From the NCBI RefSeq assembly GCF_016743815.1, contig NZ_CP061035.1:932501-996500 (forward strand): a stretch of 64,000 nt of DNA, given 5' to 3'. A program made the translations under genes and the position numbers. This DNA comes from Sphingomonas aliaeris (GTDB lineage: Bacteria > Pseudomonadota > Alphaproteobacteria > Sphingomonadales > Sphingomonadaceae). Under the pieces are notes generated by a model. That model was not told where the DNA came from. It worked only from the letters and a program-made list of their open reading frames with translations, and searched no databases. Position 1 is the stretch's first letter; each line of letters starts with the position of its first letter. Below are positions 1 through 64,000 of the stretch, piece after piece.

Positions 1-1002
1 GAGCGCGATCTGGCGAGAACACGAGCGCGCATGGATAATCGGCTCGACGAGCTGCAGGACCGGCTGTCGCCGGGCCAGCTGGTCAATGACGCGTTCGCCT
101 ACTTCAAAGGTGGCGACGGAGCGGATTTCACCCAGGAGGTCGTGTCGAAGCTGAAGGCCAATCCGCTGCCGGCGCTTCTCACCGGCGTCGGGCTTGCCTG
201 GCTCATGGCGTCGAGCGGCCGCCAATCAGCGGCCTCGAGCAGGAGCTCTTACCAACCGGACCTAACCAGCCGATTGCGGGACGCGGAGGCTCAGACGGTG
301 CGGTTGCCCGATGAGCATGTCGACGTGCACGCTGCCCGACTTGATGACGCCCGTGGCCACGTGCTCGGGATCACCCGGAACAGCTCCGATACCGACACCA
401 GCTACAGCGAGAGGATCAAGGACGCGGTCGCGTCGGCGACGCAGCGCGTTCGCGAGACTGCGCACGACCTCTCGACCGGCACCTCGCACGTTGCGGGCAG
501 CATCGGCGAGCGCGCCCGGCATCACGCATACGCCACTCAGGAAGGGATGACATCCATAGCACGATCGACGCGCGACACGCTGGTTTCGGCGACCAGCAAC
601 CCCTTCGCGCTTGGCGCGGTCGCCGCCCTGGTTGGGATCGTTGCCGGCTCGCTGATCCCGACGACCGAGGAAGAAGAGCGTGCGCTCGGCGCGACCGCGG
701 AAAAGCTGCGTTCGGCTGGCCGCGAGCTCGCACAGGATGTCGTCGATCGCGGTACGCGGGTTGCTTCGGAGTCGCTCGGTGCCGTGAAGGACAGTGCCGA
801 AGCCCACGGCCTCACTGGCGATAAGCCCGTCGGCGAGATGGTGGCGGACCTGAAAAGCGGCGCTTTGGCCGGTGCCGTCAAGCAGGTTGCGGGCGAAGCG
901 GTCAGCGCCGGGAAGGACAGCGTCCAGACCCACTTCGCAAGTAGCGGCAACGAAGCAGGTGGTGGTCACCAAAGGAGCAATGACGAGCAGACGTTGCGTT
1001 GA
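1..1002 (+). CDS. DUF3618-type envelope/stress protein, 5' end outside window
   Basis: The reading frame is already open at base 1, so the true start lies upstream; the ATG at 31 is probably internal. The first ~45 visible residues (RTRARMDNRLDELQDRLSPG) match the DUF3618 pattern of a short amphipathic helix ending in 'RLSPG'. A hydrophobic segment follows (PLPALLTGVGLAWLM), then a long Ala/Arg/Asp-rich helical region, a second membrane segment (PFALGAVAALVGIVAGSLIP, visible residues ~200-220) and a charged tail. DUF3618 proteins are small membrane-associated proteins of unknown role, usually beside phage-holin-family and YqjD-like genes; those partners would lie upstream here. Function is not established. 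The C-terminus is complete. Confidence 0.8.
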   Translation, partial: ERDLARTRARMDNRLDELQDRLSPGQLVNDAFAYFKGGDGADFTQEVVSKLKANPLPALLTGVGLAWLMASSGRQSAASSRSSYQPDLTSRLRDAEAQTVRLPDEHVDVHAARLDDARGHVLGITRNSSDTDTSYSERIKDAVASATQRVRETAHDLSTGTSHVAGSIGERARHHAYATQEGMTSIARSTRDTLVSATSNPFALGAVAALVGIVAGSLIPTTEEEERALGATAEKLRSAGRELAQDVVDRGTRVASESLGAVKDSAEAHGLTGDKPVGEMVADLKSGALAGAVKQVAGEAVSAGKDSVQTHFASSGNEAGGGHQRSNDEQTLR

Positions 1003-1012
1003 ATCACAGGCG

Positions 1013-1035
1013 CGGCCGGCGGCACGCGCCGGCCG
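1013..1035. terminator. GC-rich hairpin after the DUF3618 gene
   Basis: CGGCCGGCG (1013-1021) pairs perfectly with CGCCGGCCG (1027-1035) around a 5-nt loop, 10 nt after the stop codon. There is no U-tract, so termination is inferred from position only. Confidence 0.45.
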
Positions 1036-1138
1036 ACGCGATCAGCATAGCGAGCCGTTCACGCTAAATCGGAGTAAGTGGCGGGGAGTACAGAATGTAG
1101 CTTCTCAGATGATGGATGGGAATCACCGTAGGATCAAA

Positions 1139-1351
1139 TTAAGGGGGCGGTAGCTCGTCGTCGCTGATGCGAGGCCACCAACTGATCTGGTTATCGACGA
1201 CGCCCTGCCGATCAGCGATCTTCATGAACGACTTTTGAGAAAGCTTTGCAATCTGCTGAGCCAAAAAGGCGTAGCCGGGGTCCGAGATATGGTCGGCAGC
1301 GAGTTGCATCGCACCGACTTCTTGGGAGAGCGCATGAAGGTCGATATCCAA
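1139..1351 (-). CDS. Possible small hypothetical protein (TTG start)
   Basis: A 70-codon frame with protein-like composition (HALSQEVGAMQLAADHISDPGY, then KLSQKSFMKIADRQ), lying downstream of the histidine kinase on the same strand. The only in-frame start is a TTG, 11 codons after an upstream stop, and no clear Shine-Dalgarno sequence is visible. It may be a real small gene or the remnant of a longer one. No family was recognised. Confidence 0.3.
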   Translation of the reverse strand: MDIDLHALSQEVGAMQLAADHISDPGYAFLAQQIAKLSQKSFMKIADRQGVVDNQISWWPRISDDELPPP

Positions 1352-1494
1352 TGCGCAGCTCGCATCATGGACATCGAAGACTCTTTTTTGTCGCTATTCA
1401 CCCTACGCGCTCCGGACCGAGCGGGCGTCGAGCTTGAAGCGCAAGTCACTGGCTACGAACACCTCACGGGATAGCCGAAGCGGGTATGACGCTA

Positions 1495-3543
1495 TCACGG
1501 TCGCGCTGCCAGCAGCCGGTTGAGGACCTTCGCCACGCGGTCGACCGAATAGGGTTTCTGAAGCAGCTCAAAGCCATGCGAGCCCTCCTCGGCTATGACC
1601 TGGCTATAGCCGCTCGCGAGGACGACCGGGAGAGCGGGATGGTCGCGGCGCAGCCGCTGCGCCAACTCGACTCCATTCATGCCGGGCATCACCACGTCCG
1701 AAAACACCACGTCGAATTTTTCGGGGTGCTGGTTGATCAGGTCGAGCGCCGCCTGCGCATTGGCGGCCCACGTCGTTCCAAACCCGAGATCGTGCAGCAT
1801 CTGGGTCGCGAACTCGCCGACCTGCACATTGTCCTCGACAACCAGAATGCAGCCATGGCCCCTCAGGCTCACGCCTTCCTCGGCGGTTATTGGTTTGTCG
1901 GCCAACATCTCGTCATGCGCACGAGGCAGATACAGCGTGAACCGGGCCCCTTGGCCCGGATCGCTCGCGGTCACGATATCACCGCCTGTCTGCTTGGCGA
2001 AGCCGATCACCTGGCTGAGGCCGAGGCCGGTGCCCTTGCCGACATCCTTGGTCGTGAAAAAGGGTTCGTAGATGCGGTCGATCAGATCATCGCTGATACC
2101 CGTGCCGGTGTCGCTGACCTCGATCGCAACGAACGTGCCTAGCGTCGCTTCATGGCCTCGCCGCGCCGGGATCTGATCGACATTGCGCGCGACAAAGCGG
2201 AGCACCCCGCCTTCAGGCATGGCGTCGCGCGCATTGACCGTCAGGTTGAGCATGGCGGTGTCGAACTGCGCGGGATCGGCAAGGACCGGCCAAACGTCGG
2301 GTGCGACGTCACGCTCGATGGTGATCTGCGAACCGACAGTCGAGCGCAGCATATCGTCGATCGACGCTAGACGTGCTTTCGGTTCGAACACCTGCGGCTT
2401 GAGCGGCTGCCGGCGCGCGAACGCGAGCAATTGGCCGGTGAGAGATGCTGCGCGATCGACCGTTTCGGAGATCGCCTTGATGTAGCGCTTGCGCTTTTCC
2501 TCAGTCACATCGTCGCGCTGCAACAGATCAGTGCTGCCGCGAATGATGGTCAGCAGATTGTTGAAATCATGCGCCACCCCGCCGGTAAGTTGACCGACCG
2601 CCTCCATCTTCTGCGCCTGGCGCAAGGTTTCTTCGGTGTGGTGGCGCTCGGCAATTTCCCGTCGAAGCTGGTCGTTTGCGGCTTGAAGGGCTGCAGTCCG
2701 CTCGTCGACCGCATGTTCGAGCTTGAGTGCGAGTTGGCTCAACGCTTCCTCGGTACGCTTGCGGTCGGTGACCTCAAGCGTCACGCCGGTCATCGTCATT
2801 GATGTCCCATCGATTGCGCATTGCACGGTTCCGCGTAAATGAATCCAGTGTTCGCTGCCATCGGGCCAGCGGATCGGATAGTCAGCATCATAGGTGTCGC
2901 CACTTTCCAACGCGTGCTCGATCCCGGCGCTGACCTCGTCGCGATGGTCCGAATGAACAGCATCCAGGAGTGCGTGGAAGGAAAACGCATCGTCGGCACC
3001 ACGCCCGAAATTGGCCTTGCACGCATCGTCGCAGCTCAGGAGCAAGGTTGCCGCGTCGAGTTGCCAGGTGCCGAGCCTTCCCGCGTCCAACGCGGTCGCC
3101 AGTTGCCGCTGGCTGTCGCGCAGGCGCTGTTCGGCTTCGTGCTGGGGGGTGCGATCCCGCAGGATCTTGATATAGCCGATATGTTGGTCGCTATCCTCGG
3201 CCTCGAAGCGCATCATCAAACCGGACGCCCAAATACGGCCGCCATCTTTGCGCTGGTGCCAGCGCTCGTCTTCCGCACGGCCATCACGTGCTGCGCCAAT
3301 CATCTCGGCATCGCACACCCCGTTCACCTTGTCGTCGTCGGTGAAGAAGATGCAGGCGTTCTTGCCGATGATTTCAGCCTCGCTCCATCCGAGCAGATGC
3401 TCGGCGCCTGGGTTCCAGCTGGTGATATTGCCGTCCAGATCGATCGAGATGATGGCAAAGTCGGTCGCACTGTCGAGAACCAGGCGCGCGATTCTGTCGC
3501 TATGCGGCCGGGGATGCGGCGCAGTCGGTTCGGTATAATTCAT
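1495..3543 (-). CDS. Soluble PAS-PAS hybrid histidine kinase with C-terminal receiver
   Basis: Two PAS domains (about residues 15-135 and 150-260) precede a coiled linker, a HisKA domain with phospho-acceptor His near residue 325 ([11 protein letters not shown]), an HATPase_c domain (N-box [16 protein letters not shown]-boxes DTGTGIS and GKGTGLGLS) and a receiver domain (LVVEDN, phospho-Asp in FSDVVMPGMNG, Lys in LLQKPY). No membrane segment is seen, so it should sense a cytoplasmic cue. An in-frame start 13 codons upstream exists, but MNYTEP at 3543 is preferred because PAS homology begins soon after. It is divergent from the CHASE3 kinase. Its HisKA region closely resembles that of the kinase at the window end, suggesting paralogy. 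The signal is unknown. Confidence 0.85.
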   Translation of the reverse strand: MNYTEPTAPHPRPHSDRIARLVLDSATDFAIISIDLDGNITSWNPGAEHLLGWSEAEIIGKNACIFFTDDDKVNGVCDAEMIGAARDGRAEDERWHQRKDGGRIWASGLMMRFEAEDSDQHIGYIKILRDRTPQHEAEQRLRDSQRQLATALDAGRLGTWQLDAATLLLSCDDACKANFGRGADDAFSFHALLDAVHSDHRDEVSAGIEHALESGDTYDADYPIRWPDGSEHWIHLRGTVQCAIDGTSMTMTGVTLEVTDRKRTEEALSQLALKLEHAVDERTAALQAANDQLRREIAERHHTEETLRQAQKMEAVGQLTGGVAHDFNNLLTIIRGSTDLLQRDDVTEEKRKRYIKAISETVDRAASLTGQLLAFARRQPLKPQVFEPKARLASIDDMLRSTVGSQITIERDVAPDVWPVLADPAQFDTAMLNLTVNARDAMPEGGVLRFVARNVDQIPARRGHEATLGTFVAIEVSDTGTGISDDLIDRIYEPFFTTKDVGKGTGLGLSQVIGFAKQTGGDIVTASDPGQGARFTLYLPRAHDEMLADKPITAEEGVSLRGHGCILVVEDNVQVGEFATQMLHDLGFGTTWAANAQAALDLINQHPEKFDVVFSDVVMPGMNGVELAQRLRRDHPALPVVLASGYSQVIAEEGSHGFELLQKPYSVDRVAKVLNRLLAARP

Positions 3544-3676
3544 ATGGATATGCCTACGGGAAACGCGGAAATCTGGTAACAATTGTCAGGTGCTCAACGC
3601 GCTCGACCGGTTTTGGCTCACCTTTAAAGTTGATTTGCGACTTGTGGCGGCCCCCGCCGCCTCGCATTACGCGACG

Positions 3677-5557
3677 ATGCACATGAGCCTTCGATATCGG
3701 TCTCTTCTACCCCTCATTATCGGGTTCGCGTTGCTTGCGCTGACCGGCCTCGGCAGCTTGTGGCTCGCGGATCGGCAGGAGCGCTCGTTCGAGGCCGTCC
3801 GCCACACGCTGGAGGTGCAAAAGCGCCTCGGCATGATCCTTTCTCGCTTTCAGGATGCCGAGACGGGGCAGCGCGGGTATTTGCTTACCGGCCAGATCGC
3901 TTATCTCGAACCCTATGAGGCTGCGCTGGCCGGGCTGGGCAAAGAGTTCATTGCGCTCGACGCCGCGATCGCCGACAACCCCGAACAACTGGCGCGAGCC
4001 AAAACCCTGAACGCGGTTTCCAACCAGCGACAGGATATCTTGCGCGCCACGATCGAACGCTACCGGCTCGGTGATGCGCGCGGTGCGATTGCGATCGTGC
4101 GCGAGGGCAGCGGGAAGCGCATGATGGACCGGCTTCGATCTGTCGTGGCGGCGATGGACCGCAAGGAGCAAAGGCTCCTTGCCGCGCGGGGTGCAGCAGC
4201 CGACCGTCAAGCGCGCCTCGTAAAGCTCGCGCTTCTGGCGAGCGGCATCGCCATCGTGCTGCTTGCGCTTCTGGCAATCCGTGATGCCCGCAAGCGCCTG
4301 CATGAAGCCATCGTGGCACGCGATGAACTCGGTATCGCCAACGAACGGCTGAAGAGCGAAGTCGCGGAGCGCACCTCGGCTGAGGGACAGGTCCGCCAGA
4401 TGCAGAAGATGGAAAGCATCGGCCAGCTCACCGGCGGCATCGCGCACGACTTCAACAACATGCTCGCGATCGTGATCGGCTCGCTCGACATGGCGCAGCG
4501 CCGGTTCGACGAAGCACCCGCCAAGGCCAAGGCCTATATCGACAACGCCATAGATGGCGCTCGGCGTGCCGCCCAACTGACCGCGCGGCTGCTAGCCTTC
4601 TCGCGTCAGCAACCCCTCGAACCGCGTGCGATCGACACCAACAAGTTGGTCGGCGGAATGTCGGAACTGCTGCGACGCACCATCGGCGAGCATATCGCGA
4701 TCGAAACGGTGCTGGCGGGGGGACTATGGCCTGCCTTTATCGACGCAGGACAGCTCGAAAACGCCGTTCTGAACCTGTGCGTCAATGCCCGCGACGCCAT
4801 GCCCGATGGCGGCAAGCTGACGCTGGAAACCAACAACACGCATCTCGATGAACGCTATGCCGCCGAGCATGACGAGGTCACCGCAGGTCAATACGTGGTG
4901 CTCTGCATCACCGACACCGGCACGGGCATGCCACCCCACGTCATCGAACGCGCGTTCGATCCCTTCTACACGACCAAGGGTGTCGGCAAGGGCACCGGGC
5001 TCGGGCTCAGCCAGGTGTTCGGGTTCGTCAAGCAGTCGGGTGGTCACATCAAGATCTACTCGGAGCCCGATCAGGGAACGACGGTAAAGCTCTACATGCC
5101 CCGCCACTTCGGCGCGGCAAGCACGCTGTCCGATGCAAGGGCTGGCACCGTTGAAATTCCCCGCGCGAGGGACGGCGAGATCGTGCTGGTGGTCGAGGAC
5201 GAGGAGCGCGTGCGGCATATGTCGGTCGACGCCCTGCGAAGCCTCGGTTACACTGTGGTCCAGGCATCGGATGGTATGCAGGCGCTCGCCGTGCTCGCGA
5301 TCCAGCCACGTGTCGATCTGCTGTTTTCGGATATCGTCATGCCGGGCATGAACGGACGGGAGTTGGCGGACACCGCCCGCGAGCAGCGATCCACTCTCAA
5401 GGTGCTCTTCACGACCGGCTACACCCGCAATGCAGTCGTCCATAACGGCGTGCTCGATCCAGGCGTTGCGTTCATCTCGAAACCGTTCGGGATCGATCAG
5501 CTCGCAGTGAAGGTTCGTCAGGTTCTAGATGGCGAGGGCGATAACCGTCGCGACTGA
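3677..5557 (+). CDS. CHASE3-domain hybrid sensor histidine kinase
   Basis: Domain order from the chosen start: TM1 ([17 protein letters not shown]), an extracytoplasmic CHASE3 domain with the signature [15 protein letters not shown]2 ([18 protein letters not shown]), coiled linker, HisKA with His near residue 257 ([11 protein letters not shown]), HATPase_c (N-box [24 protein letters not shown]) and receiver ([25 protein letters not shown]). CHASE3 is a periplasmic sensing domain of unknown ligand. A GTG start at 3590 is possible, but the 29 extra residues have no membrane-protein character; ATG at 3677 or 3683 puts TM1 near the N-terminus. The domain plan fits a membrane kinase with an internal receiver for phosphorelay. 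It is divergent from the PAS hybrid kinase. Confidence 0.85.
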
Positions 5558-5615
5558 GGAGTCGCTCAAGCAAGTTCCGAAACGAGTATTCCACGGTTGC
5601 CGCAACTGGTTGCGA

Positions 5616-6100
5616 TTACGCCGCCAGCACCAACCTGTTTCGGCCATTCACTTGGCATCGTACAAGGCCCGGTTAGCGACCCCAAGTAGCTGATCCGCAG
5701 TCGTCCCGGGTATAACAGCTGCGATCCCGACGCTCACCGTAACACGCATGGTTCGTCCGTCATCTGCCGTGCAGGGGGCCTCTGCGAAGCTCGCGCGAAC
5801 ACGTTCGCACACCAGTTCCGCCTGCTCCAGCGATGCACCGTCTAGGATAGCCACAAATTCTTCGCCGCCATACCGAGCCACCACATCGGAGGTTCGGAGC
5901 GTCGACCGGAGAAGGTCCGAAAACGTGCGGAGGACGACGTCGGCCGAGATGTGGCCGAAGCGATCGTTGATCGATTTGAAATGGTCGAGGTCGAACATTG
6001 CGATGCAATGGTTCATCTTTTCTACCTCGCTGACAAATTCTAGAGCCATGCCCCTGTCCGAATGACGATCGATCAACGGACGGTCATCAGCTGGTCGCAC
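5616..6100 (-). pseudogene. Degenerate GGDEF (diguanylate cyclase) gene, 3' frameshift
   Basis: The frame encodes a GGDEF domain with the active-site loop RYGGEEF and an inhibitory RxxD site (RTSD) exactly five residues before it, so the cyclase core looks sound. Both ends are abnormal. The N-terminus reads PLIDRHSDRGM where the family has PLTGLxNRRG, and no sensor domain precedes it. The C-terminus stops right after ALYDAK; one base later the shifted frame reads VNGRNRLVLAA-stop, the normal family ending, so a single G seems missing near 5650. As sequenced, the protein (5648-6100, GTG start) lacks the GRNR end. It may be a decayed fragment or an assembly error in a small cyclase. Confidence 0.65.
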
Positions 6101-6189
6101 GTCCCACGGAAAACCATCAAAATCCGAGTCTCACAAAGATGGTACCATATGTTTTGCGTTGATGGGGCCTTATACGTTACACCGCGTCT

Positions 6190-6783
6190 ATGACGTACAC
6201 GCTGATTGGCTATGCCCGCTGCTCGACTGACAAGCAGGACCTTGCTGCCCAACAGGACGCGCTGCTAAAGCTCGGCGTCGCTGCCGATCGCATCTATACC
6301 GACAAGGGGTTCACGGGCACGAACCGTGATCGGCCGGGCCTCGACCAGGCGCTTGCCGCTGTGCGCAGCGGGGACACGCTAGTGGTGCCCAAGCTCGACC
6401 GGCTTGCCCGATCGGTACCTGACGCTCGCGCGATTGGGGACAGCCTGGCGGTCCGCGGCGTGAAGCTGCAGCTCGGAGCTATCGTCCACGACCCGGCCGA
6501 TCCGATGGGTAAGCTATTCTTTAACATCCTTGCCACATTCGCCGAGTTCGAAGCGGATCTGATCCGCATGCGAACACGCGAGGGCATGGCCGTGGCGCGC
6601 GCTAAAGGAAAACTGCGCGGAAAGAAACCCAAGCTGTCTGATCGTCAGCAGAAAGAGCTTCGGCGCATGTACGACACCAACGATTATTCGATCACCGATC
6701 TTGCCGAAGTGTTCTCGATTTCTCGCCCGACCGTATACCGGACACTGGGACGCCAGCCTGCCACTTTGACAAAACCAGCCTGA
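6190..6783 (+). CDS. Small serine recombinase (resolvase/invertase family)
   Basis: 197 residues, the usual length for a resolvase/invertase. The N-terminal catalytic domain has the nucleophile Ser12 and Arg10 in GYARCSTDKQ, then KLDRLARS with the conserved arginines and the dimer-helix region ATFAEFEADLIRMRTREG. The C-terminal helix-turn-helix is SITDLAEVFSISRPTVYRTL. Such enzymes resolve transposon cointegrates or invert segments between short sites. No Tn3-type transposase is adjacent and no obvious res site was identified in the short upstream gap. It may be the survivor of a lost mobile element in a region that also has a decayed GGDEF gene and IS remnants. Confidence 0.85.
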   Translation: MTYTLIGYARCSTDKQDLAAQQDALLKLGVAADRIYTDKGFTGTNRDRPGLDQALAAVRSGDTLVVPKLDRLARSVPDARAIGDSLAVRGVKLQLGAIVHDPADPMGKLFFNILATFAEFEADLIRMRTREGMAVARAKGKLRGKKPKLSDRQQKELRRMYDTNDYSITDLAEVFSISRPTVYRTLGRQPATLTKPA

Positions 6784-7400
6784 TTGAAGACTCTGAACAA
6801 TCGAGACCGGCCAATTTCATGCTAGCCTTAGACGGAAGGGACATACCGGACGTCGTTTTTTGCGCCAACCGGTACAGGAAGGCGCGCTGTACGAAGCGCT
6901 TTATTAGATGGTCTAGAACAGGTCGGTCAGTGCCATACTGGTAAAGCCTTCTATCTTGCCCGATCTGCAATCTCGCGGCGACATTTGTGTGAAACTGTCC
7001 ATTCACTCAAGGCCAATAGCATGTGGAAACGATCGGTCGGGCAGATGAACACGCTGATCACGCTGGTGGACACAAATCAGAACTTTTTCTTGCCGCGATG
7101 TTCGAACACCTTCGAACGGCAATACATGAACGTGTCCATCTGAGCTCGTGTTGACGCTGTCGCGGGCAGCGCGGGCGCTTCTAAGATGATCGTTACCATT
7201 GCAGCGCCGGCGTTATTCCTTGGCCAACAGACAAGCCTCCACACATCCGATGAATCCTTGCTCGCCGGCTGAACTCGCTGGATGACGGCCGAACTTGATT
7301 TCCTATAATGCAATTTCCTCCAATACCGTGTCCTTCCTGTTGCCGAAGGCCGCCATACACGATCTAAGGGGGCCCTCAAACGGGGAGGCGTCTCTAGTCC
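6784..7400. other. 617-bp gap between recombinase and HWE kinase
   Basis: No convincing gene: open frames on either strand lack coding character and recognisable motifs. Base composition is less GC-rich than the neighbours. A TATAAT hexamer at 7304-7309 lies about 90 nt before the kinase start and could be a -10 box, but no good -35 is seen. GGGAGG just upstream of ATG 7401 is the kinase Shine-Dalgarno sequence. Confidence 0.5.
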
Positions 7401-9712
7401 ATGGAAACCCTCACCCTCGACGGCGGCGAGAGCAACGAGCATCCCGAACCTACGTCAGCGTCCTTCCTCGCGGGGGGCGGGGCAATGGGCCAAATTATTC
7501 GTGCGTATGACTGGACCTCGACCCCGCTTGGAAATCCCACGGGCTGGCCGCAGGGCCTGCGCACTGTGGTGCAGATCCTTCTGAACACCGGTCACCCGAT
7601 GTACATCTGGTGGGGACCGGGCCTCACCTGCATCTACAACGATGCATACAGCCGCTCGATCGGGCCTGAAATGCACCCCGCCTCGCTCGGGAAGCCTGCC
7701 CAAAGCGTTTGGGCTGAGATCTGGGGAACGATAGGGCCGCAGATCGAACAGGTGATGTCCGGAGGAGGGCCGACGTGGCACGAGAACCAGCTCGTACCGA
7801 TCACCCGCAATGGTCGTCGCGAGGATGTGTACTGGACCTACAGCTACAGCCCGATCGGCGATGACTTCGCACTCCACGGCGTCGGCGGGGTACTCGTGGT
7901 CTGCACCGAGACCACGCCGACCATTATATCCGAGAAACGTTCGCGCGCGGAACTGGAGCGTCAGAAACGACTGTTCGAGGAGGCTCCGGGTTTCATCGCA
8001 ATCCTTCGGGGTGAAGGGCACGTCTTCGAGTTCGCCAACCGGGCCTACGAGCGGCTGAGCGGGGGTCGTGCGGTTTTGGGGTTGCCTGTGCGCGAGGCCT
8101 TCCCGGAGATCGAAGGGCAGGGCTTCTTCGAGCACCTCGACCGGGTGTACCAAAGCGGAGAGCCTTTCACCGCGGCCCATGTGCCCATCCGTCTGGAAGA
8201 GTCCGATGGGTTTCGCCTGCGCTACATCGACTACATCTACGCGCCGGTGACCGACGACAAGGGTGCCGTCACGGGCATCTTCGTGGAGGGTCACGACGTG
8301 ACCGATGCCTATCTCGCCGAGAGGGCACTACGGCAGAGCGAAGAGCGCTTTCGAAGCTTCGCCGAGACCTCGACCGACACGCTGTGGATCGTGAACGCCG
8401 AAACGGGGCAGTTGGAATATCTCAGCCCGGCTTACGAGAACACCTGGGGTGAGCCCCGTGACGCTGCCATGTCCGACATCGGGCACTGGGCCGAGCGCCT
8501 GCACCCCGGTGACCGCGAAGCGGCGCTGTCGGCGCTGTCGAAGCTGCGCGCAGGTGAGCGCCACAGCATAGAGTACCGGATTGTCCGCCCGGATGGCGAG
8601 GTGCGCTACATCCATGACAGCGGCTTCCCAATCTACGAAGCGGGACGGATCCGCCGCATGGCGGGGGTAGCGCAAGACCTAACCGGCTTCCGCCTCGCCG
8701 AACGGCGCCTCGCAGACAACGAACGCTGGACGCGCACCTTGTTGGAGGGATTCCCCAGATGGTGTGGCGAGCGCAGGCCGATGGCGCCTGGACCTGGGCC
8801 AGCCCGCAATGGACCGAGTACAGCGGCCAGTTGCAAGCCGCCAGCCTCGCGGCTGGCTGGCTCGCATGCGTTCACCCGGACGACCGCGAGCGGGTGCGGG
8901 CCGTGTGGGCGGGGGCAAGCGAGGATGGCTCGTTCGGAGCCCACTACCGAATCTACAATGCAGCGAGCGGCGGATACCGGTGGACGCAGACGCGGGCGAC
9001 TCCGGTCCGCGACGATCGGGGCGAGATAGTCGAGTGGCTTGGTGCATCCACCGACGTGCACGAGATCCGCCAGCTGCAGGAGCGTCAGCAGGTTCTCGTC
9101 GCCGAACTTCAGCACCGTGTTCGGAACATGCTCACGGTCGTTCGATCCGTATTCTCGCGAACCGCCGAGGCGAGCGAGAACCAGCGGCAGCTCGTCGACC
9201 ACTTCACGGGGCGGCTCGACTCGCTCGCGCGAACTCAAGTGATCGTCACCAGGAGTCCATCCGGCAAGGTCGATCTCAATTCCCTCATACGGGAGGAACT
9301 GCTGAGCGTCGCGGCAGGCGAGGGACCATGCGTATCCCTCGATGGCCCGGAAGTGATGCTGGATCCGAATGCCGCGGAGGCAATCGGGATGGCCATTCAC
9401 GAACTGACGACCAATGCTCTGAAGTACGGCGCACTTAGGGCCAACGGCGCAGGGCTTCGCATCGACTGGCGGGTCCATGCAGAACAAGGGCAGACGGCGA
9501 AGCTGGAATTGACTTGGCTCGAGACCGGCGTTCCGGCGGTACCCATTGCGCCGGTCCGCGAAGGATTCGGTCGGGAGCTGATCGAGGAGGCCCTTCCATA
9601 CCGCCTCGGTGCGGAGACGTGCCTGGAGTTCCGGCCCGGAGGGGTGAAGTGCACCATCTCCATGCCCCTCGACGACGATGACGAGCGCGCGAGCGCCCTG
9701 CTGGAGCGATAG
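7401..9712 (+). pseudogene. Multi-PAS HWE-family sensor histidine kinase, frameshifted
   Basis: The first half (frame from 7401) carries a GAF/PAS-like region (residues ~20-170) and PAS domains at ~185-310 and ~320-440, ending in LADNERWTRTLLEG. The frame then derails into nonsense ending at 9029, while the second frame resumes with MVWRAQADGAWTWASPQW, another PAS domain, then the HWE kinase core (AELQHRVRNMLTVV, His phospho-acceptor; HELTTNALKYGAL; WLETG). One base deleted in the GGG run at 8747-8749 explains the break: restoring it gives LLEGIPQMVWRA. The kinase should phosphorylate the adjacent stand-alone receiver. HWE kinases in this class often serve light, redox or general-stress signalling; the cue here is unknown. 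It may be intact in the real genome. Confidence 0.75.
8759..9712 (+). CDS. 3' half of the HWE kinase: PAS plus complete catalytic core
   Basis: 317-residue frame containing the last PAS domain (residues ~1-105) and the whole HWE/HisKA_2 kinase core: phospho-acceptor His in ELQHRVRNML near residue 118, ATP-binding N-box HELTTNALKYGAL and the WxE element LTWLETG. If the frameshift at 8747 is real, this piece could still be translated from ATG 8759, but there is no Shine-Dalgarno sequence in front of that codon because it is internal to the ancestral gene. It ends one base before the receiver gene starts. Confidence 0.55.
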   Translation: MVWRAQADGAWTWASPQWTEYSGQLQAASLAAGWLACVHPDDRERVRAVWAGASEDGSFGAHYRIYNAASGGYRWTQTRATPVRDDRGEIVEWLGASTDVHEIRQLQERQQVLVAELQHRVRNMLTVVRSVFSRTAEASENQRQLVDHFTGRLDSLARTQVIVTRSPSGKVDLNSLIREELLSVAAGEGPCVSLDGPEVMLDPNAAEAIGMAIHELTTNALKYGALRANGAGLRIDWRVHAEQGQTAKLELTWLETGVPAVPIAPVREGFGRELIEEALPYRLGAETCLEFRPGGVKCTISMPLDDDDERASALLER

Positions 9713-10093
9713 ATGATACCGGGTCACAACCTCGCAGGTCGCCGCATCCTCGTCGTCGAGGATGAATACTACATAGCTTCCGACATCCGTCGGGCACTGA
9801 CGAAGTGTGGTGCGGCGATCGTCGGCCCCTTCGGCAATCTGGACGAAGGCCTGGCCTACGCTGCGCGCGATCCGCTCGATGCGGCTCTGCTGGATGTGAA
9901 CCTCGGCAGTGCATCCTCCTATCCGATCGCTGAGGAACTGTCTCGACGCGGCGTGCCCTATCTATTCCTCACTGGCTATGACCAGTGGTCGCTACCTCTT
10001 GAATTTCGGTCGTCGCCCAGAATTGGCAAGCCGTTCACATTCTCGGTACTGCTCGATGCGCTCGAACGTCTCCTTCTTGAGACTGCCGAATAG
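9713..10093 (+). CDS. Stand-alone response-regulator receiver protein
   Basis: 126 residues, a single REC domain: acidic pair in VVEDEYY, phospho-acceptor Asp in ALLDVNLG, Thr in LFLTGYD and Lys in RIGKPF. No output domain. Its ATG follows the stop of the HWE kinase directly, so the two are co-transcribed and probably translationally coupled. Single-domain receivers paired with HWE kinases typically act as phosphate carriers or sinks, or bind another protein. The target is unknown. Confidence 0.85.
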   Translation: MIPGHNLAGRRILVVEDEYYIASDIRRALTKCGAAIVGPFGNLDEGLAYAARDPLDAALLDVNLGSASSYPIAEELSRRGVPYLFLTGYDQWSLPLEFRSSPRIGKPFTFSVLLDALERLLLETAE

Positions 10094-10170
10094 CAGGTTT
10101 CGCAGTCGCGCATTACCCAGCATTATGCGGCGCAGTCGTCGGACATGCCTCGGATATTACAAGTATCATT

Positions 10171-10416
10171 AACGGGTTTCCTTTACGTCGTCTCTTCGAA
10201 CTGCTTAACGAGACGCTGTTCTTCACGATCGGTCAGGCCCGCGCGATCCTCGCCTGCTAGGCTCACGATCACAATACCGAGCGACCGCACTTATTGCTCG
10301 GCTATGCGACACCGGCAGCGTTCGCCGCCGAACTCGAACGGCAATGGACGGGGTTGCACCGACCGTTGCATCACCCGCGCTCATGCGCGACATCACCGGT
10401 CAGTCGCTGGTGCCGC
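10171..10416 (+). pseudogene. IS3-family transposase (orfB) C-terminal remnant
   Basis: Translating from 10171 gives NGFPLRRLFELLNETLFFTIGQARAIL, one stop codon, then HDHNTERPHLLLGYATPAAFAAE. This is the C-terminal end of an IS3 OrfB integrase (family: rDELLNE..F.s...AR..iE.WR.dYN..RPHssLGy.tP..F). The catalytic Glu region and everything before it are missing and an in-frame TAG interrupts the fragment, so it is a dead relic. It differs from both complete IS elements in this window, meaning an older, separate insertion. No terminal repeats were recognised. Confidence 0.7.
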
Positions 10417-10420
10417 TGGA

Positions 10421-10721
10421 TGAAAGGCGGGGATCACGTCAAATGGGCTTTAGGACGATGAACTGAGATTAACAGCGGTGTGGGCACTTGATCGTTAGGT
10501 GCGCCGCTCGCCATTCGGTATTGCCGTTGTTGTCGCGAATTCCGGCGGTCAACGCATTTTGAAATCCCAGACCTCCATTGCCTTACAGCCGCGGCACTCG
10601 ACGCGGACCTGCGTCCCCCACGCGGTGCAATTCCGATGATGACTTGGGAGCGCCGACTATGCTCATGTGAGCGAACGGGGAAGACTCGGCCAAGAGTAAC
10701 GAAATGCCGCTTTCCGGTTCG
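10421..10721. other. Non-coding stretch after the IS remnant
   Basis: About 300 bp with no supported frame on either strand. It may be leftover IS or flanking DNA from the decayed insertion. No promoter or repeat stood out. Confidence 0.4.
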
Positions 10722-10955
10722 CTAGTCCTTTAGTGGGGTGGCGCCCACAGAAACGACATAACGACCGATCTCCTCCTTACCCTGAGTGACCTTTACCTCC
10801 GCCCCAAAAAACGGATTGCCGTGTGACACCTGCTCTGCCGCGATCGTAATTGCGCTTGAGATCGCTTGCGACCAAGCCTGAATATTGTCGGATGCTTCCT
10901 GCTCGGCTGTGGAGCTGAAGTGTTCGTTGACGATTGTGATAGTGTAATTTGTCAT
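10722..10955 (-). CDS. Small conserved-type hypothetical protein (77 aa)
   Basis: MTNYTITIVNEHF begins at 10955; an upstream in-frame start at 10991 adds 12 residues but is less likely, since the weak purine-rich AAAAGAAAAC just before the ATG suits the shorter form. The protein has a beta strand near the N-terminus, a helix (QAWSQAISSAITIAAEQV) and a C-terminal GAEVKVTQG...GRYVVSVGATPL pattern. No signal peptide or membrane segment. I do not know a function; it reads as a small cytoplasmic protein of the stress-associated type. Confidence 0.65.
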   Translation of the reverse strand: MTNYTITIVNEHFSSTAEQEASDNIQAWSQAISSAITIAAEQVSHGNPFFGAEVKVTQGKEEIGRYVVSVGATPLKD

Positions 10956-11078
10956 GTTTTCTTTTGTAACGGGCGCCGAACGCCGTGCCACGACATAGAT
11001 CAGGTTCGCTCTGGCATCACCATCGCCAGCCGGAATCTACAGTCTTGCGTCCGGCCGAAACTAAGATAATTTCGGCAG

Positions 11079-11294
11079 ATGACCCGTCTCGAAGAAGTCG
11101 AAAGGAAACAGGTTGAGCTTGACGCGCTATACGCAGCGCTCGTCGAACGCGCTGGCGATCCTGCGATCGACCCGATGCTACTACTACTGCGCGTCGCCGA
11201 TCAACACATAGCGGAAGCAAGGCGCATAGCTCTTGCGGCGGATCCTGAGCCGCAGCAACTCGCCTGGCTTTCAAGCGGAAAGCGGTTTGATTAA
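11079..11294 (+). CDS. Small hypothetical helical protein (71 aa)
   Basis: Begins MTRLEEVERKQVELDALY and continues with Leu/Ala-rich helical sequence (DPMLLLLRVADQHIAEARRIALA). Composition is plausible for a short coiled-coil protein. There is no strong Shine-Dalgarno sequence and no recognised family. It precedes, but is not tightly linked to, the Crp/Fnr regulator. Confidence 0.45.
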   Translation: MTRLEEVERKQVELDALYAALVERAGDPAIDPMLLLLRVADQHIAEARRIALAADPEPQQLAWLSSGKRFD

Positions 11295-11461
11295 CCGTGC
11301 GCTTTCTCTGGCGGAGCACATCGCGTGTGTCCACGCTTGACGATCGCGCGACTGAGGCGCCTTTGAAGACTAGAGCGGGTGAAAACTACCAAATTTATGC
11401 TTGATAGGATACCTCTCGGTCGTTGGCCGTTGGGCGTGTCGTATCGTGGATTGAGGTCGGA

Positions 11462-12193
11462 ATGATTGGGGCATCGGCAGAAGCAGCGCAAAGGCTCACT
11501 GAAAAACTGGACCGCCTAATCGGCCTTACAACGATTGAACGCGATGCCATCGCGGCTCTTCAATTCAGGATCGAGTATGTCCCGGCCCACACATATCTGG
11601 TGCGAGAGGGCGACACAGTTACGCAATGCTGCATCGTAATCAACGGATATGCATGTCGGCACAAGGTCGAGCGCGCAGGCGGTCGGCAGATTGTCGCCTT
11701 TTACATGGCCGGCGACATCCTTAACCTCCAGCATATCTTGTTGTCCAAGGCGGACGATAATCTGCAAACCACTACGAAAGCGATGGTGGGCTGGATCGCT
11801 ACCGAGAGACTGCGGCAGCTTGGTCGTGAGCACCCTTGTATTGCAAAGGCGTTCGCGATTGACGTTTTGATCGACGCGTCCATCTTCCGCGAATGGGTTC
11901 TCAATATCGGCCGTCGGGACGCGAAGATCCGCGTGGCGCATATGATTTGTGAATTTATCGCGCGGCGAAAGACCCTTGACACGTTGTCGTCATTTTCGAT
12001 GACCTTGCCATTCACGCAGGAGCAGATCGCGGACGCGACCGGGCTAACGGCGGTTCATGTGAACAGGATGCTGCGAGCGCTGACCGATGAGGGAGCGTTC
12101 GCTCATCAAAACGGCCAACTGACGATCTCCGATTGGAAAAAACTGCAGACGATCGCTGACTTCAATCCCGGGTATCTACATGAAGCAGCATGA
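11462..12193 (+). CDS. Crp/Fnr-family transcriptional regulator
   Basis: 243 residues: an N-terminal cyclic-nucleotide-binding-like beta-barrel (EYVPAHTYLVREGDTVTQCCIVINGYACRH) and a C-terminal winged helix (FTQEQIADATGLTAVHVNRMLRALTDEG). No Fnr-type N-terminal cysteine cluster, so it is not an oxygen-sensing FNR; the ligand is unknown. ATG 11462 is preferred to the longer form at 11423 because GAGG sits 6 nt upstream. In sphingomonads this class is abundant and often controls stress or metabolic genes. The next gene downstream is a DUF6894 protein. Confidence 0.85.
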   Translation: MIGASAEAAQRLTEKLDRLIGLTTIERDAIAALQFRIEYVPAHTYLVREGDTVTQCCIVINGYACRHKVERAGGRQIVAFYMAGDILNLQHILLSKADDNLQTTTKAMVGWIATERLRQLGREHPCIAKAFAIDVLIDASIFREWVLNIGRRDAKIRVAHMICEFIARRKTLDTLSSFSMTLPFTQEQIADATGLTAVHVNRMLRALTDEGAFAHQNGQLTISDWKKLQTIADFNPGYLHEAA

Positions 12194-12276
12194 CAGTTCG
12201 TTCTTAAAGTGCGCTGCCCCGCAGCAAGCGTGAATGAAAACCTGCAACCATCAACAAAGGTTAGGCACTTAGCTGC

Positions 12277-12528
12277 ATGGCCCGATACTTTTTCGATCTT
12301 CATGAGTGCGGGAGCGTCACCCGCGACCCCGAGGGACAGGAGCTGCCCGATATCGATGTTGCGCGCGAAACGGCGATTGAGAGCGCAAGGGCGATAATGT
12401 GCTACGAACTCAGCCACGGCCATTTATGTTTGTCTTGTCATATCGACATCAACGACAACGAGGGCCGGAACCTTGAGAGGGTAGCGTTCAGGGATTCCGT
12501 CGAGATTTCTGGCTCGTCGGCATCCTGA
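12277..12528 (+). CDS. DUF6894-family small protein
   Basis: 83 residues starting MARYFFDLHECG and continuing with RDPEGQELPDIDVARETAIESARAIM, the DUF6894 pattern (YFFDlhdG...D.eG.el.d...A...A). These short proteins are common in alphaproteobacterial stress loci; function is unknown. No membrane segment. The gene follows the Crp/Fnr regulator by 83 nt, so co-transcription is possible. Confidence 0.75.
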   Translation: MARYFFDLHECGSVTRDPEGQELPDIDVARETAIESARAIMCYELSHGHLCLSCHIDINDNEGRNLERVAFRDSVEISGSSAS

Positions 12529-12683
12529 CGGTCTTTGGTCCACACGGATGCCGTTGAGCTTGCGATTGAGCGGGTCGGTGCAATTGCGTTCGCGCCGTGT
12601 GCACCAGCAAGGTCGCGCGGACATCGCGTTTCCCATATAACGCGATGCCCTGCCGTTCCGAGCGGCGATCGGCGCCACCTCCG

Positions 12684-12995
12684 CTAGCGCATTACAGCCA
12701 CAATCAACCCCACGATGGATGCGAAGCTACCGATGAATGCGAGTGCGAAAACGAGGTGATCTCGCCATAGCATTTGCAGTCTGCCGGAATGGCTGTGCAG
12801 GAACGCGTCAAACTGCTCAGCCACGCGCTCATCCGCCGAGAGAAGGGCTACCTCCAAAGTCGAGAGTTGGTCGTAGATCGAGACCATCTCATCTAATTGG
12901 TACGTCGTCAGCTCGGGGTATCTGCGCAGCAGATCTCGAAAGCGATCCGCTTTCCGCCCAAAGGGGCGGTGCCGCTCTCTAGCTACTTCCATCAT
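12684..12995 (-). CDS. Small C-tail-anchored hypothetical protein (paralog of 16486-16962)
   Basis: About 103 residues from MMEVARERHRP. A cytoplasmic helical part contains RYPELTTYQLDEMVSIYDQLSTLEVALLSADERVAEQFDAF, and a single C-terminal membrane segment follows (LVFALAFIGSFASIVGLIVAV), suggesting a tail-anchored inner-membrane protein. The 'RYPEL...' motif, acidic helix and final TM recur in the gene at 16486-16962, so the two are distant paralogs. Both also have a long GC hairpin ~90-120 nt upstream. Function unknown. Confidence 0.65.
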   Translation of the reverse strand: MMEVARERHRPFGRKADRFRDLLRRYPELTTYQLDEMVSIYDQLSTLEVALLSADERVAEQFDAFLHSHSGRLQMLWRDHLVFALAFIGSFASIVGLIVAVMR

Positions 12996-13087
12996 CGGAG
13001 CTCTCCGGATGCTACATCCGGCGGTTCGGCCCGCGCAATCACGCGTCCGCCCACTACCAAGCATGGTTTACTTAGAGTTGCGCCGCT

Positions 13088-13117
13088 GCCGGGCGCGGGG
13101 CCGATACCGCGCCCGGC
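13088..13117. repeat. Perfect 11-bp-stem hairpin, copy 1 of a two-copy family
   Basis: GCCGGGCGCGG (13088-13098) pairs with CCGCGCCCGGC (13107-13117), loop 8 nt. It lies ~90 nt upstream of the minus-strand gene starting at 12995. A near copy with the same stem sits at 17053-17082 upstream of the paralogous gene, and both are followed on the plus strand by similar sequence (GCCGA[AC]CTT then an AGG-rich stretch). A smaller perfect hairpin (CCGGATG-CTA-CATCCGG) is at 13012-13028. Confidence 0.55.
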
Positions 13118-13223
13118 TTAGAAGCCGACCTTGAGAGGATAATTCCGATGCGGTTTCAACACGTGCATCACGAGAGCTTAGGCCAAATGCGTAGACAAGC
13201 AAATCGGATGGTCGGTGCGGGGC

Positions 13224-13583
13224 TCACGAGCGCTGCTCGGGCAGCGCTGCCGTGACGATGATCTCGACCCGGTAGTCAGGGGTCGCGAGCCGAACCTCGC
13301 CCGTAGCTCGGGTTGGCGCATTAGTACCCCCAATCCATTCCTCCCACACAGCGTTCATGGCTGCAAAGTCGGCCATGTCGGCCAGCCAGATCGTCGCTTG
13401 GAGGATGCGAGAGCGCTCGGTCCCCGCTTCGCATAGTAAACGATCGATGGATTCAAGAACGGCACGCGTCTGGGCGGATGCTTCCTCACCTGGCGCACCG
13501 ATCTGCCCAGCAAGGTACACTATTCCACCATGGACAACGGCTTGGCTCATCCGTGCTCCTGACTCGATGCGCTTGATCGTCAT
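13224..13583 (-). CDS. ridA: RidA/YjgF-family enamine/imine deaminase
   Basis: 119 residues, the normal RidA length. Characteristic segments: LAGQIGAP near residue 25, an Arg-containing APTRATGEVRLATPDYRVEIIVTAAL at the C-terminus. RidA proteins hydrolyse reactive enamines/imines, such as 2-aminoacrylate released by PLP enzymes, as cytoplasmic trimers. It is last in the alr-dadA-ridA operon, 23 nt after dadA, which fits removing imines formed by DadA oxidation of D-amino acids. Start ATG at 13583. Confidence 0.85.
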   Translation of the reverse strand: MTIKRIESGARMSQAVVHGGIVYLAGQIGAPGEEASAQTRAVLESIDRLLCEAGTERSRILQATIWLADMADFAAMNAVWEEWIGGTNAPTRATGEVRLATPDYRVEIIVTAALPEQRS

Positions 13584-13605
13584 ATGTGGTCTCCTTGGTT
13601 ATCGC

Positions 13606-14862
13606 TCATTGTCGGTATCGCTCCAGGCCGAGACCCTTGATGTCGATCGGAGGACGATCGCCGGAGATGATCGCAGCGGTCACAGCGGCGGAGCCGCAGG
13701 CCATGGTCCACCCAAGTGTTCCATGTCCGGTATTGAGGAAGAGGTTAGATACCCGCGTAGCTCCAAGGATTGGTGGGCCATCGGGCGTCATTGGCCGCAG
13801 ACCGCTCCAGAAACCCGTCTCTCCCGCGCTGGTTGCTTTCGGGAACAGATCGTTGACGCAATGCAAAAGCGTAGCCTCGCGCTGCTTTGGCAGCGATCTG
13901 TTGTAACCGGAGATCTCTGCCATTCCCCCGACGCGGATCCGAGCTCCAAGACGCGTGATGGCGATCTTGTACGTTTCGTCAAGCAAGGTAGACACGGGGG
14001 CTTGCGCCGGGTCTGCGATCGGGACCGTGATCGAGTAGCCCTTCACGGGATACACGGGGAGTTGGATGCCGAGCGGGCGCACCAATATTGGCGAATAACT
14101 TCCTAGGGCCAGCAGATATGCGTCTCCGCGCACGTCGCCTCCGTCGGTCCTGACTCGGGTAATCTCGCGACCTGAGGCATCCAGACCGAGGATTCTCGTG
14201 CAAAACCGGAACTCGACGCCGCTGCTCATCAGACGGTCCACCAACCTGTTCGTGAACAGATGGCAGTCGCCAGTTTCGTCGTTTGGGAGCCGCAGGCCGC
14301 CCTCGAAGCTGCCGTTTGAAAGAGCGAGACCGGGCTCAGCGTCAATGCAGCCAGCCCGGTCTAGTAGCTCGAACGGAACGCCGTAAGAGCGCAATACGTC
14401 CACGTCCTTCGCACTCGCATCCACCTGCTTAGCGGTGCGGAAGAGCTGAAGGGTTCCAAGCGAACGCTGGTCATACTCGATGCCCAGCTCCCCTCTCAAA
14501 GCGATCAGCTCGTCGCGGCTGAACTCCGCCAACCCGACCATGCGGCTTTTGTTAAGGGCATACCGCGCCTCGGTGCAGTTGCGGAGCATGGCGGCCAACC
14601 AGCGCAGCATGGCCATATCAAACGAGGGACGAAGGATGAGCGGCGCGTGCCGCATGAGTAGCCAACGGATCGCCTTCGCAGGTATGCCGGGAGCGGCCCA
14701 TGGCGACGCGTAGCCGGGCGAAACTTCGCCGGCATTTGCAAAGCTGGTCTCGAGCGCCGCCCCGGGCTGCCGGTCGACCACGACGACCTCATGGCCGGCA
14801 CGATGCAGATAGTGAGCCGCGGTGACGCCCACGACACCGGCACCAAGTACGATGACCCTCAA
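13606..14862 (-). CDS. dadA: D-amino-acid dehydrogenase (FAD), DadA type
   Basis: 418 residues, as expected for DadA. The N-terminal dinucleotide-binding motif is [27 protein letters not shown], followed by the family signature [18 protein letters not shown]; a C-terminal FAD/substrate region includes [18 protein letters not shown] and [16 protein letters not shown]. It oxidises D-alanine and other D-amino acids to 2-oxo acids plus ammonia, passing electrons to the respiratory chain from the inner face of the membrane. The start overlaps the alr stop by 4 nt, giving translational coupling. With the racemase this is the classic route for L-alanine catabolism. Confidence 0.92.
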
Positions 14863-16004
14863 TATGCTTCTCCAGGCATATGGAGAGTGGTGACGTTGTC
14901 CTCGACGTAGGCGCGGGCATGCCGACCACCAAGGCGCGTGAGAAGCTCGTAAGGGATGGTGTCGGCGCCAGCGGCAATGTCGTCGAGGGTTTGATTGGGG
15001 CAGATAAGGTCCACAAAGTCGCCTTCCGCGATCTCGCCGGGTACCCCGGAGATGTCCACCGTCATGCTATCCATCGAAATGCGCCCGACGATCGGCAGCC
15101 GAACGTCGCGGTGCCAAGCCGCACCAATATTCCCGCGTCCGCGGGGCCATCCATCTGCATAGCCAAGCGCAAGCGTCGCAACGTATTGCGGCCCGGAGGC
15201 GGTATAAGTCAGACCGTAGCCCACGCCAGTTCCGGGCGAGAGTTCGCGGATCTGCAAGATGCGCGCGCACAGCCTCACGACTGGAAATATTTTGAGGGAT
15301 AGAGGTCGAGTTGGGACACCGTATAGCGCGATCCCAGCTCGCACGAAGTCCAGATGATAGCTGCTCGATAGAGTGGTGCCGCTGCTGTTTGCAATCGATC
15401 TGGGAACGCCAGGGAAAGACATTGTCAGTTGCTCGAAGCGCCGGAGTTGCTCGTCGTTCGCCGCTGCGTCTGGCTCGTCCGCGCATGCGAGGTGCGTCAT
15501 CACGAACCGAAGATCGATATCGCTCGAGAGAGAGCCGTCCTGGGCGAGTGCCAGAGCGCTCGCGTTTGAGAGGCCGAGACGCGACATACCGGTGTCTAGC
15601 TGGAGGCCAGCCGGAAGGGGTCGGCCGCGGAGCCGGGCGGTGTAACGCCAACGCCGGACCTGATTGTCCGAGTTCAGAACCGGCACGAACCCCCAGTCCG
15701 CGCAGGCTTGCTCGCCTCCAGGATCCAATCCGTTGAGGATAACGATGGTGCATCCGGGAGGCAGCGCAGCACGTAGATCCAGCGCCTCACAGAGCTGGGC
15801 CACGAAGAAAGTGCGGCACCCTTCGCGGTGAAGCCTCGAGGCTAGCCGGCGGGCTCCGAGTCCATATGCGTTAGCCTTCACCACTGCGCCGCACCCAGAG
15901 GGAGACACATGGTCGCGAACCGCGTGGTAGTTCGCCGCGAATGCGTCGAGATCGATCACGAGCTGGCTCGAAAAGGTCGGGCACCGGAACTTCGCCATCC
16001 GCAT
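14859..16004 (-). CDS. alr: Alanine racemase, catabolic (DadX-like)
   Basis: 381 residues. PLP-binding Lys43 lies in [11 protein letters not shown]; the second catalytic Tyr region is [28 protein letters not shown], and [13 protein letters not shown] matches the family. It interconverts L- and D-alanine. First gene of the operon with dadA and ridA, it probably serves alanine catabolism rather than peptidoglycan synthesis, though this is inferred from context. An Lrp/AsnC regulator diverges from it across a 100-bp gap, the usual arrangement for dad operons. Confidence 0.9.
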
Positions 16005-16104
16005 ATAATGGCGTACATCAGTGCGAATTTGTCACCGATCCTGCGCCGAAACCTGCTAGCAAGGGGCCATCTTCGCAGAGTCTACGACGCTATGGAGGAA
16101 ACCA

Positions 16105-16551
16105 GTGGGCGCACTCGATGCCATCAATCGGCGTATCGTGAATCAGCTACGACTGAATGCAAGGATCACGAATAACGCGCTGGCTCGCGAGGTGGGCATG
16201 TCGGAATCCGCGTGCCTACGCCGTGTTAAGCTACTTGAGCGGTCCGGGGTGATCCAAGGTTACACAGCGATCATCTCGGGCAGCGACCCTGATGATGGCA
16301 CGGTCGCGATCGTTCAGGTCGAGCTGGAGCGGCAGACTGAGGAGTTTCTAGCCCGGTTTGAGGCGGCCATGCGCAAGCACGCGGAAATTCGTGCATGGTA
16401 TCTACTCACCGGGGCCGGCGACTATCTGCTACGGCTCCAGATCTCCAGCATGGAGGACTATGCAAAGTTTCACCGAGATGTCCTGTCACGACTGCCTGGC
16501 GTTACGCGGATCACTTCCAGCTTTGCGATGCGGAGTCACCGCAAGGCTTGA
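16105..16551 (+). CDS. Lrp/AsnC-family regulator of the alr-dadA operon
   Basis: 148 residues from a GTG start preceded by GGAGGAAACCA, a strong ribosome-binding site. An N-terminal helix-turn-helix (NNALAREVGMSESACLRRVKLLERSGVIQGY) is followed by the RAM ligand-binding domain (ISGSDPDDGTVAIVQVELERQTEE...TGAGDYLLRLQISSMEDYAKF). Divergent from alr; by analogy with known dad systems it should activate alr-dadA-ridA in response to alanine. Its 3' end overlaps the convergent hypothetical gene by about 66 nt. Confidence 0.88.
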   Translation: MGALDAINRRIVNQLRLNARITNNALAREVGMSESACLRRVKLLERSGVIQGYTAIISGSDPDDGTVAIVQVELERQTEEFLARFEAAMRKHAEIRAWYLLTGAGDYLLRLQISSMEDYAKFHRDVLSRLPGVTRITSSFAMRSHRKA

Positions 16552-16962
16552 TGCAGCCTCCTTCGACCATGTGCTGGTTGGCCGCTGCGACAGCGGGTGT
16601 GGTCTCCTGTCCCAAAAGAGCCAGCTCATAAGTAGCAGCATCAGAATGGCGACGGCCGTCCAGGTGAACCGCTCGCGCCGGCTCGTCAGCAAATCACGGT
16701 AGTCTACGAGGAAGCGATCCAGCTTCACGCCGACCTGCCCGCTTGAGCGGAGGCGCCGAAGCTCGGACGCGCGTGCCTTCCTAATAAACCCCAGCACCTC
16801 CTTGAACTCGGCGTCGGAAAGTTCGGGATAGCGGGAAAGGAGCACAGCGATCCTGCCGTCGGGATAGGCGGCGGCACTAATGCTGAATTCATTGCTTCTA
16901 CGGCGGGGTCTTTCCCTTCGCGGTCCGAGCGCTGACGCTCGCTTCTCGGGGCGAGGTGCCAT
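16486..16962 (-). CDS. Membrane-anchored hypothetical protein (paralog of 12684-12995)
   Basis: 158 residues from MAPRPEKRAS. A basic N-terminal tail precedes SRYPELSDAEFKEVLGFIRKARASELRRLRSSGQVGVKLDRF and one membrane segment (WTAVAILMLLLMSWLFW), then ~45 polar residues that overlap the end of the convergent Lrp gene and may not be under selection. The RYPEL motif plus helix plus TM matches the protein at 12684. A start 16 codons upstream (17010) is possible. Function unknown. Confidence 0.6.
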   Translation of the reverse strand: MAPRPEKRASALGPRRERPRRRSNEFSISAAAYPDGRIAVLLSRYPELSDAEFKEVLGFIRKARASELRRLRSSGQVGVKLDRFLVDYRDLLTSRRERFTWTAVAILMLLLMSWLFWDRRPHPLSQRPTSTWSKEAASSLAVTPHRKAGSDPRNARQS

Positions 16963-17052
16963 TTTTTGAACTCCGAAAACACTGCGGGCCGGTCCGCGCT
17001 GACAGCCCAATCCGCCTTCCCACGATCATCATCTGCGTGACCGCGGCTCGAA

Positions 17053-17082
17053 GCCGGGCGCGGGACCTAAGGCGCGCCCGGC
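17053..17082. repeat. 10-bp-stem hairpin, copy 2 of the two-copy family
   Basis: GCCGGGCGCG (17053-17062) pairs with CGCGCCCGGC (17073-17082), loop 10 nt, ~90 nt upstream of the minus-strand gene starting at 16962. The stem is the same as at 13088. Downstream on the plus strand is a second short palindrome, GGGGA-GG-TCCCC. It is either a structured 5' UTR of the minus-strand gene or a terminator for plus-strand transcription; the sequence alone cannot decide. Confidence 0.5.
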
Positions 17083-17201
17083 CTAGCGGCCGAACTTCAA
17101 GGGGAGGTCCCCGTGAATGGGAAGAGTGTCGCTCACACGGCGAGGGTAGCCGCAGTCCGCAGGTATGCAAGGTGGCCGAAGCAGCGAGACAGCATTGCGG
17201 C

Positions 17202-17702
17202 TCATTGCTCAGTCTTGATGAAGCTGATCTGGCCACTTCGCTTGAGCCGAGCTTCGCGAATCTCATCCAGGCAGCGGATACCACGCGCCCGCATGGCCTC
17301 TTCAATGTCCGAGAGCGACAGTGCAGACGCTCTCACAGCGCCGTCTAATATCCGGCCGTCCTGCACCAGCAGACGGTTGCTTCCCTTGATCCAGCGCTCG
17401 ATGACGTTCCACCGAATGGCTGTTGCGGCAAGAAGCCAATGAAGCGCAACAAACGTAGCGCACGCCGCAAGCGCTGGCCCGAATGGAGCGTTGCCCGTGA
17501 CCGCGCGGCTCGCGATCGAGCCGATCACGATCACAGTTACGACGTCGAAGGGGGTTGCCTCGCCCAGCGCCCGCTTCTTGCCGCACCTGATGATGATCAG
17601 AGCTACAGCGTAAACGACTGCTGCGCGGACGACCATCTGTAACACGCCGAGGTCCTCGGCCTCGGATCCGAGACCTAGCAGCGACCGGACAAGATCGCTC
17701 AT
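17202..17702 (-). CDS. DUF421/YetF-family membrane protein
   Basis: 166 residues. Three membrane segments occupy the N-terminal half (VVRAAVVYAVALIIIRC, TPFDVVTVIVIGSIASRAV, ALAACATFVALHWLLAA), then the cytoplasmic DUF421 domain (LLVQDGRILDGAVRASALSLSDIEEAMRARGI). This is the standard YetF layout. Role unknown; some homologs are linked to spores or envelope stress. It is monocistronic here. Confidence 0.8.
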   Translation of the reverse strand: MSDLVRSLLGLGSEAEDLGVLQMVVRAAVVYAVALIIIRCGKKRALGEATPFDVVTVIVIGSIASRAVTGNAPFGPALAACATFVALHWLLAATAIRWNVIERWIKGSNRLLVQDGRILDGAVRASALSLSDIEEAMRARGIRCLDEIREARLKRSGQISFIKTEQ

Positions 17703-18254
17703 AAAGCGGTCTGAAGCCCGTGGTCAGGTTGCGTCCAACACAGGTCTCGACTGCGCGCTTGAAGGTGTTTCATCTGTGATCTCGTGGACGCGCCATCGGG
17801 CGACGCGGAGGAAGGTGATCGCACTGAGCCTACGGCTCCGAGCGGGCGCTTGGTTCGGCCTAGGCGCCATCAGCGCCTAGGCTCATGCCCGTTCGGTGCT
17901 GCTGCCCGAACGGCTGCGCTTGCGAAGTTGGCCCAGCACCACAACCGAGTGCGTTCTCATCCTTCGAACAGTCTACGTCCCACCGGAGGCGATGTTCCAG
18001 AAGCCCACATGGACCATGTCCCCCATTCCCATCCAAGAGGGCGGACGACAACTCGTTTGACACTGGAGAGCGGGAGCGACATCATCAGGAGATGCAGCTT
18101 CGCGTGCGCCATCTCCGACGCCGTCTCCACGCGGGGCAACTCCTCGCGGGCATTTAGCCCCGGGCTCTCCTACGGCATGTCCCGAAGAGCTCGGGGCCAC
18201 CATTCGTCAACGCAGGTCAACCGCCCTCCGGTTGCGGACGCCTAGGAGATTAGC
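17703..18254. other. Intergenic region with tandem hairpins
   Basis: 552 bp between DUF421 (minus) and the Rnk-like gene (plus). The best open frame (17784-18245) is Arg/Pro/Ser-rich with no motif and looks non-coding. It contains the tandem perfect hairpins at 17858-17913 and a CTCC-rich stretch before the rnk-like gene. It probably holds both divergent promoters; none was identified with confidence. Confidence 0.5.
17858..17913. repeat. Tandem hairpin element, copy a
   Basis: Hairpin 1: GCCTAGGCG (17858-17866) with CGCCTAGGC (17874-17882), 7-nt loop. Hairpin 2: CCGTTCGG (17889-17896) with CCGAACGG (17906-17913), loop TGCTGCTGC. Both stems are perfect. Related two-hairpin arrangements occur at 20938-20998 and 30490-30544, each with a GT[AG]CT[AG]CT[GC]CCC core in the second element. 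Confidence 0.55.
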
Positions 18255-18674
18255 ATGAACGCGACGAGAGCGGCCGCAACGCGGCCGCAAATTCACATGA
18301 TTGAGGAAGAGGCCGATAACCTCTCCGGCTTGGCCCTCAGCAATGAGCACCGGTTTCCGCAGGTCAGCGAGCTTTTGATCCGTGAGACCTCAAGGGCAAA
18401 GCTGTACGCCGCTGCAAGTATCTCTCCGGATGTCGTGACCATGGGTGCGCTAGTCGAATTTGTGGACGAGGGGACGGGTGCGCAGCGAACGGTCCAACTC
18501 GTGTACCCACCCGAAGCCGACATTTCCGCCGGGCGGATCTCTATCCTGACGCCGATCGGCGCAGGCTTGATCGGCTTGCGCGAAGGCCAGTCGATACTTT
18601 GGCCGGACCGAGAAGGGCATGAGCGACGGCTCGTGATCGTCAAGGTTCAACAGCAGCCGGCACGCGCCGCCTGA
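18255..18674 (+). CDS. Rnk-like protein (GreA/GreB C-terminal domain)
   Basis: 139 residues. An N-terminal helical part (RPQIHMIEEEADNLSGLALSNEH) precedes a GreA/GreB-type C-terminal FKBP-like domain (GALVEFVDEG...RTVQLVYPPEADISAGRISILTPIGAGLIGLREGQSILW). In E. coli, Rnk of this form binds RNA polymerase in the secondary-channel region and regulates nucleoside diphosphate kinase; whether this protein does so is unknown. The GreA catalytic coiled coil is absent. Very similar in plan to the protein at 37252 and distantly to that at 22625. Preceded by AGGAG. Confidence 0.8.
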   Translation: MNATRAAATRPQIHMIEEEADNLSGLALSNEHRFPQVSELLIRETSRAKLYAAASISPDVVTMGALVEFVDEGTGAQRTVQLVYPPEADISAGRISILTPIGAGLIGLREGQSILWPDREGHERRLVIVKVQQQPARAA

Positions 18675-18790
18675 ACGGCCCTCTCGGTAATGAAACGGGT
18701 AGATTGGGCGGTCCGCTCGCTTGGCCGCCGTGCGCCTTGGTGCCGAGCCGGTCGTGCGAGCGGGTGATGGTTGCCAGGAGCGCGCCCGTA

Positions 18791-19210
18791 ATGGTTACGC
18801 CAATGAAGGTTCCACCCCGCATCGCCGGGCTCCTGTTGCTCGTAGTGTCGGGCTGCACGACGCTGCTCCACCGCACCCTCTACGAGGCGGGCCGGCACGG
18901 TCCTGCACAGGCCACCGAGATGGGAGTGGGGCTGCTGACGTTTATGCTGGCGAGTGCAGGCGTTCTGATGCTGATCCACGGGGGCAAGCTGTTCGACGGC
19001 AAACTCGATCCAAGAAACCGCCAGCCTGCACCTCCGAAGCGCGATATCATGAGCATTCTGACCGGTCCCGCCGTTTCAATCAGCGGCGCTTGCGATACAC
19101 GCCAGGGCGTTGCGCTGTTGCAAGCCCGCCGAGCACTCGCAGCGGCGCGCCACGCTTACGATAATGAATTGAGCGCCCGCAATTTCTCCGCAATTGGGCG
19201 ACGAGCATAA
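18791..19210 (+). CDS. Small inner-membrane hypothetical protein
   Basis: 139 residues from ATG 18791, with AGGAG upstream. Two hydrophobic segments: IAGLLLLVVSGCTTLLH, which contains a lipobox-like VSGC so it could be a lipoprotein, and VGLLTFMLASAGVLMLI. A polar C-terminal region (QARRALAAARHAYDNELSARNF) follows. Longer frames up to 18704 exist but lack coding character. It follows the rnk-like gene by about 115 nt. Function not recognised. Confidence 0.6.
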   Translation: MVTPMKVPPRIAGLLLLVVSGCTTLLHRTLYEAGRHGPAQATEMGVGLLTFMLASAGVLMLIHGGKLFDGKLDPRNRQPAPPKRDIMSILTGPAVSISGACDTRQGVALLQARRALAAARHAYDNELSARNFSAIGRRA

Positions 19211-19280
19211 CTTTAGGTTCACGCCCTACGCTCTTAGCTAATGGCCTTCGAGATGGTGGACAGGCGGCCGGAACCTTTCC

Positions 19281-20192
19281 TTATCCGGTTTGAGGCACGA
19301 AACTCACTTGCGCCAGCCTCCAGGCACGGTCGGGATCCCCGCGCCACACCTCATCGCGAGACGGGATCCGGTCCGGTATAGGACCACAGACTTCCGCGTG
19401 AATGTAGCGGCCGGTAGCTCGCAGGCGGACCGTGGAGCTCGGGTACAGCTCCACGAGTGCTTCCCGCAGCTTTCGAGCATCCTCGGCAAGTTCGATTTGT
19501 CCCAGGCGCCGTGGAGTACCATCCACGAGTTCGGCGGTTGCGACACGCAGCGAAGTGATGCCATCCTTGAGGATGCTTATGGAGATCAACGCTCCTGCAG
19601 CAGCGTCTGTCCACCAGTACCCGAAGCCGACGCCCAGCACACCGATGATGCCGGTGAGCCCCGTCATCCAATCGGCCTTTTGCATCATCGCGTCGGTGTC
19701 GAGCACCTCATCTTGAAGCCGGCGAGCGATCGGCTGCTTGAGCCTGCCGAGAATCACGGGAGGCACGATCGAATAAAGCAGGCCGCCGATCATCACCCAG
19801 CCTTGCCAGATCTCCTGACCCAGGAGGCGGACCGGCGGCATCGTGGGATGCTCCTGGGATAGGAGTGATGCCACGGAGTCGAAGATAAGGATTCCGCCCA
19901 CACCGCAGAGTGCAACCGCCGCAATGAGCGAGGAGAGGCTTTGCACGCGATCGAAGCCAAACGGAAATGCGCCGGTCGGCTTGCGCCCTTCAAAGTGGAG
20001 GGCAACGAGAAAGACGACCGCTGGGATCAGGCTCAAAACGTCCTCGACCAGCGCCGTCTTCATCGCTTGGCTGGAACCCATCGCCAGCCACATGACGGCG
20101 ATGATGGACGACATCCATCCGATGGTCCACCACTCCAGGCGACGCGCCTTGGCGAGGTCCTGCCGGACATGCCCGGGGAGGTTGCGGTTCAC
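19281..20192 (-). CDS. Cation diffusion facilitator transporter
   Basis: 303 residues from a GTG start (20192) with GGGAG upstream; an ATG at 20243 lies inside the upstream gene. About five to six membrane segments (WWTIGWMSSIIAVMWLAMG, VLSLIPAVVFLVALHF, LSSLIAAVALCGVGGIL, GWVMIGGLLYSIVPPVIL, WMTGLTGIIGVLGVGFGYW) with CDF metal-site residues around LVEDVLSLIPAVV and DTDAMMQKADWMTG, then a C-terminal cytoplasmic region (LREALVELYPSSTVRLRATGRYIHAEVCG). It should export divalent metal in exchange for protons. Last in a three-gene operon; its start overlaps the preceding stop by 4 nt. Confidence 0.8.
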   Translation of the reverse strand: MNRNLPGHVRQDLAKARRLEWWTIGWMSSIIAVMWLAMGSSQAMKTALVEDVLSLIPAVVFLVALHFEGRKPTGAFPFGFDRVQSLSSLIAAVALCGVGGILIFDSVASLLSQEHPTMPPVRLLGQEIWQGWVMIGGLLYSIVPPVILGRLKQPIARRLQDEVLDTDAMMQKADWMTGLTGIIGVLGVGFGYWWTDAAAGALISISILKDGITSLRVATAELVDGTPRRLGQIELAEDARKLREALVELYPSSTVRLRATGRYIHAEVCGPIPDRIPSRDEVWRGDPDRAWRLAQVSFVPQTG

Positions 20193-20632
20193 CGGCTCGC
20201 TCCCTTCAGAATGGGTGCATGCTTGTGGACGAGCGTGATCCAACCATTCTCGCCGTTTCGGATTATCGCGGCTGATGTGGGCTCGCCGTCGTTGTCGCCC
20301 CTCTGTCCCGGGGTCGGCATAAACGTCACTCGCTTGCTCCAGGGGGTGTCGGCCGCGAAGTGGCCAACGACGATGTCGAGTTCGCCCTCCTCGAGCTTCG
20401 GAAGAAGCAGCTCGGCCGGTCCCGTCACGAGCTGGGGCCTGCTGCCTGTTTCGCTGGCGACCGAGCTGAGAAAGCGACGTTGCGGCACGTCCGGTGCCCC
20501 GTTGCCGGACGAGATGATGCCCACTCGCAGCACCTTCGATTCCTGGATGCGCTCCATCGTACCCTCAGGATCCCAAGGGAGGTCCGCGCAACCAGAAAGC
20601 ATCAACAACGCCGCTACAAAGTTCGCCTTCAT
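20189..20632 (-). CDS. Lipoprotein resembling a truncated solute-binding protein
   Basis: 147 residues with a lipoprotein signal peptide (MKANFVAALLMLSGC; lipobox LSGC). The mature part begins like a family-3 solute-binding protein (MERIQESKVLRVGIISSG) and continues LVTGPAELLLPKLEEGELDIVVGHFAADTPWSKRVTFMPTP, the ligand-site region of that fold, but is about half the usual length. It may be a short periplasmic accessory protein for the CDF transporter; this is inferred from operon context. It overlaps the CDF start by 4 nt and directly follows the small upstream gene. Confidence 0.7.
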   Translation of the reverse strand: MKANFVAALLMLSGCADLPWDPEGTMERIQESKVLRVGIISSGNGAPDVPQRRFLSSVASETGSRPQLVTGPAELLLPKLEEGELDIVVGHFAADTPWSKRVTFMPTPGQRGDNDGEPTSAAIIRNGENGWITLVHKHAPILKGASR

Positions 20633-20815
20633 CTACACTCCAGTCATGGGATTGCTGCCGGTAGTCCGCTTCGCAGATTCCGCCTCGTTTTTGGCTCTCT
20701 GAAGATAAAGCTCGACAAAGCGTCTGTGGATGCAGGCAACGCCCGGTTGAGCCTGTGCGGCCAATTCCACGTGGGCCTGAGCCCGCGTCCTGAAATAGCC
20801 GATGTTCCTTTCCAT
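20633..20815 (-). CDS. Small hypothetical protein (60 aa) heading the CDF operon
   Basis: MERNIGYFRTRAQAHVELAAQAQPGVACIHRRFVELYLQRAKNE resembles short sphingomonad proteins of the pattern 'YFsrRA.eE..aA..A....aR..H..LA..Y'. Predicted all-helical and soluble. Its stop codon abuts the ATG of the lipoprotein gene, so it is translated with it. Function unknown. Confidence 0.55.
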   Translation of the reverse strand: MERNIGYFRTRAQAHVELAAQAQPGVACIHRRFVELYLQRAKNEAESAKRTTGSNPMTGV

Positions 20816-20937
20816 AACGGAAGTTCCCTCGTCGGGAAGGCATCGCGCCCTCCGAAAAAGGCGCCGCTCGACATAGTAAGGGAGTGTACAATGCCGAAGC
20901 GGCGCCCGAGTATGGTCGCCCTGCGACCGGCGGGGAT

Positions 20938-20998
20938 CCTAGGCGCGGGTAAGCACGCCTAGGGGTGCAGGCGCGGAGTGCTACTGCCCCCGTGCACC
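20938..20998. repeat. Tandem hairpin element, copy b
   Basis: Hairpin 1: CCTAGGCG (20938-20945) with CGCCTAGG (20956-20963), 10-nt loop. Hairpin 2: GGTGCA (20964-20969) with TGCACC (20993-20998), internal GGCGCGGAGTGCTACTGCC. It lies ~120 nt upstream of the CDF operon start. It shares GGGTGCAGGCGCG with copy c (30490-30544) and the CCTAGGCG stem with copy a. Confidence 0.55.
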
Positions 20999-21059
20999 AT
21001 TTCCATCAAAGAGCAGCCAATCAACATCGATGACCAGCATGAGCCAAGTCTCTGGGAAG

Positions 21060-22016
21060 TCAAGTTTTGGGCAAGTTGGCCTTCCTAGGCCCCCACCCGG
21101 TGGCACAGATGATCCCTAGGGCGATCAGCGCCACTCCTGCGAAATGAAACCCCCGGATCGCCTCGTCAAGGAAGACGGCCGCGAGAAGAGCACCCATGAT
21201 CGGCATGATGTTGAGGTAGAGGCCTGCGGCCGCTGAGCCAAGAAGTTCGACGCCTCGATTGTAACAGAGGTATGCTATCAGCGAAGGGAAGATGCAGACA
21301 TAGCCGATCGCCAGCCAGCTTTCGTTTGCCCTTTCGATCAGCCGGCCACTGGCCATCTCCGCCACGTAAAATGGAAGCACGCCGGCAATACCAATGGCCA
21401 GGGTAGCGGCCAGGAAACTCAGCGGATGCACTTGAGGACGCTTTCGCAGAAGGACGGAGTAGAGCGACCAGATAATCACGGCACATCCGATCACGAGGTC
21501 TCCGATGTTGAGCCGTAGCGTCATAACCGATGCGGGATCTCCCTTGGAAATGATCACCAGCGCGCCAGCCACGGACAGGATGATCCCCAGCACCTGCAGC
21601 AGTCGAGTGGATTCGGCGAAGAGGAGTGCGCCAAACAGGAGAATCAGGCCGGGCTGAAGCGACTGGAGGAGCAGTCCGTTAACCGCGCTCGTCGTCTGAA
21701 GTCCCGTATAGAGCAGCGTGTTGAAGGCGCCGATCCCGAGAGCGCCAAGAACGATCAGCGTCCGCCAGGATCGACGGAGTTCGGCAGCGTCGCGCCGCAG
21801 GTGCGGCCAGGCGAGCGGCAACAGCAAAAGCAGGGCGAGGCTCCAGCGCCAGAACGACAGCGCGAGTGGGGGCACGAGGTCACGGGCTGCCCGCGCCACG
21901 ATTGAGTTGCCTGCCCAAAACAACGCCGTGAAGGTGAGCAGGAGGTATGGCGCGGTCCAAATACGGTTGGCCATTCCCAAGGGTCCCGGCGATTGGACGT
22001 TCGATGTCGGCTTCAT
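21060..22016 (-). CDS. EamA-family (DMT) drug/metabolite permease
   Basis: 318 residues with about ten membrane segments and the two EamA repeats (first: LLLTFTALFWAGNSIVARAA ... LGALGIGAFNTLLYTGLQ; second: GDLVIGCAVIIWSLYSVLLRK ... LNIMPIMGALLAAVFLDEAI). Such proteins export amino acids or other small metabolites; the substrate is not evident. The start could also be Met15, nearer the first TM. Monocistronic. Confidence 0.85.
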   Translation of the reverse strand: MKPTSNVQSPGPLGMANRIWTAPYLLLTFTALFWAGNSIVARAARDLVPPLALSFWRWSLALLLLLPLAWPHLRRDAAELRRSWRTLIVLGALGIGAFNTLLYTGLQTTSAVNGLLLQSLQPGLILLFGALLFAESTRLLQVLGIILSVAGALVIISKGDPASVMTLRLNIGDLVIGCAVIIWSLYSVLLRKRPQVHPLSFLAATLAIGIAGVLPFYVAEMASGRLIERANESWLAIGYVCIFPSLIAYLCYNRGVELLGSAAAGLYLNIMPIMGALLAAVFLDEAIRGFHFAGVALIALGIICATGWGPRKANLPKT

Positions 22017-22410
22017 TGCTGCTCCAACCGCGGGGGACGACGGCTTGTTGTGTGAAATGGCCTGTGACGCCCGTTTACCTCACCGCGCCTCAGCGCATCC
22101 GGTCGCGCTTAGAGGTGAGCAGCGTCGCGGTCTATTCGAACAGGGGAGGGTGCGCGTTGCGTACGGCCGCCAGTTTGACTTTTCACGGCAAAGGGCCATG
22201 TTTCATGGCATGTGCGTCACGATCTCCGTTCGACACGCCGAAGTGCACCCAGGCAGCAGCACCGAGCGCCTGCATGCCCTGGGCGGTACTCCTGAATAGG
22301 CGTCCGACCTAGGGCTTCCTCCACCCGGCTAACGCGCCGGGTTCCCACATTCGCGAGAGCACAGCGGAGCTTGATTCCGCCGGGCATTTCGCACGTCGAG
22401 GAGGTGCGTG
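22017..22410. other. Intergenic region with hairpin
   Basis: About 390 bp between divergent genes. ACCCGGC (22323-22329) pairs with GCCGGGT (22336-22342). GGAGG at 22399-22403 is the ribosome-binding site of the next gene. Open frames here are antisense shadows without motifs. Confidence 0.45.
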
Positions 22411-22614
22411 ATGGACAGGTTCGTAGTCGAGGCGGACAGGAGAACGGTGGGAATCGCCGTGCGCGTCCCGGGTGGGTTCCAGTTCGTATGTTCTGATCCA
22501 GACTTTCGCTCGCTAGACAGCAAGGTGTTCCGGCGCGCCAGAGGATTGGCGAGCAGCGTCGCGGAGCTGGCGCGTGCACGACGCAGGGCGTCCCATGCCA
22601 AGACTTTGCATTAG
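22411..22614 (+). CDS. Small basic hypothetical protein (67 aa)
   Basis: MDRFVVEADRRTVGIAVRVPGGFQFVCSDPDFRSLDSKVFRRARGLASSVAELARARRRAS: a compact beta-rich N-terminal half followed by a basic helix. A strong GGAGG lies 7 nt before the ATG. It leads the cluster with the Rnk-like and HemD-fold genes (10-nt gap to the next start), so it is probably co-expressed with them. No homology recognised. Confidence 0.6.
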   Translation: MDRFVVEADRRTVGIAVRVPGGFQFVCSDPDFRSLDSKVFRRARGLASSVAELARARRRASHAKTLH

Positions 22615-22624
22615 GAGCGCCGGC

Positions 22625-23113
22625 ATGGACACGGTTTGTCCCTCCTCGATCGGCGCGCTTGTCGGGATCTGGAGGGCTCTGCACAAGGACCTGTCGGTCG
22701 AGATGGACCCGACAGAGGGGCGTTATCTCCAGCACGTGGTCTACGCGATGGATGATGAGCTGGTGGCGGCGCTTCTTGCCGCCAAGCTGGCGATGTCCAA
22801 GCCCCCAAGCAACACACACTCGATGGGCGATCTGGTGAGACGGGGCAGCGAAGTGCTCTACTCCGTACAAGGGCGTCGACATCGTGCACGGCTCGTGCAC
22901 GGCTCCGCTCGGGAAGATGGGCTTCTCGGCGTCGATACAAGGTTCGGCGCGGCCCTGCTGGGCCTGCGTTCGGGCCAGTCGCTTCTTTGGCCACATGAGC
23001 ATGGAAGGCTCGTCGAAGTGCATGCACTTGAGGTCGCAGACGGCCGGGCGCGCGTAGACGGGGCCTTCGAGAAGATCCCGCAACACGGGAGCGTTCCATG
23101 CGCATCTGGGTGA
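22625..23113 (+). CDS. Divergent Rnk/GreA-C-like protein
   Basis: 162 residues from ATG 22625 (GGAG 8 nt upstream). The N-terminal ~90 residues are helical and unlike the other two Rnk-like proteins (IWRALHKDLSVEMDPTEGRYLQHVVYAMDDELVAALL). The C-terminal half keeps the GreA-C/Rnk pattern: DLVRRGSEVLYSVQGRRHRARLV...LLGVDTRFGAALLGLRSGQSLLWPHEHG. Role inferred as RNA-polymerase binding; not proven. Its end overlaps the HemD-fold gene by 16 nt, giving tight coupling. The same order (Rnk-like, then HemD-fold) recurs at 37252-38814. Confidence 0.65.
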   Translation: MDTVCPSSIGALVGIWRALHKDLSVEMDPTEGRYLQHVVYAMDDELVAALLAAKLAMSKPPSNTHSMGDLVRRGSEVLYSVQGRRHRARLVHGSAREDGLLGVDTRFGAALLGLRSGQSLLWPHEHGRLVEVHALEVADGRARVDGAFEKIPQHGSVPCASG

Positions 23114-23918
23114 CCAGGACGACACCGGGAAACCAATCGACAGTTGAGAGCTTACAGGCGCTTGGCCATGAGGTGGTGTGCGTGCCGGTACTGAACGTGC
23201 GTCGCATCGATGCCGATCCGCTCCGCTCGCTGCCTGACGCGATCGTCTTCACCAGCGGCAATGGCGTGCGACACCACCCGATGTGGCCCGAGGCGCTCGA
23301 CCTTCCCGTATTTACAGTAGGCAATCGCACTGCCGATGCGGTCATCCGTGCCGGTTATCGGAACGTCCGATCTGCCAACGGCGATCTCAGGGATCTACAG
23401 ACGCTGATCCTCAACGAGCTACCACCACCTGGTCGGATCGTGCATTTTGGTGCTCGGGAGCCTGCTGGCGACCTGAAGGGCCACCTTCGGAGGTTCGGTT
23501 ATCTGGTGGATAGGAAGATCGTGTATATCGCGGACGCCGTGGCTCTGCGTTGGCTCCTGCAGGTCAGGACCGATCTTCCGAACATCGATGGGATCATGGT
23601 GCACTGGCCCGCGCAGGTGAAAGGGTCGCGAAGGTGCTCTCTAAGACCGACTGGTCGGGGAAGATCTGGTGCATATCGAACGCATGTGCGCAGAAGCTGG
23701 CCAGAGTGCGTAACGTTACGATCGACGTCGCATCGAGGCCGACAGAGCTAGCGCTGGTGGACTTAGTCCGTCAGGGTGGAAGCGCGCGCATGCAGGCAGT
23801 GCCTCCTTGCGCCGTACGTTCCATCCGACTGGGCTCTGGGCTTCCCGCCAATGACAACGACGCTCCTTCGCATGAAGATGATGGCGAGCCCGAGGGTGAA
23901 CCGCCGTCCGCAGCGTAA
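23098..23918 (+). pseudogene. HemD-fold (uroporphyrinogen-III synthase-like) protein, frameshifted
   Basis: Begins MRIWVTRTTPGNQSTVESLQALGHEVVCVPVL and contains SLPDAIVFTSGNGVRHH and PPPGRIVHFGAREPAGDLKGHLRRFGYLVDRKIVY, matching the two-lobed HEM4 fold. The frame breaks near 23605: as sequenced it ends at 23751, but the other frame continues AGERVAKVLSKTDWSGKIWCISNACAQKLARVRNVTID...RPTELALVDLV and an acidic tail LPANDNDAPSHEDD, ending at 23918. Adding one base in CACTGG restores VHSARAGERV, aligning with the intact paralog at 37972. Not near hemC, so a role in haem synthesis is doubtful. Confidence 0.7.
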
Positions 23919-23988
23919 GTGCGTTTGATCGCTCGACTTGGGGGGCGTGCCGGCCGTATCAGGCGGCATTCTCAAGCCAAAGGCATTG

Positions 23989-24993
23989 ATGTTCGACAAC
24001 GCACCTATGTGGGCAGGGAAAAGAGCGGATCTCGCTATCGACCTCGGCACTGCCAACACTCTGGTGGTCGAACGGGCGGCAGGCATTGTGTTCGAGCAGC
24101 CGTCCATCTGCTGCTTCGACGATGACCTGGGAGCGGCAGCCGAGCTTTTCGCCGCAGGGATAGCGGCCAAGCAGATGGCAGGTCGAGAGGTGAAGCGGCT
24201 CCGGATGGTCCGACCGTTGCGCCAAGGCGTTTTAGTGGACGTCTCTGCCGCTGCGGAGCTCCTGAAGTTCGCGATCAGACCTGTGACCGCCCGCCGGCGT
24301 CTCCGACGGGCGCGTGCGATCATCGGCGTACCGAGCGATGCAACGCAGGCGGAGCGCAGGGCACTCACCAAGGCTGCATATGAAGCGGGATTGGCCGAGC
24401 CGCTGCTTCTCCCCGAGCCACTGCTTTCAGCCCTCGGGTCCGGCCTGGACATTGGCGCAGCTCGCGGCCGCATGATCGTGGATTGCGGCGCGGGGGTCAC
24501 TGATGTCGTCGTACTGTCGCTTGGTGGTGTATGCGTGGCCCAGTCGGTCCGTGGAGGCGGCGACGCCGTCGAGATCGCCTTGATGCACCATTTGCACCTG
24601 CAGCGGCAGTTCCGGGTTGGTCCTTCAGCCGCTGAAACCTTGAAGATCGCGCTGTCGGCAGCGCTGGCTTCTCGAACGGCAACACACGTCGAGGTAAAGG
24701 GCCTAGACACACGATCCGGCCTTCCTCGGACGCTCTCCGTGGCGGTCGAGGAGTTGCGGCCCGTCATCCAGAAATACGCGGCGGAAGTGACTACAACGGT
24801 GCGTGCTGCACTCTCACGGTTAGACCCTGATCTCGCAATGGATATTCTGGAAGACGGGATCACCTTGGCTGGTGGAGCGGCTTTGACCGCATTGGTCGCC
24901 CAGCAGATCGAAGAGTCCACGGGAGTCGAGACACATTGCCAAAGCGAACCTCAGAAGGCAGTCGCTAAAGGCTTGGAGATGATGCTCAACTGA
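23989..24993 (+). CDS. Divergent MreB-like actin homolog
   Basis: 334 residues from MFDNAPMW; longer starts to 23938 exist. MreB/actin motifs: phosphate-1 ADLAIDLGTANTLVVER, RPLRQGVLVDVSAAAELLKFAI, RARAIIGVPSDATQAERRAL, LLPEPLLSALGSG (MreB: IEEPMAAAIGAG), phosphate-2 MIVDCGAGVTDVVVLSLGG (MreB: VVDIGGGTTEVAVISLGG), adenosine site ITLAGGAALTALVA. The phosphate-2 loop and catalytic-Glu segment are changed, so ATP turnover or polymerisation may differ. It follows the HemD-fold gene by 70 nt. No mreC, mreD, pbp2 or rodA is adjacent, so this is an accessory paralog. Function unknown. Confidence 0.78.
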   Translation: MFDNAPMWAGKRADLAIDLGTANTLVVERAAGIVFEQPSICCFDDDLGAAAELFAAGIAAKQMAGREVKRLRMVRPLRQGVLVDVSAAAELLKFAIRPVTARRRLRRARAIIGVPSDATQAERRALTKAAYEAGLAEPLLLPEPLLSALGSGLDIGAARGRMIVDCGAGVTDVVVLSLGGVCVAQSVRGGGDAVEIALMHHLHLQRQFRVGPSAAETLKIALSAALASRTATHVEVKGLDTRSGLPRTLSVAVEELRPVIQKYAAEVTTTVRAALSRLDPDLAMDILEDGITLAGGAALTALVAQQIEESTGVETHCQSEPQKAVAKGLEMMLN

Positions 24994-25177
24994 GATGCAC
25001 CGACCTCCATCTCGGCCCATCTTCCGGCCGCAGAACCGCTGACGCCCTCGCCGGCTCAGCACCGGGATCGGTTGAGGCGGTCCGGGTAAGTTAGGCTATA
25101 GCGGCGCGGGCTGATCTCAGCGACGCTGGGGCCACTTTTCCCCTGATGATCTGTTAGGTGGCGCCAAGGAGGTTTGC

Positions 25178-26407
25178 ATGGCTGAGACTCTAAAACCGGA
25201 AACTGTGGCTGCGGCTCATGGAGTCGCCAGCGACAGCGCCTTCGGCGCGGTGAGTCCGCCGCTCCACCTGTCCACTACCTTCGCGTTCGAGGGCTACGAG
25301 CAAGCTCGGGCATACGATTATGGGCGCGCTGGCAACCCAAACAGGACCATGCTTGCCGAAGCATTGGCTCGGCTCGAGGGCGGTGCGGGCGCGGTGATTA
25401 CCTGCTCGGGCATGGCAGCGATCGACCTTCTGGTTTCAACCGTGAGCCCGAGCGGCCGCATCGTTGCCCCGCATGATTGTTACGGCGGCACGCTTCGGCT
25501 GTTGAAGGCCCGCGCGGCAAAGGCGCAGATCGAGCTTGCGATCGTGGACCTGAACAACAGCGACAACCTCGATGTCGAGCTGCAGGCCGGGACCGAGCTC
25601 TTGCTGATCGAGACGCCCAGCAACCCTCTGATGCGGATCGTGGACGTTGCGGCTGTCGCACAGCGCGCCAAGGCAGCAGGAGCGAAGGTCGCGGTCGACA
25701 ATACCTTCCTCTCCCCCGCGCTGCAGCGCCCAATCGCGCTCGGGGCCGACTACGTCATCCACTCCACAACCAAGTATCTGAATGGCCACTCCGACGTGAT
25801 CGGAGGTGCACTGGTGACAGCAGATGCGGAGGACGCAGCGTCTCTAGGGGCTTGGGCGAATGTGGTCGGCACGACCGGTTCCCCGTTCGACGCCTGGCTC
25901 ACCTTGCGGGGTATGCGGACCCTGTTTGCCCGTATGGAACGACAGCAGGCAACTGCGGCGCGAGTGGCTCAGTTCCTGGCCGAGCACGATGCCGTTCAGC
26001 GGGTCCACTACCCGGGTTTGGCAACGCATCCCGGGCATGCGGTCGCCGCGCGACAGCAGAGCGGTTTTGGAGCGATGCTCAGCTTCGAATTCGATGGGGG
26101 GACCCCGATCGTCAAGTCCTTCCTGGAGGCGCTGCAGGTCTTCACGCTGGCGGAGTCGCTGGGAGGCGTGGAGAGTCTGGCCGCTCACCCGGCAACCATG
26201 ACCCACGCCGACATGGGTGCGGACGCGCGACGCGTGGCCGGGATCGGCGACAATTTGATCCGGCTGTCGATCGGCCTTGAGCATGCCGACGATCTCATCG
26301 ACGACCTGTCGCGCGCGCTCGGGCCGGTTAGCGAGGCGGCTCCGCTCTGCCGATACGAGGAGCTCGCGCGCCGCGAAAACGAAAGGCGCCAAGACTCCCG
26401 CACCTGA
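25178..26407 (+). CDS. metB: Cystathionine gamma-synthase (Cys/Met metabolism PLP enzyme)
   Basis: 409 residues. Family segments: ARAYDYGRAGNPNRTMLAEALARLEGG, GRIVAPHDCYGGTLRLL, TELLLIETPSNPLMRIVDV, VAVDNTFLSPALQRPIALGADYVIHSTTKYLNGHSDVIGG with the PLP-binding Lys in STTKY, and AESLGGVESLAAHPATMTHADM. It condenses an activated homoserine ester with cysteine to give cystathionine; a gamma-lyase cannot be excluded from sequence alone. Ribosome-binding AAGGAGG precedes the ATG. The C-terminal ~25 residues are an unusual charged tail. Confidence 0.85.
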   Translation: MAETLKPETVAAAHGVASDSAFGAVSPPLHLSTTFAFEGYEQARAYDYGRAGNPNRTMLAEALARLEGGAGAVITCSGMAAIDLLVSTVSPSGRIVAPHDCYGGTLRLLKARAAKAQIELAIVDLNNSDNLDVELQAGTELLLIETPSNPLMRIVDVAAVAQRAKAAGAKVAVDNTFLSPALQRPIALGADYVIHSTTKYLNGHSDVIGGALVTADAEDAASLGAWANVVGTTGSPFDAWLTLRGMRTLFARMERQQATAARVAQFLAEHDAVQRVHYPGLATHPGHAVAARQQSGFGAMLSFEFDGGTPIVKSFLEALQVFTLAESLGGVESLAAHPATMTHADMGADARRVAGIGDNLIRLSIGLEHADDLIDDLSRALGPVSEAAPLCRYEELARRENERRQDSRT

Positions 26408-26410
26408 GGC

Positions 26411-26629
26411 TCATCGCCTCCGCAAGAGCTCGCCTGATTTCACCACCTCAAACGTATTGTCGTCGATGTACCGAACCGCCTCGCCAGAAGTGAGCGCGAG
26501 GCGGCGGGAGCCGCGCAGGAAGCGAGCGCCGGTCTTGCCTCGGACAACTGCGGAGTGATGATACTCGAGAACGGTGAGCGGGGTCTCGTCATCGCCAATG
26601 CACCTGAACCGAGCGATTTCATGCTCCAT
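26411..26629 (-). CDS. Small 'RCxGDD' hypothetical protein, copy 1
   Basis: 72 residues: MEHEIARFRCIGDDETPLTVLEYHH...GSRRLALTSGEAVRYIDDNTFEVVKSGELLRRR. It aligns end to end with the protein at 37673-37969 (ELARHRCTGDDGTALFVIEHRH ... NGEPVRYIHARALEVIATGELL), so this is a small conserved beta-rich family. Its start overlaps the end of the uracil-DNA glycosylase gene by 11 nt, so they are coupled. Function unknown. Convergent with metB. Confidence 0.65.
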   Translation of the reverse strand: MEHEIARFRCIGDDETPLTVLEYHHSAVVRGKTGARFLRGSRRLALTSGEAVRYIDDNTFEVVKSGELLRRR

Positions 26630-27242
26630 CTGGGCTAAGCCCCGCGTGGCCTTGTTCCAGCGCCTGAGACACCTGCCGGCGCAGTTCCGGAAGCACGTTT
26701 GCCTCGAACCAAGGGTTCTTCGTCATCCATGCTCTCGACCTCCACGACGGGTGCGGCAAGGGAAAGTGGCGGGGAAGATATCGATCGAAGTGACGCACGC
26801 GATCGGTCATCCTTCCCGTACCGAGCACATGTTCCTGTGCGTAGGTCCCGACGAGTAGGGTGAGCTTCACGCGCGGAAGCTGTGCGAGCAGCGGCCCCCG
26901 CCAAAGTGTCGAGCATTCAGGACGTGGTGGCGCATCACCGCCGGCGTTGGCCCGCCCAGGGTAGCATAGGGCCATCGGAACGATCGCGACCCGTGCCGCG
27001 TCGTAGAACTGCTCGTCAGAGATGCCCATCCAGCGCCTCAGCTGGTCGCCGGACGCATCAGAGAAGGGGATGCCACTCGCGTGTGCCTTGGTTCCCGGCG
27101 CCTGACTCGCGATCAGAAGGGTGGCACCTCTGGACAGCTGCAGGACAGGTCGTGGGCCAAGAGGGAGATAACTCGCGCATGCGCTGCATGATCGCACCCT
27201 CTCAATCAAAGGCTCTAGTTCGTCCGCAGTTCCGCCGTCCAT
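26619..27242 (-). CDS. Uracil-DNA glycosylase family protein
   Basis: 207 residues from ATG 27242; the much longer open frame upstream is antisense to the MarR gene and lacks coding character. Motifs: CSACASYL near residue 15, TLLIASQAPGTKAHASGIPFSDASGDQLRRWMG (motif-1 region, GxxPG), and PLPHPSWRSRAW near the C-terminus (HPS.R, motif-2 region). Only one CxxC is present, so it lacks the full four-Cys iron-sulfur site of family-4 enzymes. Expected role: base-excision repair of uracil. In operon with the small RCxGDD gene. Confidence 0.78.
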   Translation of the reverse strand: MDGGTADELEPLIERVRSCSACASYLPLGPRPVLQLSRGATLLIASQAPGTKAHASGIPFSDASGDQLRRWMGISDEQFYDAARVAIVPMALCYPGRANAGGDAPPRPECSTLWRGPLLAQLPRVKLTLLVGTYAQEHVLGTGRMTDRVRHFDRYLPRHFPLPHPSWRSRAWMTKNPWFEANVLPELRRQVSQALEQGHAGLSPDGA

Positions 27243-27397
27243 AAGTTGTGAATGTCTCCCCGCTTGAGGTGTTCCTTCGCGAAAGGCAAATGTGTCGTGT
27301 TGCGATATATCGCCGACATGGCTATAGGTTTTTGCACGCCCGTGGGGTGATACGGCTTGTGTCTGCCCGGCTCGGACCGAATTGGTGGAGAAGTGGC

Positions 27398-28180
27398 ATG
27401 GCGCACGTGCAAGGCTCAGAATGGCCGGTGCTTGCAGCTTGTATCGGCAGGGATCGCCCACCGACGGCCGGTGAGATCGACAGACTTGCAAGCCGGATCT
27501 GGCGCGAAACTCATCCAGGTGCACTCGGGTGGGATAGTGTGACGCGAGGCAGCGAGCTTCACAGGCAAACGCTCGAGGTCGCACTTGTGGCGGTGGGGAT
27601 GCCCCAACGTGACGATGTGCACTCGTCGACGTTGCGCCAGCGGGCACTACGCGAAAGCCCGATCTCCGAGTCCATTGAACACAACGTGTCGCTTGCGCCC
27701 AGAACCCTGCCTCTACCGGAGGAAGGGGATACCGTTTCGGCGTCTGTGGCTCCGGAAATGAGAGCGGACATCGATCCGAGCGGCGAGCTTCTCAGCGATG
27801 ACGATTATGCCACTTTAGCTGCGTTCCGCCAGAACCTCCGCAGCTTTCTCCGTTTCAGCGAAATTGCGGCCGAGGGAGCCGGCATCACTGCGCAGCAATA
27901 CCAAGCGCTTCTTGCGCTGCGAGCAGCCCCGGACTGCCAGCTTTCGGTAGGCGAGTTGGCAGACCAGATGCTGCTTCAGCCGCACAGTACGAGCGGTCTA
28001 CTTAATCGGCTCGAGGCTATCGGCATGGTTGAGCGGCTGAGGTCAGGGAGCGACCGGCGGCGAGTTGGGATCCGGCTCACCGCGGAGGGGCGGACGCTAC
28101 TGTCATCACTGGCGAATGCGCACCGCGCGGAGCTAGCACGGCTGCGCCCGATGCTCGACAACGTGGTTTCCTCGCTGTGA
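27398..28180 (+). CDS. MarR-family regulator with long N-terminal extension
   Basis: The C-terminal ~140 residues are a MarR winged helix (ITAQQYQALLALRAAPDCQLSVGELADQMLLQPHSTSGLLNRLEAIGMVERLRSGSDRRRVGIRLTAEG). ATG 27398 is chosen because GGAGAAG lies 7 nt upstream, giving 260 residues. The ~120-residue N-terminal part (GRDRPPTAGEIDRLASRIWRETHPGALGWDSVTRGSELHRQTLEVALVAVGMP) has protein-like composition but no recognised domain. An internal ATG at 27758 would give a normal-length MarR protein. It is either a two-domain regulator or a MarR gene overlapping an unknown frame. DUF488 follows by 48 nt. Confidence 0.7.
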   Translation: MAHVQGSEWPVLAACIGRDRPPTAGEIDRLASRIWRETHPGALGWDSVTRGSELHRQTLEVALVAVGMPQRDDVHSSTLRQRALRESPISESIEHNVSLAPRTLPLPEEGDTVSASVAPEMRADIDPSGELLSDDDYATLAAFRQNLRSFLRFSEIAAEGAGITAQQYQALLALRAAPDCQLSVGELADQMLLQPHSTSGLLNRLEAIGMVERLRSGSDRRRVGIRLTAEGRTLLSSLANAHRAELARLRPMLDNVVSSL

Positions 28181-28228
28181 CAGGTCGAGAGATGCCTTCC
28201 TCTGTACTGCACTCTGTGGGGCACACGG

Positions 28229-28783
28229 ATGCCTGAGATGCTCCCGGTTTTCACAATCGGCCATTCGACCCGCTCAATCGTTGAGTTCGCCGCCTTGCTG
28301 CAGACTAGCGGCGTGCAGCTTGTCGTGGATATTCGCAGCGTCCCGAAATCGCGGACCAATCCACAATATAATCTGGACGCCCTTCCCGATGCCTTGGCCG
28401 AGTTCCAGGTGGCCCATATGCGGTTGGCGGAGCTCGGTGGGCTCCGGAAGAAGTCGGAAATGCCGGCGGACGCGAACGCCTTGTGGCGCAACCAGAGCTT
28501 CCACAATTATGCGGATTACGCCCTTTCAGAGCCGTTCCGTTCCGGTCTGGCGCATCTCCTCCATGTGTCAGCGGAGCGCCGTACCGCCATCATGTGCGCG
28601 GAAGCGGTCTGGTGGCGGTGCCATCGCCGGATCGTAGCCGATTACCTTATCAAGGAGGGCAGACGCGTGTTCCACCTGATGTCGGAGACGACGGTGAGCG
28701 CTGCTTCGATGACCCCAGGAGCCATCGAAGCAGCAGACGGTCTTCACTACCCAGCTCAAGAGCTAGGCGCGGTACCCGAATAG
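28229..28783 (+). CDS. DUF488-family protein
   Basis: 184 residues. Family hallmarks: FTIGHSTRSIVEFAALLQTSGVQLVVDIRSVPKSRTNPQYN, LGGLRK, FHNYADYALSEPF, and TAIMCAEAVWWRCHRRIVADYLIKEG with the conserved Cys/Arg/His set. DUF488 proteins are cytoplasmic and of unknown function, often near DNA-repair or stress genes. It may share a transcript with the upstream MarR regulator. Confidence 0.85.
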   Translation: MPEMLPVFTIGHSTRSIVEFAALLQTSGVQLVVDIRSVPKSRTNPQYNLDALPDALAEFQVAHMRLAELGGLRKKSEMPADANALWRNQSFHNYADYALSEPFRSGLAHLLHVSAERRTAIMCAEAVWWRCHRRIVADYLIKEGRRVFHLMSETTVSAASMTPGAIEAADGLHYPAQELGAVPE

Positions 28784-28788
28784 CATCA

Positions 28789-30386
28789 TCATGCGGGCAG
28801 TTCGAAGCTGTCCGCCCGCGCGAGATTCCATGCGGCGCTGTAGAAGTCGCGATTATGGGAGTTGGTAAGCAGTTCTCCGTCCTCGAGAAAGATGTGAAGC
28901 TGTGAGAACAGCCGGATCTCGGTCAGAGATACGCGCCGTACCAGGTGGTGGGGCCCAAGCATCGAGGGGTGGTCGAGACCCGCCGCCGCGGTCATCTCCG
29001 CAAGCGCCCTCATGGTGTTGCGATGGAAGTTGTACACGCGCTCCGCCTTGTCGGGCACAACCAGTGCTCGCTGCCGCATAGGGTCTTGCGTGGCGACGCC
29101 GACTGGACACCGGTTGGTATGGCACGAAAGGGACTGGATGCAGCCGAGTGCGAACATGTATCCGCGCCCTGCATTGGTCCAGTCCGCGCCGAGCGCGAGG
29201 ACGGCCGCAATGTCGAACGCGCTCACGATCTTGCCGGCAGCTCCCACCTTGATCCTGCTTCGGAGGCCGGCGCCCACAAGAGCGTTGTGTGCAAAGAGCA
29301 AGCTCTCGCGCATCGGCATCCCGAGGTTGTCGGCGAATTCGACCGGCGCGGCGCCGGTCCCTCCTTCGGCCCCATCGATGACGATGAAGTCTGGAAGGAT
29401 GCCGGTTTCGCGCATCGCCTTGACCATGCCCATGAATTCCCAGGGCTGACCGATGCAGAGCTTCATGCCGACCGGCTTCCCCTTCGAAAGGCGACGCAGG
29501 TCGGCCAAGAATCGCATGAGCTCGATGGGGGTAGAGAATTCCCGATGCCGTGCAGGCGAGATGCAGTCCTCCCCGACCGGCACGCCGCGCGTCGCGGCGA
29601 TCTCGGGCGTCACCTTTTCGCCAGGCAGGATGCCACCATGCCCTGGCTTCGCTCCCTGGCTCAGCTTCACCTCGATCATCTTGATTTGGGGGTCTGCCGC
29701 CTGATCCGCGAAGCGACCCGGATCCAACCTGCCGTCTGCTGTCCGACACCCGAAGTAGCCGCTGCCGATTTCCCAAATGAGATCGCCACCATGTTCACGG
29801 TGGTACGGGCTGATTCCGCCCTCTCCAGTATCGTGTGCAAAGCTACCCATCCGTGCGCCTTTGTTCAGCGCCCGGATCGCGTTGGCACTGAGCGACCCGA
29901 AGCTCATTGCCGATATGTTGAAAATCGAAGCCATGTACGGCGGGGCGCCGTCGTGCCCCCGATGGGTATGCGGAACGTGGCCGGGTCCGCCGCAGGCTTC
30001 GGACGCGTCGAATGCCCGATGAACTCGTATCCATTGCGATAGACATCAACGAGTGTGCCGAAAGCGCGATCGCTGCTCTCGTTCTTGGCCCGTGCATAGA
30101 CAAGCGAGCGCTGCGCTCGGGAGAAGGGCGTCTTGTCGTTGTCGCCCTCGATTAGGTACTGGCGGATCTCCGGCCGAATTTCCTCGAAGAACCAGCGTAG
30201 GCGGCCGATGATCGGGTAGTTGCGGCGCACGGAATGAAGCGGCTGCGCGAGATCGTAGAGCCCGACGAGCGAGAGCGACAAACTCACGGCGAAGACTGGA
30301 ATCGCCCAGGCTGCAGGCAGGTAGGCCCCGGCAACAATGGTAGCGACGAGGCAGGCCCCGAGCACGGTGAAACGAGTTAGGAACAA
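28789..30386 (-). pseudogene. FMN-binding glutamate-synthase-family protein, frameshifted
   Basis: The 5' part (29904-30386) encodes two membrane segments (FLTRFTVLGACLVATIVAGAYL, AIPVFAVSLSLSLVGLYDL), RRNYPIIGRLRWFFEEIRPEIRQY, and then derails after FRIPIGG. The 3' part (28789-29934) resumes as NISAMSFGSLSANAIRALNKGARMGSFAHDTGEGGISPYH...IDGAEGGTGAAP...SCHTNRCPVGVATQDP, the FMN-site and Cys region of the GltB synthase-domain family. A single base missing in the C5 run at 29956-29960 accounts for the break. These membrane-anchored GltB-like proteins are widespread, of uncertain substrate, and lack the glutaminase domain. It may be intact in the real genome. Confidence 0.75.
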
Positions 30387-30489
30387 GGGGTGGGCTCCCG
30401 CGAACGCTCGACGGGCTGCTCATGCGTCGATGCAATTGAGATAAATGGTTCCGTGGCACCGGACGCAACGTCACAGCAGCCGACGCTTC

Positions 30490-30544
30490 TAGATCGGAAA
30501 GCGATCTAAGGGTGCAGGCGCGCCGTACTGCTCCCCGCAGGCAC
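30490..30544. repeat. Tandem hairpin element, copy c
   Basis: Hairpin 1: TAGATCG (30490-30496) with CGATCTA (30502-30508), loop GAAAG. Then GGGTGCAGGCGCG (shared exactly with copy b) and an outer GTGC/GCAC pairing (30512-30515 with 30541-30544) enclosing GTACTGCTCCCC. It lies ~105 nt upstream of the minus-strand glutamate-synthase-like gene, matching the placement of copy b. Confidence 0.55.
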
Positions 30545-30798
30545 GGCTACGGGAAGGGAAGATGATCCCGTGTGCATCCCCTTATGATGCTCATTGGACA
30601 AGAGACTTTCAAGGACCGTGCCTTGACCCTCTTTGGGAGAGCGACGGCTCGTGATCACCCTCGCAGCAAGGACCTCGACCGCATTGGACGCGCCGATGGG
30701 GGCAGAGCTCCGGCAGAAAGGGAGCCCCGCAAGCACGGGCCGAGCTTCAGGTCAGCTGGGGGTGCTAGACGAGCTGGGAGCTTAGAACCAGACACGAG

Positions 30799-30830
30799 GA
30801 CGAGGCATCAGCCTAAGCTGACGCCTCGTC
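30799..30830 (-). terminator. Strong hairpin downstream of hmp
   Basis: GACGAGGC (30799-30806) pairs with GCCTCGTC (30823-30830); after one mismatch TCAGC pairs with GCTGA around a CTAA tetraloop, a 13-bp stem ending 13 nt from the hmp stop. There is no clear U-tract, so this may be a structure-only or bidirectional terminator. Confidence 0.6.
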
Positions 30831-30842
30831 CCACTACCTGTT

Positions 30843-32054
30843 TCAGGCCGCCAGCAGCTCGTCGGCAGGACCAAAGAACTCGTAATGGATCCGGTTGGCG
30901 GGAAGGCCTGCCATCGAAAGGGCGGAAACCAGCGTCCGCAACATCGGGCGCGGGCCACACAGGAAATAATCCGCATCGTCGATCGGCGTCTCGGCCCGAA
31001 GCCACGCCTCGTCGATCAGCCCATTGCGGTCGAAGTCGCGGCCCGACGCGTCCTCGGCGCGCGGGTGCTGATAGAAAAACGTAGTTCGAACATTTGGTCG
31101 TCCATCAGCAAGGTGGCGCACGTGATCGCCCATCGCGTGGGTTGAGCCATCGAGCGTGCCATGCGCATAATGGACAGGAAGTCCCGGATGCTTCTCGATG
31201 ATCGCTTCCAGCATCGCCACCATCGGAGTCAGACCAACACCACCGGACAGGAGCACCACCGGCCGCTCAGGGTTATCGGCGAGGAAGAACTCGCCGGCAG
31301 GGGGCGCGACCTTCAGCACAGTGCCGGGCTTCGCCTCGTTGTGCAGCCAGCTCGAGGCGACGCCCTCCGGCTCGCGCTTGACGGAGATGCGGTAGGTCTC
31401 GCCGTTCGGCGCAGCGGAGATGCTGTAGTTGCGCTTGAGCGGCGCATGACCGGGGATCTCCAGCCAGAAGGTAAGATACTGGCCCGGCTTGTGGCGCACT
31501 ACGGGTCGGCCATCGGTCGGTCGAAGCACGAAGGAGGTGATGATCGCGCTCTCTGGCCGGGCCTCCTCGACGACGAATGTCCGCCAACCACTCCATCCAC
31601 CCTCGGCCGCAGCCAGATCATGATAGATATGATCCTCGCGCGCGATCAGGATGTTGGCTAGGAACCAGTAAGCCTCACCCCAAGCTGCCAGTACCTCTTC
31701 TGTAGCAGCGTCGCCGAGCACCTCCTTGATCGCAGCCAGCAACGCTTCGGCGACATAGGGGTAGTGCTCGGGAAGGATTTGCAGCCCCACATGCTTCTGC
31801 GCGATCCGCTCGACAGCGGGCGCAAGTGCGCCGAGATTCTCGATGTTATTGGCGTAGGCGAGAATGGCTGCGGTCAATGCCCGGGGCTGCGAACCGGAGT
31901 CGCCATGGTGCGACTGGTTGAACAGATCGCGGATCATCGGGTTCTGGAACATGCGATCATACATGACACGCACGATCTCCAGTCCATGGGCTTCAAGGGC
32001 GGGCACAGTGGCTTTGACGAGCGCAACTGTGCGGTCGCTGAGGGGCTGCGACAT
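30843..32054 (-). CDS. hmp: Flavohaemoglobin (nitric oxide dioxygenase)
   Basis: 403 residues, the usual Hmp length. Globin domain (residues 1-140) with proximal-His region IAQKHVGLQI and YANNIENLGAL; FAD-binding domain with RNYSIS and GQYLTFW; NAD(P)-binding domain with LLSGGVGLTPMVAMLEA and YFLCGPRPML. It converts NO plus O2 to nitrate in the cytoplasm using NAD(P)H. Last gene of an operon with a DUF1971 protein and a truncated globin; an NsrR site lies in the promoter region and nsrR diverges, so NO-inducible expression is expected. Confidence 0.93.
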   Translation of the reverse strand: MSQPLSDRTVALVKATVPALEAHGLEIVRVMYDRMFQNPMIRDLFNQSHHGDSGSQPRALTAAILAYANNIENLGALAPAVERIAQKHVGLQILPEHYPYVAEALLAAIKEVLGDAATEEVLAAWGEAYWFLANILIAREDHIYHDLAAAEGGWSGWRTFVVEEARPESAIITSFVLRPTDGRPVVRHKPGQYLTFWLEIPGHAPLKRNYSISAAPNGETYRISVKREPEGVASSWLHNEAKPGTVLKVAPPAGEFFLADNPERPVVLLSGGVGLTPMVAMLEAIIEKHPGLPVHYAHGTLDGSTHAMGDHVRHLADGRPNVRTTFFYQHPRAEDASGRDFDRNGLIDEAWLRAETPIDDADYFLCGPRPMLRTLVSALSMAGLPANRIHYEFFGPADELLAA

Positions 32055-32101
32055 AAAGGACTCCTTTGGATGAATGTGGCCGGTGGCCGTTTGGGAAAGG
32101 A

Positions 32102-32374
32102 TCAGTCGCCAGGCGGCTCGTCGTAGAAATCGACCTGCATCTTCACAGCGCCGAGCGGCTCCACGAAATGCGGCTGTTCGGGTAGGATCAGACCCGGCAA
32201 ATCGGCCGTGACAACCGTCTCAGAGGGTGGATCGAGATAGGTGAGCTTCAATCGCCCTTCGATCACGCGGACCACGCCCCATACACCGGCCTTAGTACGG
32301 TGCTCGTTCCGAAGGGCGGCCGGAAGCGTCGCCTCGTCGAACACCGGGGTCGACCGATAGGGAACCGCGCTCAT
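32102..32374 (-). CDS. DUF1971 (TehB-associated) small protein
   Basis: 90 residues from MSAVPYRSTPVFDEATLPAALRNEHRTKAGVWGVVRVIEGRLKLTYLDPPSETVV, the DUF1971 cupin-like pattern. These proteins accompany nitrite/NO and tellurite-resistance genes. Its start lies next to the truncated-globin stop and hmp follows by 47 nt, so it belongs to the NO-response operon. The role is unproven; a small-molecule binding function is likely from the fold. Confidence 0.8.
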   Translation of the reverse strand: MSAVPYRSTPVFDEATLPAALRNEHRTKAGVWGVVRVIEGRLKLTYLDPPSETVVTADLPGLILPEQPHFVEPLGAVKMQVDFYDEPPGD

Positions 32375-32375
32375 C

Positions 32376-32804
32376 TCAAGCGGCCTTTCGGCCCGAAGGC
32401 GGCAGCTTGAAGAACATGGCCAGCTGCAGGCTCTCGGCAATACGGGCAGCTTTTGCCTGAAGGGCAGTCGCAGTCTCCGGCGGCATTACCTCAGCCGTAG
32501 TGCACGCCCACAGAGCCAGCCAACGCTCGAAGAACGCAGGGTCGATGCGCTCACGATGCTTGATATGTGCGGCGACCGGATTGCCTTTGTACCGGCCGCT
32601 GGTCAGCATCACTGATGACCAGAAAGCGGTGAGCTTCTCGAGATGTTCGGACCAGTCGCCAACGGCATCGTTGAAGATCGGTCCGAGATCGGCATCCGCG
32701 CGGACCCGCGCGTAGAACAGGGCGACGAGCCGCCTCAGCCCTTGCTCATCGATCTGCGCCAACTCGTCCACGAGCCATGCTCCAATCATGTACTTCAAGT
32801 GCAT
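32376..32804 (-). CDS. Group III truncated haemoglobin
   Basis: 142 residues: LRRLVALFYARVRADADLGPIFNDAVGDWSEHLEKLTAFWSSVMLTSGRYKGNPVAAHIKH, then FFERWLALWACTTAEVMPPE, matching group III (trHbP) globins including the proximal-His segment AAHIKHRERI. Probably binds NO or oxygen in the cytoplasm. First gene of the operon leading to hmp; its ATG is 17 nt from the NsrR-like site, so repression by NsrR would be direct. Confidence 0.85.
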   Translation of the reverse strand: MHLKYMIGAWLVDELAQIDEQGLRRLVALFYARVRADADLGPIFNDAVGDWSEHLEKLTAFWSSVMLTSGRYKGNPVAAHIKHRERIDPAFFERWLALWACTTAEVMPPETATALQAKAARIAESLQLAMFFKLPPSGRKAA

Positions 32805-32821
32805 CTATTCTCCCGATTTGA

Positions 32822-32844
32822 AAGATGCAACAGAAATACATATA
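32822..32844. promoter_or_regulatory. NsrR-type operator
   Basis: AAGATGCA, 5 nt, then AATACATATA, a close match to the NsrR consensus (AAGATGCAT half-site and its mirror) in the 78-bp gap between the globin operon and nsrR. It could control both directions. Basis: pattern match plus context. Confidence 0.7.
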
Positions 32845-32882
32845 AGCGGAGCAGCCGATGACGGCTTGGATCGGGAGGCCAT

Positions 32883-33347
32883 GTGCGGCTGACGCGCTAC
32901 ACCGACTACGCCATGCGGGTGCTGCTCTACGTCGGCGCACGCCCCGATCGCCTATGCTCGATCGCGGAAATCTCCCGCGCCTATGGTATCTCGAAGGACC
33001 ACCTGATGAAGGTGGTCCACGATCTCGGGAAGGCCGGCTATATCACGACGGCGCGAGGACGGTTCGGGGGAATCAGACTTGGCCGACCCGCTGAGGAAAT
33101 CAGCGTCGGTGCCGTTGTCCGACATACGGAGGACGGCTTCGATCTGGCGGACTGCGGACGCTGCATCATTGCGCCTGCGTGCGGTTTGACCGGCGTGCTT
33201 CGAGAGGCGCTCGCCGCCTTCATGGCCGTGCTCGATCGCTACACGCTCGATGATCTCCTCGCAAAACGTGCCGATATCCTGGAGCTCTTCTCGGTCGCCA
33301 GGCAGGACCCGCTCCCGGTCGAAAGCGCAACATCACTGCATCCCTAG
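32883..33347 (+). CDS. nsrR: Rrf2-family NO-sensing repressor NsrR
   Basis: 154 residues. N-terminal winged helix (MRLTRYTDYAMRVLLYVGA ... SIAEISRAYGISKDHLMKVVHDLGKAGYI) and a cluster-binding loop with Cys91, Cys94 and Cys100 (DCGRCIIAPACGL). NsrR holds an iron-sulfur cluster that reacts with NO, releasing repression. Divergent from hmp/DUF1971/globin with an NsrR-like operator between, so assignment as NsrR rather than IscR or RirA is strong. The first cysteine spacing (CxxC) is shorter than in E. coli NsrR. Confidence 0.88.
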   Translation: MRLTRYTDYAMRVLLYVGARPDRLCSIAEISRAYGISKDHLMKVVHDLGKAGYITTARGRFGGIRLGRPAEEISVGAVVRHTEDGFDLADCGRCIIAPACGLTGVLREALAAFMAVLDRYTLDDLLAKRADILELFSVARQDPLPVESATSLHP

Positions 33348-33356
33348 CCGTCTGCC

Positions 33357-33381
33357 GGAGCAATTTACGTCCGGACACGTT
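33357..33381 (+). promoter_or_regulatory. Candidate EcfG (general stress sigma) promoter for DUF3606 gene
   Basis: GGAGC, 16 nt, CGTT, ending 26 nt before the DUF3606 ATG. The alphaproteobacterial EcfG consensus is GGAAC-N16/17-CGTT, so there is one mismatch in the -35. DUF3606 genes often belong to the general stress regulon, which supports the call. Confidence 0.4.
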
Positions 33382-33407
33382 CGATCTCCGACAGAGTGAG
33401 GATCAGA

Positions 33408-33608
33408 ATGGCAGACGACAAAGCGAAACAGGGGCAGCAGGATCGGATCCGTGTGGCTGGCAACGAACCTTATGAGGTGGAGTATTTCGCTTCCAAGCAT
33501 GGCCTTAGCCAGGGGCAGGCTCGCGACCTCATCAAGCGCGTCGGCAACGATCGGGCAAAACTCGACGAAGCCGCAGAGAAGTTGAAGGGCGAGCGAAACA
33601 GCGGGTAA
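33408..33608 (+). CDS. DUF3606 small stress protein, copy 1
   Basis: 66 residues from MADDKAKQGQQDRIRVAGNEPYEVEYFASKHGLSQGQARDLIKRVGNDRAKLDEAAEKL. This is the DUF3606 pattern: a hydrophilic N-terminus, 'YEVEYFA.KHGLS..qA..LI...GN.R..L..AA'. ATG 33408 is preferred to the frame start at 33396. A second copy is at 53892-54077. Function unknown; expression under general stress is typical. The ZIP gene follows after 4 nt. Confidence 0.82.
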   Translation: MADDKAKQGQQDRIRVAGNEPYEVEYFASKHGLSQGQARDLIKRVGNDRAKLDEAAEKLKGERNSG

Positions 33609-33612
33609 GGTT

Positions 33613-34374
33613 GTGACCGGAGTATGGGTCGCAGGCTTTTGGGGGTTCGTTGGCGGATCGGCGCTGATCCTCGGTGCCCTGGTCGCCTATTTCGTAACGC
33701 TGCCGCAGCGGCTTATCGCATCAATCATGGCCATCGGGTCAGGAGTGCTGATCTCGGCAGTCGCGTTCGATCTGATGGACGAGGCGTTCCGACAGGGGGG
33801 CTTTGACTCCACCGAGCTCGGCTTTCTCGGCGGGGCAGTGGTCTATACCGCGGCTAACATCATCGTATCGCAGCGAGGTGCGCGTCACCGCAAGCGCTCA
33901 GGATCCAACCCGGACGAGAGTCAGCCTAGCGCGCAATCGAATTCCGGCGCGGCGATAGCTATCGGTGCGTTGCTCGATGGTATCCCGGAATCGGTGGTGA
34001 TCGGCGCTAGCCTGCTGAGCGGAGGTGGAGTGAGCGCCGTTACGGTCGCTGCAGTCTTCCTTTCCAATGTTCCTGAGGGACTCTCCAGCGCGGCAGGGAT
34101 GAAGGCCGCAGGCAGGGGACCCGGCTACACTTTCGGGGTTTGGGGCGGGATCGCGATAGCTTCCGCTATCTCGGCAATGATCGGGAATGTTGCCTTAGCC
34201 GGCAGCGGTCCGGAGCTCATCGCCGCAGTGACAGCGGTAGCGGCAGGTGCCATTCTGGCCATGCTGGTCGACACCATGATCCCCGAAGCGACCGAGGCGA
34301 CCCATGACTATTCGGGTCTGATCGCCGTCATAGGCTTTCTTGCAGCATTCATTCTGTCGAAGCTTGGCGGATGA
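33613..34374 (+). CDS. ZIP-family metal transporter
   Basis: 253 residues, about eight membrane segments. ZIP metal-site motifs: LLDGIPESVVIGASL in TM4 and FLSNVPEGLSSAAGMKAAG in TM5 (the usual HNIPEG is NVPEG here); a loop between TM3 and TM4 is polar (RGARHRKRSGSNPDESQPS). Likely imports zinc or another divalent cation. The GTG start 4 nt after the DUF3606 stop implies co-transcription. Confidence 0.82.
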   Translation: MTGVWVAGFWGFVGGSALILGALVAYFVTLPQRLIASIMAIGSGVLISAVAFDLMDEAFRQGGFDSTELGFLGGAVVYTAANIIVSQRGARHRKRSGSNPDESQPSAQSNSGAAIAIGALLDGIPESVVIGASLLSGGGVSAVTVAAVFLSNVPEGLSSAAGMKAAGRGPGYTFGVWGGIAIASAISAMIGNVALAGSGPELIAAVTAVAAGAILAMLVDTMIPEATEATHDYSGLIAVIGFLAAFILSKLGG

Positions 34375-34419
34375 AAACCCCGGCGTCGGCTCGCCCCAGA
34401 TCTAATGAGGAGCGCATAC

Positions 34420-35022
34420 ATGACACCTGATGAAGCTTTCGCTCTTCTACGTGACGGAAACGCCGCATTCCTGCGCGGTGATGTGGCTGCTCCCGATATC
34501 GGCCCAAGCCGGCGGTTGAGCCTCGCTCAGGGCCAGTCTCCGTTCTGCGCCTATGTCACGTGCTCCGATAGCCGGGTACCTCCAGAGCTGTTGTTTGGGC
34601 GCGGTCTGGGTGAGCTGTTCATCGTTCGCAATGCCGGCAACACCATCGATACCGTCGCGAGAGGCTCGATTGAATTTGCTGTGGCGGTCCTCAATGTGCC
34701 TCTGATCGTCGTAATGGGTCACCAGGCATGCGGCGCTGTAAAGGCGGCCATGTCGGTGGTTGAGAACAATGCCCGTTTTCCGGGAGCCATCGGCACCATG
34801 CTGGAACCCATCATTCCGGCTGTCCTGGAGGCGAGGAGCCTAAGCGGTGATCCAACCGAGAACGCCGTAAGGTCAAACGTCAGACGTGTTGTGCGCGGAT
34901 TGCGTGAAGCGAGCGCACCGATCCTCCTATCCCCTTTGGCAGAAGGTAAGCTCAGAATCGTAGGTGCCTATTATAGCCTGGCAACGGGCGAGGTGGACTT
35001 CTTCGACAATCTTACGTCGTAA
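34420..35022 (+). CDS. Beta-class carbonic anhydrase
   Basis: 200 residues from ATG 34420, which has GAGGAG 8 nt upstream; the frame extends 5 codons further. Zinc ligands: Cys in CSDSRVPPE with its Asp-Arg dyad, and His and Cys in VVMGHQACGAVKAA. FIVRNAGNTID completes the signature. Reversible CO2 hydration in the cytoplasm. About 45 nt after the ZIP gene, so zinc uptake and a zinc enzyme may share a transcript; the linkage is suggestive only. Confidence 0.88.
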   Translation: MTPDEAFALLRDGNAAFLRGDVAAPDIGPSRRLSLAQGQSPFCAYVTCSDSRVPPELLFGRGLGELFIVRNAGNTIDTVARGSIEFAVAVLNVPLIVVMGHQACGAVKAAMSVVENNARFPGAIGTMLEPIIPAVLEARSLSGDPTENAVRSNVRRVVRGLREASAPILLSPLAEGKLRIVGAYYSLATGEVDFFDNLTS

Positions 35023-35225
35023 CCCCGAATGCCGTTACCTGCTTCGCCCCCTGGGTATGGTAGCGTGATCATGCCGCGCCGACATCGCAGGCAATCCGCT
35101 TAACAGCACCAGTTTGTCACCGGCATTGCTCGGATCGCACTCCGCGCGGACGATTTGAAAGGCGTTTCTCTACCGGCGAAGCTGCCTTCAGTGAAACGAG
35201 ATGCCCGCCTTCCACATTCTGAAAA

Positions 35226-35621
35226 TCACCGGCCCGCCTCGGGCTTAGCAAGCAGCTGATCGCGTGTGAGCGGGCCACGAAGGTTGCGGTCGTGCCCCTG
35301 CACGACCACCACCAGGCCGTCGAGCGGAATGGTGACGTTGCGGTCCGGATCGGTGTCATCGATCTCTACCAAAAGCCCGGTCACCTTGCCGGATGAATCC
35401 ATCACGACCTGTTCAACCTCCGCTATCTCGCGGCCGGTCGTGTCGAGAATATCCGCGTCTTCGAGCTGCTCCCTCGTAAGCCCTAAAGCGATCGTGGGTT
35501 GCTGCGCGGCTGCAGGTGCGCTGGAGTTGGCGGCTGTGGCAGAGTCCGCCCTGGCTGCCTCGTTGTTGCCGCAGCCCATGAGCAGCACCGTCGTCGTCGC
35601 CATTAGAACAACAGCTTTCAT
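35226..35621 (-). CDS. PRC-barrel lipoprotein
   Basis: 131 residues: signal peptide with lipobox MKAVVLMATTTVLLMGC, an Ala/Ser-rich linker, and a PRC-barrel-like domain (LEDADILDTTGREIAEVEQVVMDSSGKVTGLLVEIDDTDPDRNVTIPLDGLVVVVQG). Extracytoplasmic PRC-barrel proteins are envelope-stress associated with unclear roles. Convergent with the carbonic-anhydrase gene and just upstream of the IS insertion point, which falls in its 5' flank (120 bp away) and may affect its promoter. Confidence 0.8.
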   Translation of the reverse strand: MKAVVLMATTTVLLMGCGNNEAARADSATAANSSAPAAAQQPTIALGLTREQLEDADILDTTGREIAEVEQVVMDSSGKVTGLLVEIDDTDPDRNVTIPLDGLVVVVQGHDRNLRGPLTRDQLLAKPEAGR

Positions 35622-35797
35622 GACCTCGCCTCCTATTTCATTCTAGAGCGTCTCGTGTTTAAATTCGTTCCTGTGGCTTTCTTGAGCGCCAACCCTCGTA
35701 GTACCAGAGCGCTGACGACCAAACGAAGAGCGAGGATTGTATGACCTGCTCCCCAGAATTCATGCCATTGGTAAGTTAGCTCGTCAGATGGAGACGA

Positions 35798-36064
35798 GTG
35801 ATGCGGCGAGGCCGATTTACCGAGGATCAGATCATTGGCGTGCTGCGCGAGCATGAGGCCGGCGTGAAGACCGCCGACTTGTGCCGGAAGCATGGAATCA
35901 GTGACGCGACGTTCTACAACTGGAAGGCGAAGTACGGCGGGATGACCGTGTCGGAGGCGGCGCGGTTGCGGGCGCTCGAGGACGAGAACCGCCGGCTGAA
36001 GAAGCTGCTGGCGGAGTCGATGCTCGACGTGTCGGCGCTGAAGGATCTGCTGGGAAAAAATTGA
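35798..36064 (+). CDS. IS3-family transposase OrfA
   Basis: 88 residues: helix-turn-helix ([42 protein letters not shown]) and a C-terminal leucine-zipper helix ([29 protein letters not shown]). It binds the IS ends and forms the N-terminal part of the OrfAB transposase after -1 frameshifting at the A6 run (36055-36060). Within the element at 35742-36938. Confidence 0.9.
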
Positions 36065-36921
36065 CCCGGTCTGGAGATCGCTACGCTGCGGTGGAGAAGC
36101 TGATGGCCGACCACAGCTTCTCCGAGCGTCGCGCCTGCAGGCTGATCGGGGTCAACCGGTCGGCGTGGCAATATGAGCCGCTTCGCGGGAAGGACGATGC
36201 TGTCCGCGCGCGGATGCGCGAGATCGCGAACGAACGTCGTCGCTTCGGCTATCGACGGCTGGCGATCCTGCTCAAGCGGGAGGGCAAGGGCATGAACCTG
36301 AAGAAGGTGTATCGGCTGTATCGCGAGGAGCGACTGACCGTACGCAAGCGTGGCGGTCGCAAGCGCGCGCTGGGCACGCGGGCGCCGATGGCGATCCCGC
36401 AAGAATCCAACCAGCGCTGGTCGCTCGACTTCGTATCGGACTCGTTGGCCTGCGGCCGGCGGTTCCGCATGCTCAACGTCATCGACGACTACAGCCGGGA
36501 ATGCTTGGGATGCATCGTCGACACCTCGCTGTCGGGTCGGCGGGTCGTTCGCGAGCTGAGCGCCATCGCCGAGCGTCGCGGGCTGCCGTGCATGGTGGTC
36601 AGCGACAACGGCACCGAGCTGACTAGTCATGCCGTCCTCGCCTGGTGTCAAGACACCGGGGTCGAGTGGCACTACATCGCCCCGGGGAAGCCGCAGCAGA
36701 ATGGCTTTGTGGAATCGTTCAATGGTCGCTTGCGCGACGAGTGTCTGAACGAACACCTGTTCCCCTCGCTGGCTGCGGCGAGACGGATCATCGAGGCATG
36801 GCGGACGGACTACAACACCGTGCGTCCGCACAGCAGTCTTGGCGGGATGGCACCCGCCGAGTTTACGAACCGCCCCCGCCAGGGGCATATGGAAACCGAA
36901 GCTAAGTTATCAGCGGCCTGA
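36061..36921 (+). CDS. IS3-family transposase OrfB (DDE integrase)
   Basis: 286 residues in the -1 frame relative to OrfA. Retroviral-type integrase core: first Asp in [11 protein letters not shown], second in [11 protein letters not shown], catalytic Glu in [22 protein letters not shown], then [18 protein letters not shown]. Probably made as an OrfAB fusion; an independent start at 36061 (TTG) is unlikely to be used much. The catalytic set is complete. Confidence 0.9.
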
Positions 36922-36942
36922 AAACGGGGAGCAGGTCATGTA

Positions 36943-37251
36943 GAGCCCGGCTCCGTCCTGAGTACCGGCGCCCAAACTGGATGTATCGAGCCGGGTTTGT
37001 CCTACAGGACACATTGATCAGCCAGCTCCAGATAGGACTCAGGGGTTGACGAATCTGTTGTAGGCATCATCTTCCAAAGATGTACGTTTTCGCGACATAC
37101 AGGCGCTTCCGCCACCACGCAGGGCAACTCGCCGGGCGCCGGTAGCCCGGGCTTGGACGGCATTGCCGCCTGAGTTCGGGCCTATTCGATCTGATCCTTA
37201 GGAAGGTGCCCGGGTGGGGCCTCCGATCTCGGATAGCGAAAAGCTGCTACA
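36943..37251. other. Gap between IS element and rnk-like operon
   Basis: About 310 bp with no supported gene. GC-rich short inverted repeats occur near 37130-37160. It should contain the promoter of the operon starting at 37252; no consensus box was recognised. Confidence 0.4.
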
Positions 37252-37668
37252 ATGGAACAACACACCGTTTCGCCGGATGACCGTCCGGCTATCCATCTCG
37301 CTGCCCCCGAGTGCGACGCACTTTCGGAACTGGCTCTGAGTGCCGAGCACAGGCACCCGTATTCCTCGGCGGTGCTCCTTGCCGAGCTCGATCGCGCCGA
37401 ACTGTGCGAACCGGGCGAACTGCCGGAGCAGACGGTGGCGATGAACTCACGCGTTGACTTCATTGATGAAGGAGGCGGCTCACGCCGCACCGTGCAACTC
37501 GTTTATCCCCGCGACGCTGACATAGCTGCAGGGCGGATTTCAAACCTGACGCCGATTGGCGTGGGCCTGATCGGCATGATGGCCGGGTCTTCAATCCGCC
37601 GGGCGGATCGCGACGGACATGATCGAATGCTGCGCATCGTGAGCGTGACGTCGTCTGGAGAGGGTTAA
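37252..37668 (+). CDS. Rnk-like protein (GreA/GreB C-terminal domain), second copy
   Basis: 138 residues: helical N-terminus (DRPAIHLAAPECDALSELALSAEHRHPYSSAVLLAELDRAEL) and a Rnk-type C-terminal domain (SRVDFIDEGGGSRRTVQLVYPRDADIAAGRISNLTPIGVGLIGMMAGSSIRRADRDGHDRML). Close in plan to the protein at 18255, but where that one has GQSILWPD this has GSSIRRAD, changing a normally aromatic position. Role inferred as RNA-polymerase binding. First of three tightly packed genes with the RCxGDD and HemD-fold genes. Confidence 0.8.
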   Translation: MEQHTVSPDDRPAIHLAAPECDALSELALSAEHRHPYSSAVLLAELDRAELCEPGELPEQTVAMNSRVDFIDEGGGSRRTVQLVYPRDADIAAGRISNLTPIGVGLIGMMAGSSIRRADRDGHDRMLRIVSVTSSGEG

Positions 37669-37672
37669 GGCT

Positions 37673-37969
37673 ATGATCGGGGAACTGGCTCGTCACCGCT
37701 GCACCGGAGATGACGGCACGGCTTTGTTCGTGATCGAGCACCGTCATGTCTTCACTTCGCCAGGAGGAGCAGGGCCACGCCAGCATCGCGGCGCGGCGTG
37801 GGCGACGCTGCTGAACGGCGAGCCTGTCCGCTACATCCATGCCCGGGCCTTGGAGGTCATTGCGACGGGCGAGCTGCTTGTCCGCGATCTGCGACGTTGC
37901 AACTGCGCGCCTGCCGCCATGATCGTTACCCGTGATGGTGGCCGTGAGCGCAAGGCCAGGCAAGCATAG
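37673..37969 (+). CDS. Small 'RCxGDD' hypothetical protein, copy 2
   Basis: 98 residues: MIGELARHRCTGDDGTALFVIEHRHVFTSPG then LNGEPVRYIHARALEVIATGELLVRDLRRCNC and a basic tail. It aligns with the protein at 26411-26629 over its first ~70 residues and has an extra C-terminal segment with two Cys. 4 nt after the rnk-like stop and 2 nt before the HemD-fold start, so co-translated. Function unknown. Confidence 0.7.
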   Translation: MIGELARHRCTGDDGTALFVIEHRHVFTSPGGAGPRQHRGAAWATLLNGEPVRYIHARALEVIATGELLVRDLRRCNCAPAAMIVTRDGGRERKARQA

Positions 37970-37971
37970 CC

Positions 37972-38814
37972 ATGTCCGTCTGGATTACCCGATCGGCTCC
38001 CGACAACCTGCGCACGGCACGCGAACTACACGCGTTAGGGCAGCGCCCGCTGATGGTGCCAGTGATCACGACGGTGGCCCGCTACCAGCCACCGATTACG
38101 TCGCTGCCCGATGCGATCGTTTTCACAAGTGTCCACGCGGTGCGCCATTTCGCGCGCCGCGATCAACTCGCGTCCGTGCCGGTGTTCGCCGCCTCCGGCT
38201 CGGTCGCGAATGCAGCCTCGCTGGCGGGCTACGGGACCGTCACTTCCACGGGCAATGATGACGAGATGCTGTCGGATCTCATCGGCCATGTGCTTCCACC
38301 CGCCGCGCGCATCCTGCTCCTGTGCGGCGACAGCACCTCCCCGATAGTCGCCGACCGTCTAGCGGCCCGGGACTGCCGCGTCGCGCGTCAGCCAGTCTAC
38401 AAATCCGTGCCGGTCCAGGATCATGCGCTCGTACCTGTGACAGGCGCGATGGATCGGATCAGTGCGATCGTCTTGCATTCCCGCAGCGGTGCCGAGCGCA
38501 TCGTCCCGATGCTGCGCGGTGCCCGCTGGCGCGGCGCGTTATGGTGCATATCTGAGCAGGCGGCCCGCGCTTGCAGTGAGCTGCAACACGTCAGCGTGCA
38601 TACCGCCACCCATCCGACCGAAGGATCGCTCCTCGATATGATCGCCCGGATCTCGCCAGCGGGGCAGAAGCGACCGTCACAACCCCGCAGACGCAATGCG
38701 GCGATCCTGACGTCCGCACTTCAATCGCGGCGGTCATCGCGAGGCCTCGCGGCGCGAAACGACAATGTTCCCGATGTTTCGCCGGATGATCATCCGGACC
38801 CTACTGCCGCCTGA
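37972..38814 (+). CDS. HemD-fold (uroporphyrinogen-III synthase-like) protein
   Basis: 280 residues. N-lobe: MSVWITRSAPDNLRTARELHALGQRPLMVPVI, LPDAIVFTSVHAVRHF, VPVFAASGSVANAASLAGYGTVTSTGNDDEML. C-lobe: ARILLLCGDSTSPIVADRLAARDCRVARQPVYKSVP, ISAIVLHSRSGAERIVPML, LWCISEQAARACSELQHVSVHTATHPTEGSLLDMI. This is the whole HEM4 fold. It is followed by a basic linker and an acidic tail containing RNDNVPDVSPDD, similar to the tail of the copy at 23098. No hemC, hemB or cobA is adjacent. It may be a catalytic paralog or a repurposed binding protein; unresolved. Confidence 0.78.
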   Translation: MSVWITRSAPDNLRTARELHALGQRPLMVPVITTVARYQPPITSLPDAIVFTSVHAVRHFARRDQLASVPVFAASGSVANAASLAGYGTVTSTGNDDEMLSDLIGHVLPPAARILLLCGDSTSPIVADRLAARDCRVARQPVYKSVPVQDHALVPVTGAMDRISAIVLHSRSGAERIVPMLRGARWRGALWCISEQAARACSELQHVSVHTATHPTEGSLLDMIARISPAGQKRPSQPRRRNAAILTSALQSRRSSRGLAARNDNVPDVSPDDHPDPTAA

Positions 38815-38889
38815 ACCGTCTTATCTAATTGCGAGGCGATCCGGCACCGTTGCCGGTGTGCTCAAACTCCTTTCAAGAAAGTCTAAGCT

Positions 38890-39321
38890 ATGCTCCGTGC
38901 CCCGATGACCGCCGCCATCACGGCAGGCTTGATGCTTTCCGCCTGCGCCACCACCGGCTCCGGATCATCGTCTGCTGACACGGCCTCCGTCACTGCGCTT
39001 CAGGCGGGCGAGTGGCGGGTCGAGAATATCGCAGGAGCGGGCGTCATCGACAATTCGCTGGCGACGCTGCTGTTCGGCCCGGAGGGCAGGCTGTCGGGCA
39101 ATGCAAGCTGCAACCGCCTGATCGCCAACTACACAGTCGAGGGGAGCAGGCTGACAATCAGCCCGGCCGGCACGACGATGATGGCGTGCCCGCCCGCGTT
39201 GATGGACCAGGAGCGCAAGCTGGTGGATCTCATCGGCATGGTGACGCGCTACAGCATCGACCGGACCGGCAAGCTCACTCTCACATCGGCATCGGGCAAG
39301 AGCATCGTCGCGCGCCGCTGA
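38890..39321 (+). CDS. META-domain (HslJ-like) lipoprotein
   Basis: 143 residues: lipoprotein signal MTAAITAGLMLSAC, then a META domain (GEWRVENIAGAGVIDNSLATLLFGPEGRLSGNASCNRLIANYTVEGSRLTISPAGTTMMACPPALMDQERKLVDLI) with the two conserved Cys of the family. Outer-membrane or periplasmic, stress associated; precise role unknown. Preceded by a CCGGCACCG...TGCCGG-type hairpin. Confidence 0.85.
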   Translation: MLRAPMTAAITAGLMLSACATTGSGSSSADTASVTALQAGEWRVENIAGAGVIDNSLATLLFGPEGRLSGNASCNRLIANYTVEGSRLTISPAGTTMMACPPALMDQERKLVDLIGMVTRYSIDRTGKLTLTSASGKSIVARR

Positions 39322-39357
39322 TCCTAATCCTTTTCGCTTCAACCCAGAATTTCAGGA

Positions 39358-39759
39358 ATGACCATGAACCGCTTTGTCCTTGCCACCGCACTCGCTCTCG
39401 GCGCGATGGCGACAGCCGCCCCCGCGGCCGAAATATCGACCCATGTCCTCGATCTCGCCCGGGGCATCGGTGGGCGAGATGTTCCGGTCGTGCTGCTCAA
39501 GAAAGCAGACGACGGCCGATGGATCGAAGCCGCTCGCGCGCGGACCGACGAGAATGGACGTGTCCGGTCGTTCGGGACCACAAACTTCGATCGCGGCACA
39601 TACAAGCTCCAGTTCGATATGACGCGTTACCCCTCACCAGGAGCTACGCCGTTCTTCCCAGAAATTGACCTCGTGTTCACCGTCGCTGACAAGGTCGGTC
39701 ACTACCACGTTCCCGTCGTCGTCAGCCCGTTCGGCTATTCGACCTACCGGGGCAACTGA
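39358..39759 (+). CDS. Periplasmic 5-hydroxyisourate hydrolase (transthyretin-like)
   Basis: 133 residues: signal peptide (MNRFVLATALALGAMATAAPAAE) then the HIUase domain with STHVLDLARG, ARTDENGRVR, and the C-terminal YHVPVVVSPFGYSTYRGN (usual family end YRGS/T). It would hydrolyse 5-hydroxyisourate to OHCU, but in the periplasm and with no uricase or other urate genes nearby. The next gene starts 2 nt later, so the two are coupled. Confidence 0.83.
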   Translation: MTMNRFVLATALALGAMATAAPAAEISTHVLDLARGIGGRDVPVVLLKKADDGRWIEAARARTDENGRVRSFGTTNFDRGTYKLQFDMTRYPSPGATPFFPEIDLVFTVADKVGHYHVPVVVSPFGYSTYRGN

Positions 39760-39761
39760 GC

Positions 39762-40316
39762 ATGGCCGGCACCTCCGAGAGGCGTCTGGAGAGGTTTATA
39801 AATGGATCCTTAGGAGGTCCGGGATGCCTGGTTTTCGCCAGCGCCATCATTACGATCGCGTCCAGCACGGCCTCTGAAGCACAGGTCCGTCAGCAACGGA
39901 CCGTATCACTCGTGCTTGCCGACCGGATTGCGACGGCGACGATCGAAGCCTGCCGTGTCGGAGGTCGGTCTGCAGTCGTTGCCGTAGTCGATCGTGGCGG
40001 CAATCTCGTCACACTTCAGCGTGGCGACGACGTCGGTCCTCACAACACCATTGCCGCCCAGAAGAAGGCATTCACGGCGCTCTCAACCAAGACGAGCACC
40101 AGCGTATTGTCCGAGCGAGCTCACGCGGATCCGACTTCCCGCAACCTGAACACCGTTGATGCACTGCTGCTGCTTGGCGGAGGCTTGCCGATCATGTTTG
40201 ATCAGGAAGACGTCGGAGCCGTTGGGGTCGCCGGCTCGGGCGGCTCGGCTCAAGATGAAGCTTGCGCAATGAAGGGCATCGTCGCCGGCATGGCGGCCCC
40301 GCCTTCAAGCCGGTAG
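39762..40316 (+). CDS. GlcG/HbpS-family haem-binding-like protein
   Basis: 184 residues: N-terminal hydrophobic segment (GCLVFASAIITIASSTASEAQ) consistent with export, then VLADRIATATIEACRVGGRSAVVAVVDRGGNLVTLQRGDDVGPHNTIAAQKKAFTALSTKTS and LPIMFDQEDVGAVGVAGSGGSAQDEACAMKGI, the GlcG/HbpS pattern. Homologs bind haem or cobalamin-type ligands or act in redox sensing. Translationally coupled to the HIUase gene. Confidence 0.8.
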   Translation: MAGTSERRLERFINGSLGGPGCLVFASAIITIASSTASEAQVRQQRTVSLVLADRIATATIEACRVGGRSAVVAVVDRGGNLVTLQRGDDVGPHNTIAAQKKAFTALSTKTSTSVLSERAHADPTSRNLNTVDALLLLGGGLPIMFDQEDVGAVGVAGSGGSAQDEACAMKGIVAGMAAPPSSR

Positions 40317-40331
40317 CCGAGCTCGCCAACG

Positions 40332-40655
40332 ATGATCAAAACGCTTTCGTCACTGTTTCTCGCACTGGTGATATCCATCGCGACCGCTTGGATTAACCCG
40401 ATTACGGACGAGAGGACAATGTACGGACATGAAGGCCCACTAGAATATAACTGGTTGCCTCGCGAAGTCGCGGGGTGGCCCGCTCCCTTCCTGGCTGACA
40501 ACCCAAGTACCTCGGTCATCCACGATGTCGGGGCTGAGGACACTTTCCGCCCCGGTCCGTTTGTTGCCACGCTGAGTTTTTGGTTCCTGACTGTCTTGGC
40601 AGGTGGGCGCACCCTAGGTTGGATTCTGCGCAAAATGAGCCGGCCGGATCGCTAA
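40332..40655 (+). CDS. Small inner-membrane hypothetical protein
   Basis: 107 residues with a signal-anchor (LSSLFLALVISIATAWI) and a second TM (TLSFWFLTVLAGGRTLGWIL) separated by a polar loop (TMYGHEGPLEYNWLPREVAGWPAPFLADNP). 15 nt after the GlcG gene, so in the same transcript. The family was not recognised. Confidence 0.6.
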   Translation: MIKTLSSLFLALVISIATAWINPITDERTMYGHEGPLEYNWLPREVAGWPAPFLADNPSTSVIHDVGAEDTFRPGPFVATLSFWFLTVLAGGRTLGWILRKMSRPDR

Positions 40656-40727
40656 CTGACAACATATTAGCTGACCGCCTCCGCCAGGCTCACGTTCGCT
40701 CCATAATCGTGCATCATTGCGCCTTTA

Positions 40728-43700
40728 TTACGCATGCGGGGGGAGGGGCGGGAGTGCGACATGTCCGTCTGCCGGTGCGGGCAGCTCGCGGCTTCCGAAG
40801 CGGGCGTAGAGCGTCGGCAGTACGAACAAGGTGAGCAGCGTTGCAGAGATCAGGCCGCCGATGACGACCGTCGCCAGCGGCTTTTGCACCTCAGCGCCCG
40901 CGCCATGCCCCAGCGCCATGGGTACGAAGCCGAGCGAGGCGACGAGCGCCGTCATCGCGACCGGCCTGAGCCGGACCAGCGCACCTCGATGGGCCGCAAG
41001 CGCGCGATCCATGCCATCCCGCATCAGGTCATGGATGGAAGTCACCATGACCAACCCGTTGAGGACGGCGATGCCGGAAAGCGCGATGAAGCCGACAGCC
41101 GCGGAAATGGAGAAGGGCATGCCTCTCAGCACCAACGCAAGAATGCCTCCCACCAGCGCCAGCGGAACGCCGGTGAACACGATCAGCGCGTCCCTGATAG
41201 AGCCGAGCGCACCGTAGAGCAGGAACATGATGACGATGAAGCAAATGGGGACGACGACGCTCAGCCGGTCACGGGCAGACGCGAGGTTCTCGAACTGACC
41301 ACCCCATTCGAGGTAGGTCCCTGCCGGTAGCTTCACTTGGGCGTCGATCGCCGCCCGGGCATCAGCCACCACGCCGGCCACATCGCGGTCGCGCACGTTC
41401 GCCTGCACCACGACACGCCGCTTGCCGTTCTCGCGACTGATCTGGTTGGGACCATCGACGACGGCGATATCTGCCACGGTCGAGAGCGGGACGAAGCCGC
41501 CGGCGGCAGTCGGCACCGGTACTTGGGCGATTGCCGTCAGGTCCGACCGTGCGCTTTCCGCCATCCGGATCACGACGGGGAAGCGACGATCCCCCTCGAA
41601 GATCACGCCGGCCTGCCGGCCGCCGATGGCTGCGGCGACGGTGTCCTGCACGTCGCCGGCCGTTACCCCGACGCGCGACATGGCGGTGCGGTTCGGCCGG
41701 ATGTCGAGCATCGGCAGGCCTTCGGTCTGCTCTACTCGTACGTCTGCGGCACCTTGGGTCCGGCGCAGAATGCCGGCGATCCGATCGGCGGTCGCATTCA
41801 TCTCGCCGAAGTCGTCGCCAAACACCTTGATCGCGATATCGCCACGCACGCCCGCGATCAGTTCGTTGAACCGCATCTGGATTGGTTGGGTGATCTCGTA
41901 GGCGTTGCCTGGAAGAGCGGAGAGTCGCTTCTCCAGGCGCTCCACCAGCTCCTCCTTGGAAAGACCGGGATCGGGCCACTCCGCCTTCGGCTTCAGGATG
42001 ACGAACGTATCCGTGATATTTGCCGGCATCGGGTCGGAAGCAATCTCGGACGTGCCCGTGCGCGAGAAGGCGAAACGAACCTCGGGTGCCTTGGCGAGCG
42101 CCTTTTCCACCTGGAACTGCATCGCCTGGCTTTGGTCGACCGATGTGCCTGGAACGCGAACTGCCTGCACAAGCAAGTTGCCCTCGTCGAGTTGAGGCAG
42201 GAACTCCTGTCCCAAAGTGGTGAAGGCCACGCCGGCAAGCGCCAGCGCGCCGATCGCGACGCCGATGGTGAGCGTCGGGCGGCGCATCGCGGCGTCGAGC
42301 CCCGGTTCGTAGCGCTGCCGGAGGAACGTCACGGCCCGGCTTTCCTTCTCCTCTACCCGCTTGCTGAGCCAGATGGCGATCGCCGCGGGCACGAAGGTCA
42401 GCGACAGGATGAAGGCGAACACGAGCGCGATGATGACGGTGAGCGCCATCGGCTCGAACATCTTGCCTTCGACGCCAGTGAAGGTGAGCAAGGGCGTATA
42501 AACGAGGATGATGATCGCCTGCCCATAGACGGACGGCCGGATCATCTCGCGGGCGGACGCCGCAACCAGCCCAAGCCGCTGTTCCATCGTCAGCTCGCCC
42601 TCGTGGCCATGCTGGGCTTCGGCGAGGCGCCGCAACGCGTTCTCGACGATGATGACGGCACCGTCCACGATCAGGCCGAAATCGAGCGCGCCGAGGCTCA
42701 TCAAATTGGCCGAGACGCCCGCCTCCAACATGCCGATGCTGGTGAGCAGCATCGTGATGGGGATGACGAGAGCCGCGATCAGCGCCGCGCGGAAGTTGCC
42801 GAGCAGGGCGAACAGGACGACGATGACCAGCAGCGCGCCTTCGGCGAGATTGCGGGCGACCGTCGATATGGTGGAGTTTACCAGCTCGGTCCGGTTCATC
42901 ACGGGCTTCACGACCACATCGACCGGCAACGAGCGCCCGATCTGCGTCAGCCGTTCGCCCACCCCCGTCGAAACGGTGCGGCTATTCTCGCCGATCCGCA
43001 TAACGGCCGTCCCGACCACCACTTCGTGGCCGTTCTCGGACGCGGAGCCCATGCGCAGTGCTTGACCGGTCCGAATGGTCGCGATCTGGTTGAGCAGGAT
43101 CGGCACACCCTCGCGGGTGGCGACTACGGTGCGGGCAAGCTCGTCGGCATTGCGCACGCGCCCATCGGATCGGACAGCCAGTCCTTCGCCGTTGCGATTG
43201 ACGACCCCGGCGCCGGCGCTGGTGTTATTGCGCTCAAGCGCAGTGGTGAGATCCTGCAGCGTCAGTCGCATTGCAGCCATGCGCTGTACGTCCGGAACGA
43301 CGAGATATTCCTTGGTGTATCCACCAAGGGAGTCGACCCCGGCCAGTCCTTCCGTGCTTTTGAGCTGAGGCGTGACGATCCAATCTTGGATTGTGCGCAG
43401 GTAGGTCGCCTTGTCGGCCTCGCTGACAAGGTGATCGCCTTCAGGCGTGATGTAGCTGCCGTCTCGTTGCAGCCCGGGCTCGCCGTTGCGATGACGAACC
43501 TGATCCAGCTCGCGGTACTCGACGGTCCACATGAAGATGTCGCCGAGCCCGGTCGCGATCGGCCCCATTTCGGGGTTCACGCCCTCGGGAAGGTCTTCCT
43601 CCGCAGTCCGCAGCCGCTCGGCCACCTGCTGTCGGGCAAAGTAGATATCGGTCTTTTCATTAAAGACGGCCGTGACCTGGGCGAACCCGTTGCGGCTGAG

Positions 43701-43952
43701 CGAACGAGTATATTCAAGGCCGGGGATGCCGGCGAGCGCGGTCTCGACCGTGAACGCGACCTGCTTCTCGATCTGATCGGGGGAGAGGGCAGGGGCGACG
43801 ACGTTGATCTGCACCTGGTTGTTGGTGATGTCGGGAACGGCGTCGATCGGGAGCTGGCGCAGCGCGCCGATCCCGAGCAGAGCCGCGGCGACCGTGAAAA
43901 GCAGGACAAGCCAGCGCTTCTCGACGGAGAGGGTGACGATGCGACCGATCAT
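40728..43952 (-). CDS. czcA: CzcA/CusA-type heavy-metal efflux RND pump
   Basis: 1074 residues. N-terminus MIGRIVTLSVEKRWLVLLFTVAAALLGIGALRQLPIDAVPDITNNQVQI is typical; TM4 carries DFGLIVDGAVIIVEN, the HME1 signature for Zn/Co/Cd rather than the Cu/Ag class. All twelve TMs and both periplasmic loops are present. It drives proton-coupled export of divalent metal across both membranes with CzcB and CzcC. Last in the order czcC-czcB-czcA, 3 nt after czcB. The long antisense frames over this gene are composition shadows. Confidence 0.93.
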   Translation of the reverse strand: MIGRIVTLSVEKRWLVLLFTVAAALLGIGALRQLPIDAVPDITNNQVQINVVAPALSPDQIEKQVAFTVETALAGIPGLEYTRSLSRNGFAQVTAVFNEKTDIYFARQQVAERLRTAEEDLPEGVNPEMGPIATGLGDIFMWTVEYRELDQVRHRNGEPGLQRDGSYITPEGDHLVSEADKATYLRTIQDWIVTPQLKSTEGLAGVDSLGGYTKEYLVVPDVQRMAAMRLTLQDLTTALERNNTSAGAGVVNRNGEGLAVRSDGRVRNADELARTVVATREGVPILLNQIATIRTGQALRMGSASENGHEVVVGTAVMRIGENSRTVSTGVGERLTQIGRSLPVDVVVKPVMNRTELVNSTISTVARNLAEGALLVIVVLFALLGNFRAALIAALVIPITMLLTSIGMLEAGVSANLMSLGALDFGLIVDGAVIIVENALRRLAEAQHGHEGELTMEQRLGLVAASAREMIRPSVYGQAIIILVYTPLLTFTGVEGKMFEPMALTVIIALVFAFILSLTFVPAAIAIWLSKRVEEKESRAVTFLRQRYEPGLDAAMRRPTLTIGVAIGALALAGVAFTTLGQEFLPQLDEGNLLVQAVRVPGTSVDQSQAMQFQVEKALAKAPEVRFAFSRTGTSEIASDPMPANITDTFVILKPKAEWPDPGLSKEELVERLEKRLSALPGNAYEITQPIQMRFNELIAGVRGDIAIKVFGDDFGEMNATADRIAGILRRTQGAADVRVEQTEGLPMLDIRPNRTAMSRVGVTAGDVQDTVAAAIGGRQAGVIFEGDRRFPVVIRMAESARSDLTAIAQVPVPTAAGGFVPLSTVADIAVVDGPNQISRENGKRRVVVQANVRDRDVAGVVADARAAIDAQVKLPAGTYLEWGGQFENLASARDRLSVVVPICFIVIMFLLYGALGSIRDALIVFTGVPLALVGGILALVLRGMPFSISAAVGFIALSGIAVLNGLVMVTSIHDLMRDGMDRALAAHRGALVRLRPVAMTALVASLGFVPMALGHGAGAEVQKPLATVVIGGLISATLLTLFVLPTLYARFGSRELPAPADGHVALPPLPPHA

Positions 43953-43955
43953 GGC

Positions 43956-45095
43956 TCAGTCCTCGTCCCCGCCTTCGCCCTTGCCGAGTTCGGCCTTGAG
44001 CGTGAAGCTGTTGGTGGAGGCGATCCGCTCCGAGCCTGTGAGCCCGAACGTGACGACGACCTGACCGCCGTTGGTCCGCCCCAATGTCACCGGCGTTGCC
44101 CGGAACCCTGTGGGAGTCCGCACGAAGACGAACGACTTGTCCTCGATCATCTGGACCGCGGCCGATGGCACCGCAACGGTGCGGTCCCCGCTTGCGGGCA
44201 CCAGTATCGACACATTGACCGTCTCGCCGACGCGCCATGTGCTGCCGGCATTGTCGAGCGTGACGATCACCGGCACCAAGCGCGTGGTCTCGTCCAGAAC
44301 GGGGGAGACGAAGGTGACGCGCCCTTCCTGACGGCGACCCGCTGCTGTGACCTCGACGCGCGCGCCGGGCTTCACCCGGCCCGCATCGCTCGGCACCAAC
44401 GAAGTCGCAACCGTGACCTTGGAAAGGTTGGCGACCCTGAAAAGCTCGGCGTCGGCGGCGACCGCCTGTCCGAGCGTGGCCGAGCGCGCGATGACCTGAC
44501 CGGCGATCGGCGAGCGTACCGCGATACGGTTGAGCGCACCGCCCCCGCTGCCGGTCGCGGACAATTGCTGCTGTGCCAGGCGCAGCGCAATATTGGCTTC
44601 CGTCGCCGCGGTCCGCGCCGCGACGAGATCCTGTTCCGGCGAGACGCGTTCGGCGAACAGGCGCTGCTCCCGACGAAGGTTCGATTGCGCAAGGGCCGCT
44701 CGCGCGCGAGCGGCCTCGACCTCCGCCTTGAGTGACGCCGCTTCGCGGCTCTCGATGATGGCGAGCGGGTCGCCTCGACCAACGGATTGGCCGAGATTGC
44801 GGGTGAGCGAGACGAGACGCCCGCCCACCGATGCCGACACTACCTGCACGCCCTGCGGATCGCCCTCGATCGTTGCCGAAAGCTCGATCGCACCGGCGAC
44901 GCCACCTACCGTGGGCCGCGTGACCTCGATGCCGGCGTCCGCGATCTGCTGCGCGGACAAGGTGACGGCATCCTTCGGACCTTCCTTGGCCTCGCTTGCA
45001 CCGGCACCCTCCGTCTTTTCGACTCCGCCCTTCTCGCCGGCTTCGCTGCTGCTGCTGGTCCCGCCGCATCCCGCAAGGATGAGGGCGAGGGTCAC
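43956..45095 (-). CDS. czcB: CzcB-type periplasmic adaptor (membrane fusion protein)
   Basis: 379 residues from a GTG at 45095: lipobox LALILAGC, an acidic linker, then the barrel-sandwich and beta-barrel domains (VQVVSASVGGRLVSLTRNLGQSVGRGDPLAIIESREAA; GRRQEGRVTFVSPVLDETTRLVPVIVTLDN). The natural start is probably ATG 45129 (MTKIIMGALAP then VTLALIL), which overlaps the czcC stop as ATGA; as sequenced, one extra C in the C6 run at 45107-45112 puts that ATG out of frame. The mature protein is unaffected by this. Confidence 0.88.
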   Translation of the reverse strand: MTLALILAGCGGTSSSSEAGEKGGVEKTEGAGASEAKEGPKDAVTLSAQQIADAGIEVTRPTVGGVAGAIELSATIEGDPQGVQVVSASVGGRLVSLTRNLGQSVGRGDPLAIIESREAASLKAEVEAARARAALAQSNLRREQRLFAERVSPEQDLVAARTAATEANIALRLAQQQLSATGSGGGALNRIAVRSPIAGQVIARSATLGQAVAADAELFRVANLSKVTVATSLVPSDAGRVKPGARVEVTAAGRRQEGRVTFVSPVLDETTRLVPVIVTLDNAGSTWRVGETVNVSILVPASGDRTVAVPSAAVQMIEDKSFVFVRTPTGFRATPVTLGRTNGGQVVVTFGLTGSERIASTNSFTLKAELGKGEGGDED

Positions 45096-45125
45096 GGGCG
45101 CCAGCGCCCCCCATGATGATCTTCG

Positions 45126-46391
45126 TCATTGAATGTTTTCCTCAGGAGAGGGCGCGGCGGCAACGAGCCGTTCCAAGCGTGCCTGTGCGTCGTGGTAGGT
45201 GGCGAGCGCGTCGATCGCGGCGGTGCGGGTCTCGGACAGGGTCCGTTCGGCATCGAGCAAGTCGAGCTGGCCGAACTTGCCCTCGCGGTAGCCGATCCGG
45301 GCGATGCGAGCGGCCTCGGCTGCCGATGCCAGCACTGGACCGCTCGCATTGCGTGCGGACGTGGCGGCATTCGCCACCTCCGCCTGCGCGTTTGCAATGT
45401 CCTGCGCCGCGTCCAACTCGGCAACACGCCGCAGGGCCTGCGCTTGATCGCTCTGCGCGCGCGCCTGGGCGACGGCTGCCTTGCCGTTGTTGAAGACGGG
45501 GAAGGGGATGGACACCCCAAACACCGCGGCGACATCGTTAGTCGCCTCAAGCCGTCGCGCGCTGGCGCTCAACGTCACATCGGGAACACGCTGCGATCGA
45601 GCGAGCCGCACCTGTGCCTCGGCCGTCGTCGCGTCGGCGCGGGCGGCGGCCAGCGCCAGCGTGCCGGCGGGTTCGATCGGCCTCGCCGGTCCGAAGCCCT
45701 CGACACGATCATACCATGCGAGGTCCAGCGGGCCAGTCACGGGCTGGCCGATCCGACGAGCGAGATTGTCTCGCGCTACCTCGGCAAGCCGCTGGGCACG
45801 CTCCACGGCCGTCTCTGCGTTGATGCGCAGCACGTCGGCACGCTGCTGTTCGAGCGGTGACGCACGTCCCGCCTGCACGCGGACACCGGCTGCACGTAGC
45901 GCTTCCCGGGCGATGCCGGCCTGTTCGCGGGCCGTGACGAGGCGGCGTTCGGCCGATGCTGCCTGGATGTAGAGCTGCGTGACGGCGAGCCGCAGATCGG
46001 CCTCGGCCAGCGCCGTTCCGATCCGCGCACGGTTGCCAATCGCGTCAGCGACCGCGATCCGTGCCGAGCGCTTGCCCCCAAGCTCGATCGGGAGCGCCAA
46101 GCCGGCTGTTGTCTCCGCACTGCGGAGGCCCCGATATTGGCCGCTGCCCGCAATGTTCTCGGTCTCGGCGACGATCGACGGGTTGGGGCGGTAGCCTGCG
46201 ACGGTACGCCCCGCCTCGGCGGCCCGCACCCCTGCCGTGGCTGCTTCAAGGCTAGGGGCAGTTGCACCGGCGAGCGCCAACGCCCGATCGAGCGTGAGTG
46301 GGGGACTGGTCGATGCTGGCTCGGACGATTGCGCGTGCGCGATCGATGCGCACGACGCCACGGCCAATAAGGCCGCGATAATACGGGACAT
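45126..46391 (-). CDS. czcC: CzcC-type TolC-family outer-membrane channel
   Basis: 421 residues: signal peptide (MSRIIAALLAVASCASIAHAQ), then two OEP repeats rich in helical coiled coil (LTLDRALALAGATAPSLEAATAGVRAAEAG; GRASPLEQQRADVLRINAETAVERAQRLAEVARDNLARRIG; IGYREGKFGQLDLLDAERTLSETRTAAIDALATYHDAQARLERL). Outer-membrane exit duct of the metal RND pump. Its stop overlaps the proper start of czcB. Confidence 0.9.
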   Translation of the reverse strand: MSRIIAALLAVASCASIAHAQSSEPASTSPPLTLDRALALAGATAPSLEAATAGVRAAEAGRTVAGYRPNPSIVAETENIAGSGQYRGLRSAETTAGLALPIELGGKRSARIAVADAIGNRARIGTALAEADLRLAVTQLYIQAASAERRLVTAREQAGIAREALRAAGVRVQAGRASPLEQQRADVLRINAETAVERAQRLAEVARDNLARRIGQPVTGPLDLAWYDRVEGFGPARPIEPAGTLALAAARADATTAEAQVRLARSQRVPDVTLSASARRLEATNDVAAVFGVSIPFPVFNNGKAAVAQARAQSDQAQALRRVAELDAAQDIANAQAEVANAATSARNASGPVLASAAEAARIARIGYREGKFGQLDLLDAERTLSETRTAAIDALATYHDAQARLERLVAAAPSPEENIQ

Positions 46392-46454
46392 GGTGACGAA
46401 CTCCTGACGAACCTGGAAAGCCGCTCGGGAAGCTCCCGGCGGATTAGGCGCTCG

Positions 46455-46823
46455 TCAGGCTTGGGGAGGTCGCAGGGCTGGGTCCGAAGGCACTGGTCCC
46501 ATCGGATCGTGGTTCCATGCGACCGGCGCCATAGGGAGGGCACTCAGAGAAGCAGCAAGATTGGGCTCGAACGGCACGCCGATATGGTGGCCGTGGCATC
46601 CGCCATGATGGTGCGGGTATGCCTTGTCGGCGTCGGCCGGCACCTGGTCCCCGTCACCATCGCTATGTTCGAGCGAGCTGGCGGAGGTAGAATCGACGCA
46701 TCTCACACCTTCGGTCGCGTGCGCGACCGATCCCAGCCCAAGCGACAGCATGAGCATGAGACAAAGGAACAAGGCGGAGACCCGGTGCATCGGCCTTCGC
46801 CTTAGCAGCTTACCGATTGCCAT
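46455..46823 (-). CDS. His-rich exported protein of the czc locus
   Basis: 122 residues from ATG 46823 (ATG 46790 is also possible, directly before the signal peptide MHRVSALFLCLMLMLSLGLGSVAHA). The mature part has a metal-binding-like cluster PHHHGGCHGHHIGVP. It sits between the CDF transporter and czcC. Likely a periplasmic metal-binding or sensory protein for the efflux system; inferred from His content and neighbours. Its start overlaps the end of the CDF gene by 14 nt. Confidence 0.65.
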   Translation of the reverse strand: MAIGKLLRRRPMHRVSALFLCLMLMLSLGLGSVAHATEGVRCVDSTSASSLEHSDGDGDQVPADADKAYPHHHGGCHGHHIGVPFEPNLAASLSALPMAPVAWNHDPMGPVPSDPALRPPQA

Positions 46824-47472
46824 GTAACGGCTGCCTGTAAGTGGAAGGGGCAGGCGTGAAACCGGACCGCAGTTCGGCACGCGCCTGTCGCATGATCTGA
46901 AAGCCGCCCGACAGACCGAGCACCGCCATCAACGTGGCCACCGCAAGATCGGGCCAGGCGCTGTTCAGACCGAGCACGCCGAGTGCAGCCAGCACGACCG
47001 CAATATTGCCGATCGCGTCGTTGCGCGAGCAGATCCACACCGAACGCATGTTGGCGTCGCCGCTGCGGAACCGGTACAACATTACTGCGACCACGACGTT
47101 CGCGATCAGCGCCGCAACTCCCACGACGCCCATAACCTCGGCATGGGGCACAGCGCCGTTGAGCGCACCCCACCCCGCCGCGAGCAGGACATAGAGCCCG
47201 AGCAGGGCAAGCGTCGCTCCCTTCAGCATCGCTGCTCGCGCGCGCCAGGTTATCGCCATTCCGACGACACCAAGGCTGATCGCGTAATTGGCGGCGTCAC
47301 CGAAGAAGTCGAGTGCGTCGGCCTGGAGCGCCTTCGACCCACCCGTGACCCCTGCGATGATCTCGATCGCGAACATGCCGCCATTGATGACGAGCGCGAT
47401 CCACAGCGCGCGCCGCCACCTCGGGTCGTTGAGGGTGTCCGCCTTGTCGGACGCGCAGCTCGTACAGGCCAT
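46810..47472 (-). CDS. CDF-type cation efflux transporter
   Basis: 220 residues from MACTSCASDKAD (ATG 47472, with GAGGTGG upstream). Six membrane segments; CDF metal-site motifs FAIEIIAGVTGGSKALQADALDFFGDAANY and RSVWICSRNDAIGNIAVVLAALG. No C-terminal cytoplasmic domain. The N-terminal CTSC could bind metal. First gene of the czc operon under a MerR-type promoter, so it is expected to export Zn, Cd or similar to the periplasm for the RND pump. Confidence 0.85.
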   Translation of the reverse strand: MACTSCASDKADTLNDPRWRRALWIALVINGGMFAIEIIAGVTGGSKALQADALDFFGDAANYAISLGVVGMAITWRARAAMLKGATLALLGLYVLLAAGWGALNGAVPHAEVMGVVGVAALIANVVVAVMLYRFRSGDANMRSVWICSRNDAIGNIAVVLAALGVLGLNSAWPDLAVATLMAVLGLSGGFQIMRQARAELRSGFTPAPSTYRQPLHGNR

Positions 47473-47512
47473 GTTCGCCACCTCGATAGAATCGATCTGG
47501 CAGCCTATATGC

Positions 47513-47533
47513 ACCCTCTAGTCGCTAGAGGGT
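47513..47533. promoter_or_regulatory. MerR-type operator within a long-spacer promoter
   Basis: ACCCTCTAG and CTAGAGGGT form a perfect inverted repeat around a 3-nt centre. On the minus strand it lies between TTGACC (-35) and CATATA (-10) separated by 19 nt, the spacing that MerR-family activators correct by DNA untwisting. It drives the CDF/czc operon; merR diverges. Strong assignment. Confidence 0.85.
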
Positions 47534-47541
47534 CAAGCGCT

Positions 47542-47961
47542 ATGTCTGAGAAACTGACGATCGGGAAGCTGGCCTCGGCGACGGGCACCAAGGTCGAGAC
47601 GATCCGCTATTACGAACAGATCGGCTTGCTGCCGGCACCAGCGCGGTCGGCCGGCAACTATCGAACCTACGAGGGCGAGCATCTGCGGCGCTTGTCCTTC
47701 ATTCGTCGCTCGCGCGATCTTGGCTTCTCGATCGATCAGGTACGCGAGTTGATGGGGCTCGCCGATCGTCGCGAACAATCCTGCATGGCCGTGGACGTGA
47801 TCGCCAACCAGCACCGGGATGCGATTACGCGGAAAATTGCCGATCTGACGGCCCTCGCTGGCGAGCTGGACGCGCTGATCGACTCCTGTAGCCGCAACAC
47901 CGTGGCCGATTGCAGGATGATCGAAGCCTTGGGTCCGAGCGTGGAGGCCCGCTCACATTGA
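47542..47961 (+). CDS. MerR-family metal-responsive regulator (ZntR/CadR/PbrR type)
   Basis: 139 residues. HTH: LTIGKLASATGTKVETIRYYEQIGLLPAPARSAGNYRTY; dimerisation helix; metal ligands Cys81 (QSCMAVDVI), His91, Cys116 and Cys124 (LIDSCSRNTVADCRMIEALG). The 35-residue spacing between the first two cysteines matches the Zn/Cd/Pb-sensing subgroup. ATG 47542 follows a GAGGG. It should repress then activate the divergent CDF-czc operon through the operator at 47513-47533. Confidence 0.88.
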   Translation: MSEKLTIGKLASATGTKVETIRYYEQIGLLPAPARSAGNYRTYEGEHLRRLSFIRRSRDLGFSIDQVRELMGLADRREQSCMAVDVIANQHRDAITRKIADLTALAGELDALIDSCSRNTVADCRMIEALGPSVEARSH

Positions 47962-48022
47962 GCGCTCCGACAGTGCAAGCGGCGACGCCGGGGCTCGATG
48001 CGTTAAACGGTTGATCTGTCCT

Positions 48023-48037
48023 GTTCCCTTTACGTTC
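48023..48037. promoter_or_regulatory. SOS box (LexA site), alphaproteobacterial type
   Basis: GTTC-N7-GTTC, the direct-repeat LexA motif of alphaproteobacteria, 35 nt upstream of umuD. Position and target gene both support DNA-damage control of umuDC. Confidence 0.75.
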
Positions 48038-48071
48038 CATCGCACGTTAGAAGGACGAGAAGGGAATCATA

Positions 48072-48502
48072 ATGCTGCCACTTATGCAGCCGGTCCCGCT
48101 CGTCGACGTACCGCAGGGGACCATCCTTCGCATCGTCGGCGCAGCGGGAGCCGGCTTTCCAAGCCCCGCCCAGGATTGGGAGGACGATGCGATAAGCCTG
48201 ATCGAGCTGCTTCGGCTCGATCGGGCGGCGAGTTTCGTGTTCCGGATCAGCGGCAGCAGCATGCTGGAGACCGGCATCCACGATAACGACGTGGTTGTGG
48301 TCGATCGCGACATGCGTCCTGCAGAAGGGCACATCGTGATCGCCATCGTCGATGCGGGTTCGTCTGCCGCCAGCTCATCCACCGGCGCGGCGCCGCGTTT
48401 CTCGAAGCGCGCAATAGTCAGCAACGCTATGAGGCGACCCCGGCAGACGGGGTCGAGATATGGGGCGTCGTGCGGACCGGCGTCCGCGACTACTGGCGCT
48501 AG
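48072..48502 (+). pseudogene. umuD: UmuD-type LexA/S24 peptidase, frameshifted
   Basis: The start has AAGGGAA upstream. The protein has a cleavage-site-like AGAGFPSPAQDW, catalytic Ser in FRISGSSMLETGIHDNDVVVVDRD, then GHIVIAIVDAG, after which the frame is lost. The next frame continues FVCRQLIHRRGAAFLEARNSQQRYEATPADGVEIWGVVRTGVRDYWR-stop, ending 3 nt before umuC. One base lost in GGG (48356-48358) explains it. Also, where UmuD has VKKL with the catalytic Lys, this reads VCRQL, so the general base may be absent. UmuD is processed after damage and joins UmuC to form Pol V. Confidence 0.75.
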
Positions 48503-48505
48503 ACG

Positions 48506-49426
48506 ATGTCGTGGGCTATCGTCGACGTCGCCAACTTCTATGTCAGCGCGGAGCGGCTGTTCGATCCAAGCCTGCAGGGGGTGCCCGTCATCGTCCTGTC
48601 CAACAACGATGGCTGCGCGGTAGCGCGAAGCGAGGAAGCGAAGGCGCTCCACGTCCCGATGGGCGAGCCGGTCTTCAAGATCCGCGATCGGATCAAGCGG
48701 CACGGCATCCAGCTCCGGTCTAGCAACTATGAGTTGTATTCCGACCTGAACCGGCGGTTCAACGCCGTGATCGCCGAGCATTCCGATGCGGTGGAAATCT
48801 ACTCGATCGACGAGAGCTTCTTCCGCCTGCCCGTGCTGCCGAATGGGCTCGGCGACGTGAGGACGGCCCACCAGGTCCGCGACGACATCGCTCGATCGGT
48901 CGGCTTGCCGACCAGGATTGGGCTCGGCCCGACCCGGACGCTGTCGAAGGTCGCGAACGCGCTCGCGAAAGCGACCGAAAAAATTTGGGGCGGCGTCGTC
49001 GACCTTCACGACGTGGAGCTGCGCCGGCGTCTGTTCGAGCACTGGCCGGTCGGTGAGGTATGGGGGATCGGAGGCGCGCTCGAAGCGCGGCTACGACCGT
49101 TGGGCGTGAAAACGACCGCGGACCTGGTGGCATTGCCGCCCGCGGTCGCGCGTGATGTCGGCACCGTCGTGCTGGAACGTCTGGTGCGCGAGCTGGGCGG
49201 GACCGAATGCGAGGATTTCAAAGTAGCCCCCGAACCGCTCAAGGCGACCGCGGTAACGCGGCAGTTCGGTGAGCCCGTCACCGCGCTACCCGAGCTGTGC
49301 GAAGCAATGGCGCGGCGCGCGGCGCGCGCGGCCGAGAAGATCCGTGCGCAGGGGCTGGCTGCCGGCCGCCTGATCGCCTTCGCACACGGCTCCCGGTACA
49401 GGCCGAACCCGCCATCGGCCTCGTGA
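48506..49426 (+). pseudogene. umuC: UmuC (Y-family polymerase) truncated by IS insertion
   Basis: 306 residues: palm carboxylates in [15 protein letters not shown] and [10 protein letters not shown], then [17 protein letters not shown] and the thumb HhH region ([28 protein letters not shown]), and the start of the little-finger domain. It is cut at PNPPSAS; the stop TGA is the first three bases of the IS end. The missing ~115 residues hold the rest of the little finger and the beta-clamp-binding tail, so the polymerase is probably non-functional. In operon with umuD under the SOS box. Confidence 0.85.
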
Positions 49427-49486
49427 GCTGCCCCCTTCTGAGTGGTCCATCGACTATGACAGTCTGGATCGAGGAAGGGACGACGA

Positions 49487-49765
49487 ATGCCTGCAAAGAA
49501 GCACAAGCCTGAGGAGATCATCGGCAAGCTGCGTGAGGTCGAGATCGTGCTGGGCCAGGGCGGACCGACCGCGGAGGCGTGTCGGCGCATCGCGGTCAGT
49601 GAGCAAACCTACTACCGTTGGCGCAAGGAATATGGTGGCCTGAAGACGGATCAGGCTCGGCGGATGAAGGATCTGGAGAAGGAGAACCTTCGGCTGCGCC
49701 GCGCGATCTCCGACCTGACGCTGGACAAGCTCATCCTGCAGGAGGCTGCACGGGGAAACTTCTGA
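49487..49765 (+). CDS. IS3-family transposase OrfA (second element)
   Basis: 92 residues: HTH ([46 protein letters not shown]) and leucine-zipper helix ([33 protein letters not shown]). Binds IS ends and supplies the N-terminus of the OrfAB fusion made by -1 slippage at GGGAAAC. Confidence 0.9.
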
Positions 49766-50658
49766 GCCCTGCGCGGCGCCGGCGCTGCATCGACCAGGTG
49801 AAAGAGGTGCTGGACGTATCCGAGCGGCGGGTGTGCCGCGTGCTCGGGCAGCACCGGTCGACGCAGCGTAAGGTGCCGTGCGGGGCAGATGACGAACAGG
49901 CACTGAGCGAGGACATCGTCGCGCTGGCCGGGCAATACGGTCGTTACGGCTATCGCCGGGTGACCGCGCTGCTGCATGCGGCAGGCTGGTCGGTGAACCA
50001 TAAACGGGTGGAGCGGATCTGGCGGCGCGAGGGACTGAAAGTGCCCCAGCGGCAGCCAAAACGCGGCCGGCTGTGGTTGAACGATGGCTCGTGCATCCGC
50101 CTGCGACCGGAGTATCCAGGGCACGTCTGGGCGTACGACTTTGTTGAAGCGCGGACGCACGACGGGCGCAAGTTCCGCATCCTTATCATCATCGACGAAG
50201 CCAGCAGGGAATGCCTGGCGCTGACCGTCGCACGTCAGTTGAAACACGAAGACGTGCTGGCGGCGCTGGCCGAGCTGTTCATCGCCCGGGGTCCGCCAGC
50301 GCACATCAGGTCGGACAACGGCAGCGAGTTCATCGCGACCGCCGTCCAGAAGTGGCTTGGGCAGGTCGGCGTCAAGACCCTCTACATCGCGCCGGGCTCG
50401 CCCTGGGAGAACGGCTATAACGAGAGCTTCAACGGTTCGCTGCGCGACGAGCTGCTCAACGGCGAGATCTTCTACAGCCTCGCGGAGGCCAAGGTGCTGA
50501 TCGAGGCGTGGCGGCGCCACTACAACACCGTCCGGCCGCACAGCAGCCTGGGCTACCGGCCGCCAGCTCCGGAAGCGGCGACACCGCCATTGCCGGCCTC
50601 CGGTTCCGCTTCGCTCCACCTTCGACCGGCCATGGCGGCGGAGACGACAATGCACTAA
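49762..50658 (+). CDS. IS3-family transposase OrfB (second element)
   Basis: About 298 residues in the -1 frame after OrfA. DDE core: Asp in [15 protein letters not shown], Asp in [15 protein letters not shown], Glu in [25 protein letters not shown], then [19 protein letters not shown]. It has no good start of its own, so it is normally made as OrfAB. The frame is open from 49618, overlapping OrfA. Complete catalytic set. Confidence 0.88.
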
Positions 50659-50692
50659 CTAACAACCCGGACCACCCGATGGGGGCTGCTCA

Positions 50693-51121
50693 GTCGAATG
50701 CCTTCCCACCCATGCTTTCTGGAGCCTGTATCGCTCGCATGTAGAGATACCGGACGCTCTATGCCGCAAGTTCGCGCATGCTGTTCGCCGTGCCGTAAGG
50801 ATTCGCGAGACTTCATCGCTGGTCCGTCTGAATACGCGATTGGAGCTTCTGTTTTCAAACTTGGCGGAGCAATCCGGTTTTCTTCAGCCAGACGGAACTC
50901 ACCTGATCGACATCCCATTCACACAGGTCGATCTTGCGGGTCACCTTGGGGTAACGAGGCAGAGTGTTCAGCGCGAGCTAGCCGGCCTCAAGGCAACTGG
51001 ATCAGTATCCAAGCGCGCGCGCGGGTGGCTGGTCGACCTGTCAAAAGTCGCTTCGTCGCCGTCGACAGCTGGTGTCCTCAAGCATCGAAGGGTTCCGGTT
51101 CCAGCTCGCTTCGGCCTATGA
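50693..51121 (+). pseudogene. Crp/Fnr-type regulator, 5' part deleted at the IS junction
   Basis: From the IS edge the open frame reads AFWSLYRSHVEIPDALCRKFAHAVRRAVRIRE, then LNTRLELLFSNLAEQSGFLQPDGTHLIDIPFTQVDLAGHLGVTRQSVQRELAGLKATGSV, the winged-helix DNA-binding half of a Crp/Fnr protein. The sensor half is gone. An ATG at 50840 could start a 93-residue remnant. It converges on xthA, overlapping it by 6 nt. Best explained by a deletion mediated by the IS joining umuC to this gene. Confidence 0.75.
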
Positions 51122-51931
51122 CGAGCGTCGCGAGGCACGAGCCGGTTTCGCGGCCGCCTTGTCTGCCAGACGTATCCAGGTCGGCGCATGGTCGCTCGTC
51201 TTTTCCCAGCCGCGCACGTCACGGTCGACCTGCGCGTCCGTCAGTCGCCCGGCAAGAGACGGGCTGAGCAGGAGATGGTCGATCCGGAGTCCAGCGTTCC
51301 GGCCGTAAGCGTTCCGGAAGTAGTCCCAGAAGGTGTAGATGGTCTCGTCCGGATGGATCGTGCGCAGCGAGTCCATCCAACCCTGGGCCAGTAGCCGGGC
51401 ATACAGTGCCCGTACCTCTGGCGCGAACAGGGCGTCCTCGGTCCAGCGCTCCGGCTTGTAGACGTCGGCTTCCGTCGGCATGACGTTGAAGTCGCCGGCA
51501 AGCACGACGGGCAGCCCGCTCTCCACCAGGGTGGCCGCATGCGAGATCAGCTTCTTGAACCAAGCGAGCTTGTAGTCGAACTTCGGACCGGGGCGGGGGT
51601 TGCCGTTGGGCAGGTACAGGCCGCCGACGATTATCCCGTTCACAGCGGCCTCGATGTAGCGGCTCTGGCTCGGATCGGGATCATCCGGCAGCCCGCGCCT
51701 CGTCTCGTGGATCACGCCGACGCGACTGAGGATGGCGACGCCGTTCCAGCTCTTCTGGCCATGCCATAGCGCGTCGTACCCAAGATCCCGGATCGGCGTT
51801 TCAGGGAACTTGTCCTGCGGCGCCTTCAGCTCCTGCAGGCAGACGATGTCCGGCTCCTCCTCCTCCAGCCAGCGCAGGAGCACGGGTAGCCGGCCGTTAA
51901 CGCCGTTCACGTTGTAGGTGGCGATCTTCAT
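51116..51931 (-). CDS. xthA: Exodeoxyribonuclease III (XthA)
   Basis: 271 residues from ATG 51931: MKIATYNVNGVNGRLPVLLRWL, Mg-ligand Glu in CLQELKAP, YDALWHGQKSWNGVAILSR, VLAGDFNVMP with catalytic Asp/Asn, and DHAPTWIRL with the catalytic His. AP endonuclease and 3'-exonuclease for base-excision repair. As sequenced it is in frame with ligD, giving an apparent fusion; the natural ligD stop lies 4 nt before this ATG in another frame, so the fusion is probably an indel artefact. Confidence 0.88.
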   Translation of the reverse strand: MKIATYNVNGVNGRLPVLLRWLEEEEPDIVCLQELKAPQDKFPETPIRDLGYDALWHGQKSWNGVAILSRVGVIHETRRGLPDDPDPSQSRYIEAAVNGIIVGGLYLPNGNPRPGPKFDYKLAWFKKLISHAATLVESGLPVVLAGDFNVMPTEADVYKPERWTEDALFAPEVRALYARLLAQGWMDSLRTIHPDETIYTFWDYFRNAYGRNAGLRIDHLLLSPSLAGRLTDAQVDRDVRGWEKTSDHAPTWIRLADKAAAKPARASRRSS

Positions 51932-51935
51932 CCTC

Positions 51936-53818
51936 TCATAGATCCGGCAGGACCTGGTCGGCGCGGCCCCAGCCGACCAGCGCCTTGAAGCAGCCCGTTC
52001 CAGCAACTCGGCGGCATCGCCGACGTGCCAGTGGGCGGGTCCGTCGATCGTCTCCATCTCCTTCCAGGTGATCGGAACGGCGACAGGCGCGCCAGCGCGT
52101 GCACGGACCGCATAGGGCATCACCGCGGTCGCGCCGCGCTGGTTCCGAAGGTAGTCGACGAAGATGCGGCCCTTGCGCTGCACCTTCGGCAGTGCGGCGG
52201 TGAAGTTCTCGGCATCGCTCTGCGCGACCGCCATGGCGAGACGGTGTGCGAAGTCCTTCACTTCGGGCCATTCGGCCTGCGGAGTGAGCGGCGCGATCAC
52301 GTGCACACCCTTGCCGCCGGTGACCATCGGGAAGGTCTCGAGACCGATCTGCTTCAGGATGTCACGGAAATGGAAGGCGGCACGTCGCACCGCTTCGAAG
52401 TCAAGGCCCTCGTCGGGATCGAGGTCGAACACCAGTCTGTCGGCCTTCTCGACATCCTCGATGCGGGCGCCCCAGCCGTGGAACTCGATCGTGCCCATCT
52501 GCACGCAGGTGAGCAGCCCGTCCGCTGTATCCACGTAGAGGTAGGGTTCCTCGTGACCATCCTTCTCAAGGATCGCGACATGATGGACGTTCGTACCGAA
52601 TGTCCCGGCGTCGTGCTTCTGGAAGAAGCACTTCTTTGCCCGCCCCTGTGGACAGCGGACGAGGCTGATGGGCCTGCTGCCCACCCAGGGCAGCATGATC
52701 GAAGCCACCGCGGTATAGTGGTCGGCGAGCTGTCCCTTAGTGACGCCGCCCTCAGGATCGATCACGCGGTCGCGGTTGGTGATCGTGACATTCGAAGCAA
52801 TGTCGGTGCCGACGGAAGCGACCGGCGTCTCCGTCTCGAGTACCACGGCCTCCGCCTTCTTGTCGGCGCGAAGGCCGAGATAGCTTGGATGCCGCAGCGT
52901 GCCGTCGTTTGTCATCTCCGTATATGCGATCTCGGCGACCAGCACTGGTCTGATCCACCGCGCGCCTTTGACGGCGGCGCGCGGCGCATCCACCGGCGCG
53001 GCCTTTGTGGACAGCGGCTCCATCAGTTCGCCAAGCCTCATGATCTCGTCGTTGTTGAACCCTGTGCCGACCTTGCCCGCGTAGCGGAGCTTTCCGTCCT
53101 CGTGGACGCCGTGCAGCAGCGAACGGAAACCGCGTCCTTTGTCGGATGTCGTCCAACCGACGACGACGAACTCCTGGCGCTTTATGCACTTTGTTTTGAG
53201 CCAAGTGCCGCTACGCGCCCCGACGTAGCGCGCATCGGCGCGTTTCGAAATGACGCCCTCCAGGCCGGCGCCACAGAACTTGTCGAACAGCGCCTCGCCC
53301 TTGCCGACGATGTGATCCGAGAAGTGGATCGGACCGGTACTTCCATCCAGCAGCTTTGCCAGGCGCTCTTTTCGGTCAATCAGTGGCAAGCCGGTGAGAT
53401 CCTCGCCGTCGAGGCTCAGCAGATCGAACGCGTAGAACTCGAGGCGTGCGGGATCGCCCTTGATCGCCGACTGGAGAGCCTGGAAGTTCGTGCGGCCATC
53501 GGCGTCGATCACGACGACTTCGCCATCGATCAGCGCGGAGTATGCCGGCAGCGCCTTTGCCGCTTCCACGACCGCCTTGAACTTGTCGGTCCAGTCGAGC
53601 CCGGACCGCGTGAACGCGTGAGCTGACGCGCCGCCGACGCTGAGCAGGCAGCGGTAGCCGTCGAACTTTAGTTCATGGATCCAGCGGTTGCCCTCCGGAA
53701 CCTGATCCACGAGCGTCGCGAGCTGCACCGGCTGAAAGGGCGGCGACGGGCTGGTGTCCCCACCCGGCGAACTGCCTATCGACTTGCTCGATGCTTCGTT
53801 CTGCTTGAGACGCGCCAC
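51936..53818 (-). CDS. ligD: ATP-dependent DNA ligase LigD (ligase plus polymerase domains), 3' frameshift
   Basis: GTG 53818 is chosen because AGAGGTGA lies just upstream. Ligase domain (residues ~20-300) has the nucleotidyl Lys in HELKFDGYR and GVISKRADARY; polymerase/primase domain (~340-620) has LVFDLDPDEG (metal-binding Asp pair) and MVTGGKGVHVI. The N-terminal 3'-phosphoesterase domain found in most bacterial LigD is absent. Near the end the frame shifts: adding one A at the AA run (51985-51986) gives SKALVGWGRADQVLPDL-stop at 51936. As sequenced it reads on into xthA. It acts in non-homologous end joining, but no Ku gene is in the window. Confidence 0.8.
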
Positions 53819-53891
53819 CCGGTCACCTCTTGGACATACAACCAAGAGACTCCTGCACATCGGGTTCCGTTCCGGATGGCGCTGTCCGGAT

Positions 53892-54077
53892 CTACTTCTT
53901 CAGCCGCTCGGCCGCTTCGTCCAGTTTCTCGCGGCTATTGCCCACGCTCCTGATCAGCTCCTCGGCCTGTTCGGTCGAGATATCGTGCTTCCGCGCGAAG
54001 TAGTCGACCTCGTAGCCTTCGCCGCCTGCGACCCGTGCGCGATCCTGACCGCCGCGATTGTTCTTGTCATCAGCCAT
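53892..54077 (-). CDS. DUF3606 small stress protein, copy 2
   Basis: 61 residues: MADDKNNRGGQDRARVAGGEGYEVDYFARKHDISTEQAEELIRSVGNSREKLDEAAERLKK. Same pattern as the protein at 33408-33608, so paralogs. Function unknown, general-stress type. It lies between ligD and the divergent DUF72 gene. A weak EcfG-like GGAAC-N16-CGAT lies upstream (one mismatch in the -10), not convincing enough to annotate. Confidence 0.82.
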   Translation of the reverse strand: MADDKNNRGGQDRARVAGGEGYEVDYFARKHDISTEQAEELIRSVGNSREKLDEAAERLKK

Positions 54078-54194
54078 CTCACATCTCCTTCACGCCTCAG
54101 AATCGACGGATGGCAGATCTTGTTCCGGAACTCGTGTCAGCGAGCTGCGCTACACGTGGAAGCGTCCTGCAGATCATTGCGGTGGAGGTTGCGA

Positions 54195-54936
54195 GTGGCA
54201 CCAGTGATCGGAACGGCGCGCTGGGCGATTGCGGCGGCTGAAAGGCCACGCTTCCCAAATGAAGGCTCATCGCTGCAACGCTATGCCTCGGTGCTGAACG
54301 GTGTCGAGGTAAACTCGTCCTTTCACGGGCCGCACCGGCGGACGACCTGGGAACGCTGGGCGAAAGACGTTCCGGAAAGCTTCCGCTTTGCCGCCAAGAT
54401 CCCGAAGGAGATCAGCCATGTTCGCCGTCTTGTGGACGTTGACGCGCCGCTCGACCGGTTTCTCGAAGAGGCAGGCGGGCTCGGAGACAAGCTGGCCATT
54501 CTCCTCCTACAGCTTCCGCCGAGCTTGGAGTTCGACGGCGATGTCGCGGGCGCATTTCTGCGTTCGGCATCAAGTAAGACGAAGGCGAGCATCGTGGTCG
54601 AACCACGTCATGGAAGCTGGTTCTCTCCACAGGCAGATGATCTGCTGGCCGGGCTCGGGATAGCGCGGGTCGCCGCCGACCCGGCAAGGATTCCCGCAGG
54701 CGGCGCAACCCGGCGGTTGGCGTGGCCTCAGCTACTTCCGCCTGCATGGTTCGCCGGTGATGTATCGGTCGGCCTACGGAGAAGAGCGCCTGCGCCAATA
54801 CGCCGAGCTGATCACCAGCGAGGTGTCGGCTGGAACGCCAGTCTGGTGCATGTTCGACAATACCGCGTCGTCGGCAGCGCTCGGTGATGCCCTGCTGCTG
54901 TCGAGGCACCTGGCAAAAATTCCGGCCGGTCCCTGA
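54195..54936 (+). pseudogene. DUF72 (YecE-like) protein, frameshifted
   Basis: GTG 54195 has GGTGGAGG 7 nt upstream. IGTARWAIAAAERPRFPNEGSSLQRYASVLNGVEVNSSFH...RFAAKIPKEISH...LLLQLPPSLEFDG...VVEPRHGSWF is the DUF72 TIM-barrel pattern. After IPAGGAT the frame breaks; the +1 frame resumes GGWRGLSYFRLHGSPVMYRSAYGEERLRQYAELI...TPVWCMFDNTASSAALGDALLL-stop at 54936. One extra C in CCC (54709-54711) explains it. DUF72 proteins are of unknown function and often neighbour DNA-repair genes, as here between two ligases. It may be intact in reality. Confidence 0.75.
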
Positions 54937-55029
54937 CCTGATCGCGGCCCCCGATCGAGACCGTGAACGGGCTTTTCAGTCGAGCGTTCGTACTATCGGC
55001 GGGCGTTGGAACGACAACCGGAGAACATT

Positions 55030-56058
55030 ATGCCGAAATTCGATCTTCTTCCGATGGAGGCCAAGCTCGTCTCCGAACTGCCAGATGATGGATCCTGGCA
55101 GTTCGAACCCAAGTGGGACGGTTTCCGCGCGCTTGTCTTCCGAGCGGGCTCAGACGTCGAGATCATGTCGAAGTCGGGCAAGCCGCTGGGCCGCTACTTC
55201 CCCGATATTATCGAGGCGCTTCGAAAGGTCGATCGGGCCGAGTTCACGCTCGATGGCGAGCTTATCCTGCCGATCGGCGATGTGCTTTCGTTCGATGCGT
55301 TGCAGGCACGGCTTCACCCGGCAGCCAGCCGCATCGAGCGGCTCTCGCGTGAGACGCCCGCGCAGATCATGCTGTTCGACTGCCTCATGCTCGATGGCCG
55401 CGACATGATCGCCGAACCGTTGAGCGAGCGTCGCGTTCAGCTGGAAGCCTTCCACAAGGCTCATGGTGGCAGTTCCATGTTGCTGTCGGACAAGACGATG
55501 GACATCCGCGTCGCGCGATCATGGCTCGAACGCGGAGGCGGGGCGCTGGACGGCGTCGTCGCCAAGCAGGTGGGCGAACCATACCGCCCGGGCGAACGTG
55601 CCATGCTGAAGGTGAAGCAGCACAGGTCCGCGGACTTCGTAGTTGGCGGCTTCCGCCGGACGAAGGACGGCGGCGGGGTCGCCTCGCTCCTGCTCGGCCT
55701 CTACGATGATGCCGGGCTGCTCCACCACGTCGGTTTCACTTCGGGGATCGCCGCGGCCGAACGTACGGAGATGCTTGGCAAGCTCGATCCGCTGGTTGAT
55801 GCGCCGGGCTTCACCGGAAAGGCTCCCGGTGGACCGAGCCGGTGGAACCATGGGCAGGAGAGCGAATGGGAACCGCTCAGATCCGAACTGGTCGTCGAGG
55901 TTATCTACGATCAGGTGACAGGCGATCGGTTCCGGCATGGGACCAGGCTTTGCCGCTGGCGGCCGGACAAGGCGCCTTGCCAGTGCACCATGGACCAGCT
56001 CATCCATGAGCTTCGGCCAGCGGAGCTCTCCACCCTGCACGAACGCCAAAAGGACTAA
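55030..56058 (+). CDS. ATP-dependent DNA ligase (LigC-like)
   Basis: 342 residues from MPKFDLLPMEAKLVSELPDDG (ATG 55030, CGGAGAAC upstream). Nucleotidyl-transfer motif EPKWDGFRAL with the active-site Lys, FTLDGELIL (motif III region), LDGVVAKQVGEPY (IV), and MLKVKQHRSADFVVGGFRR (V). A single-domain ligase plus OB-fold, without the polymerase domain. LigC-type enzymes act in back-up end joining or base-excision repair. It follows the DUF72 gene. Confidence 0.87.
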   Translation: MPKFDLLPMEAKLVSELPDDGSWQFEPKWDGFRALVFRAGSDVEIMSKSGKPLGRYFPDIIEALRKVDRAEFTLDGELILPIGDVLSFDALQARLHPAASRIERLSRETPAQIMLFDCLMLDGRDMIAEPLSERRVQLEAFHKAHGGSSMLLSDKTMDIRVARSWLERGGGALDGVVAKQVGEPYRPGERAMLKVKQHRSADFVVGGFRRTKDGGGVASLLLGLYDDAGLLHHVGFTSGIAAAERTEMLGKLDPLVDAPGFTGKAPGGPSRWNHGQESEWEPLRSELVVEVIYDQVTGDRFRHGTRLCRWRPDKAPCQCTMDQLIHELRPAELSTLHERQKD

Positions 56059-56243
56059 GCCCTTAGGGCGCAATCAGCGAGCCATGGCCAACCTTGGACT
56101 ACGATTATGGATGGCGAGCGCTTTCAACCAAACATCTCGACTGAAGCAGTTGGCGACGGCCTGTGCGCCGGACGCGAGCACGCGACGCACATCGCCAACG
56201 ACGCCGAAAGCGCCTCGCGGTAGCGCCGTTGCGCCGTTCCCGA

Positions 56244-56747
56244 TCAGCTGCCGCCGCTACCGCCAGCAAGGAAGTCCATCTTTCCGATCGGAACCCCCTT
56301 CATGCGTAGCAGTCCGTAGGCTGTGGTCACGTGGAAGAAGAAGTTCGGCAGGCTGAAATCCGTGAGCAGGCTCTGCCCGGTGAACTTCATCTCCGAGTTG
56401 GGAAACTTCATGATGATCTCTGCCGTCTCGCGGCCGTCGAACGCGGCCGGTGCGGCGTCGTTGAGGTAGGCGAGGGTGCGCGCGATGCGGTCCCGCAGCT
56501 CGGTAAGATTCGTTTCGGTATCTTCCATCGGCCGCGGTTCGGTTTGCGCGACGCGCGTTACTGCCAGCTTGGCTGTGTCGCAGGCTATCTGGACCTGACG
56601 CGTGAGGGGCAGCATGTCCGGTGAAAGGCGCGCCTCCAGCAGAGACTGCTCGTCGATCCCGCTCCCGGCTGCCTTCTCCAGCAGATGGTCGAGATTGCGT
56701 AGCGCGCGGGTGAAGATCGGTACGGATATCTCATACAGCGTCGGCAT
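56244..56747 (-). CDS. DUF1993-family protein
   Basis: 167 residues from MPTLYEISVPIFTRALRNLDHLLEKA (ATG 56747, AAGGGAAG upstream); longer frames to 56987 are unlikely. KFPNSEMKFTGQSLLTDFSLPNFFFHVTTAYGLLRMKGVPIGKMDFLAG is the DUF1993 C-terminal signature. A four-helix, DinB-like bundle is typical of the family; metal binding is possible, and function is unknown. Confidence 0.82.
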   Translation of the reverse strand: MPTLYEISVPIFTRALRNLDHLLEKAAGSGIDEQSLLEARLSPDMLPLTRQVQIACDTAKLAVTRVAQTEPRPMEDTETNLTELRDRIARTLAYLNDAAPAAFDGRETAEIIMKFPNSEMKFTGQSLLTDFSLPNFFFHVTTAYGLLRMKGVPIGKMDFLAGGSGGS

Positions 56748-57033
56748 CTCGACTTCCCTTGTTCTGATCTCGCGGTCGTAGGCGCCTTGGGCGCTTGCGA
56801 CCGATCGGACAAGATGCCGGACGGTTGCCGGGCGCGGAGAATGGACCAACGACAACCTACCTATTAGCCAGAGATGCCGACCGTGTCGCAGAAGGCGTGC
56901 GGGTCGGCCTTGCGGAGCGCTGCCCGACCGAAGCGGGTGGGCCTCCCGTTGGACGGCCAATAGCCTTTTCATGTTGAATCGTAACAAATGTTATGATGGG
57001 TGTGCTTCAGCTCTTTCGATAGGTACCCCATCC

Positions 57034-57687
57034 ATGGCCCTGACGGGACACTCGCTCGCGACCGCTGACGGACGACTACTAGCCGTGGATCCGGAGGTTT
57101 GTGAGATCATGCTCCGGGAGGAGCGCGAACTGGTGGGAACGATGTTCCAGTCGATCACTCACCCCCATGACATCGCCGGCAACGTCGCGGCGCTCACGAC
57201 TCTGCGGATACAGGATGGACCATTGGCGATCCGGAAGCGCTATGTCCGGCCGGACGGATCATCGGTCTGGTCGAGCGTACAGGTATCCAGATTGAACGCG
57301 GATGACGGGAGCAAACTCGTCGGCACGATCCAGCTGATCGACGCCCCGACCCCGAGCGATGGCCCTGAAACCCTCTGGAGATGTGCCAGGCGTCTAAGCG
57401 TCCTGATGGAGCGACGACGGACGGAGTTCACCGACGAGCTTTTCAATGACTACCCGTGGATGATCTTGCTGCATGTCTACATCGCCGAGGCGGAGGCCCG
57501 CCCAGCGGACCTGCGGAGCATAATGGATGGCCTGACACTGCGGCAGTCCGCCTCTGAACGTTGGCTTCGCGTTCTGGAGACGAAGGGTCTCATCGAACTG
57601 TCCGGATGGTCGGGGGACTCTGCTCAGCTCACCGCGATTGGAATGACGAAGGTGGAGAGATTTCTAAATTCGCATATGGACGTCTAG
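57034..57687 (+). CDS. PAS-domain protein with C-terminal winged-helix-like region
   Basis: 217 residues from ATG 57034. N-terminal PAS/PAC domain: LATADGRLLAVDPEVCEIMLREERELVGTMFQSITHPHDIAGNV ... IRKRYVRPDGSSVWSSVQVSRLNADDGSKLVGTIQLID. C-terminal ~90 residues (MILLHVYIAEAEARPADLRSIMDGLTLRQSASERWLRVLETKGLIELSGWSGDSAQLTAIG) look like a MarR/PadR-type winged helix, suggesting a one-component sensor-regulator. The target is unknown. Upstream, GTAACAAATGTTATG is an imperfect palindrome and a possible own operator. Confidence 0.72.
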   Translation: MALTGHSLATADGRLLAVDPEVCEIMLREERELVGTMFQSITHPHDIAGNVAALTTLRIQDGPLAIRKRYVRPDGSSVWSSVQVSRLNADDGSKLVGTIQLIDAPTPSDGPETLWRCARRLSVLMERRRTEFTDELFNDYPWMILLHVYIAEAEARPADLRSIMDGLTLRQSASERWLRVLETKGLIELSGWSGDSAQLTAIGMTKVERFLNSHMDV

Positions 57688-57833
57688 CAGGCCTTGATCC
57701 GCTTCAGCGCAGCCAGCGCCTCGTCCAGATGGATAGCGACGAGGGGCATGTCCGCCTGATCAGCCACCGACAGCGCATGGCTGATCATCTCGACCAGTTC
57801 CATTGTCCGCTTCGCGGTTTCATCATCCGGCAT
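57684..57833 (-). CDS. Small acidic/helical protein (49 aa)
   Basis: MPDDETAKRTMELVEMISHALSVADQADMPLVAIHLDEALAALKRIKAC-stop, ending at 57684 and overlapping the convergent PAS-gene stop by 4 nt. AAGGGAG lies 10 nt upstream of the ATG. The even helical pattern and start signal support a real short gene. No family recognised, though similar short proteins with 'ISHAL..AD....PLVAIHLDEAL' are familiar in sphingomonads. Confidence 0.6.
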   Translation of the reverse strand: MPDDETAKRTMELVEMISHALSVADQADMPLVAIHLDEALAALKRIKAC

Positions 57834-58362
57834 CGTCTTGCGCTCCCTTCGATCGCTACACCTGCTTCGTACCGCATGCGCCTTCGATTCCGGCGTCGAA
57901 CGTGCTGATCAGCTTATTTGTTGCAACCGCGAAATCAAATGGGTCTTGGCCCCGCTGACTGGGCCGGCTCTATCCGTGGCAAGTCGGCATATTCGTCGGG
58001 CATCACAGGTCGCAGTCTATTTCGTTGCTTGGTCCAGGCTGGAACCAGCCTGCATACGTGAACTTGGCGGATCCTATCGTCGTGGTGCGTCCGAATATCG
58101 CCATGTTCCTCGTACCCCGAAATCGTGGTGACGGTTGCCCGTGATCCGAGCACGTGCGCCTTCACTCGGCTCGGCGCCTAAAAAAGCCCTGCGAGTAATC
58201 CTGGAGTTCACGACAGCCGTTGCAGAATGGTCCCCTTCGAAGGGGCCATAGATCCCGAGCGTAATGCATCCATTCTGGATGCTTTGTTTCGTAACGAATT
58301 CTTGGTTTTGAGTTATACGCGGCTCGCCGTTACTAAAAGTATCTTCGGACTTGGAGGAATGT
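57834..58362. other. Region upstream of the DyP peroxidase gene
   Basis: About 530 bp without a supported gene. Open frames are Ser/Arg-rich and motif-free. The last ~100 bp are AT-richer than the surroundings and should hold the DyP promoter; GGAGG lies 6 nt before its ATG. Confidence 0.4.
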
Positions 58363-59808
58363 ATGCCGGTGTCACTTGATAGCACGCTGTCCTGGAAGAG
58401 TGCGACGGGCGATGACGAGGCGATGCTCGAGAGCCTCCAGCCGAACATTTTGAAGGGGCATACCCGCGAGTTCCTCACGCTCCTGTTTCTGAAGTTCCAG
58501 AATGCAGGTGATGCCGCATCCCTCCTCAGCGAACTCGCGACGGATGGCATAGTGCCTCCGCTGATGAAGTCCGCAATACGTCATCTCGAGGAAGTTGCCG
58601 CCTTCAACTCCAAAGGCGTAAAGGGCACGCCCTACGTGGGCGTCGGGCTCACTGCCGATGGCTATCGCGCTCTCGGCATCCCGGAGCATGGTTGGCCTTC
58701 GGATCCTTCCGTCCGGCGTGGAATGACCAATAATGAGACGGTCGCCACGCTCGGCGACCCAGACGTCGATGGTTGGGAAGGTCATTTTCTTCAAAAGATG
58801 GATGCCGTGATCCTGGTCGGCGATCAACTCGCTGAAACAAGGGACATCGCAGAGAGGCGGGTTCGCGACATGATCGCGAGCCGCCCGTCCATCGTGATCC
58901 TCGGCGAGCAGACCGGTAACGGCCTGCACAACAGGAACGGCGATGGCATCGAGCATTTCGGATATGTCGATGGCCGCAGTCAGCCAATCTTCCTCGACGA
59001 GGACCTCGTTTCCGAGAAGCTTCGCGAGGACGGGACGACGAACTGGGATGCCGGGTTCGGATTGGGCCGGGTTCTCGTCTCGGATGCCGCGGCTCCCGAT
59101 CCGCAGACGCAATTCGGCTCATACTTCGTGTTCCGCAAACTCGAACAGGACGTCCGAAAGTTCAAGACGCAGGAGGCCGCGTTCGCGACCTCGCTCGGGT
59201 TGGCTGGCGACACGGCCGAACGCGCAGGCGCTATGCTGGTCGGGCGCTTCGAGGATGGGACTCCGCTCACCATTCAGTCCGCTGACGGCGCGCACAGTCC
59301 CGTCCAGAACGACTTCACCTACGACAGCGATCCCGAAGGTGGTAAATGCCCCTTCTTCGCCCACATTCGAAAGATGAATCCGCGGGGGAGTGGCGGCTTC
59401 GAGACCGTCGAACGCGAGCGTCTGCACATAATGGCGCGCCGGGGCCAGACCTACGGTGTCCGAACTGATGATCCAAATGATGGAAAGCTGAACAACAAGC
59501 CGACTCACGGCGTCGGACTGCTCTTCATGGCATTCAATTCCAGCCTCGTGGATCAGTTCGAGTTCGTTCAGAAGAACTGGGCGAACAACGCCGGCTTCCC
59601 TTCGACGCCCTCCGGGAGGGCTGCGGGTCTCGACCTGGTGATCGGACATGGCAAGAGGCCCGACGTCGAGTGCCCGCTTGGGTGGGGTGCCGATTCTTCG
59701 GGAGCCACACACCACCGGACCGTCGATGCCGTGCCTCAGGCGGTGACAATGATGGGCGGAGAATACTTCTTCATGCCATCGCTCGCTTTCCTGCAAGCGT
59801 TGGCATGA
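58363..59808 (+). CDS. Dye-decolorizing (DyP-type) peroxidase
   Basis: 481 residues from MPVSLDSTLSWK (ATG 58363, GGAGG 6 nt upstream). DyP motifs: GIEHFGYVDGRSQP (GxxDG, catalytic Asp), FAHIRKMNPRG with the proximal haem His, and GLLFMAFNSSLVDQFEFVQKNWAN. N-terminal ferredoxin-like lobe SLQPNILKGHTREFLTLLFLKFQNAGDA. A haem peroxidase using H2O2; no Tat signal or encapsulin targeting peptide is seen, so it is probably cytoplasmic. Monocistronic. Confidence 0.9.
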   Translation: MPVSLDSTLSWKSATGDDEAMLESLQPNILKGHTREFLTLLFLKFQNAGDAASLLSELATDGIVPPLMKSAIRHLEEVAAFNSKGVKGTPYVGVGLTADGYRALGIPEHGWPSDPSVRRGMTNNETVATLGDPDVDGWEGHFLQKMDAVILVGDQLAETRDIAERRVRDMIASRPSIVILGEQTGNGLHNRNGDGIEHFGYVDGRSQPIFLDEDLVSEKLREDGTTNWDAGFGLGRVLVSDAAAPDPQTQFGSYFVFRKLEQDVRKFKTQEAAFATSLGLAGDTAERAGAMLVGRFEDGTPLTIQSADGAHSPVQNDFTYDSDPEGGKCPFFAHIRKMNPRGSGGFETVERERLHIMARRGQTYGVRTDDPNDGKLNNKPTHGVGLLFMAFNSSLVDQFEFVQKNWANNAGFPSTPSGRAAGLDLVIGHGKRPDVECPLGWGADSSGATHHRTVDAVPQAVTMMGGEYFFMPSLAFLQALA

Positions 59809-60091
59809 GGCCTACAATACGGATCGCGGGTGGCGATGGCAAAGCTGTCTATCTGGCATGTTCTGCCGCCACTTCGATCCGTCCGCCAAGGTCGGGAGCC
59901 CGGCGCGGGTGAGGATGGATACGTTCGGCGGCGACGAGCTACATGGTAGGCCATCAGGCGTCGGGCTGGAGCGGGAGATTGCGTTCGCAGACCTCAGGAC
60001 CCGCGTCGTCGACGGCTGATCAGACAGTTACCTGCAGATGCCACCCGGCCGTTTGGCCAACGGCGCGACATCTGTTTGATTTGAACCATTC

Positions 60092-60382
60092 TCAGACCGG
60101 GCTGGGTGTCGCCTTTGCCGGGAGCGCAGCGGCTAGCATCGCGATAGCCTCGCCTTGGAACGACGTCCGCGCGGTTCCGTCGATCAGCACCGGGCGTTCG
60201 AGCGTCAGCGTGGCGCCCGCCTTGTGCTTCGGATCGAGCCCGATCCATTCGTGCACAGCGCCGAGCAGGCTGGTTACCTCCGCGACGTCCTCTTCGCCGC
60301 GGGGGACATTCTCAAGCGCTGCGCTCATCCGCCAGTCGATCTCGGAGGCGTTGGACTGGTCACCCCATGTTGCTTCCGTCAT
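60092..60382 (-). CDS. Hypothetical protein (96 aa)
   Basis: MTEATWGDQSNASEIDWRMSAALENVPRGEEDVAEVTSLLGAVHEWIGLDPKHKAGATLTLERPVLIDGTARTSFQGEAIAMLAAALP: plausible small soluble protein with GAGAAGG 8 nt upstream of the ATG. No family recognised. Lies next to the frameshifted membrane-protein gene on the same strand. Confidence 0.6.
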   Translation of the reverse strand: MTEATWGDQSNASEIDWRMSAALENVPRGEEDVAEVTSLLGAVHEWIGLDPKHKAGATLTLERPVLIDGTARTSFQGEAIAMLAAALPAKATPSPV

Positions 60383-60500
60383 GTTCGTACCTTCTCTTCT
60401 CAGCCCGTGATTTTCCGACGCGTTCCGAACGCCAACGGCTTTGTCCGTCCTGCGGAGATCGAGGGAAGGAACGCCTTCCTCGGCGATCGGTTTCAGGCCA

Positions 60501-61225
60501 TCACCGCGATTGAACGACCTCTAGCAGCCACCCGCCGACAGGCGAGAACGCGACTGGCGGGATGATGACCATGCTGAGCAGGACGGCCGCTACACCCCAG
60601 TAGTAGGCAGTATGGATCTTCTTCCTCACGATCATATCAACAATAGGACCCGCCAAGGCAACGCCGCGATGGCGGCGAACATGACGAGCGGCGCCGCGGC
60701 ACCAAAGGAATCCATCGGCAGCAGGCGGCCTAGTCCAGGTCCGAGGATGGAGACCGTCGCGCAGAGCATGAGCCGCTTGTGCCACTCGGAGCGTCTGCGC
60801 GCCATGATGCCGCCTGCTACCAGCCCGGCAAAGACGAGGATGCCGACGAGGTTCATCACGAGGAAGATGCGTGGCGGAAAGAAGCCGGGGATGAGATCGT
60901 AGCGGACGGCGTAGATGGTGGCTGCGACACCCATGACCAGCATCGCTGCCGCCGTCGCTGCGCCGATCCATCCGATCCTCCTGTGAAGCTCGATCGATCC
61001 TCGCGCGATGAACGCGGGTTGGGCGACGAAAAGGATCACCCAGAACGTGAAAACCGCGCCGTGAATGTGGAGCAGCAGCGGTAGCGCCGGATCCGCCGCG
61101 AAGTCGCCGGGAACGGTACGTGCGAAGCCGCCGACGATCACCGCGGCCATGGCCAGGGACATGACGAGATAAAAGGGGCGGCCGACGATCCGGCGATCCC
61201 TGCGATGTAGGCCTAGGCTCACCAT
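60501..61225 (-). pseudogene. Polytopic membrane protein, frameshifted
   Basis: The main frame (60632-61225) has about six TMs: RPFYLVMSLAMAAVIVGG, LLLHIHGAVFTFWVILFVAQPAFIARGSIELHRRIGWIGAATAAAMLVMGVAATIYA, FFPPRIFLVMNLVGILVFAGLVAGGIMARRRSEWHKRLMLCATVSILG, APLVMFAAIAAL. It then breaks. The other frame continues LAGPIVDMIVRKKIHTAYYWGVAAVLLSMVIIPPVAFSPVGGWLLEVV-stop, so one base seems missing near 60656. Conserved His residues (HIHG, ELHRR, EWHKR) could bind haem or metal. Function unknown. Confidence 0.65.
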
Positions 61226-61423
61226 GAGGCGTCATCCCGTTGCTTCTAGGCGAAGAATGACCGGAACTGTGCAGGCCTGCAAGCTGTGGTGCTCTGGCTC
61301 CGGAAGTCCGTGTGCCTCCGTCGACCGCTGCATCGAATTTGCACCCTGATCGCCACTGCATCTAGGCTAACGTTCGACCGCGGTAGGCGATTACAGTGGC
61401 CTGTGGTTAGGGTTCACCCAGCT

Positions 61424-64000
61424 ATGTCGGGATCAGTTGCGGGCGTTAAAGCCGACTACAGGCATCGGCCCTCGACCGTCCCAACTTTCGACGATATGTC
61501 GCTTTCGATGACCATGCCTGCGGGGAAGGATAGCGCGCGGATCCAGCGCGATAATCAGCTGACGCGGTTCCGCGCGATGTTCGAGAAGTCTCATAGCTTC
61601 GCGGCGATCGTTTCAGGGCCGGAGCATCGGCTCCTCGCCGTGAATCCAGCCTTTGCAACACTCGCCAATGGCGCGTCCGTGGTAGGTGCGACGCTCGAGA
61701 GCGTACTCACGGTCACCGATCTGGATCTGCGCGCAATCTTGGATGCCGTGAACGGAACCGGTCAGGCGTATGTCGGGACGGAAGTTCAGGCCGCCATCGC
61801 AGCGGGGTCGGACGGCACCACGCTCAATCGGTGGTTGGACTTCGTGTGTCAGTCGGTGCGCGACGATTCCGGCGAGATTATCGCGATTTTCCTTGAAGGC
61901 GTTGATGTCACCGAACGACGCCGGACGCAGGAGAAGATCCGTCGCAGCGAGACCTGGAACCGTCAGATCCTGGACGGCGCCCTTGACCACGCGATCATCG
62001 CCCTCGACCTTGGCGGACGCGTGACACGGTGGAACGCCGGGGCGGTGCGGACTTTGGGCTGGACCGAGGCCGAGATGCTTGGTCAATCGGCATCGGTTAT
62101 ATTCACCGCAGACGAGCAGGCCGCAGGCACGCTTGCCGCGGAGATGAAGGCAGCACTCGACCACGGCAGGGGCGGTGGCGAGGGATGGCGTGTCCGCAAG
62201 TCGGGCGAACGCTTCTGGGCGAGCGGCGAGATGACGCCGATCCGCGACGAGGCCGGGCAGCCGCTCGGCTTCGTGAAGGTTCTTCGCGACAGAACGCAGG
62301 AGCACGTCGCCGAAGAAGCGCTAAGGCGTTCCGACGAGATGCTTCAGCGCGCTCAGGAAGCAGGTGGCGTTGGCGTGTTCTCAGTTGAACTCGAAGGGTC
62401 CCTGCTCACCGTCACGCCCGAGTTCTGCCGTATCTTCGGGGTGCCCATCCAGAATACGATGCCCGCACGGCTCATCGAGCAACTTATCTTTCCTGGAGAC
62501 GAGCGGAACATCTCCGACGAAGGCTCGCGCTCCAGCGGTGATACTCCACTCATCACGGAGTACCGGATCGTTCGCCCCGACGACGGTCAGACGAGGTGGG
62601 TCTCGCGCCGCGCCGAGTACGAATACGATGCCGAGGGTCGTCGCGTCCGCATGGTCGGTGTCGTTCAAGACATAACGGCACAGCGCGAGGCGAGTGAAGC
62701 TCTTGCAGCCAGCGAGGCCAGGTTCCGCGCCTTCACCGAAGCCGTACCGAACCAGGTCTGGTCGGCCCTACCGGACGGAAGCCTCGACTGGGCGAACCGG
62801 CGGACAAGCGACTTCGTCGGTGTCGACGAGGTCCGGATGATGTCCAGTGGATGGGACGCGCTGTTGCATCCGGAAGATGTCGAGGACGCGACGTCGAAGT
62901 GGCGTTCCGCTCTCCAGACTGGGGACACCTACGAGGCCGAGTTCAGACTACGCGATGCTGGGGGCCACTACCGTTGGCACCTCGCCCGCGCCGTGCCGCT
63001 TCGCGATGAAGGTGGCTCGACCACTCGTTGGATCGGGACCAACACCGACATTGAGGACCGGCGCAGAGCAAGCGATGCGCTTTCGGAGCTCAACGTTACG
63101 CTCGAGGAGCGGGTTGACCGCGCCGTGCGCGAGCGGGACCGCGCGTGGAAAAACTCGCGCGACCTTCAGGCGGTCATCAGTCCTGACGGCCGGTTTCAGG
63201 CAGTGAACGACGCATGGCAGGCGATCCTGGGTTATTCGGCGAGCGATGTCGTGGGTCGGAGCTATCTCGACTTCATCCATCCGGAAGATGAGCGATCGAG
63301 CCAGCAGGCGCTCGGTATCGCCACGGCCGACGAGCTCGCGCCGTATGAAAACAGGTACCGGCACGCGGACGGTGGATATCGCTGGATATCTTGGGTCGCG
63401 GCACCCGAAGGCGAGATGATCTATGCTAGCGGGCGGCACGTGACTGCCGACAAGGAGGCTGCCGCGGCCCTCGAAACTGCCCAAGACCAGTTGCGCCAGG
63501 CCCAGAAGATGGAGGCAGTCGGCCAGTTGACGGGCGGCGTCGCCCACGACTTCAACAATTTGCTCACGGTGATCCGCGGGTCGGTCGAACTGCTTGAGCG
63601 CGATGACCTCTCGGACGCGCGTCGTCGTCGCTATATCCAGGCGATCGGCGAGACCGCCGAGCGCGCCTCCAAACTGACGGGGCAGCTGCTTGCATTCGCT
63701 CGCCGTCAGTCGCTCACCCCTGAGGTGTTCGACGTCGGAGAGAGCCTAAGGAAGGTCCTTGACATGGTGCAGTCGCTGACCGGCTCCAGGATCGTGCTCA
63801 AGCTGAACCTTCCGCCCGATCCGTGCAGCGTGCTCGCCGACAGGGGGCAGTTTGATACCGCGATCGTCAACATGGCGATCAATGCGCGCGACGCCATGGC
63901 TGGAGAAGGAACCCTCTCCATCGGTGTCGGGTCGGTATCCGGCATACCATCCATCCGTGCCCACGAGCCTGTCGTCGGCAGTTTCGTGGCCGTGACCCTG
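61424..64000 (+). CDS. Multi-PAS sensor histidine kinase, 3' end outside window
   Basis: The open frame runs from ATG 61424 (or ATG 61496) to the last base, ~859 residues visible. PAS-like domains: ~30-145, 165-275 ([26 protein letters not shown]), 290-400, 425-535 and 560-670, then a coiled linker, HisKA ([17 protein letters not shown]) and the start of HATPase_c ([13 protein letters not shown]). No TM is seen, so cytoplasmic or redox/light sensing. The HisKA region is very close to that of the hybrid kinase at 1495-3543. A receiver domain may follow beyond the window. Confidence 0.82.

Follow-up and report, generated by a model that had tools for sequence, protein, structure and literature searches.

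Rnk of Escherichia coli binds RNA polymerase and there competes with and displaces the Gre factors and DksA (PMC4598747). Leaders in front of greA and rnk were described by Naville and Gautheret in 2010 as premature terminators or attenuators, with Pseudomonas, Enterobacteria, Yersinia and bacilli appearing in the figure legend (PMC2965389). In the alphaproteobacterium Sinorhizobium meliloti the 5′ end of the trpL/peTrpL leader RNA coincides with the ATG of the leader ORF (PMC7298713). A link between the HemD fold and gene regulation is known from NnaR of actinobacteria, a HemD-domain protein reported to have no HemD activity, on which expression of a truncated haemoglobin depends (PMC6277429). 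In the accessible portions of the open-licence literature, nothing closer to an alphaproteobacterial rnk leader peptide or to a pairing of Rnk with HemD was found than these four reports.

Our analysis concerns a window of 64,000 nt from Sphingomonas aliaeris (NZ_CP061035.1, positions 932,501 to 996,500), to which all coordinates without a contig or locus name refer. Like E. coli Rnk, the products of two genes in the window, RnkA and RnkC, pass the NCBIfam cut-off for rnk. Unlike E. coli Rnk, as far as the available text of that study describes it, three Rnk-like genes occur in this one window, two of them together with a gene for a HemD-fold protein (termed HemDL here); the rnkA operon additionally contains a gene for a small RCxGDD protein and the rnkB cluster an MreB-like gene (PMC4598747). 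The rnkA operon (operon A) and the gene behind it are composed as follows.

37252..37668, plus strand: rnkA, rnk-like, with a GreA/GreB-C domain (ORF list and family profile matches)
37673..37969, plus strand: gene for the small RCxGDD protein, of no known family and predicted to be mostly beta
37972..38814, plus strand: HemDL_A, HemD-fold paralogue with a low-confidence C-terminal tail carrying a conserved ND
38890..39321, plus strand: META-domain gene, HslJ-like (Pfam)

The original prediction had read 37252-38814 as a tight three-gene operon for an Rnk/GreA-C-type protein, an RCxGDD protein of no known family and a HemD-fold protein with no tetrapyrrole genes nearby, and all of this was borne out. 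The three ORFs lie on the plus strand with gaps of 4 nt (rnkA to RCxGDD) and 2 nt (RCxGDD to HemDL_A). RnkA matches PF01272 with an E value of 2.7e-14 and reaches 113 bits on the NCBIfam model NF004396 (rnk), with a cut-off of 109 bits, and HemDL_A matches PF02602 (HEM4) with an E value of 1.5e-25 and has the HemD fold in structure prediction. Among the 39 window translations that were scanned, no gene of tetrapyrrole synthesis was detected besides HEM4. The RCxGDD protein gave no family match up to E 1 in the profile search against Pfam and NCBIfam. Its identification by fold was given up, as only one of five models was confident (81.9 versus 56.9 or less) and no PDB match was obtained at E 0.001. 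A paralogue with 46% identity is encoded at 26414..26623 on the minus strand, and P0103, a response-regulator domain protein of 165 aa, contains a stretch resembling RCxGDD, with 88% identity across 53% of the query.

Downstream of operon A and on its strand follow the META-domain gene, which is also found 3′ of the module in three relatives (G357, G005 and pP6W1), a hydroxyisourate hydrolase gene and an HbpS-like gene. On a plasmid (L078:7961-10276) genes for hydroxyisourate hydrolase and a haem-binding protein are likewise located beside rnk-RCxGDD. Upstream, at 35798-36921, ORFs that read by eye as an IS3-like transposase end about 125 nt 5′ of the −35 box of the operon, and a gene group at 30843-35019 encodes a flavohaemoglobin, a globin-like protein, an Rrf2-type regulator, a ZIP-like protein and a carbonic anhydrase. 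The globin-like gene has no Pfam match and resembles globin genes of relatives; at L162, L175, L186, L076 and L077, rnk too has globin, Rrf2 or DUF1971 genes nearby.

With regard to HemDL, the genome contains three HEM4 places, two in the window and one at C1:3778479, where the HEM4 gene shares 4 nt with an ORF judged by eye to be hemC. Since the true hemD is thus likely to be this hemC-linked gene, the HemD-fold gene of the window is an accessory paralogue, and the possibility that HemDL is the only HEM4 copy of the genome, on which the original prediction would have fallen, is ruled out. AlphaFold2 predicts a HemD fold for HemDL with good confidence (mean pLDDT 84.5) except in the tail, where confidence is low. 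The best PDB matches of the model are uroporphyrinogen-III synthases, among others those of Pseudomonas, Thermus and Shewanella, so that HemDL carries both the HEM4 domain, by profile match, and the HemD fold, by predicted structure. It stands alone as a protein, with no further domain recognised by Pfam. Across 60 aligned HemDL proteins, with the other members 37-88% identical to the HemDL of the window, F51, S53, Y143, H169, S170, W191 and C192 are fully conserved, and W4, T6, R7 and the C-terminal N263-D264 almost fully. The tails of the two window copies (38740-38814 and 23850-23918) share NDN, and many HemDL proteins end in ...A-A, which we take to be reminiscent of C-terminal degrons.

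A tree with 57 rows was calculated from 30 HemDL and 27 HemD sequences. The HemDL set comprised three HemDL_B, one plasmid copy and 26 proteins out of the 60 from the database. For HemD, 31 HEM4 loci were considered, the own one and the 30 that scored best in the order sample, and four with 40 bits or less or with no frame were left out. The two sets fall on opposite sides of a 100/96 branch and HemDL fails to group with the HemD of the order, the own HemD being a long branch (2.24) whose placement the program called unsure. Family scores do not separate the two, as HemDL (98.1 bits) and the hemC-linked HemD (89.1 bits) score alike on the NCBIfam HemD model and both remain under its cut-off of 223; for the same reason we dropped this cut-off as proof that HemDL is not HemD, a result that makes a working HemDL enzyme slightly more likely.

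The window contains a further rnk gene and a second cluster with a Rnk-like gene and HemDL (cluster B).

18255..18674, plus strand: rnkC, above the NCBIfam rnk cut-off (127.7 bits versus 109)
22210..22299, plus strand: class II uORF, predicted leaderless, MCVTISVRHAEVHPGSSTERLHALGGTPE and stop, with a −35 box TTGACT at 22175-22180
22411..22614, plus strand: gene for a 67-residue protein of no Pfam family, gene 1 of cluster B
22625..23113, plus strand: rnkB, divergent Rnk-like protein
23098..23918, plus strand: HemDL_B, frameshifted near 23600
23989..24993, plus strand: MreB-like gene, which adjoins the 3′ side of HemDL_B in five of six B clusters (the exception being G005)

The succession of a Rnk-like and a HemD-fold gene at 22625-23918, which had been put forward as a repeat of the order in operon A, is real, but the frame of HemDL_B is not intact: it breaks near 23600 in the window and the C-terminal part resumes in another frame. 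This might be either a real mutation or a sequencing error, and in three relatives (L110, L119 and L121) the gene is a single open frame. RnkB is a distant family member with an E value of 0.14 to PF01272 and 33.1 bits (E 4e-8) on the NCBIfam rnk model, under the 109-bit cut-off. A class II uORF with the peptide ...RHVEVHPGSSTERLPALG is kept 5′ of the B cluster in G144, G358, G379, G306 and the own genome (G000). It was not seen 5′ of the B-type cluster of G005, which has a class I leader and a small membrane protein 840 nt upstream. The folds after the class II stop are weak (−11.8 and −12.2 in L119 and L120), so the hairpin part of this leader is only putative. In the window, rnkA and rnkC are the Rnk-like genes with a class I leader and rnkB the one with a class II uORF.

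HemDL turned out to be rare. It was detected in 13 of 295 genomes of the genus, with 15 copies at E 4e-40 or better and a clear gap to the best hit of the next genome (E 1.6e-18), and of 147 genomes of the order sample five had two or more HEM4 matches, the second being weak in one of these. A Rnk-like gene lies 5′ of nine of the 15 copies in the same gene run, directly or with RCxGDD in between; these are both copies of the own genome, one of G005, and those of G357, G400, G144, G358, G379 and G306, with RCxGDD between Rnk and HemDL in copy A of the own genome and in G357. The remaining six (the other G005 copy, G233, G425, G240, G318 and G241) had no Rnk-like gene in tblastn searches with the three Rnk queries of the window. 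On plasmid pSHV1 of Sphingobium herbicidovorans rnk and HemDL occur on one strand, 448 nt apart, and genes for a truncated haemoglobin, an MreB-like protein and a universal stress protein are nearby. rnk and RCxGDD are also carried by plasmids from Novosphingobium sp. P6W and from Sphingomonas paeninsulae, and no HemDL is annotated on these within the 20 kb shown. At three loci the HemDL match is limited to the first 24 codons, after which the next leader follows (L013:5719-5916, L014:656-727 and L015:10001-10072).

The proposed conservation of the pairing thus holds in that it recurs in seven of 294 other genomes of the genus and on pSHV1, which also removes the objection that the adjacency might be found in no relative, but the pairing is not a fixed unit. 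By comparison, 12 of the 15 HemDL copies have one of the two leaderless-uORF leaders before the operon, with no leader found directly 5′ of either G005 copy or of that of G318, and we took the leader, instead of the adjacency of Rnk and HemDL, to define the unit (9 of 15 with Rnk versus 12 of 15 with a leader). HemDL was found at none of 40 leader-bearing loci of other genomes, a count that leaves out the own genome and G005 (both of which have HemDL) and four weak sites. The module is a real and recurrent accessory paralogue of the alphaproteobacterial rnk operon, and its 5′ leader, rather than the Rnk-HemD pairing that the original prediction took as the unit while missing the leader, is its constant, best conserved and most novel part.

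The stretch conserved 5′ of these operons consists of a short ORF and a hairpin that follows it.

37046..37051, plus strand: −35 box TTGACG of the operon A promoter (position statistics over 60 leaders)
37068..37073, plus strand: −10-like CATCTT, 6 nt before the uORF ATG
37080..37145, plus strand: class I leader uORF, MYVFATYRRFRHHAGQLAGRR and stop, predicted leaderless (codon-position conservation)
37145..37181, plus strand: GC hairpin, its first paired base being the G of the uORF TAG stop (MFE −26.3, z −3.96)
18057..18062, plus strand: −35 box TTGACA of the rnkC leader
18092..18157, plus strand: second class I leader uORF, MQLRVRHLRRRLHAGQLLAGI and stop, before rnkC
18157..18197, plus strand: hairpin of the rnkC leader

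We computed anatomy, conservation, coding signature, promoter spacing and hairpin covariation for this leader, as we did the paralogy of HemDL. Of 60 leaders, 53 have a TTGACA-like box (at least five of six positions) 35 or 36 nt upstream of the uORF ATG, and a CATCNT-like −10 box ends 6 nt before the ATG in most of the 60 rows, the region 5′ of the ATG having been outside the search model. With the −35 box about 35 nt before the ATG, transcription is expected to begin at the AUG itself or immediately beside it, which would make the uORF leaderless. Its length is exactly 21 codons in 49 of 60 leaders and its stop is TAG in 54 of 60; some loci have longer uORFs and other stops. Among 43 distinct 21-codon uORFs R9 and G15 are invariant, Q16 is found in 42 and L17 in 41, and the peptide has an HxGQLLAG-like C-terminus behind a variable N-terminal half. 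Codons 9-21 have a pN/pS of 0.36 and third positions twice as variable as the others, a codon pattern typical of a translated ORF, which disfavours the leader as an RNA structure alone. The hairpins are more stable than shuffled sequences (mean z −3.5 over 57 sites, 52 of them below −1), and in 35 of 57 pairing starts with the final base of the stop codon; a paired G of the stop may explain the preference for TAG. The arms pair in 537 of 594 cells, with a permuted maximum of 479, and the covariation was reached by none of 500 shuffles and was best at slide 0; both tests lean to structure, as the arms were anchored on their own folds and the alignment was fitted to the model.

No clear U-run follows most sphingomonad hairpins by eye, and these are therefore poor classical terminators, although U-runs were seen, again by eye, in some relatives outside the order (L249, L259 and L263). 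In 12 leaders with ATTCGA, which are of the rnkA type, the small-membrane type and in one case RCxGDD, a second inverted repeat ATTCGA...TCGAAT precedes the ribosome-binding site, and in the other 37 leaders aligned the spacer from hairpin to gene varies. A search with 4227 Rfam models at E up to 5 in 14000-42000 of the window left the leaders without a match on their own strand. Hits to chrB-b (E 1.1, on the other strand, at chance level) and to Atu_C3 inside HemDL (E 0.18) were far under their gathering scores and were discarded.

A covariance model of uORF and hairpin found two strong sites in the own genome, 37080 (rnkA) and 18092 (rnkC), with the next-best site at E 0.026. Counts for order and class are lower bounds due to the strict Infernal filters: the leader occurs in at least 43 of 396 genomes and 12 of 84 genera of the order. 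rnk is present in 58 of the 396 genomes, with leader and rnk together in 39, the leader alone in four and rnk alone in 19; when 15 of these 19 were searched with a broader model, 11 yielded diverged leaders (E 0.01 or better), each then followed by rnk. The gene after 62 leaders, a set that includes the 19 from which model R1 was built as well as near-identical pairs and omits four weak sites (G550, G114, G528 and G100), is rnk in 48 cases, a small membrane protein gene in six, HemDL directly in three and RCxGDD-HemDL in one, with four unassigned. The small membrane protein (FFSN...GVPVLVYC) follows class I leaders at L013:3613-3726 and 5851-5965 and at L156, L158, L110 and L077, and two tested members had no Pfam match. 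At L162:7953-8067 a class I leader precedes a 463-codon gene that is not rnk and is by eye glutamate dehydrogenase-like. In the class, the model matched at least eight of 289 genomes, six of them outside the order; there a Rnk-like gene was next in four, L228 runs off the contig and L230 (G709) has no Rnk-like gene after the leader, rnk being 2 kb off on the other strand. rnk itself is above the cut-off in 27 of the 289 genomes; 25 of these lie outside the order, and their 25 loci have a model site at E 0.01 or better in eight cases. A general link of rnk leaders with MreB or globin genes was rejected as weak, with MreB-like genes at six of 40 loci.

A model-free test asked whether the roughly 500 nt upstream contain an ORF of 15-32 codons whose −35 box is located at −34 to −36, together with a hairpin at least as stable as −15 kcal/mol; in a loose version the box could be at −33 to −38. 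The loci were the best-scoring of each search, with strands set by hand and the frame open at the match start in all; greA-type loci were the top 30 PF01272 matches, taken on the match alone, and two hemD loci (L025 and L045) had short upstream stretches. The strict arrangement was detected at 25 of 30 rnk loci of the order, where the ORF starts 170-227 nt before the match, and at nine of 25 rnk loci outside it, the other 16 failing, versus none of 30 greA-type and none of 30 hemD loci. Loose counts were 27, 11, two and zero, respectively. In the window, six of 1142 such ORF starts passed, among them the leader starts of all three Rnk operons.

As a whole, we give an about even chance to the explanation that the module is under a translation-dependent attenuator leader with Rnk as its output and HemDL as partner or sensor. 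From the promoter spacing we infer that the mRNA begins with the AUG of the uORF and is translated without a leader. A ribosome that reaches the TAG, where the hairpin begins, would cover the 5′ arm of this hairpin, and as stop codon and hairpin base are one, it must open the hairpin on ending the uORF; as is expected of an attenuator, the conserved hairpin overlaps the stretch that a ribosome would cover. Slow termination, or a stall through the HxGQLLAG-like C-terminus, would then block the hairpin and let the polymerase continue into rnk, and with the uORF untranslated the hairpin would form and the polymerase would be stopped or paused. The conservation of the C-terminus beside the stop points to slow termination of the kind known from arrest peptides. 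In some sphingomonads the same leader would also drive RCxGDD and HemDL, or the small membrane protein. The arrangement resembles the rnk leader of Naville and Gautheret in having a hairpin in the rnk 5′ leader and differs from it in the predicted leaderless uORF that ends in the hairpin, no leader peptide being described in the available text of that study (PMC2965389). With S. meliloti trpL it shares an alphaproteobacterial leader RNA that starts, here by prediction, with the ATG of the leader ORF; in contrast to trpL, which reads tryptophan supply, the rnk uORF has no run of a single amino acid and is conserved at the C-terminus and stop (PMC7298713).

The weak U-runs leave room for a version based on translation or stability, in which the hairpin would place ribosomes for a new initiation at rnk or would stabilise a processed mRNA. 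We regard it as somewhat unlikely: the few U-runs and the ATTCGA...TCGAAT repeat before the ribosome-binding site in 12 leaders are what it would expect, but the variable hairpin-to-gene spacer in the other 37, the U-runs by eye in L249, L259 and L263, and the premature termination described for greA and rnk leaders elsewhere (in the accessible part of PMC2965389) speak against it. Within the attenuator explanation, HemDL may act as a ligand sensor or as a partner protein with the HemD fold, much as appears to be the case for the HemD domain of NnaR. It is like NnaR in being a HemD-fold protein beside another HemD, with globin-type genes near the module, and unlike NnaR, as far as the available text of that report goes, in having no other recognised domain and in being free-standing in an rnk operon (PMC6277429). 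That HemDL would instead be a second working uroporphyrinogen-III synthase for times of high haem demand, e.g. by the nearby globins and flavohaemoglobin, appears doubtful to us. The HEM4 domain is intact in copy A with its HemD fold, HemDL scores 98 bits against 89 for the hemC-linked HemD, and genes for flavohaemoglobin, a globin-like protein and an Rrf2-type regulator are located 4-6 kb upstream, all of which would suit an enzyme, but the genome already has a hemC-linked hemD, the scanned translations hold no other tetrapyrrole gene, and the tree splits HemDL from the 27 HemD, albeit with the long own HemD of unsure placement.

The association of Rnk with HemDL might also be a by-product of genes gathering on a mobile stress island, with no joint function. 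The rare and patchy occurrence of HemDL (13 of 295 genomes), the module parts on plasmids, the 24-codon remnants and the IS3-like transposase read by eye just 5′ of the operon would fit such an origin; the same gene order in the diverged A and B lineages, the gaps of 2-4 nt in A and the overlapping ends in the B cluster of the window speak against it, and we rate it as somewhat unlikely, too. The attenuator explanation can be taken further, to a scenario that we hold to be quite unlikely, in which across much of the Alphaproteobacteria a leaderless peptide arresting at its own stop inside an attenuator hairpin controls Rnk, a protein of the RNA-polymerase secondary channel, and in which sphingomonads wired a HemD-fold sensor, RCxGDD and an MreB paralogue into this coupling of transcription with translation. 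If this were true, the switch would test both 70S initiation and termination before the polymerase is released.

To our knowledge Rnk has no known job despite its binding to RNA polymerase. A leader that is common before rnk and, in the strict test, absent before greA-type genes and hemD offers a direct handle on the role of Rnk, and the signal that this leader may sense would be a strong clue to what Rnk answers to. HemDL would be a case of an enzyme fold set in a transcription-factor operon, and the uORF predicted to run from the first base of the transcript to a stop within the hairpin would make this leader a compact switch between leaderless translation and transcription.
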